Of a stretch of 32,116 nt of DNA, positions 1 through 32,116 are shown piece after piece. The notes under the pieces were generated by a model. The model searched no databases, had not been told where the DNA came from, and saw nothing but the letters and a program-made list of their open reading frames with translations. The stretch lies in IMG/VR virus record IMGVR_UViG_3300030430_002164, positions 1 to 32,116 of that record; one strand, 5' to 3'. This DNA comes from a virus. The stretch's first letter is position 1, and every line of letters starts with the position of its first letter. The translations under genes were made by a program, and so were the position numbers.

Positions 1-198
1 CATCTTTCAGTAAATGATTTTAACCATTACTCTTCTTCTAAAATAACTTTACGATTACAGAATATAGAGGCTGATAAAATGTTTTGGCGAGTCAAAGGTA
101 AGGGAATACATGTATGGTCGTTACCACAAGAGTATTTTGAAACAGATGATGAGCCTATGAAGTTACCTGACATACCTAAACAAGAAGATGTAATATAA
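1..198 (+). CDS. C-terminal end of an unidentified protein (partial)
   Basis: The first frame is open from base 1 to a TAA at 196-198, giving the last 65 residues of a protein that begins outside the window. The tail has a short hydrophobic/aromatic stretch (FWRVKGKGIHVWSLPQEYFE) and an acidic end. Its stop codon overlaps the ATG of the helicase gene by one base, so the two are probably translationally coupled. I do not recognise the family. Confidence 0.6.
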   Translation, partial: HLSVNDFNHYSSSKITLRLQNIEADKMFWRVKGKGIHVWSLPQEYFETDDEPMKLPDIPKQEDVI

Positions 199-1715
199 TG
201 AAGATTGTAGTTGGACCTCCTGGAACTGGAAAGACTACAAAGCTATTATCATTAGTAGAACAATACCTAGCTTCTGGAGTGCCTCCAGATAAAATTGGTT
301 ACTTTGCTTTTACAAGAAGAGCAGCGAATGAAGCTATTGAAAGAGCATGTGAAAAATTTAAATTAGTAAAGCGTGACTTACCTTATTTTAGAACACTCCA
401 CAGCCTAGCGTTTATGCAGATAGGTATAAGCCACTCACAAATACTTACACAAAGTAAATATAAAGAAATATCTGACTGGCTTAAGATCGGTAACTTTTAC
501 GGACAAATGGATCAAGCTGATAGCCCCTTTAAGGATTATGGTTATGGAGATAAATTTTTAGAGATTATAAATATGTCTAGAATTTTACAACAACCTCTAC
601 GTTCTGTTTACAACTCTTCTACTGTGCCAATGCGTACTGATTGGTCAAGAGTGGATTATGTAAATCGTGGGTTACAAAGATGGAAGCAAGTTTATGACTT
701 ATATGATTATACAGATATGTTAGAATCATTTTGTAAAAGAGAGTTATCGCCAAAACTAGAGGCTGTGTTTATTGATGAAGCACAAGACTTATCACCCCTT
801 CAGTGGCAAATGGTTCATCAGTTACAAAACAATACTAAAGAAATATATGTAGCAGGAGATGATGACCAAGCTATATTTAGGTATGCTGGAGCAGATGTGG
901 ATTACTTTATAAACCTAGATGGAGAGGTTACTGTGTTAAATCAAAGTTATAGGATACCGTCCTTACACCATAAATTAAGTCAAAGTGTGATCAGTAAAGT
1001 CGTGGGTAGGAGACAAAAAGCGTTCTTGCCAAGAGCAGAACAAGGCACAGTGAACTGGTACAGACACTCAGAGATGGTTGACATATCGGATGGAGACTGG
1101 TTATTGTTAAGTAGAACAACTCGTGGTGCTAAACAACTTGAGGAAGAAGTAAGAAGGCGAGGACATTTATATATCTATAACGGAAGTAACTCGATTGATA
1201 ATAAAGTTTTGGAAGCTGTAAGACTCTGGGAAAAATTAAGGTCAGGTGAAAGGTTAAGGATGGAACAAGTAAAAGTCGTCTACAAACAAATGTTATTAGG
1301 AAAACAAGTAGAGTATGGACATAAGACTTTACCCAAAGCGAAGGAAGGTGAATTTTATAGTCTACAAGATTTAAAAGACTTTCATGGATTATTACATAAT
1401 CTTCCTTGGGATGAGGGGTTAGGTAAGATAGCTGAGTCGGATAGGCGATATATTAAGGCTTGTCTTCGTAAAGGTGAATCATTAACAGCGACGCCACGCA
1501 TAAGAATCTCTACTATTCATTCTGCAAAAGGAGCTCAGGCTACAAATGTTCTAATGTTGACAGATACAATGCGTCGATCATATTCTATGTGGCGAAGGTT
1601 TGATAATGCACACTATGATGAAGCTAGGGTCTTTTATGTTGGTTTAACTAGAGCGATAAAAAATCTACACTTGATACAACCTATGTACTCACAAGGATAC
1701 TCCATACCAAACTAA
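198..1715 (+). CDS. UvrD/Rep-like superfamily 1 DNA helicase
   Basis: A 505-residue helicase with the SF1A motifs in order: Walker A GPPGTGKTT at residues 6-14, motif II IDEAQD at 192-197, motif III AGDDDQAIFRYAGAD from 219, a motif IV-like NQSYRIP, motif V STIHSAKG at 438-445 and motif VI VFYVGLTRA from 478. It should unwind DNA in an ATP-dependent way. It is shorter than cellular UvrD (about 700 residues), with compact 1B/2B insertions, as in other phage versions such as T4 Dda-type helicases. Its ATG overlaps the stop of the preceding gene. It probably serves replication or recombination together with the family A polymerase downstream. The family is clear; the exact role is inferred. Confidence 0.93.
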   Translation: MKIVVGPPGTGKTTKLLSLVEQYLASGVPPDKIGYFAFTRRAANEAIERACEKFKLVKRDLPYFRTLHSLAFMQIGISHSQILTQSKYKEISDWLKIGNFYGQMDQADSPFKDYGYGDKFLEIINMSRILQQPLRSVYNSSTVPMRTDWSRVDYVNRGLQRWKQVYDLYDYTDMLESFCKRELSPKLEAVFIDEAQDLSPLQWQMVHQLQNNTKEIYVAGDDDQAIFRYAGADVDYFINLDGEVTVLNQSYRIPSLHHKLSQSVISKVVGRRQKAFLPRAEQGTVNWYRHSEMVDISDGDWLLLSRTTRGAKQLEEEVRRRGHLYIYNGSNSIDNKVLEAVRLWEKLRSGERLRMEQVKVVYKQMLLGKQVEYGHKTLPKAKEGEFYSLQDLKDFHGLLHNLPWDEGLGKIAESDRRYIKACLRKGESLTATPRIRISTIHSAKGAQATNVLMLTDTMRRSYSMWRRFDNAHYDEARVFYVGLTRAIKNLHLIQPMYSQGYSIPN

Positions 1716-1752
1716 ATGCTCAAAAAGAGTATGCGACGATTTACAGTTAGGT

Positions 1753-1776
1753 ATCACACTATATATTATAAGCATA
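1753..1776 (+). promoter_or_regulatory. Promoter-like leader, ATCAC...TTATAA-GCATA type
   Basis: ATCAC at 1753-1757 is followed after 8 bases by TTATAA (1766-1771) and GCATA. The same arrangement recurs upstream of several other genes in the window, for example at 18983 and 19384. It lies in the 88-base gap after the helicase gene and before the gene at 1804. Confidence 0.5.
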
Positions 1777-1803
1777 ACGCAAACAAACTACGAAAGGTTT
1801 ATT

Positions 1804-2118
1804 ATGTCGCAGTTATATGTAAACAAAGAGCTACTTATTAAGCTCAACAATAGGGCAATTAGGCGTAAGTCTAATAGAAGCCTTGTTGTAAAAAAATTGC
1901 AGGAATTACCTAACACCCTTGCAGATATTGGGTTTGAAGGTGATGATGCTACCGACCTTGTGCGTTATCCCGTAACACAAGCACTACCCCACAATGATGT
2001 GGAGATGCGTGTTTGTTTTGCAACGCACGAGGGTAAACAAATGTGGCTAGATATTAGTTTTAAGGAGTACGACAGCCTCCCACAACTAGACCTAGCTACT
2101 AACAATGATGTGCAGTAA
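1804..2118 (+). CDS. Hypothetical protein, 104 aa
   Basis: The ORF starts at an ATG preceded by GAAAGG and by a promoter-like leader. The N-terminal third is basic (NNRAIRRKSNRSLVVKKLQ) and the remainder is acidic and beta-like. I recognise no domain. It ends 11 bases before the DUF932 gene, whose AAAGGAGG ribosome site directly follows this stop, so the two are probably one operon. It may be an accessory or early protein; no function is assigned. Confidence 0.75.
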   Translation: MSQLYVNKELLIKLNNRAIRRKSNRSLVVKKLQELPNTLADIGFEGDDATDLVRYPVTQALPHNDVEMRVCFATHEGKQMWLDISFKEYDSLPQLDLATNNDVQ

Positions 2119-2129
2119 AGGAGGTTTAT

Positions 2130-3158
2130 ATGGCTCACATGGTTGAAACTATGGCTTATGCAGGACAAGTTCCTTGGCATGGGCTAGGTAATAAAGTCGA
2201 CGCTAACTTATCCCCTGAGGAAATGTTAGTCGCCGCTGGACTTGACTGGACTGTGTCCAAGCGTCCATTCTATTTTGCTGACAAGCCAAATACTTGGGAC
2301 TTAAATGACCCACGAGGTGAAGCAAAATTACTCAAGGCAGATAAGCATTTTGCTATTGTGCGTGACACTGACAATAGGGTGTTGTCACATTGTGGTGAGG
2401 CTTTTGTGCCATTCCAAAACAGTGAAACAATGTCGTTTTTCAAAAAGTTTACCGAAGCAGGACACATGCAAATGGATACTGCAGGAAGTTTATCAGACGG
2501 TGAACGTGTTTGGGGTCTTGCTAAAATTAAAAAAGGTTTTAAGTTAGCAGGAGGCGATGAAATAGAAGGCTACTTACTTATGGCTAACAGTCACAAGGTA
2601 GGTTCTGCTATGACTATTATGTTCACACCTATCAGGGTTGTTTGTAATAATACGATAACTCTGGCACTTAATCAAGACGGTATCACTGGTAAGTTCCGTA
2701 TGTTACATTTACAAATGTTTGACGAAGAGGTTATGCGTTCTGCTGAACAAGCATTGGGTATATCTGGCGAGCAAATGAAAGTGTTCCAGGAACAATCAGA
2801 GTTCCTTGCTAGTAAGCGAGCAAAGCAAGAACAAATTGATAACTACATTGCTGAGATGTTACAGCCGAAGTTACTTATTGAAAGGGCAAAGGCTGACGGT
2901 CTTGACCAACCACTACTACACGAGCAGTTTACTAATACTTCTGAGCTTGTAAGACAAGCTATTGAAACAAGTCCTGGAAGTAATATGCAATCTGCAAAGG
3001 GTACTTGGTGGGGTGTTCTCAACGGTCTTACTTATGTAATGGACCACCAGAAAAAAGCTAGTACCCAAGACAATAGACTTACTTCCTCATGGTTTGGTGG
3101 TAATGCTGTCCTCAAGCGTAAGGGTCTAGCAAAAGCCTTGGAGTATGCAAAGGCTTAA
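2130..3158 (+). CDS. DUF932 / phage-plasmid-like protein (TIGR03299 type)
   Basis: A 342-residue protein with the typical N-terminus of the DUF932 family: MAYAGQVPWHGLG, then SPEEMLVAAGLDWTV, FAIVRDTDNRVLSHCGEAFVPFQN, and a central TPIRVVCNNTITLAL. Proteins of this family are common on phages and plasmids. They are often encoded near replication and recombination genes, but their biochemical role is not established. The start follows a strong AAAGGAGG ribosome site. Length is normal for the family. A strong hairpin lies just downstream. Confidence 0.88.
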   Translation: MAHMVETMAYAGQVPWHGLGNKVDANLSPEEMLVAAGLDWTVSKRPFYFADKPNTWDLNDPRGEAKLLKADKHFAIVRDTDNRVLSHCGEAFVPFQNSETMSFFKKFTEAGHMQMDTAGSLSDGERVWGLAKIKKGFKLAGGDEIEGYLLMANSHKVGSAMTIMFTPIRVVCNNTITLALNQDGITGKFRMLHLQMFDEEVMRSAEQALGISGEQMKVFQEQSEFLASKRAKQEQIDNYIAEMLQPKLLIERAKADGLDQPLLHEQFTNTSELVRQAIETSPGSNMQSAKGTWWGVLNGLTYVMDHQKKASTQDNRLTSSWFGGNAVLKRKGLAKALEYAKA

Positions 3159-3166
3159 CTTCCTCG

Positions 3167-3195
3167 GGTAGAGCACAATGTTATTGTGTTCTACC
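3167..3195 (+). other. 13-bp intergenic hairpin after the DUF932 gene
   Basis: GGTAGAGCACAAT (3167-3179) pairs with ATTGTGTTCTACC (3183-3195), with one G-U pair and a three-base loop. No T-tract follows, so it is not a standard intrinsic terminator. It sits between the DUF932 stop and the ribosome site of the next gene and could be an RNA-processing or mRNA-stabilising hairpin. Confidence 0.6.
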
Positions 3196-3245
3196 TATCC
3201 CTTGTTAATATTAATTATGTAAACTTTTATAGAAAGGGAAGTTTT

Positions 3246-3617
3246 ATGAACAAACTAACAAAGCAGATCTACAATGCTTTAAAAAATGTAGACAAAGCAG
3301 ATTTTTGGGACGTATTTGGTGATGCTCATACAATATTTGCACCCTCAGCTTTTACAAAGTTAGGTCTCCCAGAAAGTTATGTCAACACTTTTGTATATAA
3401 TTACATGTCAGACGGCACTCCAAAAGGCACTATTACTGACAATGATGGTAATATGCTTGATGAGTTAAAAGGTGTAATGTCTTCTAATGTTGCAAGTAAT
3501 ATCGCTGGAAAGTTTGACTTAAATGATGCTATACTTGAGGCAGGACAAAAGATGGGCAGAGGTTCTTCTTTGCGTATTATTTCTGGTGCTATATGGAAGC
3601 ATGTACATGAAGTGTAG
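3246..3617 (+). CDS. Hypothetical protein, 123 aa
   Basis: I chose the ATG at 3246 because it follows GAAAGGGAAG at a normal distance. An upstream in-frame ATG at 3186 lies within the intergenic hairpin and has no ribosome site. The protein starts MNKLTKQIYNALKNVDKADFWDVFGD and contains a beta-like middle section (TPKGTITDNDGNMLDELKG). No recognised domain. It overlaps the following zinc-ribbon gene by about 11 bases. Confidence 0.75.
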   Translation: MNKLTKQIYNALKNVDKADFWDVFGDAHTIFAPSAFTKLGLPESYVNTFVYNYMSDGTPKGTITDNDGNMLDELKGVMSSNVASNIAGKFDLNDAILEAGQKMGRGSSLRIISGAIWKHVHEV

Positions 3618-3789
3618 AAAGTGTGATGAACGCATAACAATTAGGCGAGTAGAGTTAGGTTACTCTACTTGCTTAACTTGTGGTGAAGCAGAGGCAAAGC
3701 AAGTTACTCACACTGTTGTGCCAATGCACAAATCTAATTATGTTGTGATTACCAACATGAAACATTTAATAGGAGTAAATGTAAAATGA
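3607..3789 (+). CDS. Small zinc-ribbon protein, 60 aa
   Basis: The sequence begins MKCRKCDERI and continues to CLTCGEAEAK, giving two CxxC knuckles about 17 residues apart, which is a typical zinc ribbon. The C-terminal part (TVVPMHKSNYVVITN) resembles small proteins I have seen in marine phages. An ATG two codons upstream (3601) is an alternative start. The gene overlaps both neighbours (ATGA-type junction at 3786). Possibly nucleic-acid binding; the function is not known. Confidence 0.65.
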   Translation: MKCRKCDERITIRRVELGYSTCLTCGEAEAKQVTHTVVPMHKSNYVVITNMKHLIGVNVK

Positions 3790-4685
3790 TAGAAAATTTT
3801 TACGAGTGGATAAATGAACGTCATTCCATTTATCTCGCTAGAGTTAGGGGGGACAGTCCACCATGGACTGAAGACCCTATTTTGCGTGAATATAAATTTA
3901 CAAATCCATTTAGGGAAAACGACCGTACTACTGTGTGGATGAGGCAAAACTGGACAAAGCCTAATGACAATAAGAAGGCTGGAGAAATAATTTTTAATTG
4001 TTGTATGTTCAGAATGATAGGTACAATAGAGTTTGCAAATGCTCATGGTTGGGTCAACGCTGATGCACTGGAGTGGGATCCTGATAAAACAGTAGCCTTA
4101 ATTGAAGATAGATTAAAACAAGGTTTACGAACATTTACTGGAGCGTATATTATAACTAATCAAGGTATTAAGAAACCAAAGTCGGAGGTAGTTGTATATG
4201 AGTTCCTTGTTCCGATATACCAAAACCAAGTCATGCTTGGGTCGGTGGCAACCGAAAGTCAGTCGCTTCAAGCCTTACACAAAGTGTTGGCTACCTATAA
4301 AGGGTGGGGAGGCGGAGGCTTTATGTCATACGAAGTCGTTTCCGACCTCAACTACACATCTGTATTGGACAAGGCGAAAGACCGTTTTACTTGGGCAAAC
4401 GCAGGACCAGGAGCAATGAGGGGTATTAATAGAATACATGGCTATGACCTAAAAAGAATGCACTCTCAAGAAAGAGCTAACAGATTTATGCAAGACATAT
4501 TAGCTGAAAAGCATAAGTATCTTGACATAGAAGTAGTAAATGCTTTTGATGTAGACATGCGAACTATTGAGCATAGCTTGTGTGAGTGGGACAAGTATGA
4601 AAGAGTTAGGCTTGGTCAGGGCAAACCAAGAAGTAAATTTAAAGAAGTAATGTTGCCCATACCGAAAGGACCAGTCAATGAGTAG
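3786..4685 (+). CDS. 5-hmdU DNA kinase helical-domain / aGPT-type thymine hypermodification protein
   Basis: A 299-residue protein. Residues 29-49 (EDPILREYKFTNPFRENDRTT) match the signature of the helical family predicted by comparative genomics to act in thymine hypermodification (alpha-glutamyl/putrescinyl thymine pyrophosphorylase; HMUDK_hel domain). Further conserved-looking blocks are FTGAYIITNQG, YKGWGGGGFMSYEVVSDL and ANAGPGAMRGINRI. Homologues in phages with hypermodified thymine act after replication on 5-hydroxymethyl-dU in DNA, activating or substituting the 5-hydroxymethyl group. I see no P-loop kinase domain, so this is the stand-alone helical form. It is followed directly by a glycosyltransferase, a radical SAM enzyme and a thymidylate-synthase-fold protein, which supports the role. 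The substrate is inferred. Confidence 0.72.
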   Translation: MIENFYEWINERHSIYLARVRGDSPPWTEDPILREYKFTNPFRENDRTTVWMRQNWTKPNDNKKAGEIIFNCCMFRMIGTIEFANAHGWVNADALEWDPDKTVALIEDRLKQGLRTFTGAYIITNQGIKKPKSEVVVYEFLVPIYQNQVMLGSVATESQSLQALHKVLATYKGWGGGGFMSYEVVSDLNYTSVLDKAKDRFTWANAGPGAMRGINRIHGYDLKRMHSQERANRFMQDILAEKHKYLDIEVVNAFDVDMRTIEHSLCEWDKYERVRLGQGKPRSKFKEVMLPIPKGPVNE

Positions 4686-5490
4686 CACAATGATCTATAT
4701 TCCTACACGAGGTAGGATAAGCACACAAACAACTTGGCATAGTATAGGCGATTGGGCAAGAGCAAATGCTTGTTTAGTTTGCCCTGAAGATGAAATGAGT
4801 TATCATGTTAAGTATGGTAGAAACTGTTTATCAAGAGGCGACATTAAGGGCATCAATAATGTACGATCTTTCATAATGCAACATGCAGTAGACAATCAAA
4901 TTGAAAAAATAATTATGCTTGATGATGACTTAATATTTGGTAGAAGAGCAAGTAATGATGCACCTAATCTACGCAAAACAACACAAGAAGAAATGGAACA
5001 GTTGTGGCAACGAATGTTTCATTTACTTGACAGATATGTTCATGTTGGGTTAAGTCCTCGCCAAATGAATGATAAACATTTTCCTGCCGTAACAAAGTAT
5101 GGCATGAGGATGAACGCAGTACATGGTATAAGACCAATGGGTGTAGCTCAATACAATATAAAATACAATGATGTAGAACTTATGGAAGATTATTTTGTGA
5201 CATTATCTTTATTTGCAAATGGAGAGCCTAGTGCTACCATAGTAGATTGGACATGGGATCAACGTGGTGGTAGTGGACAAAGCGGAGGGTGTAGTAATTA
5301 TAGGACACCTGAGTTACAAGAGAAAGCTAGTTTTAAATTAGCCGAACTGTTTCCTGACTTTGTTAAAGTTGTGGAAAAAGAAACCAAAACTGGTTGGGAA
5401 GGAATGAAAAAAAGATATGACGTTAGAGTACAATGGCGACGAGCGTTTAAGGCAGGATGCCCCAAATTCAATCCAAGTGGAGCTAACTGA
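4678..5490 (+). CDS. GT-A-fold glycosyltransferase, probably DNA-base modifying (TAGT-like)
   Basis: A 270-residue protein with an N-terminal strand YIPTRGR, a VCPEDEMSYH segment, KGINNVRSFIMQHA, then a metal-binding DxD-type motif MLDDDL (Asp 82-84). This order matches GT-A glycosyltransferases, and the layout resembles the TET/J-binding-associated glycosyltransferases found in phage DNA-hypermodification operons. I see no membrane segment. The start overlaps the preceding gene by 8 bases, and its last 74 bases overlap the next gene. In this context it may transfer a sugar onto a hydroxymethylated base in phage DNA. The nucleotide-sugar donor cannot be read from the sequence. Confidence 0.68.
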   Translation: MSSTMIYIPTRGRISTQTTWHSIGDWARANACLVCPEDEMSYHVKYGRNCLSRGDIKGINNVRSFIMQHAVDNQIEKIIMLDDDLIFGRRASNDAPNLRKTTQEEMEQLWQRMFHLLDRYVHVGLSPRQMNDKHFPAVTKYGMRMNAVHGIRPMGVAQYNIKYNDVELMEDYFVTLSLFANGEPSATIVDWTWDQRGGSGQSGGCSNYRTPELQEKASFKLAELFPDFVKVVEKETKTGWEGMKKRYDVRVQWRRAFKAGCPKFNPSGAN

Positions 5491-6457
5491 AGGTTGTAAC
5501 CTCGCTTGTTCTTTCTGTGGTATACAACAGATTCGTGACAATGGTGCTGATGGTCCAAGTTGGACTCACGGTAAAAATTCAAAAGAGTATAAGTTTATGA
5601 CTAAAGAAACTTTGTATTCTATAATTAATACAGTCAAAAACAGCAACTGGAATCCTAGGTTTGAGTTTGCAATGCACGGTGAACCTACCATGCACCCTGA
5701 GTACAAAGAGTTTATTCATATCGTGCGAACAAGTTTACCAAAAGCCTCTATCATGATGACAAGTAATGGTGGAGGTTTGCTTGGTGATGTCAATACAAAA
5801 GTAAACGAACTTATGGAAGCTGGACTTAACATATTATTTTTAGATAATTATGAAAGAATTAGGATAGTGGACAAAATAAAAGAAAAATACAATGGTCCAT
5901 ACAAAGTTGTAGAATATCCACAAAACCCAGAAGGCAACCCTCACAAACGAAAAAAGCCTCATGAAAAAATTATTGTAGTTGGTGCTGACCTTACTATTGC
6001 AACGAGTGGAACACACGCACAAGTCAGTAACCATGCTGGATCAGCCTTCCCACTAAACCACAAGCAACAAGGAAAAAGATGTGCAAAACCTTTCCGTGAG
6101 TTAAGTGTTCGTTGGGACGGTAATGTAGCAGTTTGTTGTAATGACTGGACTGGGATTTATAAATGTGGTAATGTAAATGATTATGCAAAAATAGATGACT
6201 TATGGAACAATGATGCTTTTTATTCTGCAAGAGTAAAACTTTACCACGGACAACGAGACTTCGGTCCATGCAATGGTTGTGATAATACTACTATCCGTAA
6301 TGGGTTACTGCCTGACCGTATGGGTAAACAAGACTTACCATTACCTGATAAGACGACTAATTACTTTATTGATAAAGCGTGTGGTGGTAATAGTTATACT
6401 AAAGCAGTGAAGCCAGTTTATGACTTTATTAACTTGCCCTCTGACAAGTTGATTTAG
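5417..6457 (+). CDS. Radical SAM / SPASM-type enzyme
   Basis: The radical SAM cluster motif CNLACSFC gives Cys 27, 31 and 34 (CX3CX2C). FAMHGEPTMHPEY follows as the SAM-binding GE-type motif. The C-terminal half has a SPASM-like Cys set (RCAKPFRELSVRWDGNVAVCC, then CGNV and CNGC) for an auxiliary Fe-S cluster. The first Cys lies only 27 residues in, so the ATG at 5417 is needed, giving an unusual 74-base overlap with the glycosyltransferase gene. Radical SAM enzymes recur in phage base-hypermodification clusters. The most likely role is radical chemistry on a modified base or its side group, but peptide modification is possible. Confidence 0.85.
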   Translation: MTLEYNGDERLRQDAPNSIQVELTEGCNLACSFCGIQQIRDNGADGPSWTHGKNSKEYKFMTKETLYSIINTVKNSNWNPRFEFAMHGEPTMHPEYKEFIHIVRTSLPKASIMMTSNGGGLLGDVNTKVNELMEAGLNILFLDNYERIRIVDKIKEKYNGPYKVVEYPQNPEGNPHKRKKPHEKIIVVGADLTIATSGTHAQVSNHAGSAFPLNHKQQGKRCAKPFRELSVRWDGNVAVCCNDWTGIYKCGNVNDYAKIDDLWNNDAFYSARVKLYHGQRDFGPCNGCDNTTIRNGLLPDRMGKQDLPLPDKTTNYFIDKACGGNSYTKAVKPVYDFINLPSDKLI

Positions 6458-6534
6458 TGGTAGGTAGGTTAGGTGCAAAACACAACGCTCCGCCCCTCGA
6501 GAGGGCGTATACAACCTCAAAGAAAGGGGGACTT

Positions 6535-7530
6535 ATGTTAAAACAACTATCTGGAGTGCATACCTTTGTCGTAGGTAACGTAGCTGAAGCTCTTTACCTT
6601 ACAATACAATCATTGAAAGAAAGTGGTATAGAGGTAGAAACTAGGAATGGCTCAGCAAAAGAGTTTCCTATGCCAGTTGCTATCACTTACAATAAACCTT
6701 TGGAGAGAGTTATATATTATCCTGAACGTGATGCTAATCCAGTGTTTCACTTTATGGAATCACTCTGGATGCTAAATGGTAATAATGACCTACAGTCTAT
6801 TGAGTATTTTAATAAACGTATGCGTGACTTTAGTGATGATGGTGAGTGGCTACATGGTGCTTATGGTCATAGATGGCGTAGACATTTTGTAATCGACCAA
6901 CTACAAATTATTATTCGCAGACTTAAATCTATACCTAATGATAGACGGTCAGTGCTTACCATGTGGGATCCACACGCTGATTTATTAGAACACAATGCTA
7001 GAAAAGACTTACCATGTAATACTCATGTATATTTTACAATAAGAAACAAAAAGTTACATATGACAGTATGTAATAGAAGTAATGATTTGATATGGGGTTG
7101 TTGTGGTGCTAATGCTGTGCATATGAGTTACTTACAAGAATACGTTGCAACAATGGTTGGTGTAGAGGTAGGGACATACACACAGTTTACACAAAACCTT
7201 CATGCTTATAATAGTGTTTTGAAAACATTAGTAGACATGCAACCAGACTATGATTCTTATGATACACGAGGGTTTGAATATCAAGCACCTTTGATAAATG
7301 ACAAAGACTTGTTTGATTATGAATTACAAGCCTTTATGGATGGAAGCATAAACAGAGATTTTAGAAATAATATTTTTACAGAAGTAGCTCTCCCAATGTT
7401 TTGGTTATGGGAAGCATGGAAAAGTAAAAATCATATGGAGTGCATGACAGCTATATCACAAATACAATCGGATGATTGGCGTTTGGCATGTAGAGAATGG
7501 ATAGATAGAAGGAGTGATAAATTAAAATGA
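6535..7530 (+). CDS. Thymidylate synthase-fold enzyme (thymidylate synthase or dUMP hydroxymethylase)
   Basis: The ThyA fold is clear: LESIPNDRRSV-like region, DLPCNTHVYF with catalytic Cys161, then CNRSNDLIWGCCGANAVHMSYL. Asn193 aligns with the Asn of ThyA that recognises uracil. In dCMP hydroxymethylases of the T4 gp42 type this position is Asp, so the substrate here should be dUMP. The product is either dTMP or, given the adjacent hypermodification genes, 5-hydroxymethyl-dUMP. Sequence alone does not separate these. I chose ATG 6535 after AAAGGGGG; an in-frame start at 6457 has no ribosome site. Length (331 aa) is larger than E. coli ThyA (264), with an extended N-terminus. Confidence 0.86.
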   Translation: MLKQLSGVHTFVVGNVAEALYLTIQSLKESGIEVETRNGSAKEFPMPVAITYNKPLERVIYYPERDANPVFHFMESLWMLNGNNDLQSIEYFNKRMRDFSDDGEWLHGAYGHRWRRHFVIDQLQIIIRRLKSIPNDRRSVLTMWDPHADLLEHNARKDLPCNTHVYFTIRNKKLHMTVCNRSNDLIWGCCGANAVHMSYLQEYVATMVGVEVGTYTQFTQNLHAYNSVLKTLVDMQPDYDSYDTRGFEYQAPLINDKDLFDYELQAFMDGSINRDFRNNIFTEVALPMFWLWEAWKSKNHMECMTAISQIQSDDWRLACREWIDRRSDKLK

Positions 7531-7667
7531 CCAATAAACAAATTATAGAAAAAATTAAAAGATGGTTACAAAATAACTTGGAGCATAGGGAACTATCAAA
7601 CGCAACAAGACACGATAGTAAACTTTTATTACAGTACATAGAAAGATTACAAAATGACAAAGGTTAA
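7527..7667 (+). CDS. Small protein, 46 aa
   Basis: The ATG at 7527 overlaps the TGA of the thymidylate-synthase gene (ATGA junction), and its last 14 bases overlap the next gene. It encodes a charged helical peptide starting MTNKQIIEKIKRWLQNNLEH. This ordered pair of overlaps is the main support for a real gene. No family recognised. Confidence 0.6.
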   Translation: MTNKQIIEKIKRWLQNNLEHRELSNATRHDSKLLLQYIERLQNDKG

Positions 7668-7962
7668 ATCAATAATTATACACGAGGTTGGCAACTTATC
7701 ACATCAAGATGCTGAACAATTACATGTGTCAGAACAATCATATGGTGACAGTTGGCGTAAACGAGGGGGTGTTGGTGCTTTTATGATGTTAGCTCGTAAG
7801 TGGGATAGGTTAGAAAAACAAGTAGAAGAACATGGCTATGATGTATTCAAAGCTATAGAAACAGATACTAGACCTGAAGGTATTGTAGATGATATTAGGG
7901 ATTTAAGGCGTTATCTATTATTAGTAGATGCTCACATACAAACAAAAGGTGCGAATGAATAA
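7654..7962 (+). CDS. Small all-alpha protein, possibly DUF1599/Nmad1-like
   Basis: A 102-residue, predicted all-helical protein with a central SYGDSWRKRGGVGAFMMLARKWDRLE and a C-terminal PEGIVDDIRDLRRYLLLVDAHI. The pattern of YGD-W-kRG, then k-dRLE, then a DDi-DL--Y-LL helix resembles DUF1599, which is described as a nucleotide-modification-associated domain, and more distantly the MazG-type helical fold. Its position directly after the thymidylate-synthase-fold gene fits a role in modified-nucleotide metabolism. The family call is tentative. Confidence 0.6.
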   Translation: MTKVKSIIIHEVGNLSHQDAEQLHVSEQSYGDSWRKRGGVGAFMMLARKWDRLEKQVEEHGYDVFKAIETDTRPEGIVDDIRDLRRYLLLVDAHIQTKGANE

Positions 7963-8131
7963 AGTAACATTAGACTCAAAAGCTATAGCTTACTGCGAAA
8001 GCTGTAATGTAAGAATAGAAACAACTATGAGAAAATTAAAAAACAAATGGAATATATGTATGAAGTGCAATACTCCAATGAAAGTAAAGGTAATAAAAGA
8101 TGCAGTTCCCTCTGTTCACGCCACCGACTGA
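7955..8131 (+). CDS. Small zinc-ribbon protein, 58 aa
   Basis: ATG 7955 overlaps the stop of the preceding gene. The protein has CESC and CMKC pairs about 21 residues apart, consistent with a zinc ribbon, in a lysine-rich background (TMRKLKNKWNICMKC). The last 32 bases overlap the start of the DNA polymerase gene in another frame. It may be a nucleic-acid-binding accessory factor; the function is unknown. Confidence 0.6.
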   Translation: MNKVTLDSKAIAYCESCNVRIETTMRKLKNKWNICMKCNTPMKVKVIKDAVPSVHATD

Positions 8132-10007
8132 ATGGGTTATGCCAGATGGCTACCCAGACTTAACACACGCAAAAGAAGTAGCGATAGATTTAGAAACACG
8201 TGATCCTAACTTACTATCACACGGTAGTGGTTGGGCTAGAGGTGACGGTGAGGTTATAGGTGTAGCAGTATCAGCAGGATCTGACTCATGGTACTTTCCT
8301 ATACGACACTTCAATGGTGGTAACCTAGACCCTAAACAAACTCTGGCTTGGGTAAAAGATTTATGTAGTGTTGACCGTGATTACATTATGCACAATGCTC
8401 TGTATGATGCTGGATGGTTGTGGCGAGAGGGTATAGAAGTAAAGGGCAGGATTATTGATACGATGATTGTAGGTGCGTTACTTGATGAAAACAGATTTAG
8501 TTATGCCCTCAACGCTCTTGGCAGAGATTACTTGAGTGAACGTAAGAACGAGGCTGAATTAAATGAAGCCGCTCAGTCGTTTGGAGTCAACGCAAAAAGC
8601 GAGATGTGGAAACTTCCTGCTCACTTTGTAGGTGCTTATGCAGAACAAGATGCAAGTTTAACTTTGAGGTTATGGAAACGATTCCAAAGTGAAATGCAAA
8701 AAGAAGACATACAAGATATATTTGATTTAGAAACAAATGTATTAAGAGTTGTATTAGCTATGCGGAAGCAAGGTGTAAGAGTAGATTTAGAAAAAGCTGA
8801 ACACCTTAAAGTCCAGTTAGAAAAACAAGAGAAAGAAGTGTTACACTCTGTAGGTGGCAGTGACATTGACATCTGGGCGGCTCAGTCCATTGCGAAAGCG
8901 TTTGATAAAGTCGGACTACGTTACCCTCGTACACAGAAGATTGATGCTCCAAGTTTCACCAAAAACTTTCTAGCTAACCATGAACATGAATTACCTCGTG
9001 CAGTTGTAAGAGCTAGGGAACTTAATAAAGCTAGAACAACCTTTATTGATACTATACTTAAACATCAACACAATGGTCGTATCTTTGCTGAGGCACACCC
9101 ACTCCGTAGTGATGGTGGTGGCACAGTCACTGGTAGATTTAGTTACACTAATCCTAACTTACAACAAGTTCCAGCTCGTAATGCTGAGATTGGTCCTATG
9201 ATACGCAGTTTATTTTTACCTGAAGAAGATAGCTTGTGGGGAGCATTTGATTATAGTAGCCAAGAGCCACGACTCGTTGTTCACTATGCTGGATTGATGA
9301 ACTTTACGGGAGCACAAAAGTTTGTTGCTGAGTACCAAAAAGATAGACTTACTGACTTCCATCAGCTCGCGGCAGATATTGTAGGAGTACCACGAAAGCA
9401 AGCGAAAGATATAAACTTGGGTCTGTTCTACGGTATGGGCAAGAATAAATTAGCAGAGCAGTTAGGTTTAGAGTATGAAGATGCACAAGAACTGTTCGCT
9501 CAATACCATGCTAAAGTTCCTTTCGTGCAAGAGTTAGCAACATTTGCTATGAATAAAGCAAGTAAGAAAGGTGTAATAAGAACATTACTTGGTCGTAAGT
9601 GTAGGTTTGATAAGTGGGAGCCAAACATGTATGGAACATTTAAGCCTATGTCTTATGAAGATGCGTATGCAGAACATGGTCCAGCGATTAAAAGATGCTT
9701 TACTTATAAAGCACTCAACAAACTAATACAAGGATCAGCGGCTGATCAAACAAAACAAGCGATGGTAGCCCTACACAAAGAGGGTATTATACCAATGATA
9801 CAAGTACATGATGAGTTAGATATTAGTGTAGGGAGTGAAAAAGAATGCGAAGTAATCACAGAAATAATGCAGGACTGCGTGTCCTTGGAAGTACCGAGCG
9901 TGGTAGACGCGGAACTTGGTCCAAGTTGGGGACAAGCAAAACAAACACTGAGCGACAAACCGTGGACAAGGGGGATAAAAAGTGGACACAGCGAGCAACC
10001 AAATTAA
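8100..10007 (+). CDS. polA: Family A DNA polymerase with 3'-5' exonuclease (Leu762 type)
   Basis: A 635-residue replicative polymerase. Exonuclease motifs are AIDLET (Asp30, Glu32), MHNALYDAGWL and YAEQDASLTLRLW. Polymerase motif A is FDYSSQEPR (Asp384), motif B RKQAKDINLGLFYG (Arg432, Lys436, Leu440, Tyr444) and motif C VHDE (570-572). There is no 5'-nuclease domain. Leu440 sits where E. coli Pol I has Phe762. Marine phage polymerases vary here (Phe, Tyr or Leu), and Leu is the form linked in virioplankton surveys with slower or temperate replication. The ATG overlaps the upstream zinc-ribbon gene, and the 3' end overlaps the HD gene by 26 bases. Confidence 0.96.
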   Translation: MQFPLFTPPTEWVMPDGYPDLTHAKEVAIDLETRDPNLLSHGSGWARGDGEVIGVAVSAGSDSWYFPIRHFNGGNLDPKQTLAWVKDLCSVDRDYIMHNALYDAGWLWREGIEVKGRIIDTMIVGALLDENRFSYALNALGRDYLSERKNEAELNEAAQSFGVNAKSEMWKLPAHFVGAYAEQDASLTLRLWKRFQSEMQKEDIQDIFDLETNVLRVVLAMRKQGVRVDLEKAEHLKVQLEKQEKEVLHSVGGSDIDIWAAQSIAKAFDKVGLRYPRTQKIDAPSFTKNFLANHEHELPRAVVRARELNKARTTFIDTILKHQHNGRIFAEAHPLRSDGGGTVTGRFSYTNPNLQQVPARNAEIGPMIRSLFLPEEDSLWGAFDYSSQEPRLVVHYAGLMNFTGAQKFVAEYQKDRLTDFHQLAADIVGVPRKQAKDINLGLFYGMGKNKLAEQLGLEYEDAQELFAQYHAKVPFVQELATFAMNKASKKGVIRTLLGRKCRFDKWEPNMYGTFKPMSYEDAYAEHGPAIKRCFTYKALNKLIQGSAADQTKQAMVALHKEGIIPMIQVHDELDISVGSEKECEVITEIMQDCVSLEVPSVVDAELGPSWGQAKQTLSDKPWTRGIKSGHSEQPN

Positions 10008-10503
10008 CTACGAAAAGTTAGAAACTATATATGACGCACAATTTATTAATAGATATCACACTGTACCACTTGGCGGATTGAGACAAACAGTGGGTGCTCA
10101 TTCATACGCAGTTGTAGTTTTACTTGACCAGTTGTGGGATAATTGTTCTAAGAATTTATTACTATCAGCCCTTTACCATGATGTGCCAGAAATAGTTCTT
10201 GGTGATATTCCTGCGACTGCAAAGTGGTCATATCCTGATGTACAAAAAGTATTTAAAAAAGCAGAACAAAAAGTTATGAAAGATCTTGATATAGATTTTG
10301 TTCTTACAGACCGTGAACTCAATAGGTTAAAGATGGCAGATATGTTGGAGTTAGTCATGTATTGCCACAAACTAAACGATAGTAACCCTCGCATGAAACT
10401 TATTATGCAGACTGGTGTGAATTACCTTATGGACAATTACTCTCAGCTTCCTGATTTTAATCCAGTAAAACAAGTACTTAGAAAATTAAATTTAGTCTTA
10501 TGA
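9982..10503 (+). CDS. HD-domain hydrolase, YfbR-like 5'-deoxynucleotidase
   Basis: A 173-residue HD protein with His40 (VGAHSYAV), His66-Asp67 and Glu70 in LYHDVPE, and Asp75 in LGDIP, the metal-binding pattern of YfbR-like 5'-deoxynucleotidases. These dephosphorylate deoxynucleoside monophosphates. In a phage with altered thymine metabolism, the enzyme could adjust the dUMP/dTMP pool, which is an inference. It overlaps the polymerase gene and ends just before a clear promoter region. Confidence 0.85.
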   Translation: MDTASNQINYEKLETIYDAQFINRYHTVPLGGLRQTVGAHSYAVVVLLDQLWDNCSKNLLLSALYHDVPEIVLGDIPATAKWSYPDVQKVFKKAEQKVMKDLDIDFVLTDRELNRLKMADMLELVMYCHKLNDSNPRMKLIMQTGVNYLMDNYSQLPDFNPVKQVLRKLNLVL

Positions 10504-10509
10504 CTACAT

Positions 10510-10540
10510 AGGGGTTTACACTGACCATCTATTGTATAAT
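10510..10540 (+). promoter_or_regulatory. Promoter, AGGGGTTTACA type
   Basis: AGGGGTTTACA (10510-10520) contains a -35-like TTTACA, and TATAAT is at 10535-10540. The spacer is 14 bases, short for sigma-70. The same AGGGGTTTACA block is found at 17823 and 19625. A strong AAAAGGAGG ribosome site and the gene at 10569 follow. Confidence 0.65.
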
Positions 10541-10568
10541 ACTATTATTATAACAAAAGGAGGTTATA

Positions 10569-10760
10569 ATGTACAAAATACAATTAAAAGATGAAAGTAT
10601 GAGTGCTTACACGCCACACTTTGCTGACAGAACATTCAAGTCACCTAGTGATGCTAACAGTTTTTTATACAGTGAGTACTTAGATGATTCCTTTCATCGC
10701 AAAGTCAAGCTTGACTTGGTTGACTTTATCAATTTATTTAACATAGTTAAGGTCAAGTAA
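10569..10760 (+). CDS. Hypothetical protein, 63 aa
   Basis: Preceded by AAAAGGAGG and by a promoter at 10510-10540. The protein begins MYKIQLKDESMSAYTPHFADRT and has a DANSFLYSEYLDD helix followed by a beta-like end (VDFINLFNIVKVK). No recognised family. First gene of a run of small genes extending to 12620. Confidence 0.7.
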   Translation: MYKIQLKDESMSAYTPHFADRTFKSPSDANSFLYSEYLDDSFHRKVKLDLVDFINLFNIVKVK

Positions 10761-10761
10761 T

Positions 10762-10989
10762 ATGTCAGGTGTTGAACAGTATGAAGACTACTTACGCAGT
10801 CACATTGTAAAATATAGTGTGACTGAGTTTTTGGGTAGAGGTAAGTATAAAAAGACTTACTTTAATTTAAATGAAGGCTACAAAGCTCAGCAGTATGCTG
10901 ACATGCTCAGGGAACAAGGTGCTCGTGTTATGCTTTACGGTGTATCACAGCCACCTGACCGTGCCGTACCAATATCGGTGACGCTATGA
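10762..10989 (+). CDS. Hypothetical protein, 75 aa
   Basis: The ATG lies one base after the previous stop. The sequence MSGVEQYEDYLRSHIVKYSV continues to AQQYADMLREQGARVMLYGV, suggesting a small alpha/beta protein. Its TGA overlaps the ATG of the next gene, so this is translationally coupled. No family recognised. Confidence 0.7.
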   Translation: MSGVEQYEDYLRSHIVKYSVTEFLGRGKYKKTYFNLNEGYKAQQYADMLREQGARVMLYGVSQPPDRAVPISVTL

Positions 10990-11156
10990 AGATTACTGTT
11001 AAAGAACTAATAGAAGCGGCAGAAGCAATAAAATCTGATACTTCTTGGGTTAACGATAGTCATACTCAAGCAGAACATCGTGGTATTTGTGAAGGTCTAA
11101 ATTGTCTCGTTGGACATTTTAAATTAATGGAAAAACTTAAAAAGGGGCAAAAATGA
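10986..11156 (+). CDS. Small protein, 56 aa
   Basis: The ATG at 10986 overlaps the preceding TGA (ATGA junction), and its own TGA overlaps the next ATG at 11153. It encodes MKITVKELIEAAEAIKSDTS followed by a helix with Cys/His residues (HRGICEGLNCLVGHFKLMEK). Four-base overlaps on both sides argue for a real gene. Function unknown. Confidence 0.65.
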   Translation: MKITVKELIEAAEAIKSDTSWVNDSHTQAEHRGICEGLNCLVGHFKLMEKLKKGQK

Positions 11157-11656
11157 ATATATTTATGTTAGATAGTAATATGGACAAATGTGTTCAGTAC
11201 CATTGTGATAAACATATTGTCAAAATGCCATTGGAAACTACGCAGATGGTGTGTACTATATCACATAAGGTAGCACCAATATCAGGACTTACTCCACCTT
11301 ACTTGCCAGTTCATGCCAAGCATCCTTGCACTCTGTGGGGTGGTTTGAACAAACGTAACTTCACTTGGCTCTGGTGGTTTGGAGTGGCTTTATGTGCAGA
11401 GTATGAGTATAGGTATGGTCGCAAACATGCTTGTGTAGACGTGTTGTATGATATTGCTTGTCAATGTTGGAATGATTTACCTCCAGGAGAGATGACAGAG
11501 CAACCACAAGCTATGCCTGATGAGTACAAAGACCCTGATGTTATTCAGGCTTATCGTAAATATTATTATTATGAAAAAAGTCGTTTCGCTAAATGGACAA
11601 AGCGACCACGACCATTCTTTATGGAGGAGGGATATTATGGAAAGATTGAAGCCTAA
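11153..11656 (+). CDS. Conserved phage protein with CDKHIVKM signature, 167 aa
   Basis: The N-terminus MNIFMLDSNMDKCVQYHCDKHIVKMPLETTQMV, then HPCTLWGGLNKRNFTWLWW, LCAEYEYRYGRKHAC and MPDEYKDPDVIQAYRKYY, is a pattern I recognise from many cyanophages and other marine phages, where it is annotated as hypothetical. Length is typical. Conserved His, Lys, Cys and Glu residues suggest an enzyme, but no activity is known to me. It overlaps both neighbours. Confidence 0.8.
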   Translation: MNIFMLDSNMDKCVQYHCDKHIVKMPLETTQMVCTISHKVAPISGLTPPYLPVHAKHPCTLWGGLNKRNFTWLWWFGVALCAEYEYRYGRKHACVDVLYDIACQCWNDLPPGEMTEQPQAMPDEYKDPDVIQAYRKYYYYEKSRFAKWTKRPRPFFMEEGYYGKIEA

Positions 11657-11888
11657 CTTTGAAATATATGATTTCAAAGGTTGCTTTCTTGTGCGTTATT
11701 TTAGACCACAAGAAACTGGACCACGCAGACATGTTGCTAACAGCATGGAAGATGCACTCAAGTTCATACAGTCGTTTTATGTAAAAGATAGAGAACAACG
11801 CACTTTTGATTTTAAGCAAGGTGATGCTAGTAAACCTAGACACCCTTATGATCGTAGTGATGAGTATTGGGAGGAGCAAGATGTTTAA
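11637..11888 (+). CDS. Hypothetical protein, 83 aa
   Basis: ATG 11637 follows GGAGGAGGG and lies inside the last 20 bases of the previous gene. The protein begins MERLKPNFEIYDFKGCFLVRYF and ends in an Asp/Glu/Tyr-rich tail (YDRSDEYWEEQDV). The NSMEDALKFIQSFY segment looks like a helix. No known domain. Confidence 0.65.
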   Translation: MERLKPNFEIYDFKGCFLVRYFRPQETGPRRHVANSMEDALKFIQSFYVKDREQRTFDFKQGDASKPRHPYDRSDEYWEEQDV

Positions 11889-12105
11889 AGCAATAGGATT
11901 AATTTGTTCTGCTTGGATAGTTAACGGTGAGCCTAAACAAGCATGTTACACTCATAAATTTAGATGGGAGTTTGAAACTAAAAAAGAATGCCAAATTAGA
12001 TTTTTTCATTATAGAACTAGGGAAAAACCAGTCTGGCAAAATATTGTTTTAGGTGAATGTTTTAAAGAAGAAAGGAAAGAAAATGCAATATCAAACAATA
12101 AATGA
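11881..12105 (+). CDS. Small, possibly exported Cys-containing protein, 74 aa
   Basis: The ATG overlaps the previous stop by 8 bases. The hydrophobic start MFKAIGLICSAWIV is followed by NGEPKQACYTHKFRWEFETKKECQIRFF and a Cys near the end. The layout is like a short signal or lipoprotein-like segment plus a small Cys-paired domain. The export prediction is weak because the hydrophobic segment is short. No family recognised. Confidence 0.55.
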   Translation: MFKAIGLICSAWIVNGEPKQACYTHKFRWEFETKKECQIRFFHYRTREKPVWQNIVLGECFKEERKENAISNNK

Positions 12106-12280
12106 ATTACCAGAAGATGTACAAAGCGAAGTCAGGCTTGAGTTAAGGAAACAATCATTACTCGGTAAAAACGCTTTCCCTTATCAATACATTGGGAGTG
12201 GTTGGCTATCTCGCAAAAAAGATGGCACAATATTATTTAGACCTCATGGGTTTAGGAAAGCAGAGGTAAGACGTGACTAA
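12083..12280 (+). CDS. Hypothetical protein, 65 aa
   Basis: ATG 12083 follows GAAAGGAAAG within the end of the previous gene. The protein begins MQYQTINELPEDVQSEVRLE and ends in a basic stretch FRPHGFRKAEVRRD. Its stop overlaps the GTG start of the regulator at 12273. No domain recognised. Confidence 0.65.
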   Translation: MQYQTINELPEDVQSEVRLELRKQSLLGKNAFPYQYIGSGWLSRKKDGTILFRPHGFRKAEVRRD

Positions 12281-12620
12281 ACTAACACCTGATGTTGAGG
12301 ACAGCATACGGACTTGTTTGACACACTTGAACCAACCGAGTATGAGATGGACAAATAAAAAATTGGCAAAGTTCTTCAATGTGTCTGAAGTAACGATGCG
12401 TAGATGGATTGATAAACTACAACTCGCACGATTTGTGGTGGATGGACGTAATAAAATGTCACCCTTCTACAACAAAGATCGTAACAGTCTTATCTATGAG
12501 GATTACTGGACTCACCAAAGAAGTCTAGCTGATATTGGTAAGATATATGGTATGTCACGTCAACGTGTCCATCAAATAGTAAAGAAAGCAGAGAAGCATA
12601 GATTAAAAGGATTACTATAA
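12273..12620 (+). CDS. Two-HTH DNA-binding regulator, sigma region 4-like C-terminus
   Basis: A 115-residue basic protein with a GTG start overlapping the previous gene by 8 bases. Residues 28-50 (NKKLAKFFNVSEVTMRRWIDKL) form one helix-turn-helix. Residues 84-105 (SLADIGKIYGMSRQRVHQIVKK) form a second that closely resembles sigma-70 region 4, with the IG...GMSRQRVHQI core that contacts -35 elements. There is no region 2, so it is not a full sigma factor. It may steer host RNA polymerase to the repeated A+T-rich leaders seen downstream, or act as a repressor. The role is inferred. Confidence 0.78.
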   Translation: MTKLTPDVEDSIRTCLTHLNQPSMRWTNKKLAKFFNVSEVTMRRWIDKLQLARFVVDGRNKMSPFYNKDRNSLIYEDYWTHQRSLADIGKIYGMSRQRVHQIVKKAEKHRLKGLL

Positions 12621-12641
12621 TATTGTAATCAACTATCTATT

Positions 12642-12660
12642 TGGTACTATTTATTATAAG
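12642..12660 (+). promoter_or_regulatory. Promoter-like leader (TGGTACTAT...TTATAA)
   Basis: TGGTACTAT is followed by TTATAA at 12654-12659. A related TTGGTACTCT block occurs at 17847. It sits between the regulator stop and the AAAGGA ribosome site of the gene at 12687. Confidence 0.45.
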
Positions 12661-12686
12661 TAATTTATTCACAGAAAGGAAAACTT

Positions 12687-12959
12687 ATGGAAGCAAAACA
12701 AAAGTCGCCACGACATGCAGATAACATGGTCAGGCAACATTTACCTGAAAAGTTATTTACAAAGGGTCATGGTCCAATGGCTCTCGCCCATGAGTGTATG
12801 GAGTTAAGTACAAAAATCCAGCACTTATCTGAGGACTACATGTTTGTCACAGTGTTTATGGAATATGTTAAATTAAAAGATCCAGCACTCTACAAGCAAG
12901 GTAAGTTGACAGCAGAGAGTGTAATTAATAATAGCAACAAGGAGGAAACCAGTGATTGA
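12687..12959 (+). CDS. Hypothetical protein, 90 aa
   Basis: Preceded by AGAAAGGAAAAC and a promoter-like leader. The protein starts MEAKQKSPRHADNMVRQHLP and contains helical segments (HECMELSTKIQHLSEDYMFV, FMEYVKLKD). The C-terminus is low in complexity (NNSNKEETSD), and its coding sequence there supplies a strong AAGGAGG that could serve the short frame at 12952. No family recognised. Confidence 0.7.
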   Translation: MEAKQKSPRHADNMVRQHLPEKLFTKGHGPMALAHECMELSTKIQHLSEDYMFVTVFMEYVKLKDPALYKQGKLTAESVINNSNKEETSD

Positions 12960-13020
12960 TTATGTAATACATTTTGTTTTTGAGCAAACGCTCTACACTC
13001 TTTTTACACAGATTTTTTAA
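12952..13020 (+). CDS. Possible 22-aa hydrophobic peptide (GTG start)
   Basis: GTG 12952 follows AAGGAGG at a good distance and overlaps the previous stop. It encodes MIDYVIHFVFEQTLYTLFTQ plus two residues, rich in Phe, Val, Tyr and Leu. It could be a tiny membrane peptide or a leader peptide for the hairpin-rich RNA that follows. The frame ends in TAA at 13018-13020. Evidence is limited to the ribosome site and composition. Confidence 0.35.
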   Translation: MIDYVIHFVFEQTLYTLFTQIF

Positions 13021-13134
13021 CAGTTACGAGGGTGGAGGCAACTCCTTTACATGGGGTCGGTGGCAAGTCCGACCTCTACAATGGTGTAGATGCACAAACT
13101 GTCTTCCCTCATTTATTAGTGAACGAGACAGTTT
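12982..13134 (+). ncRNA. Candidate structured RNA: chain of hairpins
   Basis: The 281-base gap between 12959 and 13241 holds no credible protein gene beyond the 22-codon frame. It contains five consecutive hairpins: GAGC-AAAC-GCTC (12982-12993); GGAG-GCAA-CTCC (13034-13045, a GNRA tetraloop); GGTCGG...CCGACC (13055-13074); TCTACA-ATGG-TGTAGA (13075-13090, directly abutting); and AAACTGTC...GACAGTTT (13096-13134), which extends to CACAAACTGTC with one bulged T. This density of perfect short stems with tetraloops is unlike the rest of the window. It does not match a tRNA, tmRNA or any riboswitch I know. It could be a phage regulatory RNA or a structured 5' region of the gene at 13241. Confidence 0.5.
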
Positions 13135-13240
13135 TGTGGAGCTGAGTTTTAATATGTTTTTCATGGTGATGGGATCGTCTCCTCTAAAAATGGTTGTCCC
13201 GAATCTACACAAACTTGCACTTTTATAGAAAGGAAAGTAA

Positions 13241-13447
13241 ATGGAAGAGTTAATTAATCATAAGGGCGAGCGTCAAAGAACAGACGGCATACCTAGAAGA
13301 ATAGTATCAACCCGAATATTATTACAATGGAATGATACACCTAAAGAAGAAATAAGCCTACACGAGATGCCTCATGAGGTGGCTGAAAGTTTTGACCGTT
13401 GGCTGTCAATGATTGAAGACGAAGAAAACAAAAAGGTCGGCTTATGA
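13241..13447 (+). CDS. Hypothetical protein, 68 aa
   Basis: ATG preceded by AGAAAGGAAAG. Acidic protein beginning MEELINHKGERQRTDGIPRR, with the segment SLHEMPHEVAESFDRWLSMI likely helical. It follows the hairpin-rich region and overlaps the 16-codon hydrophobic frame at 13444 by four bases. No family recognised. Confidence 0.65.
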   Translation: MEELINHKGERQRTDGIPRRIVSTRILLQWNDTPKEEISLHEMPHEVAESFDRWLSMIEDEENKKVGL

Positions 13448-13494
13448 TCTGTTGGGTGATTTTAATATTAATTGTCGTTTGGATATTTAGTTAG
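13444..13494 (+). CDS. 16-aa single-span membrane peptide
   Basis: ATG 13444 overlaps the previous TGA and encodes MICWVILILIVVWIFS, then TAG. Every residue but the last is hydrophobic or Cys, which is enough for one membrane helix. A similar 16-residue peptide is encoded at 19434. The four-base overlap with the upstream gene supports coupled translation. Regulatory membrane peptides this small are known in bacteria, so it may bind and modulate a larger membrane protein. No target can be named. Confidence 0.5.
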   Translation: MICWVILILIVVWIFS

Positions 13495-13507
13495 TACCTC
13501 TTACGGT

Positions 13508-13535
13508 ATCACTTGGTATAATTAATTATAGTAAA
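13508..13535 (+). promoter_or_regulatory. Promoter-like leader, ATCAC...TATAAT
   Basis: ATCAC at 13508-13512 and TATAAT at 13517-13522, in the leader GGTATCACTTGGTATAAT. It precedes a strong AGAAGGAGG site and the gene at 13554. Confidence 0.5.
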
Positions 13536-13553
13536 CAACAGAAGGAGGTCTAT

Positions 13554-13751
13554 ATGGCTAATGATACTATAAAAAAACCAGACAGTGAGTGGTTTACTTT
13601 TTTAACTGACTTACGTGATTCTGGTGCAATAAATATGATGGGAGCACCTCGCATCATGCACGAAGAGATGGGTGTACCATTACAAGAAGCTAGGGATATC
13701 TTTACAAGGTGGACCAAGCATTTAACGGAGCAACGCAATGCCACTGACTAA
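13554..13751 (+). CDS. Hypothetical protein, 65 aa
   Basis: Strong ribosome site (AGAAGGAGG) and promoter-like leader upstream. The sequence DSEWFTFLTDLRDSGAINMM, then GAPRIMHEEMGVPLQEARDI, resembles a small helical protein seen in marine phages, with an embedded helix-turn-helix-like segment (MHEEMGVPLQEARDIFTRW). DNA binding is possible but not shown. Overlaps the next gene by 14 bases. Confidence 0.7.
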   Translation: MANDTIKKPDSEWFTFLTDLRDSGAINMMGAPRIMHEEMGVPLQEARDIFTRWTKHLTEQRNATD

Positions 13752-13929
13752 AGAAGGTGGCAACTTCGTTGCTAAACAAAAGAGTCGCAACCTTGTGATG
13801 GTATCTAATGAGGAAACTATAAAGGATCTTAAATACATACAAGAAACTTTGTATAACAATCAAGGTATCCAGTTGAGTTTACAAAAGGTTGTTGACCATT
13901 TAATTCACCATTATTTAAAGGAGCGTTAA
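13738..13929 (+). CDS. Small protein, possibly ribbon-helix-helix regulator, 63 aa
   Basis: The C-terminal 45 residues (RNLVMVSNEETIKDLKYIQ, then SLQKVVDHLIHHYLKER) have the strand-helix-turn-helix order of CopG/Arc-type ribbon-helix-helix proteins, with an N-terminal basic segment (KEGGNFVAKQKSR). This would make it a small dimeric DNA-binding regulator. It overlaps both neighbours. The fold call is by pattern only. Confidence 0.6.
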   Translation: MPLTKEGGNFVAKQKSRNLVMVSNEETIKDLKYIQETLYNNQGIQLSLQKVVDHLIHHYLKER

Positions 13930-14117
13930 TGGAAAAAGAATATTGTTTTAAAATAGAGTTGGAGGGTGTCCAAGGACACCTTACCTACTCAGTGTTTGCA
14001 GAGTCAGAACAAGAAGCTAAAGATATGGTTAGTTTTTTCATACAGTCTCTGCCTTTTATAATAACTAAAATGTGGGAGTATCCAAATGGGAAAAGTCAAA
14101 CAACTCTGGCAGGATGA
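13929..14117 (+). CDS. Hypothetical protein, 62 aa
   Basis: The ATG shares its first base with the previous TAA (TAATG). The protein has a beta-hairpin-like N-terminus (EYCFKIELEGVQGHLTYSVF) followed by the helix SEQEAKDMVSFFIQSL. An N-terminal strand with an alternating pattern and a following helix is seen in many small phage proteins. No known domain. Confidence 0.65.
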   Translation: MEKEYCFKIELEGVQGHLTYSVFAESEQEAKDMVSFFIQSLPFIITKMWEYPNGKSQTTLAG

Positions 14118-14319
14118 GATTGATCAAGCCGTTGATGAATATCATGACGAAGTTAAATTATGGACAGAGCGTTATGGTATTAATTACTCAGACGACAGTA
14201 GAAAGGTAATGATCATCAAATCTCAAGAAAGAGCTAAAAAAAGACTGGTCAGCAAACTACACGCTAATGGATGTAGTGCTGATCACATTGAAGAAATAGT
14301 AAACTGTGAGTGTCGGTGA
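14086..14319 (+). CDS. Hypothetical helical protein, 77 aa
   Basis: Starts within the previous gene. Highly charged, helical sequence (MGKVKQLWQDEIDQAVDEYH, SRKVMIIKSQERAKKRLVSK) with a Cys-containing end (HANGCSADHIEEIVNCECR). Overlaps the next gene by 10 bases. Family unknown. Confidence 0.65.
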   Translation: MGKVKQLWQDEIDQAVDEYHDEVKLWTERYGINYSDDSRKVMIIKSQERAKKRLVSKLHANGCSADHIEEIVNCECR

Positions 14320-14897
14320 ACGAAGAGATAGATAACATACTCAGGGAGTTTGCTGAACTTCACAATTTAAAAAAGGAAGAGGTTAAGGTAGAGCCTCTTC
14401 CCTCAATGCGTATTGTACCTCTACCTCCCCTAAAATTTAGAGCCAAACATTTGATTGATGATGGCAAAAAAGATTCATTTACAAAAAACACTAAGAAAAA
14501 ATATAAGAAGAAAGCTACACCTTACATTCGCTCACGTCGTCTGCAAGGTCACAGTATGACTAAAAAACAAGCTGATGAGCGTAGTTTAGCCGATGGAGGA
14601 TGGCACTTGGATAATTTTACATGCCTTAAATTAACGGATGCACGACCAACTTGCCTGATGTGTGATTTACCACCACGAACGATTGGTGATTTAATTTTAG
14701 CGTTGTTCTCTCCTTTTTACAAATGTGAAGTCTGCTTTTCCATTCGCCCCTTCAAGATGGCGACTAAAAGTAATCCAAATGATATTTTCTTTCCTCCAGA
14801 GTCCAGTAAAAAAGTTAGACGGCATAGTGCTATGGGATTAGGTATGCTGAAGCAAAAGATAAAAAGGCTACAAGACGAAGACAAAAAATGGCTATAA
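14310..14897 (+). CDS. Basic protein with a Cys4 zinc-binding motif, 195 aa
   Basis: GTG start at 14310 (GTG 14316 is also possible); neither has a strong ribosome site, so initiation probably depends on coupling to the upstream gene. A lysine-rich region (KKDSFTKNTKKKYKKKATPY) is followed by TCLMCDLPP and KCEVC, about 26 residues apart, a likely zinc-binding pair. The C-terminal part is basic and helical. It could bind nucleic acid. No family recognised. Confidence 0.65.
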   Translation: MSVNEEIDNILREFAELHNLKKEEVKVEPLPSMRIVPLPPLKFRAKHLIDDGKKDSFTKNTKKKYKKKATPYIRSRRLQGHSMTKKQADERSLADGGWHLDNFTCLKLTDARPTCLMCDLPPRTIGDLILALFSPFYKCEVCFSIRPFKMATKSNPNDIFFPPESSKKVRRHSAMGLGMLKQKIKRLQDEDKKWL

Positions 14898-14905
14898 TTC
14901 CCTAA

Positions 14906-14940
14906 ATCACGTGTTACTATATTTATATGGTTAATTATAG
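14906..14940 (+). promoter_or_regulatory. Promoter-like leader, ATCAC...TTACTATA
   Basis: AAATCAC (ATCAC at 14906-14910) is followed by GTGTTACTATA and a second A+T box TTAATTATAG. TGTTACTATA also occurs in the leader near 17330. The AAAGGAG site and gene at 14954 follow. Confidence 0.45.
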
Positions 14941-14953
14941 AAAGGAGTCAACC

Positions 14954-15142
14954 ATGGATAACAAAAAGCAATGGGCTACTGGCGTCATTTATGATGAGGA
15001 CGGTAGCATTCGTGAAGTATTCCAACACGAAAATGAAAAAGACGTTAAGGATATGATGGCTTTTGTATTAGCACTCAGTGGTAAAAATCTACGGTCTGAG
15101 TACATTGGTCGCATCAATGGCAAGTATAAGGTGGCGTTATGA
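14954..15142 (+). CDS. Hypothetical protein, 62 aa
   Basis: ATG chosen at 14954 because it follows GAAAGGAGTCAACC at normal spacing; an in-frame upstream ATG at 14927 lies in the promoter. The sequence KQWATGVIYDEDGSIREVFQ forms a beta-hairpin-like start, followed by the helix NEKDVKDMMAFVLAL and a strand (GRINGKYKVAL), consistent with a small alpha/beta protein. The stop overlaps the next ATG. Confidence 0.65.
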   Translation: MDNKKQWATGVIYDEDGSIREVFQHENEKDVKDMMAFVLALSGKNLRSEYIGRINGKYKVAL

Positions 15143-15261
15143 AAGTAAAAAAATCTATGACGTTGTCAGAATATCAAGAGTTACAGAGTATCGTAATGTC
15201 TTGGTGGTTTAGCCTACCACAAGGATTGCAAAAAGAGTTAAGGGAGTTTTATGATGACTAG
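15139..15261 (+). CDS. Small protein, 40 aa
   Basis: The ATG overlaps the previous TGA (ATGA), and the 3' end overlaps the next gene by 11 bases. It encodes MKVKKSMTLSEYQELQSIVM followed by SWWFSLPQGLQKELREFYDD, a short helical peptide. Tight overlaps are the main support. Confidence 0.55.
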   Translation: MKVKKSMTLSEYQELQSIVMSWWFSLPQGLQKELREFYDD

Positions 15262-15625
15262 AACTTTATTTGATGATATGGACATACCTTACCATGAGTG
15301 GTTCGGTAATGTCGTAGGTGGTTGGATCTATAAAAACTTTCGTAATTGTGGCATGGGTCCGTTTTCTGCTGATACTGATAATAAAAAAGGTAAATATATT
15401 TTCCGTGTCAGTGACCACACAACCTTCTATATATTTGTTGATGAGGCTTACGAAAGTCTTGTTATAACTTATACTTGGAACAATGGTAAAGAGGCTCAGT
15501 GCAATAGTCTGTATCTCACTAAACAAGAGTTAAGTTTTGGTAAAGACCATTGTGATGAGTTAATGTGGCAACTGACAAAGCCGTCAGGTGATGTTTATAA
15601 ATGGGAATATAGAAAGGAGGAATAA
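15251..15625 (+). CDS. Hypothetical protein, 124 aa
   Basis: ATG 15251 follows AGGGAG with a 4-base gap; the adjacent ATG at 15254 is also possible. The protein is rich in aromatic residues and looks beta-rich (YIFRVSDHTTFYIFVDEAYE, LVITYTWNNGKEAQCNS). No signal peptide or recognised domain. The next gene begins immediately after its stop. Confidence 0.68.
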   Translation: MMTRTLFDDMDIPYHEWFGNVVGGWIYKNFRNCGMGPFSADTDNKKGKYIFRVSDHTTFYIFVDEAYESLVITYTWNNGKEAQCNSLYLTKQELSFGKDHCDELMWQLTKPSGDVYKWEYRKEE

Positions 15626-15901
15626 ATGCCTAAGAATCATTATTATACATTAAAGGCTGAGGAAGCACCGTTCAAACCTTCAGCCTTGAGTAAAGTGTTT
15701 CCACAAAAGGAGGATACAATGCACTATGAAGTACGCACCATGCCAGATGGTCTGTATATTGTGGTTGATGCTGAGGGCAAAAAGGTTACTCAGCATTATA
15801 CCTATGACGATGCCAAAGGGGTCTCGGATCATATGAACAGAAAATTAGAGCATGAACAAAACAAAAGTCTGCTATATAGTAGTAAATTGAAATCAGAGTG
15901 A
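15626..15901 (+). CDS. Hypothetical protein, 91 aa, with strong internal start
   Basis: The first ATG follows GAAAGGAGG. A second in-frame ATG at 15719 is preceded by AAAAGGAGG at ideal spacing and would give a 60-residue form (MHYEVRTMPDGLYIVVDAEG...). The short form matches a compact beta-beta-helix domain (KKVTQHYTYDDAKGVSDHMN), while the first 31 residues look like a disordered extension. Two products from one gene are likely. Confidence 0.65.
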   Translation: MPKNHYYTLKAEEAPFKPSALSKVFPQKEDTMHYEVRTMPDGLYIVVDAEGKKVTQHYTYDDAKGVSDHMNRKLEHEQNKSLLYSSKLKSE

Positions 15902-15909
15902 AAAACAAA

Positions 15910-15938
15910 ATCAGATATTATAATATACGATATCTGAT
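15910..15938. promoter_or_regulatory. 9-bp inverted repeat upstream of terS
   Basis: ATCAGATAT (15910-15918) pairs with ATATCTGAT (15930-15938) around an 11-base A+T-rich spacer. A second inverted repeat, ACAACAACT (15958-15966) with AGTTGTTGT (15994-16002), lies just downstream and touches the -35 of the terS promoter. Either could be an operator or a weak terminator; there is no T-tract after the first. Confidence 0.45.
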
Positions 15939-15998
15939 ATATTATTTCCGTTTCGCGACAACAACTGGATTCCATTCGGCATGATAAGAATTTAGTTG

Positions 15999-16026
15999 TT
16001 GTTACTATTAAGCAGAGTTATATAAT
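15999..16026 (+). promoter_or_regulatory. Promoter of terS, probably giving a leaderless mRNA
   Basis: TTGTTA (15999-16004), a 16-base spacer and a perfect TATAAT (16021-16026). The ATG of terS at 16033 lies where transcription would start, and no ribosome site is visible upstream of it. Confidence 0.6.
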
Positions 16027-16032
16027 AAAGAT

Positions 16033-16545
16033 ATGGCAAAGGCGAAAGAAACCCATAGAAAGAAGCTTGAGGTTGTGGCTAACCCAAAGATTGATTTTGG
16101 TTTGACACCAAAGCAAGAAAAGTTTTGTAAGATCTACGCAACTGAAGAAGTTACACAAACTGAAGCGGCGATCCAAGCTGGATACGCAGTATCAAATGCC
16201 CATGCGATTGCCAGTAGGATGCTTAATGGTCGGGATTATCCACAAATATTGGATAGGATACACCAACTTAAATTAGAACTCCAACATAAATACGAAGTAA
16301 CTTTTGAAAGCCATGTTCGTAAACTATCACAAATAAGAGATGATGCGATGGCTAACCAAAATTACGCATCAGCAGTCGCGGCTGAAAAAGCAAGAGGTCA
16401 AGCGGCTGGATTATATATAGATAGAAAAGAAATATTGATGGGACGGATTGACCAAATGAGTCGTGATGAAGTAATGCACGAAATAAAAAGAATCCAAGAA
16501 GAGTTTCCACAATTAGTGAATCACAAAGAATCATCAACTAAATAA
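16033..16545 (+). CDS. terS: Terminase small subunit
   Basis: A 170-residue protein. LTPKQEKFCKIYATEEVTQTEAAIQAGYAV near residues 24-53 is the helix-turn-helix signature of the Terminase_2 small-subunit family, followed by a coiled oligomerisation region (QLKLELQHKYEVTFESHVRK) and a helical C-terminus (RDEVMHEIKRIQEEFPQLV). It recognises the packaging site and regulates the large subunit. It is separated from terL by a 3.9 kb accessory island instead of being adjacent. The start has no Shine-Dalgarno and sits 7 bases after a TATAAT. Confidence 0.88.
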   Translation: MAKAKETHRKKLEVVANPKIDFGLTPKQEKFCKIYATEEVTQTEAAIQAGYAVSNAHAIASRMLNGRDYPQILDRIHQLKLELQHKYEVTFESHVRKLSQIRDDAMANQNYASAVAAEKARGQAAGLYIDRKEILMGRIDQMSRDEVMHEIKRIQEEFPQLVNHKESSTK

Positions 16546-16585
16546 CTTTGATATCTGTTTGACAACTTAAATAACATCTATACAA

Positions 16586-16600
16586 ATCACACTTTATAAT
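16586..16600 (+). promoter_or_regulatory. Promoter-like leader, AATCAC...TATAAT
   Basis: ATCAC at 16586-16590 and TATAAT at 16595-16600, then AAAAGTAT. A TTGACA (16559-16564) lies further upstream. The AAAGGAG site and gene at 16639 follow. Confidence 0.5.
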
Positions 16601-16638
16601 AAAAGTATATTTAAACATAAACATCAAAGGAGTAAATC

Positions 16639-16935
16639 ATGTTTGAACGTACAAAAAAGTTTTTTCTTGATTATAGTAACAATCCAGCCAAATACGATTA
16701 TGACAGTTGGAGTATTAATGAGGTTATACAAATAGAAAATGTCTGGTGTTGGCTACCAGATGATATCAGCCAGTGGACTATAATACGCAGTCCAAGTTCA
16801 CCACTTTGCCAAGCTGAAGCTATTTGGATAATGTATGAAAATTGGAATCAGGAGCGTATCACTTATACTTGGTTTTGTCAAGAGTCTGCTGAGTTAGATG
16901 GTGCTATGCAAGAAATCAAAACTAAATATTTATAG
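16639..16935 (+). CDS. Hypothetical protein, 98 aa
   Basis: Preceded by CAAAGGAG and a promoter-like leader. The protein is unusually rich in Trp (8 in 98) and aromatic residues (VWCWLPDDISQWTIIRSPSS, YENWNQERITYTWFC). It starts with a basic helix (MFERTKKFFLDY). No recognised domain. Ten bases separate it from the next gene. Confidence 0.68.
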   Translation: MFERTKKFFLDYSNNPAKYDYDSWSINEVIQIENVWCWLPDDISQWTIIRSPSSPLCQAEAIWIMYENWNQERITYTWFCQESAELDGAMQEIKTKYL

Positions 16936-16944
16936 GAGGGTAAT

Positions 16945-17289
16945 ATGGGTTTAGATCAATATGCTTTTAGCAAACACGGCGATGGTTTTTATCAGTGGAG
17001 GAAACACGCAAAGCTCCAATACTTTATGGAAGATCATTGGCTTCATGATATGAAAATGAAACATAGTATTAACGGTCAGCCAATTAGGTTGACTGAAGAT
17101 TTAATTGTGCAACTGCAAAGGATGGTTGATACTGATGAGCTACCTACTAGGATGGATGGATTCTTTTATGGGCAGGATTATCAGGATGAAAGTGCAGAGG
17201 GTTACAAAGAATATGATTTGCAATTTTGTGATTGGGCGTTGAAAGAACTGCAAGACGGTAATGACGTTTATTATGAATGTAGCTACTGA
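16945..17289 (+). CDS. Conserved phage protein MGLDQYA family, 114 aa
   Basis: The start MGLDQYAFSKHGDGFYQWRKHAKLQYFMEDHW, then LPTRMDGFFYGQDY and LQFCDWALKELQDGNDVYYECSY, matches a small conserved protein found in many cyanophages and other marine phages. The order of WRKH, GFFxG and the final acidic helix is characteristic. The function is unknown to me. It has a good AGGAGG site. Confidence 0.75.
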   Translation: MGLDQYAFSKHGDGFYQWRKHAKLQYFMEDHWLHDMKMKHSINGQPIRLTEDLIVQLQRMVDTDELPTRMDGFFYGQDYQDESAEGYKEYDLQFCDWALKELQDGNDVYYECSY

Positions 17290-17326
17290 AGATATTATGA
17301 TATCATAAAACACAAATCAATAATCT

Positions 17327-17350
17327 GTGTGTTACTATAATATATAAAGT
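17327..17350 (+). promoter_or_regulatory. Promoter-like leader, TGTTACTATAAT
   Basis: TGTGTTACTATAAT includes TATAAT at 17336-17341, similar to the leader at 14906. AAAGGAG and the gene at 17380 follow. Confidence 0.5.
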
Positions 17351-17379
17351 AAATTAACATTCAAACAAAGGAGTCAATT

Positions 17380-17757
17380 ATGTTAGTTAATAAACAGAAA
17401 AATACTAATTATATTCAAATAGTAGACCATCACAATTATACTATTGAGGAGGTCACTTGCAGGAATATGAGTAAGGCAGATGTAGCTAAAATGATAAAAG
17501 CTACAAGGTTTTATGAAAATAATTATAGCCACCCGAAAGTTGACGCATATGATGGTTATGACACACCGACTTTAAAACCAACAATACCAAATCAGGATTG
17601 TGTCATTTACTTTTATGGTAAGAATGCAACGGTTTATGAGTATGTACCATCAGGTGGTAATTATGAAAGTAATAATGGTAAGTATTGGAAACAACTTACA
17701 ACTGATATGCCTAGCCACCCTTTGAATGAAGACTGGGGTTTGTTTGAGTATATTTAA
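17380..17757 (+). CDS. Hypothetical protein, 125 aa
   Basis: It has its own promoter-like leader and an intrinsic terminator, so it may be a self-contained moron. The protein is beta-rich with many Asn and Tyr (YIQIVDHHNYTIEEVTCRNM, VIYFYGKNATVYEYVPSGGN). No recognised domain and no signal peptide. Confidence 0.68.
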   Translation: MLVNKQKNTNYIQIVDHHNYTIEEVTCRNMSKADVAKMIKATRFYENNYSHPKVDAYDGYDTPTLKPTIPNQDCVIYFYGKNATVYEYVPSGGNYESNNGKYWKQLTTDMPSHPLNEDWGLFEYI

Positions 17758-17762
17758 TTATG

Positions 17763-17791
17763 AGGGGGGTGTTAAATCGCCCCCTTTTTTT
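17763..17791 (+). terminator. Intrinsic terminator
   Basis: A run of six G (17764-17769), a loop GTTAAATCG-like segment, CCCCC (17780-17784) and seven T. It immediately follows the gene at 17380. Confidence 0.8.
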
Positions 17792-17822
17792 ACGACGAAA
17801 AGTTTTATCGTTATGAGTATTT

Positions 17823-17884
17823 AGGGGTTTACAATGAGGAAGTTATTTGGTACTCTATACTTATGCAATAAAGCATTAACTTAA
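17823..17884 (+). promoter_or_regulatory. Promoter and leader of the 17908 gene, AGGGGTTTACA type
   Basis: AGGGGTTTACA (17823-17833), then a weak -10 near TACTCT (17851-17856). The leader GCAATAAAGCATTAACTTAA (17865-17884) is 19/20 identical to the leader at 19666-19685 in front of the GA/TC-free gene. Confidence 0.65.
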
Positions 17885-17907
17885 TCTCACAGAAAGGAGA
17901 TTTTATT

Positions 17908-18378
17908 ATGGCTCAGGTAGCTAAAAAAGTTCAGGCATCTTCTCAAAAGCCTATCGTGTTCACTGGTATTACTGCTTTATCAGCTGAGCGTATCCAAAAG
18001 CGTGAGGGTGTTACAGTTGCTGACATCACTGCTTTTGTTCAGCAAAATGCTGGGGGTAACATCAACAATGTAGGCGTTCGTCTTGTTGAGGGTGTTAACC
18101 TCAAAGATGAGTTACCATTTCCTTGGGAAAAGAAAAAAACCCTTTATGAAGAAAATGGTACAGCAAAGTCCACTCTTCGTGCAAAGGTGGTCTGGCAATT
18201 AATCAATTGCCAAAAGGGTAAAGATCCACTTACCCTTGCAATGGTGGATCAGTTTCATAAGTCAATTAAGGCACGTTCGTTCCACGCTTTAATTGATGCT
18301 CTTAACGGTGGACAGTCTGCAAAGTCTACTAGTTGGGGTAAGAACTTTGTGGAGTTATATGTAATTCCAAAAAAATAA
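17908..18378 (+). CDS. Hypothetical protein, 156 aa, likely highly expressed
   Basis: The gene has a strong promoter, an AGAAAGGAGA site and a perfect terminator, which suggests abundant expression as an independent unit. The protein starts basic (MAQVAKKVQASSQKPIVFTG), includes a helix ADITAFVQQNAGG and ends STSWGKNFVELYVIPKK. No domain recognised. The leader and a few collinear residues (AF..NxGG, TLY/TLW, W..xN, x-G-x-NF near the end) recall the GA/TC-free gene at 19702, so the two may be distant paralogues. That homology is weak. Confidence 0.75.
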   Translation: MAQVAKKVQASSQKPIVFTGITALSAERIQKREGVTVADITAFVQQNAGGNINNVGVRLVEGVNLKDELPFPWEKKKTLYEENGTAKSTLRAKVVWQLINCQKGKDPLTLAMVDQFHKSIKARSFHALIDALNGGQSAKSTSWGKNFVELYVIPKK

Positions 18379-18386
18379 TTTACCTT

Positions 18387-18415
18387 CCCCCAGTTTAACG
18401 ACTGGGGGTTTTTTT
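18387..18415 (+). terminator. Intrinsic terminator
   Basis: CCCCCAGT (18387-18394) pairs perfectly with ACTGGGGG (18401-18408) around TTAACG, followed by seven T. Ends the 17908 transcription unit. Confidence 0.92.
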
Positions 18416-18426
18416 GACCTAGTGTT

Positions 18427-18873
18427 ATGATTAAACCTGAAACAAAATTTTGGAACATAATTAAAAAACAGACTGAGGGACTGTGTCACTGGTCTAGGTT
18501 GGAATCATATACTGCGACTGGGATACCTGACCTGACTGGGTGTTATAAAGGGAATGAAGCATGGTTTGAATTAAAGGTTTTGACAACAAGAAATGACAAG
18601 AGCTATCCCACATTTAGACCCCTCCAGATTGCATGGCAGACCTTACGAACTCAGCATGGAGGTCGGGTTTATAACTTGGTTCATCATCCTTCCTCCGGGA
18701 GCGTATTAATTATTGACGGAAGAAACCTTGGACCGAGGGTGATGGAGCGTCGTTATCTGTACGATGCGAAGCGACCGATCAACATGGATCGTCAAGCATG
18801 GCAAGTCTTATTTATTCAAATGTTCTCGGGATCGGATGGATGGAGAGATGGATGGATGGACGATTCATTTTGA
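18427..18873 (+). CDS. VRR-NUC-like PD-(D/E)XK nuclease
   Basis: A 148-residue protein. GIPDLTGCYKGNEAWFELKV gives Asp35, Glu48 and Lys50, the metal-binding D...ExK core of the PD-(D/E)XK fold, and RPLQIAWQTLRTQHGG follows as in VRR-NUC nucleases. Such phage enzymes act as structure-specific or nicking nucleases, possibly resolving replication intermediates before packaging. The ATG lies 11 bases after the previous terminator with no evident ribosome site. The C-terminal codons include GATG repeats (GWRDGWMDDSF), so the tail may be variable. Confidence 0.8.
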   Translation: MIKPETKFWNIIKKQTEGLCHWSRLESYTATGIPDLTGCYKGNEAWFELKVLTTRNDKSYPTFRPLQIAWQTLRTQHGGRVYNLVHHPSSGSVLIIDGRNLGPRVMERRYLYDAKRPINMDRQAWQVLFIQMFSGSDGWRDGWMDDSF

Positions 18874-18939
18874 TTCAATTATATACATACAATAATATAT
18901 ACATGATACTACTTGAGTCAAGTTGATTCAGTTTGATTC
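18862..18939. repeat. Cluster of GANTC / TTGATTCA repeats
   Basis: Five GANTC sites lie within 78 bases (18862, 18872, 18915, 18925, 18935). Three sit in TTGATTCA octamers (18870, 18923, 18933) and one in the odd palindrome ACTTGAGTCAAGT (18911-18923). Two more GANTC sites (19336 and 19346) lie 400 bases downstream. GANTC is the CcrM methylation target of alphaproteobacteria. The cluster lies just upstream of the promoter at 18983 and could be a methylation-sensitive control region or a binding array. Confidence 0.55.
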
Positions 18940-18982
18940 ACTCGCCTCAATCGACTGACAATTATAGCGTTGCTCTATTTAA

Positions 18983-19006
18983 ATCACCCTTTATTATAAA
19001 AGCATA
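18983..19006 (+). promoter_or_regulatory. Promoter-like leader, ATCAC...TTATAA-GCATA
   Basis: ATCAC (18983-18987), TTATTATAA (18991-18999) and GCATA follow each other as in the leaders at 1753 and 19384. AAGGAG and the gene at 19031 follow. Confidence 0.55.
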
Positions 19007-19030
19007 ATTAAATATTAATAAGGAGTAACC

Positions 19031-19291
19031 ATGAAGAAAGAAAATTACATAGTGTGCAGAGGTCCACTAAAGCCAGGACAATACATATATGCTTACATGC
19101 GAGATGCCGCGAGCTTTGATAATTTTAAAGAGGCACAAAAATTTGTTTGGGAGGACGTCAAAGGTTTTGTGGACTTTTACAGAGACTTTGGTAAACCAGA
19201 CACCAACACGATGGAGTACAACATCTATCGCGATGGACACTTTTACACGAAGCAAGTATTTGGGATAGATGGAAAACAAATCCTGCAATAA
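19031..19291 (+). CDS. Hypothetical protein, 86 aa
   Basis: A self-contained unit with promoter-like leader, AAGGAG site and terminator. The sequence NYIVCRGPLKPGQYIYAYMR, then FKEAQKFVWEDVKGFVDFY and MEYNIYRDGHFYTKQVFGID, suggests a small alpha/beta protein. No family recognised. Confidence 0.7.
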   Translation: MKKENYIVCRGPLKPGQYIYAYMRDAASFDNFKEAQKFVWEDVKGFVDFYRDFGKPDTNTMEYNIYRDGHFYTKQVFGIDGKQILQ

Positions 19292-19297
19292 GAGTAA

Positions 19298-19322
19298 GGG
19301 GGCATCAGCCCTCTTTCTTTTT
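19298..19322 (+). terminator. Intrinsic terminator
   Basis: GGGGGC (19298-19303), loop ATCA, GCCCTC (19308-19313) with one G-U pair, then a T-rich tract interrupted by one C. Confidence 0.75.
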
Positions 19323-19383
19323 GGCACTGGCAAAAGAATCAATTTGATTCAAATCGCGAGTATCTTTGTATTGTTCAACTTAA

Positions 19384-19407
19384 ATCACGGTTTACTGTAT
19401 AAGCATA
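19384..19407 (+). promoter_or_regulatory. Promoter-like leader of the 16-aa peptide gene
   Basis: ATCAC (19384-19388), 9 bases, TATAA (19398-19402), GCATA. An AAGGAG site follows in front of the tiny gene at 19434. Confidence 0.55.
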
Positions 19408-19433
19408 GTTAATAATTTATAAGGAGTAACCAA

Positions 19434-19484
19434 ATGTTGATATGGATAGTAGTTCTGTGTATTGCACTAATTATGATGGGGTAA
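19434..19484 (+). CDS. 16-aa single-span membrane peptide with its own promoter
   Basis: ATG 19434 lies at good spacing behind AAGGAG and downstream of a promoter-like leader shared with other genes. It encodes MLIWIVVLCIALIMMG, almost entirely hydrophobic, then TAA. Length and composition match the peptide at 13444. The presence of a dedicated promoter and ribosome site makes it likely to be translated. It may insert in the inner membrane and act on host or phage membrane proteins. No downstream partner gene is evident before the GA/TC-free block. Confidence 0.6.
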   Translation: MLIWIVVLCIALIMMG

Positions 19485-19579
19485 GATGGATGGATGATAT
19501 GGTGGGTGTGTGTTTCATTCAGGGTAGCCTCGCACACGCTCACGCTCGTACACGCACACACACAAATATAGTGTATTAC

Positions 19580-19591
19580 TTAACATGTTAA
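19580..19591. repeat. Palindrome TTAACATGTTAA, left copy
   Basis: A perfect 12-base palindrome near the left end of the GA/TC-free block, followed by the related odd palindrome TTAACAATGTTAA at 19595-19607. An identical 12-mer lies near the right end. Confidence 0.8.
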
Positions 19592-19594
19592 TAG

Positions 19595-19607
19595 TTAACA
19601 ATGTTAA
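19595..19607. repeat. Palindrome TTAACAATGTTAA
   Basis: An odd-length variant of the 12-base palindrome, three bases downstream of it and about 18 bases upstream of the promoter. The pair could be tandem operators. Confidence 0.65.
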
Positions 19608-19624
19608 TTAAAAAAAGTTTTAAT

Positions 19625-19659
19625 AGGGGTTTACATTTAAAATAAAACCGTGCTATAAA
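19625..19659 (+). promoter_or_regulatory. Promoter of the GA/TC-free gene
   Basis: AGGGGTTTACA (19625-19635), an 18-base spacer and TATAAA (19654-19659). The -35 TTTACA avoids the GA of the consensus TTGACA. The following leader (19666-19685) nearly matches that of the 17908 gene. Confidence 0.75.
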
Positions 19660-19701
19660 ATAAGGGCAATAATGCATTAACTTAAACAAAAGGTAAAAAC
19701 T

Positions 19702-20244
19702 ATGTTTAATTTTAACCAAAGTTTACAAGGGCAAGTAAACCAAAAAAATGCCCACCAATTATGCCAAAATTTAGTGGCATTTATTAACGCCAATGGTGGT
19801 GTGCATAAATGGGCGTTACAGCTTAATAAAAACGCCTTTACAGCCAATAACACTTTATTTGGTGGTGTTAATGCTAAAGGCACTTTATGGCAACCTATGC
19901 TAAAGGCACAACAAACCAATAACAGCGTTGCAGGTGCTATTTTATGGGCGTGTGTTAACGGTGCTAATGTTACTGCATTACAAAATGCACCAAAAAAAGT
20001 AACTTGCCCAAAGGCAACATTAAAGTTTGTTAATGGTACAACAATACCAAAACAAGCCAAGCCAATACCATTAAGCCAAATACAAGCAGTAAGCCAATTA
20101 AGTGGCAGTAGCATTTTAGCTAATGGTGGCAGTGCAAATGGTTGTAGGCAAAACGCTTTAAGTGCTATTTTAATTGGCAGTTTTAGCTATATTGCCAAGC
20201 ACACCTACGGCACAAACTTTGGTGCATTAGTACCAATAAAATAA
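19702..20244 (+). CDS. 180-aa protein with no Asp or Glu, encoded without GA or TC
   Basis: The ATG follows AAAAGGT, a ribosome site lacking the usual GA. Codon-position pattern, promoter and terminator support a real gene. The protein has 13 Lys, 1 Arg (AGG), 3 His and no acidic residue, and is rich in Asn, Gln, Ala and Gly. All Ser codons are AGT/AGC, and GGA, ATC, TTC, CTC, GTC, AGA and CGA are never used. Four Cys and three Trp are present. There is a hydrophobic segment SVAGAILWACVNGANVTAL but no clear signal peptide. I do not recognise the family. It may be a distant paralogue of the 17908 product. Function unknown; a strongly basic, possibly nucleic-acid-binding protein. Confidence 0.82.
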   Translation: MFNFNQSLQGQVNQKNAHQLCQNLVAFINANGGVHKWALQLNKNAFTANNTLFGGVNAKGTLWQPMLKAQQTNNSVAGAILWACVNGANVTALQNAPKKVTCPKATLKFVNGTTIPKQAKPIPLSQIQAVSQLSGSSILANGGSANGCRQNALSAILIGSFSYIAKHTYGTNFGALVPIK

Positions 20245-20252
20245 TATTTTTT

Positions 20253-20288
20253 ACCTTGTATGGTTTTACAACCATACAAGGTTTTTTT
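20253..20288 (+). terminator. Strong intrinsic terminator of the GA/TC-free gene
   Basis: ACCTTGTATGGTT (20253-20265) pairs perfectly over 13 bp with AACCATACAAGGT (20270-20282) around the loop TTAC, then seven T. The stem itself contains no GA or TC. The capsid terminator at 30363 has the same TTAC loop. Confidence 0.95.
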
Positions 20289-20302
20289 ATGCCTAGCGTT
20301 AG

Positions 20303-20314
20303 TTAACATGTTAA
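20303..20314. repeat. Palindrome TTAACATGTTAA, right copy
   Basis: Identical to the 12-mer at 19580, just past the terminator and 12 bases before the end of the GA/TC-free block. The two copies bracket the transcription unit, as expected for cassette borders or paired binding sites. Confidence 0.8.
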
Positions 20315-20340
20315 ATAACCCCTTATGAGAATATATAAGT

Positions 20341-20360
20341 GTATAGCCGTCAGGTTATAC
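20341..20360. other. Hairpin upstream of terL
   Basis: GTATAGCC (20341-20348) pairs with GGTTATAC (20353-20360) with one G-U, loop GTCA. A second small inverted repeat, TGAAC-ATCAG-GTTCA, lies about 75 bases downstream. The 140-base stretch between the terminator and terL holds no gene; it could carry a packaging site or terL control elements. Confidence 0.4.
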
Positions 20361-20466
20361 AAGTTCCGCACGAATCATACCATATCAGAAAATTATTTGT
20401 ACATGACCCCCCTTTTGTGTATATTGAACATCAGGTTCATGGTCCATGGAAAAATTTTTGTAAAAA

Positions 20467-21939
20467 ATGACACAAGCCCCTTTAAACATACCTGAAGAAA
20501 AATTACGCCACTATTTAAAGTTGATGGAAAAACAAAAGCAGTTAACGACTGCTGAACAAGCTCGTAGTGATTTTATGAAGTATGTCGGTGTGATATGGCA
20601 AGAATTTATAGAAGGCGAGCACCATAAAATAATGGCAAAAAAATTTAATGATTTGGCAACTGGCAAAATAAAACGCTTGATTGTAAACATGCCACCGAGA
20701 CATACAAAGTCTGAGTTTGCAAGTTACTTATTGCCGAGTTGGTTGATGGGCAAGAATCCAAAGTTAAAGATTATACAAGCTACCCACACTGGTGAACTAG
20801 CTGTTAGGTTTGGTCGTAAAGTCAGAAACTTGATGGCAAGTAACGATTACTCTCTGGTCTTTCCTGATGTTAAGTTGCGTGCCGACAGTCTCGCGGCAGG
20901 ACGTTGGGAGACAAATGATGGAGGAGAATATTTCGCGGCTGGAGTAGGTGGAGCGATAACTGGTCGTGGTGCAGATTTAATGATAATTGATGACCCACAC
21001 TCAGAACAAGATGCGTTATCACCGTCAGCTTTGGAATCTGCATATGAGTGGTACACCTCGGGTCCTCGCCAAAGATTGCAACCAGGAGGGGCGATCGTTA
21101 TCGTTATGACACGTTGGAGTGAGATCGATTTAACTGGTAAGCTTATAAAACAACAAGCACGAGATATATTAGCTGACCAGTGGGAAGTGATTGAGTTCCC
21201 TGCGATATTGCCAGACGGTAAAGCTATGTGGGGTAATTTTTGGAAAGTAGAAGAACTGTTAAAGGTCAAGGCATCATTGTCAGTAGGTAAGTGGGAAGCT
21301 CAATGGCAACAAAACCCTACCAGTGAAACAAGTGCTATATTGAAAAGAGAGTGGTGGCAAACTTGGACTAAGAAAGATATACCACCACTCAGTTACGTTA
21401 TGCAGAGTTATGATACTGCATTTAGTAAAAAAGAAACAGCAGATTTTTCAGCAATTACAACATGGGGTGTTTTTTACCCAGAGGAAGGTGGACCTCCTAA
21501 CATTATTCTTTGTGATGCTAGGCGTGGCAGATGGGACTTCCCTGAGTTGCGTAAAATAGCTATGGAAGAATATAAGTATTGGGAACCAGAATGTGTCTTG
21601 ATTGAGGCGAAAGCATCAGGTATGCCATTGACCCACGAACTACGGCAGATGGGCATTCCAATACAAAATTATAGTCCAAGTAGAGGTAACGATAAATTTA
21701 GTCGTGTAAATTCAGTTGCACCACTACTTGAATCTGGGTTAGTATGGTCACCAGATACTCGTTGGGCTGAAGAAGTTATTGAAGAATGTGCAAAGTTTCC
21801 AGCAGGAGAACACGATGACTTTGTTGATACTGTAACACAAGCCTTACGAAGATTTAGAGAGGGTGGTTTTATAACACACCCAGAGGATGAGGTATATGAG
21901 TATGATGGTCCAGGAAGAAGTAATGTATATTACGGTTGA
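20467..21939 (+). CDS. terL: Terminase large subunit
   Basis: A 490-residue packaging motor. The ATPase domain has a Walker A-type MPPRHTKS (residues 75-82), Walker B LMIIDDP (Asp175-176) and coupling motif VIVMTRWSEIDLTGK. The nuclease domain has SYDTAFS (Asp316), LIEAKASG and HDDFVDT (Asp450, 451, 454), the RNase H-like metal residues. It cuts concatemers and drives DNA into the prohead. The ATG has no obvious ribosome site. TerS lies 3.9 kb upstream, an unusual separation. Its 3' end overlaps the next small gene by 17 bases. Confidence 0.96.
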   Translation: MTQAPLNIPEEKLRHYLKLMEKQKQLTTAEQARSDFMKYVGVIWQEFIEGEHHKIMAKKFNDLATGKIKRLIVNMPPRHTKSEFASYLLPSWLMGKNPKLKIIQATHTGELAVRFGRKVRNLMASNDYSLVFPDVKLRADSLAAGRWETNDGGEYFAAGVGGAITGRGADLMIIDDPHSEQDALSPSALESAYEWYTSGPRQRLQPGGAIVIVMTRWSEIDLTGKLIKQQARDILADQWEVIEFPAILPDGKAMWGNFWKVEELLKVKASLSVGKWEAQWQQNPTSETSAILKREWWQTWTKKDIPPLSYVMQSYDTAFSKKETADFSAITTWGVFYPEEGGPPNIILCDARRGRWDFPELRKIAMEEYKYWEPECVLIEAKASGMPLTHELRQMGIPIQNYSPSRGNDKFSRVNSVAPLLESGLVWSPDTRWAEEVIEECAKFPAGEHDDFVDTVTQALRRFREGGFITHPEDEVYEYDGPGRSNVYYG

Positions 21940-22102
21940 TACTAAACCTAAAGAATTATTTGATGATATGTATTTACTGTATAGTATGTGGCAAGAAGAA
22001 GACCCAACCTACATTCCACCAAGTTCTAGCCAAACAAGAGAATTTGTGGCACAATTAATGAGAGACAAGTTTTATGTTGTCTCAGGAGATGGACATGGCT
22101 GA
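21923..22102 (+). CDS. Small protein between terL and portal, 59 aa
   Basis: I chose ATG 21923, which follows GGAAG, over an upstream in-frame ATG at 21887 inside terL. The protein starts MYITVDTKPKELFDDMYLLY and ends SQTREFVAQLMRDKFYVVSG. It overlaps terL by 17 bases and the portal gene by 8. The conserved-looking acidic/aromatic pattern and position suggest a small head-assembly or packaging factor, but no family is recognised. Confidence 0.6.
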   Translation: MYITVDTKPKELFDDMYLLYSMWQEEDPTYIPPSSSQTREFVAQLMRDKFYVVSGDGHG

Positions 22103-24461
22103 ACCAAAAAACCCTTATAATAATATTGATAAAGAGCTTACGTTAGTTGGCAATCCCGTTTTTGACGATGAGCCAGTGGATTTTGAAATGGAAGAACAAG
22201 AGGGTGATCCAAATTTAATGGAGATTACGGAACTTGAAGATGGGTCCGTTGAACTTGGCTCTCCAGAACAAGAAGTACAAGATACTGGGTTTATGGCAAA
22301 CCTTGCAGAACAATTAGAAGATGATGAGTTGGCTGGTGTCAGTGCTTACGTATTAGAAAAAGTAGACGAAGATAAAAATGCTAGGCAAGAATGGTTAGAT
22401 ACATACAGTCAAGGTTTAAATTTACTGGGCTTGAAATATGAAAGTCGTACAGAACCTTTTGATGGTGCTACTGGTGTAGTCCATCCAATGTTAAACGAAG
22501 CTGTTACACAGTTCCAAAGTCAAGCATATAAAGAATTACTTCCAGCGAAAGGTCCAGTACGCACACAAGTGATGGGGACAACAACACCAGATTTAGAAAA
22601 ACAAGCAGAACGTGTGCAAGATTATATGAATTACACAATTATGCACACCATGAAAGAATATGAAACTGAGTTTGACCAAATGTTATACTACTTGGGACTC
22701 GGTGGTAGTGCATTTAAAAAAGTTTATGTTGATCCACAGTTTGGTAGGCAAGTCAGTAAGTTTGTAGAAGCTAAAGATATGCTCGTTCCTTATAATGCAA
22801 GTGATCTTGACTCAGCAGATAGGGTTACACAGATCATAAATATGTCAGAAAATGAGTTTCGTAAGCTACAAGTAAACAAATTTTACAGAGATATTGAGAT
22901 ACAATCAAGTAAACCCGACCGAGATGACGTCGATGAGACAAAAGAATCAATTACTGGGGTGTATGCACAAGGAGATTATGAAGAAATACAGCTTTTTGAG
23001 TGCCACTGTTACCTTGATTTAGAAAAATTTGCCGATACAGACGAAAAAGGCGATGAAACTGGTATAAAATTACCATATATTGTTACAGTTAACGCTGATA
23101 ATGGCGAAGTTTTGTCAATTTACAGAAATTATGACGAAAATGATGCTTTTAAAAACAAAAAACAGTATTTTGTACACTATATCTTTACTCCTGGACTAGG
23201 TTTTTACGGGAATGGCTTGATACATTTGTTAGGTAACCTATCAAGAGCGGCGACAGCTAATTTAAGACAATTAATTGACTCAGGTACACTAGCTAATATG
23301 CCATCTGGTTTTAAAGCTAGGGGATTACGAATAAAAAATGATGATGAACCGTTACGTCCTGGAGAATGGCGTGATGTTGATGTTGTTGGCGATCAACTTA
23401 AAAATTCATTCTTTAACCTCCCCTACCAAGAACCGAGTGGTACACTGTTTCAGCTACTCGGCTTCGTGGTTCAGGCGGCTCAAAAGTTTGTCGGCACTAC
23501 AGATATGGGAACTGGTAATTTAAATAGTCAAGAGATGCCAGTTGGTACAACAATAGCTTTATTAGAAAGAGGTAGTCGTATTATAAGTGCAGTGCATAAA
23601 CGTCTGTACAATAGTATGAAACAAGAATTTAAATTAATATCAGATTTAATCTCACAAGAAGGTGGTTCTTACCCTTACACTGAAGAAGGTGACAAAGCTA
23701 GTGATTTTAGTGAGCGTATTGATATTATACCAGTTGCTAATCCTAACATATTTAGTATGTCTCAACGTATAAGTTTAGCTCAAGAACAATTAAAATTAGC
23801 AAGTAGTAAACCAGAGATGCACAATTTATACGAAGCCTACAGAAGAGTCTATAATAGTTTAGGCGTTGACAATGTTGAGCAACTATTACCTCCGCCTCCA
23901 CAACCACAACCTATGAGTGCAGTAATCGAGAATGGTAAAGTCATGTCAGCGTTGGGAGGGCAAATGCAATTAAAAGCGTTCCCAGATCAGGACCATGATG
24001 CACACATATCAACACATTTAAGTTATATGTCAAGTCAGATTGTTCGTGCAAATCCTGCTATGCTAAACATATTACAACAACATATATTTGAACATATCGG
24101 TATGAAAGCCAACATGCAAGTACAGATGGAAGCACAACAAGGCATGGATCCAAACATGTTACAAAATAGGTTAGCACAAATAGAAGCAGAACTTACAGCA
24201 CAATATTTTGAACAAGAAGCACAAGTATTAGGTGGTGGACAACGTGACCCATTAGTTGACTTAAAAGCAAAAGAGTTACAACTAAAAGAGCAAGCACAAA
24301 TGCAAGAGGCTATGAATGATGCTGAACAATTAAAACTTAATAAAGAAAAACTACAAGCCAATACTTTAATACAAAAAGATCGTATCGATACAACCGAAGA
24401 TATAGCTAATATGAGAGCACAAAATGCTAGGTTTATTGTAGAACAAAGGAATAAGGGATGA
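22095..24461 (+). CDS. Portal protein (P22-like, long form)
   Basis: A 788-residue protein starting at ATG 22095, 6 bases after AGGAG; upstream in-frame ATGs at 22074 and 22089 overlap that site. An acidic N-terminus is followed by the portal core (RTEPFDGATGVVHPMLNEAV, GLGFYGNGLIHLLGNLSRAA, MGTGNLNSQEMPVGTTIALL). The C-terminal 150 residues form a Gln-rich helical/coiled-coil barrel region (QMQMEAQQGM..., EQAQMQEAMNDAEQLKLNKE), like podovirus P22-type portals. It is the DNA channel at the unique capsid vertex. Length suits a long P22-like portal. Confidence 0.9.
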   Translation: MAEPKNPYNNIDKELTLVGNPVFDDEPVDFEMEEQEGDPNLMEITELEDGSVELGSPEQEVQDTGFMANLAEQLEDDELAGVSAYVLEKVDEDKNARQEWLDTYSQGLNLLGLKYESRTEPFDGATGVVHPMLNEAVTQFQSQAYKELLPAKGPVRTQVMGTTTPDLEKQAERVQDYMNYTIMHTMKEYETEFDQMLYYLGLGGSAFKKVYVDPQFGRQVSKFVEAKDMLVPYNASDLDSADRVTQIINMSENEFRKLQVNKFYRDIEIQSSKPDRDDVDETKESITGVYAQGDYEEIQLFECHCYLDLEKFADTDEKGDETGIKLPYIVTVNADNGEVLSIYRNYDENDAFKNKKQYFVHYIFTPGLGFYGNGLIHLLGNLSRAATANLRQLIDSGTLANMPSGFKARGLRIKNDDEPLRPGEWRDVDVVGDQLKNSFFNLPYQEPSGTLFQLLGFVVQAAQKFVGTTDMGTGNLNSQEMPVGTTIALLERGSRIISAVHKRLYNSMKQEFKLISDLISQEGGSYPYTEEGDKASDFSERIDIIPVANPNIFSMSQRISLAQEQLKLASSKPEMHNLYEAYRRVYNSLGVDNVEQLLPPPPQPQPMSAVIENGKVMSALGGQMQLKAFPDQDHDAHISTHLSYMSSQIVRANPAMLNILQQHIFEHIGMKANMQVQMEAQQGMDPNMLQNRLAQIEAELTAQYFEQEAQVLGGGQRDPLVDLKAKELQLKEQAQMQEAMNDAEQLKLNKEKLQANTLIQKDRIDTTEDIANMRAQNARFIVEQRNKG

Positions 24462-25228
24462 GCGATATTGGTTTAGCTGGAGGCGTTACTAGCACCAGTC
24501 CAGGATTTAGTGATTTAAGTTCAGCACAATCAGATGTTGGATTTACTGGTAGTGATCAACCTACTTATTATACTGGCACTAACATTAGAAGAACGCCAGT
24601 GCGTTCTATACCAACAGCACAACTTAATTTATTTGATTTATTAAAAGGTGTGACTAGTAAAAAAGTTGCAAAAACTGTAGGCGATATGATTGTGCCAGGA
24701 AGAAATACACCATTAGGTGTTTTTAGTGTTCTAGCGAGAAACCCGACCGTATCTGTTATGAATGCTATAGCTGGAGCCATGATGAATATGAATAAAAACG
24801 TACAGCAAAAAACTTCAGGTTTATTGGGTGGGTTAAAAGATGAAGCTGACAAAGCTAAAACTGGAGATGCTGTGGGTTCTATGTATGATGCTTTTGGTAA
24901 TATTGTTACAGTTCCAAATGCACCTGTCACAGTTGAAAAATTAGATCCTTTTGGTGAAGGTGATTTTCCCACTGTAAAAGGAGCTTACAGCCAACCTCAA
25001 TTTACTTTTAATCCTAATGAAAAAGTTCAGCCCCTTAATGAAATGATGTATGATGCTATGGGAATGAAAAATCAAAAATTTGCGTTTGATATTACAGATC
25101 CTGCCTTTGAGGCAAAAGACTTTGCTCCTGGAGGTATTTTTTCTGTACTGGGTGGCGATAGGACTGGCAATATTAGGCGTGAGGTTTCACCAGATGGTCG
25201 TGTTAGTTTAATAGACGTAGGTATTTAA
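24458..25228 (+). CDS. Hypothetical protein after portal, 256 aa
   Basis: Start overlaps the portal stop by four bases (ATGA). The N-terminal 40 residues are Gly/Ser/Thr-rich and probably disordered. The middle has Ala/Met-rich helices (NAIAGAMMNMNKNVQQKTSG) and the C-terminus has DAFGNIVTVP and SPDGRVSLIDVGI. Position suggests a head or internal virion protein. No family recognised. Confidence 0.7.
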   Translation: MSDIGLAGGVTSTSPGFSDLSSAQSDVGFTGSDQPTYYTGTNIRRTPVRSIPTAQLNLFDLLKGVTSKKVAKTVGDMIVPGRNTPLGVFSVLARNPTVSVMNAIAGAMMNMNKNVQQKTSGLLGGLKDEADKAKTGDAVGSMYDAFGNIVTVPNAPVTVEKLDPFGEGDFPTVKGAYSQPQFTFNPNEKVQPLNEMMYDAMGMKNQKFAFDITDPAFEAKDFAPGGIFSVLGGDRTGNIRREVSPDGRVSLIDVGI

Positions 25229-25241
25229 AAAGGAGAGTAAA

Positions 25242-25535
25242 ATGAGCGATAGATTAAAAGAGCTACAAGAACAATTAAAAGAGCTTGATCCAGACAACCC
25301 AAACTACGATGATTTAAAAGACATGCTTGAAGATGATATTCGTAGAATGACAGAAGGTGGTATGGCTAAAGGTGGTGTAGTGCCAACTTCTAAAATGACA
25401 AGACAAAAATTTAGTATGGGTGGTTCCGTAAGAATGCGAGCTAGAGATAATCGTGCCGACATGGAAGCAGGAGGCATGGTAAGTCGTGGTGGTAGAATGT
25501 CAAGGCAAGGTATTAAGTTTAAAGGTGTTAAGTGA
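25242..25535 (+). CDS. Small Gly/Met/Arg-rich protein, 97 aa
   Basis: An N-terminal charged helix (RLKELQEQLKELDPDNPNYD) is followed by GG-M-rich repeats (EGGMAKGGVV, SMGGSV, AGGMVSRGGRMSRQGIKF). Such GGMAxGG motifs are common in small proteins of the head region of marine phages. The AAGGAGAG ribosome site is strong. Function unknown, possibly virion-associated. Confidence 0.7.
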   Translation: MSDRLKELQEQLKELDPDNPNYDDLKDMLEDDIRRMTEGGMAKGGVVPTSKMTRQKFSMGGSVRMRARDNRADMEAGGMVSRGGRMSRQGIKFKGVK

Positions 25536-25729
25536 AGCCAGCCTTCGTATTGATGTGTTATTTATCAGGAGCTCCTGCTGGAGTACTGCATTTTGAAAAC
25601 GTCAATACATGTGGTTATTTTAAAAAACATCTTAACGAACAGTATGTTGTCATTGGTGAAGATCAAAAAAGATACTCATGCTTTTGTAAATTAGTTAAGG
25701 TAGATGAAAAAAGAGTGAGGCTCTGGTAA
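25532..25729 (+). CDS. Small Cys-containing, possibly exported protein, 65 aa
   Basis: GTG start overlapping the previous stop. N-terminal hydrophobic segment KPAFVLMCYLSGAPAGVLHF could be a signal peptide. Cys residues follow (CGYFKKH, YSCFCKLVK). The next gene starts on the last base of its stop. Lying just before a holin gene, it might belong to the lysis functions, but this is only context. Confidence 0.58.
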   Translation: MKPAFVLMCYLSGAPAGVLHFENVNTCGYFKKHLNEQYVVIGEDQKRYSCFCKLVKVDEKRVRLW

Positions 25730-26136
25730 TGTTACAAGCACTAATTGGTCCAGCTACAAAACTCCTTGGTAAGTTTATAGAGGACAAAGATACAAAAAAT
25801 AAGTTAGCACACGACCTTGCTACGATGGCAGAGAAACATGCACAAGCGTTAGCCAAAGGTCAAATACAAGCAAACACAGAACAAGCCAAACACCCTAGTT
25901 TATTTGTTGCAGGAGCAAGACCTGCGATTATGTGGATCTGTGCATTAGGTCTATTAACACAGTTTTTTATTATGCCTATTGCAGAGTGGGCGACTGCCAT
26001 ATGGTTGCCTGAAACACGTCTGCCTGAATTAAATACTGGCGAACTGATGACACTTACGTTATCATTATTAGGACTAGGTGGTATGCGAAGTTTTGAAAAA
26101 ACAAAAGGAGTAGCAAGAGAAAACCTTAAAAAATGA
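25729..26136 (+). CDS. 3TM holin of the gene-transfer-agent type
   Basis: A 135-residue protein. N-terminal amphipathic helix, then HPSLFVAGARPAIMWICALG and a membrane segment (about 66-84), and the characteristic LNTGELMTLTLSLLGLGGMRSFEKTKGV with a second hydrophobic segment at about 105-120. This matches the GTA_holin_3TM family, known from gene transfer agents and phages of alphaproteobacteria. It would form lesions in the inner membrane for release. No endolysin is recognisable next to it. ATG overlaps the previous stop. Confidence 0.85.
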   Translation: MLQALIGPATKLLGKFIEDKDTKNKLAHDLATMAEKHAQALAKGQIQANTEQAKHPSLFVAGARPAIMWICALGLLTQFFIMPIAEWATAIWLPETRLPELNTGELMTLTLSLLGLGGMRSFEKTKGVARENLKK

Positions 26137-26174
26137 CAGGAATGTTCATTATTAGAGCGTTGGAGATGTTTGAT

Positions 26175-26312
26175 ATGAGTTTATATAGGAATATACATGC
26201 AAAGAGAAAAAGAATCAAAGCAGGAAGTGGCGAAAAAATGCGTAAACCAGGACAGAAGGGTCGTCCAACTGCTCAACATTTTAAAGCGGCGAAGAGAACA
26301 AAGAGAAAGTAA
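26175..26312 (+). CDS. Very basic small protein, 45 aa
   Basis: ATG 26175 begins MSLYRNIHAKRKRIKAGSGE and matches the MSLYxNIxxKRKxxKAG start of small proteins from marine phage head modules. An in-frame ATG at 26133 that overlaps the holin stop would give 59 residues. About a third of the residues are Lys or Arg. It may bind nucleic acid or neutralise packaged DNA; this is inference. Confidence 0.62.
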   Translation: MSLYRNIHAKRKRIKAGSGEKMRKPGQKGRPTAQHFKAAKRTKRK

Positions 26313-26362
26313 ATGTGCAGGATCTGTTCAGACATTTAAACATACACGCTAGGGTGAGTTAT

Positions 26363-26485
26363 ATGAAACAAAAAATAAAAAAAGTAGCTAGAAAATTAGA
26401 AAAAGCATCAAAAGCTCATGCAAGTCAAGCAAAGACATTAAAAAGTTTATTGAAAAATGGCAAAAAGAAAAACAAAAGATCCTAA
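26363..26485 (+). CDS. Lysine-rich helical peptide, 40 aa
   Basis: MKQKIKKVARKLEKASKAHA followed by SQAKTLKSLLKNGKKKNKRS. A strongly basic amphipathic helix, similar to small proteins in this position in other marine phages. GGTGAG lies upstream of the ATG. It overlaps the next gene by 29 bases. Confidence 0.6.
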   Translation: MKQKIKKVARKLEKASKAHASQAKTLKSLLKNGKKKNKRS

Positions 26486-26759
26486 AGTAGGCACTGGCAA
26501 AAAACCTAAAGGATCTGGAAGGAGATTATATACCGATGAAAATCCAAAAGATACTGTTAGCATTAAGTACGCTACTCCAGCAGACGCTAGGGCTACTGTT
26601 GCAAAAGTTAAAAGAATTAAAAAACCTTATGCTCGCAAAATTCAAATCCTTACGGTTGTCGAACAAAGAGCAAAGTTTGGAGGTAAGCCTATCCAAGCCA
26701 AAATCGCAAAAAAAGGGAAAGAAGCCCTCCAAAAGCAAAGGAAAAAAGTAAAAAAATAA
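26457..26759 (+). CDS. Basic protein with KPKGSGRRLYTDENP motif, 100 aa
   Basis: KKPKGSGRRLYTDENPKDTV is a motif I recognise from small marine phage proteins (possibly DUF5872-like). The rest is rich in Lys and Ala, with FGGKPIQAKIAKKGKEALQK at the C-terminus. Probably a virion or DNA-associated protein of unknown function. Confidence 0.68.
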   Translation: MAKRKTKDPKVGTGKKPKGSGRRLYTDENPKDTVSIKYATPADARATVAKVKRIKKPYARKIQILTVVEQRAKFGGKPIQAKIAKKGKEALQKQRKKVKK

Positions 26760-26948
26760 ATGGATCTTTACATTTATGATAGAATAGTTAATATTCTAAA
26801 AGAGAGGCAGAGAAGTTTAGAAGAACAATTACTGCATGGTAGTGTAGAAAACTTTGAAGCCTACAAGGAAGTGAGAGCTAGACTCTCAGAACTTGCAACA
26901 TTACAACAAGAGGTAAAACTCTTGCTCAAAAAGGTGGAAGATGAGTAA
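26760..26948 (+). CDS. Small coiled-coil protein, 62 aa
   Basis: Starts directly after the previous stop. Almost entirely helical with heptad character (NILKERQRSLEEQLLHGSVE, RARLSELATLQQEVKLLLKK). Overlaps the co-chaperonin gene by 8 bases. Function unknown; small coiled-coil proteins of this kind often precede head genes in marine phages. Confidence 0.65.
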   Translation: MDLYIYDRIVNILKERQRSLEEQLLHGSVENFEAYKEVRARLSELATLQQEVKLLLKKVEDE

Positions 26949-27360
26949 AATTATATTACCAAAGAGGTTACAAAAAAAGTTTCCTCCAAAACAAGAAGAA
27001 CAAGAGCCCCAACAAAAATCACTAGAAAAAATGCCAGAACCTACTGGGTGGCGGATTTTAATTTTGCCTTATAAAGGAAAAGCAAAAACAGATGGTGGTG
27101 TTTTGTTACCAGACCAAGCAGTTGAGCGTGAAGCGTTGGCTACTGTTTGTGGCTATGTTTTAAAAATGGGTCCTCTTGCATACCAAGACAAAGATAAGTT
27201 TGGTGAAAATAGCACTCCATGGTGTAAAGAAAAAGACTGGGTAATTTTTGGTAGGTATGCTGGAAGTCGTTTTCGTATAGAAGGTGGCGAAGTAAGATTA
27301 TTAAATGATGATGAAATACTAGCAACAATTAGCAACCCTGAAGATATTTTGCATACATAG
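26941..27360 (+). CDS. GroES-like co-chaperonin (cpn10)
   Basis: A 139-residue protein. After a 30-residue charged, Gln-rich N-terminus, PTGWRILILPYKGKAKTDGG, LLPDQAVEREALATVCGYVL, DWVIFGRYAGSRFRIEGGEV and LLNDDEILATI reproduce the GroES beta-barrel, with a mobile-loop-like segment at KAKTDGGVLLPD. It would work with host GroEL to fold the capsid protein, as T4 Gp31 does. Directly upstream of the scaffold gene, which fits that role. Confidence 0.88.
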   Translation: MSKIILPKRLQKKFPPKQEEQEPQQKSLEKMPEPTGWRILILPYKGKAKTDGGVLLPDQAVEREALATVCGYVLKMGPLAYQDKDKFGENSTPWCKEKDWVIFGRYAGSRFRIEGGEVRLLNDDEILATISNPEDILHT

Positions 27361-27369
27361 GAGAAACAA

Positions 27370-28302
27370 ATGGCTGAAGCAAAACAAAAAGACTTACCTT
27401 TAGAGGAAGAAAATGAAGAAGTTGAAGTTGACTTACAAGAAACCAAAGAAGAACCTGAAGTTGAAAAAGCTGAAGAAACCAAAGTTGAAAAAGCTGAAGA
27501 GGAAAACACCGAAGGCAAGTTAGACGGATACAGCAAAAAGGTCAGGAAACGTATAGAGGACATGACCTATAAATTAAGAGAAGCTGAAAGACGTGAAAAA
27601 GCGGCGATTGAATATGCTCAAGGTTTACAGAAAGAAAACAAAGCTCTGCAAGAACGTAGCCAAACTATTGATGATTCTTATATAAAAGAATATGATGCAA
27701 GAGTTACAAGTGAAGAATCTACACTTAAAACAAAACTTGCGGAAGCTATAACTGCTGGAGATGTTGATGCTCAAGTTAATATAAATAAAGACTTGGCGAG
27801 ATTAGCAGTAGAAGCTGAAAGACTAAATAAAGCTAAAGTTGACAGAGAACAAAAAGTAAAAGAGCAAGAAGTCAAACCAGAACAAGCACAACAAGCACAA
27901 CAAGCACCAAAACAAGTGCATCCAAAAGCTCAGGCGTGGGCTCAAAAAAACACATGGTTTGGGTCAGATGAGCCAATGACTCTAACAGCTTTTAGTATAC
28001 ATAATGAATTAGTTAGGGCAAATGGTGAACAATATGCCTTGACAGATGAGTATTATACAACTATTGATGCAAAAATGCGTGAGGCTTTTCCGCATAAATT
28101 TGATGAACAAGATGTTGATACTACAGAAACACCACAAGAAAAAACAGTTGTAAACACCCCAGTAGCAGGAGCAACAAGGTCAAATCCAGGAAAAAGTGGA
28201 AAAAAAGTGACCTTATCAAAATCAGAGGTTGCAATCGCAAAGAAACTTGGTGTATCATTACAACAATACGCTAAACAAAAACAGAATTTAGCAAGAACGT
28301 GA
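27370..28302 (+). CDS. Capsid scaffolding protein
   Basis: A 310-residue acidic, mostly helical protein. The N-terminus carries Glu/Lys repeats (EVEKAEETKVEKAEEENTEG), the middle is coiled coil (KLREAERREKAAIEYAQGLQ), followed by a QAQQAQQAP repeat, and the C-terminus is basic (GKSGKKVTLSKSEVAIAKKL), as needed to bind the coat. HPKAQAWAQKNTWFGSDEPM is typical of phage scaffolds. It lies between portal and major capsid genes. It guides prohead assembly and is then removed. Confidence 0.82.
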   Translation: MAEAKQKDLPLEEENEEVEVDLQETKEEPEVEKAEETKVEKAEEENTEGKLDGYSKKVRKRIEDMTYKLREAERREKAAIEYAQGLQKENKALQERSQTIDDSYIKEYDARVTSEESTLKTKLAEAITAGDVDAQVNINKDLARLAVEAERLNKAKVDREQKVKEQEVKPEQAQQAQQAPKQVHPKAQAWAQKNTWFGSDEPMTLTAFSIHNELVRANGEQYALTDEYYTTIDAKMREAFPHKFDEQDVDTTETPQEKTVVNTPVAGATRSNPGKSGKKVTLSKSEVAIAKKLGVSLQQYAKQKQNLART

Positions 28303-28312
28303 GGGAGACAAT

Positions 28313-28774
28313 ATGTCAGATAGAAAACCACGCACTGAGGTAACTAGAGAAAAAACTTCTCGTAGGACACCTTGGAAACCACCATCTACTTTAGATGCAC
28401 CCCCAGCTCCAGAGGGATTTGTTCATCGTTGGATCCGAACTTCGGTTATGGGTTATGACGATAAAAAAAATCTTTCTGCCAGAATCCGTGAAGGATTTGA
28501 TCTAGTAAGAGCTGATGAGTACCCAGATTTTGAGGCACCAACTATCCAGGACGGAAAACACGCTGGAGTTATTGGTGTGGGTGGTCTGGTACTTGCAAGA
28601 TTTCCTCTTGAATCAAAAAGCGAAAGAGACGCATATTTTAAACAAAAAACATCCGATCAAATGGATGCCGTCGATAACGACATGATGAGAGAACAACACC
28701 CAAGTATGCCTATCCTTAAACCAGATAGGCAAAGTCGTGTAACCTTCGGAGCAAAGGCAACTAGCTCTGAATAA
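28313..28774 (+). CDS. Head-module protein, 153 aa
   Basis: The N-terminus is basic and Pro-rich (RRTPWKPPSTLDAPPAPEGF). Then RWIRTSVMGYDDKKNLSARI, REGFDLVRADEYPDF and GVGGLVLARFPLESKSERDA. It lies between scaffold and capsid genes, as in other marine phages, so a structural or assembly role is likely. Exact function unknown. Confidence 0.72.
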   Translation: MSDRKPRTEVTREKTSRRTPWKPPSTLDAPPAPEGFVHRWIRTSVMGYDDKKNLSARIREGFDLVRADEYPDFEAPTIQDGKHAGVIGVGGLVLARFPLESKSERDAYFKQKTSDQMDAVDNDMMREQHPSMPILKPDRQSRVTFGAKATSSE

Positions 28775-28802
28775 TTTTAACTTATGAGAAGGAGAATACA
28801 AA

Positions 28803-29423
28803 ATGGCGACAAATATTGATGCCCCTTTTGGTTTACGTCCTCATAACTTATTAGGTTCTGCACCAAACTCAATGGGGCTGACAAGGTACAAAGTACAGAC
28901 AGCGGCGACGGCTGGATCATCTAGTTCAATTTTTCAAGGTGATATGGTCATTCCATTAACAAATGGATTAGTCGATGTTTCAGCGGCAGACGGTGGTAGT
29001 GTAGCAATTCTAGGCGTTATGAACGGATGTGAATATATTGATTTAGACGGGAAACCTCGTTTTGACAATCATTATCCTGGAACATCTTCAATTAAGTCAG
29101 GTACTGAAGCAAGTATTTTTGTCTATGACAATCCAGCACAAGTATTTGAAATACAAGGAGATGCGTCCTTAACTAATGCGGCGACTGCACAAGCTCTGGT
29201 ACACTCAAATGCTGAGGGTACTGGGTTTGGATCAGAAAACGGTGCAACTGGTAAATCTATCGGTGAATTAGCCGTATCTACTGCAGGAGCGACTACAGCA
29301 GGTGATAACTTTAGAATCGTTGGAATCAAAGATGATTTTGACCAAATTGATGTTACATCAGCTGGAGTAATCTTTTTAGTGAAACTGAATGTACATTTTC
29401 ACTTAACTGCTACTGGCTTATAG
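28803..29423 (+). CDS. Head (decoration-like) structural protein, 206 aa
   Basis: Starts MATNIDAPFGLRPHNLLGS and continues with IFQGDMVIPLTNGLVDVSAA, GVMNGCEYIDLDGKPRFDNH. A beta-rich, Gly/Ala/Thr-rich protein similar in layout to phage head decoration or capsid-associated proteins that precede the major capsid gene. AGAAGGAGA site upstream. Whether it decorates the capsid surface cannot be shown from the sequence. Confidence 0.75.
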   Translation: MATNIDAPFGLRPHNLLGSAPNSMGLTRYKVQTAATAGSSSSIFQGDMVIPLTNGLVDVSAADGGSVAILGVMNGCEYIDLDGKPRFDNHYPGTSSIKSGTEASIFVYDNPAQVFEIQGDASLTNAATAQALVHSNAEGTGFGSENGATGKSIGELAVSTAGATTAGDNFRIVGIKDDFDQIDVTSAGVIFLVKLNVHFHLTATGL

Positions 29424-29432
29424 GAGGGTATT

Positions 29433-30341
29433 ATGGCTATTGCAAGATCACAACTCCTAAAAGAATTAGAGCCAGGATTAAATGCTCTATTCGGCTTGGA
29501 GTACGACAGGTATGAAAACGAACATGCCGAAATTTATGACACAGAAACTTCTGACAGAGCTTTTGAAGAAGAGGTAATGTTATCAGGCTTTGGTACAGCA
29601 CCAGAGAAACAAGAAGGAGCCGCAGTTTCATTTGATACTGCAAACGAATCCTTCACTGCTCGTTACACTCATGAAACAATCGCTTTGGCTTTTGCTATAA
29701 CTGAAGAAGCTATTGAGGACAACCTCTATGATAGACTTTCAAGCAGATATACAAGAGCATTAGCAAGATCTATGTCTAATACAAAACAAGTTAAAGCGGC
29801 GAGTGTGTTGAACAACGCTTTTGATAGTACTTTTACTTTTGGAGATGGTAAGGAGCTTTGTGCTACTGATCACCCAACTGCAGGAGGAGGCACTTTCAGA
29901 AACGAACTGTCAACTGCGGCGGACTTAAATGAAACATCATTAGAACAATCACTTATTGATATCTCAGGATTCATTGATGAAAGAGGTCTCAAAATTGCTT
30001 TAATGGGTCGTAAGTTAATTATTCCAGTAAACTTACAGTTTGTAGCTGAAAGATTAATGGCAAGTAACATGCGTCCAGCAACAGCAGACAATGATGTTAA
30101 TGCAATAAGAAACATGGGAATGTTACCTGAAGGGTATGTGGTAAACCACTTCTTAACAGATACAGACGCATTTTTCATTAAAACTGACTCACCAAATGGT
30201 TTTAAACATTTTGAAAGAGCAGGGATTGCAACATCAATGGAAGGTGACTTCGATACTGGTAATGTTAGATATAAGGCGAGAGAAAGATATAGCTTTGGCG
30301 TATCAGATCCTCGTTGTGTATTTGGCTCTCCAGGAGCTTAA
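29433..30341 (+). CDS. Major capsid protein (HK97-like fold)
   Basis: A 302-residue protein. Typical capsid features are the N-terminal helical segment (QLLKELEPGLNALFGLEYDR), ETIALAFAITEEAIEDNLYD spine-helix region, a CATDHPTAGGGTFRNEL loop, KLIIPVNLQFVAERLMASNM, and RYKARERYSFGVSDPRCVFG at the C-terminus. The gene is followed by a strong terminator, as expected for the most expressed virion gene. AGGAGGG ribosome site. Confidence 0.88.
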   Translation: MAIARSQLLKELEPGLNALFGLEYDRYENEHAEIYDTETSDRAFEEEVMLSGFGTAPEKQEGAAVSFDTANESFTARYTHETIALAFAITEEAIEDNLYDRLSSRYTRALARSMSNTKQVKAASVLNNAFDSTFTFGDGKELCATDHPTAGGGTFRNELSTAADLNETSLEQSLIDISGFIDERGLKIALMGRKLIIPVNLQFVAERLMASNMRPATADNDVNAIRNMGMLPEGYVVNHFLTDTDAFFIKTDSPNGFKHFERAGIATSMEGDFDTGNVRYKARERYSFGVSDPRCVFGSPGA

Positions 30342-30362
30342 ATCAAGGATCCCCTTGAAATT

Positions 30363-30393
30363 AAAAGAGCGACTTTACAGTCGCTCTTTTTTT
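30363..30393 (+). terminator. Strong intrinsic terminator after the capsid gene
   Basis: AAAAGAGCGACT (30363-30374) pairs over 12 bp with AGTCGCTCTTTT (30379-30390) around the loop TTAC, with the T-tract running to 30393. Confidence 0.95.
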
Positions 30394-30455
30394 ATGTTAT
30401 AGTTTATACACCTTGACGGGAATAAACCCGACAAAGCCAAGACAAGGAGATTGAT

Positions 30456-30965
30456 ATGGCTAATACAACTTTTTCAGGTCCTATTAGATCTGAGAGTACA
30501 ATCAAAACAATCAGTAAAAACGCAACAACTGGTGCTATCACAGAGGTATCAACATTTGGTGATGGTCCAGTAAGTTTATCTGACGGTGATGTAACTCTTA
30601 CAAATGCTACTCACAGTGGTAGAGTTTTACTTGTGCCAGATGGTAGTCAAGATAATACATATACACTTCCAGCACCGATAGCTGGATCTATGTTTAGATT
30701 TGTTTATGCTGGAGGAGCGGCTGATGCAACAGATGCGATAATACTCACTCCAGGAAACACTAACTTTTATATTGGTGGTATAACCTTTTTAGATACTGAT
30801 GGTAATGCAATTAGTTCTGTATTCTCAAATGGTAGCTCAAATAGTAGTATACAATTTAATGTTCCTGCTGGGTTTGATGTTACAATTATGGGACTGAATA
30901 CAACTAATTATCAAATTTTTGGTAATGCTACATCAACTACTGCCCCAGCTTTTGCTGATCAATAA
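30456..30965 (+). CDS. Probable virion surface protein, 169 aa
   Basis: Ser/Thr/Gly-rich beta protein (ANTTFSGPIRSESTIKTISK, TYTLPAPIAGSMFRFVYAGG, IQFNVPAGFDVTIMGLNTTN), resembling the small beta-rich head or fibre-like proteins after capsid genes in marine phages. It has an ACAAGGAGA site. A 4-bp hairpin (CGGG-AATAAA-CCCG) lies in its 5' region. Its exact role is unknown. Confidence 0.72.
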   Translation: MANTTFSGPIRSESTIKTISKNATTGAITEVSTFGDGPVSLSDGDVTLTNATHSGRVLLVPDGSQDNTYTLPAPIAGSMFRFVYAGGAADATDAIILTPGNTNFYIGGITFLDTDGNAISSVFSNGSSNSSIQFNVPAGFDVTIMGLNTTNYQIFGNATSTTAPAFADQ

Positions 30966-30977
30966 TAGGAGGCTTAT

Positions 30978-31382
30978 ATGGCAGATGCAGTTGCTACACA
31001 AACTATCATTGATGGTAGTAAAACAGCAGTTTTAAAATTCACAAATGTTTCTGATGGATCAGGTGAAAGTGCTGTTACTAAAGTAGACGTCAGTGCATTA
31101 GCTAATAATTCTATTGGTCAGTCTTGTACTGGAGCTTCCATACAAAAAATATGGTGGCAGTGTATCGGTATGAAAGTCCAAATATTATTTGACGCAACCT
31201 CTGATGTTCTTGCTATTGAGTTAGGTGAAAACCAAAGTGGCTTTCATGATTACTCTGGGTTTGGTGGTATACCAAATAATGCAGGATCTGGTAAGACTGG
31301 TGACATTCAGTTTACAACCGTAGGACATACAAGTGCAGACAGTTATACGATTATTCTGCAAGTAGCGAAAGAGTACGGTTAA
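30978..31382 (+). CDS. Conserved virion-module protein, 134 aa
   Basis: TAVLKFTNVSDGSGESAVTK, SIQKIWWQCIGMKVQILFDA and GIPNNAGSGKTGDIQFTTVG form a beta-rich protein of a type that recurs in marine phage contigs. It probably belongs to the head completion or surface set. AGGAGG site upstream. The last base of its stop codon is the first base of the next ATG. Confidence 0.7.
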   Translation: MADAVATQTIIDGSKTAVLKFTNVSDGSGESAVTKVDVSALANNSIGQSCTGASIQKIWWQCIGMKVQILFDATSDVLAIELGENQSGFHDYSGFGGIPNNAGSGKTGDIQFTTVGHTSADSYTIILQVAKEYG

Positions 31383-31666
31383 TGGCTACTACTAAAGATG
31401 TAAAAAGGACTCCCTCTGGTAAAATTAGTTACCGAGGGATGACTTTTCCTGGATTTAACAAACCAAAGAAAACTCCAGGAGGTCCTAAAAAATCAGCCGT
31501 GTTAGCAAAAAAAGGCACACAAATTAAACTTGTTAGGTTTGGCGATCCTAACATGAGTATTAAAAAAGATCAGCCGGGACGTCGTAAATCATTTAGAGCC
31601 AGACATAGATGTGATACGGCTAAAGATAAATTTACTGCAAGATATTGGTCATGTAAGGCATGGTAA
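31382..31666 (+). CDS. DUF6321-like protein, 94 aa
   Basis: The C-terminal half FGDPNMSIKKDQPGRRKSFR, then ARHRCDTAKDKFTARYWSCK, is the characteristic DUF6321 motif, with two Cys and a closing CKAW. The N-terminal half is basic with KKTPGGPKKS. These proteins are common near head genes of marine phages; the function is not known. Junctions with both neighbours overlap by one base. Confidence 0.8.
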   Translation: MATTKDVKRTPSGKISYRGMTFPGFNKPKKTPGGPKKSAVLAKKGTQIKLVRFGDPNMSIKKDQPGRRKSFRARHRCDTAKDKFTARYWSCKAW

Positions 31667-31824
31667 TGAAAGCTAACGAAGTTTTAAAATTATTAGAAAA
31701 GCACGAAGAAGAGTGCGGAAAAAGATATGAACGTATAGAAAAGAGTCTTGATAAGTTTGATGTTAAACTTTGGGGACTTGCCGTTCTAATAGTAATAACT
31801 CCTTTTTTACACAAGTTGATATAA
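31666..31824 (+). CDS. Small C-terminally anchored membrane protein, 52 aa
   Basis: ATG overlaps the previous TAA. A charged helix (EVLKLLEKHEEECGKRYERI, EKSLDKF) is followed by a membrane segment LWGLAVLIVITPFL at about residues 35-49. The layout, a coiled coil then one transmembrane helix, recalls small phage membrane proteins of lysis or membrane-contact modules. No specific family. Confidence 0.62.
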   Translation: MKANEVLKLLEKHEEECGKRYERIEKSLDKFDVKLWGLAVLIVITPFLHKLI

Positions 31825-31825
31825 A

Positions 31826-32104
31826 ATGGCTATGACGAGAGGACAAATGAGAAAACAAATTAGTAAGCCTCCAGCCAAGAAAAAGAAAACTAAACGTAAA
31901 ATACCTGAAAAATATTTAAAAGGTTTATCAAGCACAGAGCGTGCTAAACGTCGTAAGGAAATACAACGTAATGCACCTAAAGCAGATAACGATCCATCTG
32001 CTTATAAGTTCAGCACAGATTTTAAAAAAGGTAAACGCAGAAAAACAAAAGAGTCTGTGTACACAAAACGATTTAGAAAAATGTATGGAGGTAAAAAGAA
32101 ATGA
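31826..32104 (+). CDS. Lysine/arginine-rich protein, 92 aa
   Basis: Highly basic (PPAKKKKTKRKIPEKYLKGL, STERAKRRKEIQRN, ending KRFRKMYGGKKK). The IPEKYLKGLS-x-ERAKRRKEI segment resembles small marine phage proteins. Function unknown; may bind DNA or RNA. The stop overlaps the next ATG. Confidence 0.66.
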   Translation: MAMTRGQMRKQISKPPAKKKKTKRKIPEKYLKGLSSTERAKRRKEIQRNAPKADNDPSAYKFSTDFKKGKRRKTKESVYTKRFRKMYGGKKK

Positions 32105-32116
32105 AGAAAAAACTGA
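32101..32116 (+). CDS. Start of a further gene (partial)
   Basis: ATG 32101 overlaps the previous TGA (ATGA junction), and the frame is open to the end of the window (MKKKL...). Only five codons are visible, so nothing can be said about the product. Confidence 0.35.

Follow-up and report, generated by a model that had tools for sequence, protein, structure and literature searches.

This locus raises the question of why one short segment of a phage genome should be completely free of the dinucleotide GA and its complement TC, and at which level, protein, RNA, or DNA, such a ban operates. The window, i.e., the whole 32,116-nt stretch of IMG/VR record IMGVR_UViG_3300030430_002164 that was analyzed, was scanned for dinucleotide gaps, and zero GA and zero TC were found in 19547-20327 (781 nt), the void being bounded by a TC starting at 19546 and a GA starting at 20327. 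The initial annotation had placed the empty zone at 19548-20326; the observation is confirmed, and it is far stronger than first stated. A geometric estimate of its occurrence by chance gave log10 E = -33.7 (about 10^-34), base composition alone predicts about 88 GA/TC in the void, and similar voids arising elsewhere by composition, for which the same annotation had proposed a check, were not found in the window, where the second-longest GA/TC gap measures 51 nt. No other dinucleotide class produced an anomalous gap in the window scan, and TG and CA are even commoner in the void than expected (O/E 1.24 and 1.39, respectively). Across 4.07 Mb of loci, the gaps classed as anomalous (E < 10^-6) comprised 92 GA/TC gaps, many of them the same place counted more than once, and two others, both from one low-complexity repeat in a single locus (L038).

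The void coincides with a complete expression cassette, and all of the elements that had initially been assigned to it (promoter, ribosome site, 180-codon gene, terminator, and palindromes) were indeed located there. Gene B (19702-20244, plus strand) encodes a 180-aa protein without Asp or Glu, written entirely in GA/TC-free codons and basic because it is acid-free. It is preceded by a predicted sigma70-like promoter (19630-19659, plus strand; TTTACA-18-TATAAA with TGC before the -10 box, identified by consensus match only) and by a GA-free, Shine-Dalgarno-like ribosome-binding site, AAAAGG (19688-19693, plus strand), and is followed by an intrinsic terminator (20253-20287, plus strand; 13-bp stem and T run, -19 kcal/mol, z = -5.75). 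The palindrome TTAACATGTTAA occurs upstream (19580-19591) and downstream (20303-20314) of the unit, with no further copy free of mismatches in the window. In three related loci (L006, L013, and L014), the void starts exactly with ACCGTTAACATGTTAA and ends exactly with TTAACATGTTAACGGT, which form inverted repeats. No Rfam match was obtained in the void region. The regulatory signals themselves appear to be adapted: the -35 box reads TTTACA instead of the canonical TTGACA, which would contain GA, the ribosome-binding site of relatives is AAAGGGG, the GA-containing GGAG is swapped for AAGG or GGGG in the cassettes, and the single GA of L009, L015, and L016 falls within a GGAG.

The extent of the void bears on whether RNA or DNA is the target. 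Coverage of the whole predicted transcript would suit an endoribonuclease or RNA-binding protein that recognizes GA and UC and from which the B mRNA is exempt, but in several lineages the void also extends 54-84 nt upstream of the predicted -35 box and 27-75 nt beyond the T run of the terminator, and GA and TC are equally avoided on one strand, for which an RNA enzyme offers no reason. The pattern of immunity to an mRNA interferase, namely the motif of one strand missing from transcribed sequence only, was not what was observed, and an RNA-level cause is considered improbable. Since the void runs past promoter and terminator and the -35 box and Shine-Dalgarno sequence are adapted, the constraint appears to act on double-stranded DNA.

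A further comparison is provided by a second gene of the same family. Iterative HMM searches revealed two paralogues upstream of terL in the phages of this group; in the window, gene A (17908-18378, plus strand; E = 5e-44) encodes a 156-aa paralogue of B with 14 Asp plus Glu residues and about 103 GA/TC per kb. Across phages, copy A has 82-140 GA/TC per kb and 11-19 acidic residues and copy B is void or nearly so; copy A is an internal control. As B lacks Asp and Glu, whose codons are the main source of GA, the void could be regarded as a by-product of protein composition or of chance; however, codon resampling with B's own amino acids and phage codon usage still predicts 34.4 +/- 4.6 GA/TC in the open reading frame (ORF), with P(0) = 10^-20.6, and the non-coding flanks are equally void, so that this explanation is refuted and retains almost no probability.

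Comparison of A with B also bears on a mutational origin of the void. Conserved serines encoded by TCN in A are encoded by AGY in B 32 times, the codons TCN, ATC, TTC, and CTC are never used by B in the set compared, and the Asp and Glu residues of A correspond to a mixture of Ala, Gly, Lys, Asn, Thr, and Gln. Mutational erosion by a TC-context cytosine deaminase (TC to TT, hence GA to AA) would be strand-symmetric and could empty a region of TC and GA, although nothing beyond the void itself supports it. Against it, a change from TCN to AGY is impossible by one deamination, the replacements of acidic residues are not mainly Asn or Lys and therefore do not carry the signature of a C-to-T deaminase, the G+C content of the void (34%) is near that of the rest of the window (38%), and the 3' border is sharp; such a history is very improbable. 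In addition, among eight close pairs of void relatives, none of 632 substitutions created a GA or TC, compared with a random expectation of 33%; as the pairs were picked for being void, the test gauges maintenance rather than discovery. The absence of GA/TC-creating substitutions, the serine codon switch, and the extension of the void past promoter and terminator therefore point to purifying selection on DNA, which is regarded as very likely. The initial annotation had proposed a strand-symmetric constraint on the nucleic acid, most likely on double-stranded DNA, a view that is supported here.

The cassette is conserved well beyond this phage. A protein search of IMG/VR yielded 16 relatives (67-100% identity), 15 of which have zero GA/TC in the matched gene, the gaps measuring 621-781 nt, and three GA/TC occur in the remaining one. 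Homologues with normal GA/TC counts, which according to the initial annotation would refute such a constraint, do exist, but they are paralogue A everywhere and a few relaxed copies of B. Wider searches down to about 20% protein identity recovered further lineages, many fully GA/TC-free, some eroded, and a few relaxed, and 80 loci around related terL genes included more divergent void cases at the same position, the cassette lying upstream of terL, one per genome. Long and complete genomes of void phages carry one void each (539-918 nt); in G101 the void is only a partly eroded remnant with gaps up to 274 nt, in G045 it is split by contig ends, and six void-less relatives have no GA/TC gap over 103 nt. 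In both G045 (L314 1-370 and the end of L316) and G101 (L245 and L246), the contig ends overlap in or near gene B at no more than 93-96% identity and look like strain variants of B that break the assembly; the overlapping ends of G045 differ at 13 positions without any GA or TC being created. Longer voids (817-1086 nt) that include small adjacent ORFs occur in L122, L123, L243, L235, and L038. The longest of them (1086 nt, L038 268-1354) belongs to a G+C-richer phage and contains two GA-free ORFs, one of which encodes a small basic protein; the B-like ORF of this locus is too divergent for the HMM.

Relaxed copies of B have a GA/TC content of 0.63x background when five records are pooled with two other such copies, as if a former void had decayed. 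The five records (L156, L157, L161, L167, and L171) contain both the PF18723 and the thymidylate-synthase-fold (TS) genes described below, and no HMUDK residue and no gene in the records compared explains the relaxation. In eroded cassettes, GTC/GAC seems to be tolerated more (0.27x background vs. 0.07-0.21x), a weak effect.

What the DNA-level constraint responds to is suggested by a gene cluster 12-16 kb upstream of the cassette, all on the plus strand. It comprises a PF18723 protein (HMUDK_hel, aGPT-PPlase1, "5-hmdU DNA kinase"; 3786-4685, E = 3.4e-52), a TET-associated glycosyltransferase (TAGT, PF20691; 4678-5490, E = 4.7e-17), a radical SAM/SPASM enzyme (5417-6457), a TS enzyme that is a candidate dUMP hydroxymethylase (6457-7530), and a YfbR-like 5'-deoxynucleotidase (9982-10503); polA is also found in this stretch (3786-10503). 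According to two reports, the same gene set constitutes the thymidine hypermodification genes of M6-like phages and of HTVC023P-type pelagiphages of clades V, VIII, and IX (PMC9599517; PMC9476957). Of the enzymes that the initial annotation had offered as causes, a base-modifying enzyme thus gains support from the thymidine cluster, and a TC-context deaminase is contradicted by the switch from TCN to AGY.

The linkage of the cluster to the void is strong. PF18723 and TS genes are present in every void record that covers the cluster region (G016 has the void, but its record begins about 11 kb upstream of it, leaving the cluster region outside), and void-less relatives, including the complete HTVC023P, HTVC027P, 023Pt_psg01, and DSL-LC04, lack PF18723, TS, and the A/B pair. 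Conversely, A/B-family genes were detected in 34 of 50 PF18723 records, usually as a pair; the other 16 records extend no more than about 12.4 kb past PF18723, and in the positive ones the distance from PF18723 down to A is 12.1 kb or more. When gene content was compared using the ORFs of one void phage, only six ORFs (PF18723, TS, copy A, a 107-aa ORF, a Pyr_excise-like ORF, and one short opposite-strand ORF) were shared by all of the void (9/9) and relaxed (3/3) genomes and occurred in none of the void-less ones (0/6). In the window, a 102-aa ORF (7654-7962, plus strand) and the Pyr_excise-like ORF (11153-11656, plus strand; pyrimidine-dimer glycosylase family, slightly under the Pfam cut-off) are co-conserved with the void. 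The decorating enzymes vary, being either TAGT plus radical SAM or a GT4-like glycosyltransferase (sub-threshold in Pfam), with PF18723 and TS constant, and some glycosyltransferase accompanies PF18723, TS, and the A/B pair in the tested genomes. No void was found close to PF18723 itself in 1.42 Mb. In one genome (G011), the TS ORF (29370-30437) has one in-frame TAA in its match to the TS of the window, possibly reflecting a later start or an error. The initial annotation had mentioned neither the paralogue pair nor the hypermodification cluster nor their co-occurrence. A link of the void to thymidine hypermodification is considered probable.

It is proposed, with somewhat better than even confidence, that the void marks a transcription unit exempt from DNA modification, in a phage that hypermodifies its thymines at TC. 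The cluster would convert T to 5-hydroxymethyl-U and then decorate the U preceding C, the target being the T of TC, the base opposite the A in GA. Since TC is missing from both strands of the cassette, from upstream of the promoter to past the terminator, no position there could be decorated. Hypermodified T of phages M6, ViI, and phiW-14 is found in TG or TC, which has been attributed to the 5-hmdU DNA kinase (PMC6449724). Because TG and CA are unrestricted in the void, specificity for TC only is inferred here; we predict a TC-specific thymidine modification whose specificity is read from the void itself, in which case about 17% of T would be targets.

The same DNA-level avoidance could have another cause, i.e., a nuclease or base-excision enzyme, either a host type IV enzyme or a phage-encoded one such as the Pyr_excise-like protein, that acts at modified or unmodified TC/GA and leaves the cassette as an intact, expressible fragment, with B serving as an antidote or anti-restriction protein. 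Symmetric avoidance of GA and TC in DNA fits this explanation, as does the co-conservation of the Pyr_excise-like ORF with the void, but the match of that ORF lies under the Pfam cut-off, no known enzyme that would act in this way on a two-base target came to light, B is unlike known anti-restriction proteins (Pfam, PHROGs), and the remaining genome would stay exposed; this possibility is considered unlikely. Modification of guanine was the first idea: phage CAjan carries a 7-deazaguanine (DpdA) modification at GA, which would also target GA/TC. It was dropped when the thymidine cluster was found in the window, among whose scanned proteins there is no dpdA or queuosine-pathway gene.

To return to the modification-exempt cassette, its benefit might lie in transcription. 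On a template with kinase-phosphorylated 5-hmU, transcription by E. coli RNA polymerase was 10% of that on the 5-hmU template and 37% of that on natural DNA (PMC6457204), and bulky major-groove groups usually inhibit bacterial RNA polymerase (PMC11550810). Given these losses, the simplest purpose of the void would be to keep one unit readable by host RNA polymerase on hypermodified DNA, a suggestion to which we give slightly less than even credence. If decoration hinders host RNA polymerase, transcription of gene B could proceed on injected DNA or on late DNA that is fully modified, whereas its twin A and other genes would be read poorly, and the basic B protein might help the phage to start its programme, e.g., by enabling transcription of modified DNA; the A/B pair would then give the phage one type of protein from two templates, one that can be modified and one that cannot. 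In its fullest and more tentative form, this amounts to a "plain-text boot sector", in which the duplicate B avoids the modified dinucleotide so that host RNA polymerase can read it and start the infection and A serves on normal DNA; if true, it also implies a TC-specific thymidine-hypermodification system. Several points count against the proposal. Glucosylated hmC was transcribed in vitro (PMC11550810), and sugars therefore need not block RNA polymerase; if modified DNA were unreadable, it would be hard to explain how one exempt gene could suffice. B is relaxed in the five PF18723- and TS-containing records mentioned above, and PF18723 and TS occur without a dinucleotide void in M6, PaMx11, and Pam3, M6 also lacking the A/B pair. 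A Walker A motif is missing from the PF18723 protein, the M6-type separate P-loop kinase (M6 gp54) was found in M6 and Pam3 but has no relative in ten void or partially void phages, and no relative with a known function or fold could be detected for A or B.

In comparison with known systems, void phages resemble M6, ViI, and phiW-14 in having PF18723 beside a TS-fold gene, polA, and a 5'-deoxynucleotidase, and differ from M6 in that a P-loop kinase of the M6 type is absent and a glycosyltransferase (TAGT or GT4-like) is present; M6 gp51 and gp52, for amino-acid attachment (aGPT-PPlase2 and a PLP enzyme), had no match within 10 kb of PF18723. As M6, PaMx11, and Pam3 have PF18723 without the void, the arrangement belongs to one marine lineage. 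The same TS and aG/PT-PPlase1 neighbors and a related terL are described for HTVC023P-type pelagiphages of clades V, VIII, and IX, sometimes together with a 5'-deoxynucleotidase and a beta-glucosyl-HMC-alpha-glucosyltransferase, and the passages of that report on modification genes make no mention of a GA/TC-free gene (PMC9599517). The cultured HTVC023P and HTVC027P have neither modification genes nor the void.

Restriction-site avoidance is normally genome-wide and concerns 4-6 base sites. The void is similar in that a short DNA word is selected against, by which an enzyme is escaped, and different in that the word is a dinucleotide, the avoidance is complete, and it is confined to one transcription unit. 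No earlier description of a GA/TC-free gene or of a comparable case was found in the literature searched, and this is, to our knowledge, the most complete dinucleotide ban in a natural gene. The void connects an extreme signature in the sequence with chemical modification of DNA. If the proposal is true, hypermodification has a price, namely poorer reading by host RNA polymerase, and the cassette shows how phages meet it; the void would also offer a genome-only read-out of the sequence specificity (TC) of a modification enzyme and open a search route to similar systems through single-cassette word voids in phage genomes.

With regard to the proteins, A sequences fall apart from B sequences in the tree, which is compatible with a split from one old duplication, and B evolves faster; deep branches are weakly supported. 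No homologue of B was found in annotated phages and plasmids and none of A in prokaryote genomes, and Pfam and PHROGs gave chance-level matches only. Structures predicted by AlphaFold for B (pLDDT 74.5) and A (79.5) had no Foldseek/VIA match in PDB, and likewise none in BFVD (A only).

Some minor features were observed around the cassette. Its 3' border usually consists of a run of C and then the first GA (CCCCCCTGAcg, CCCCTAGAG), as seen at 20315-20330 of the window and in relatives; this border lies about 140 nt before terL and is perhaps a packaging or regulatory site. In addition, a tiny gene for a single-pass membrane peptide (16-25 aa, e.g., MLIWIVVLCIALIMMG) is located directly upstream of gene B in many phages, for example at 19434-19484 of the window and at about 9091-9162 of L032. 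This gene lies within the void in L235, L241, L243, and L122, and is itself GA/TC-free in several lineages.
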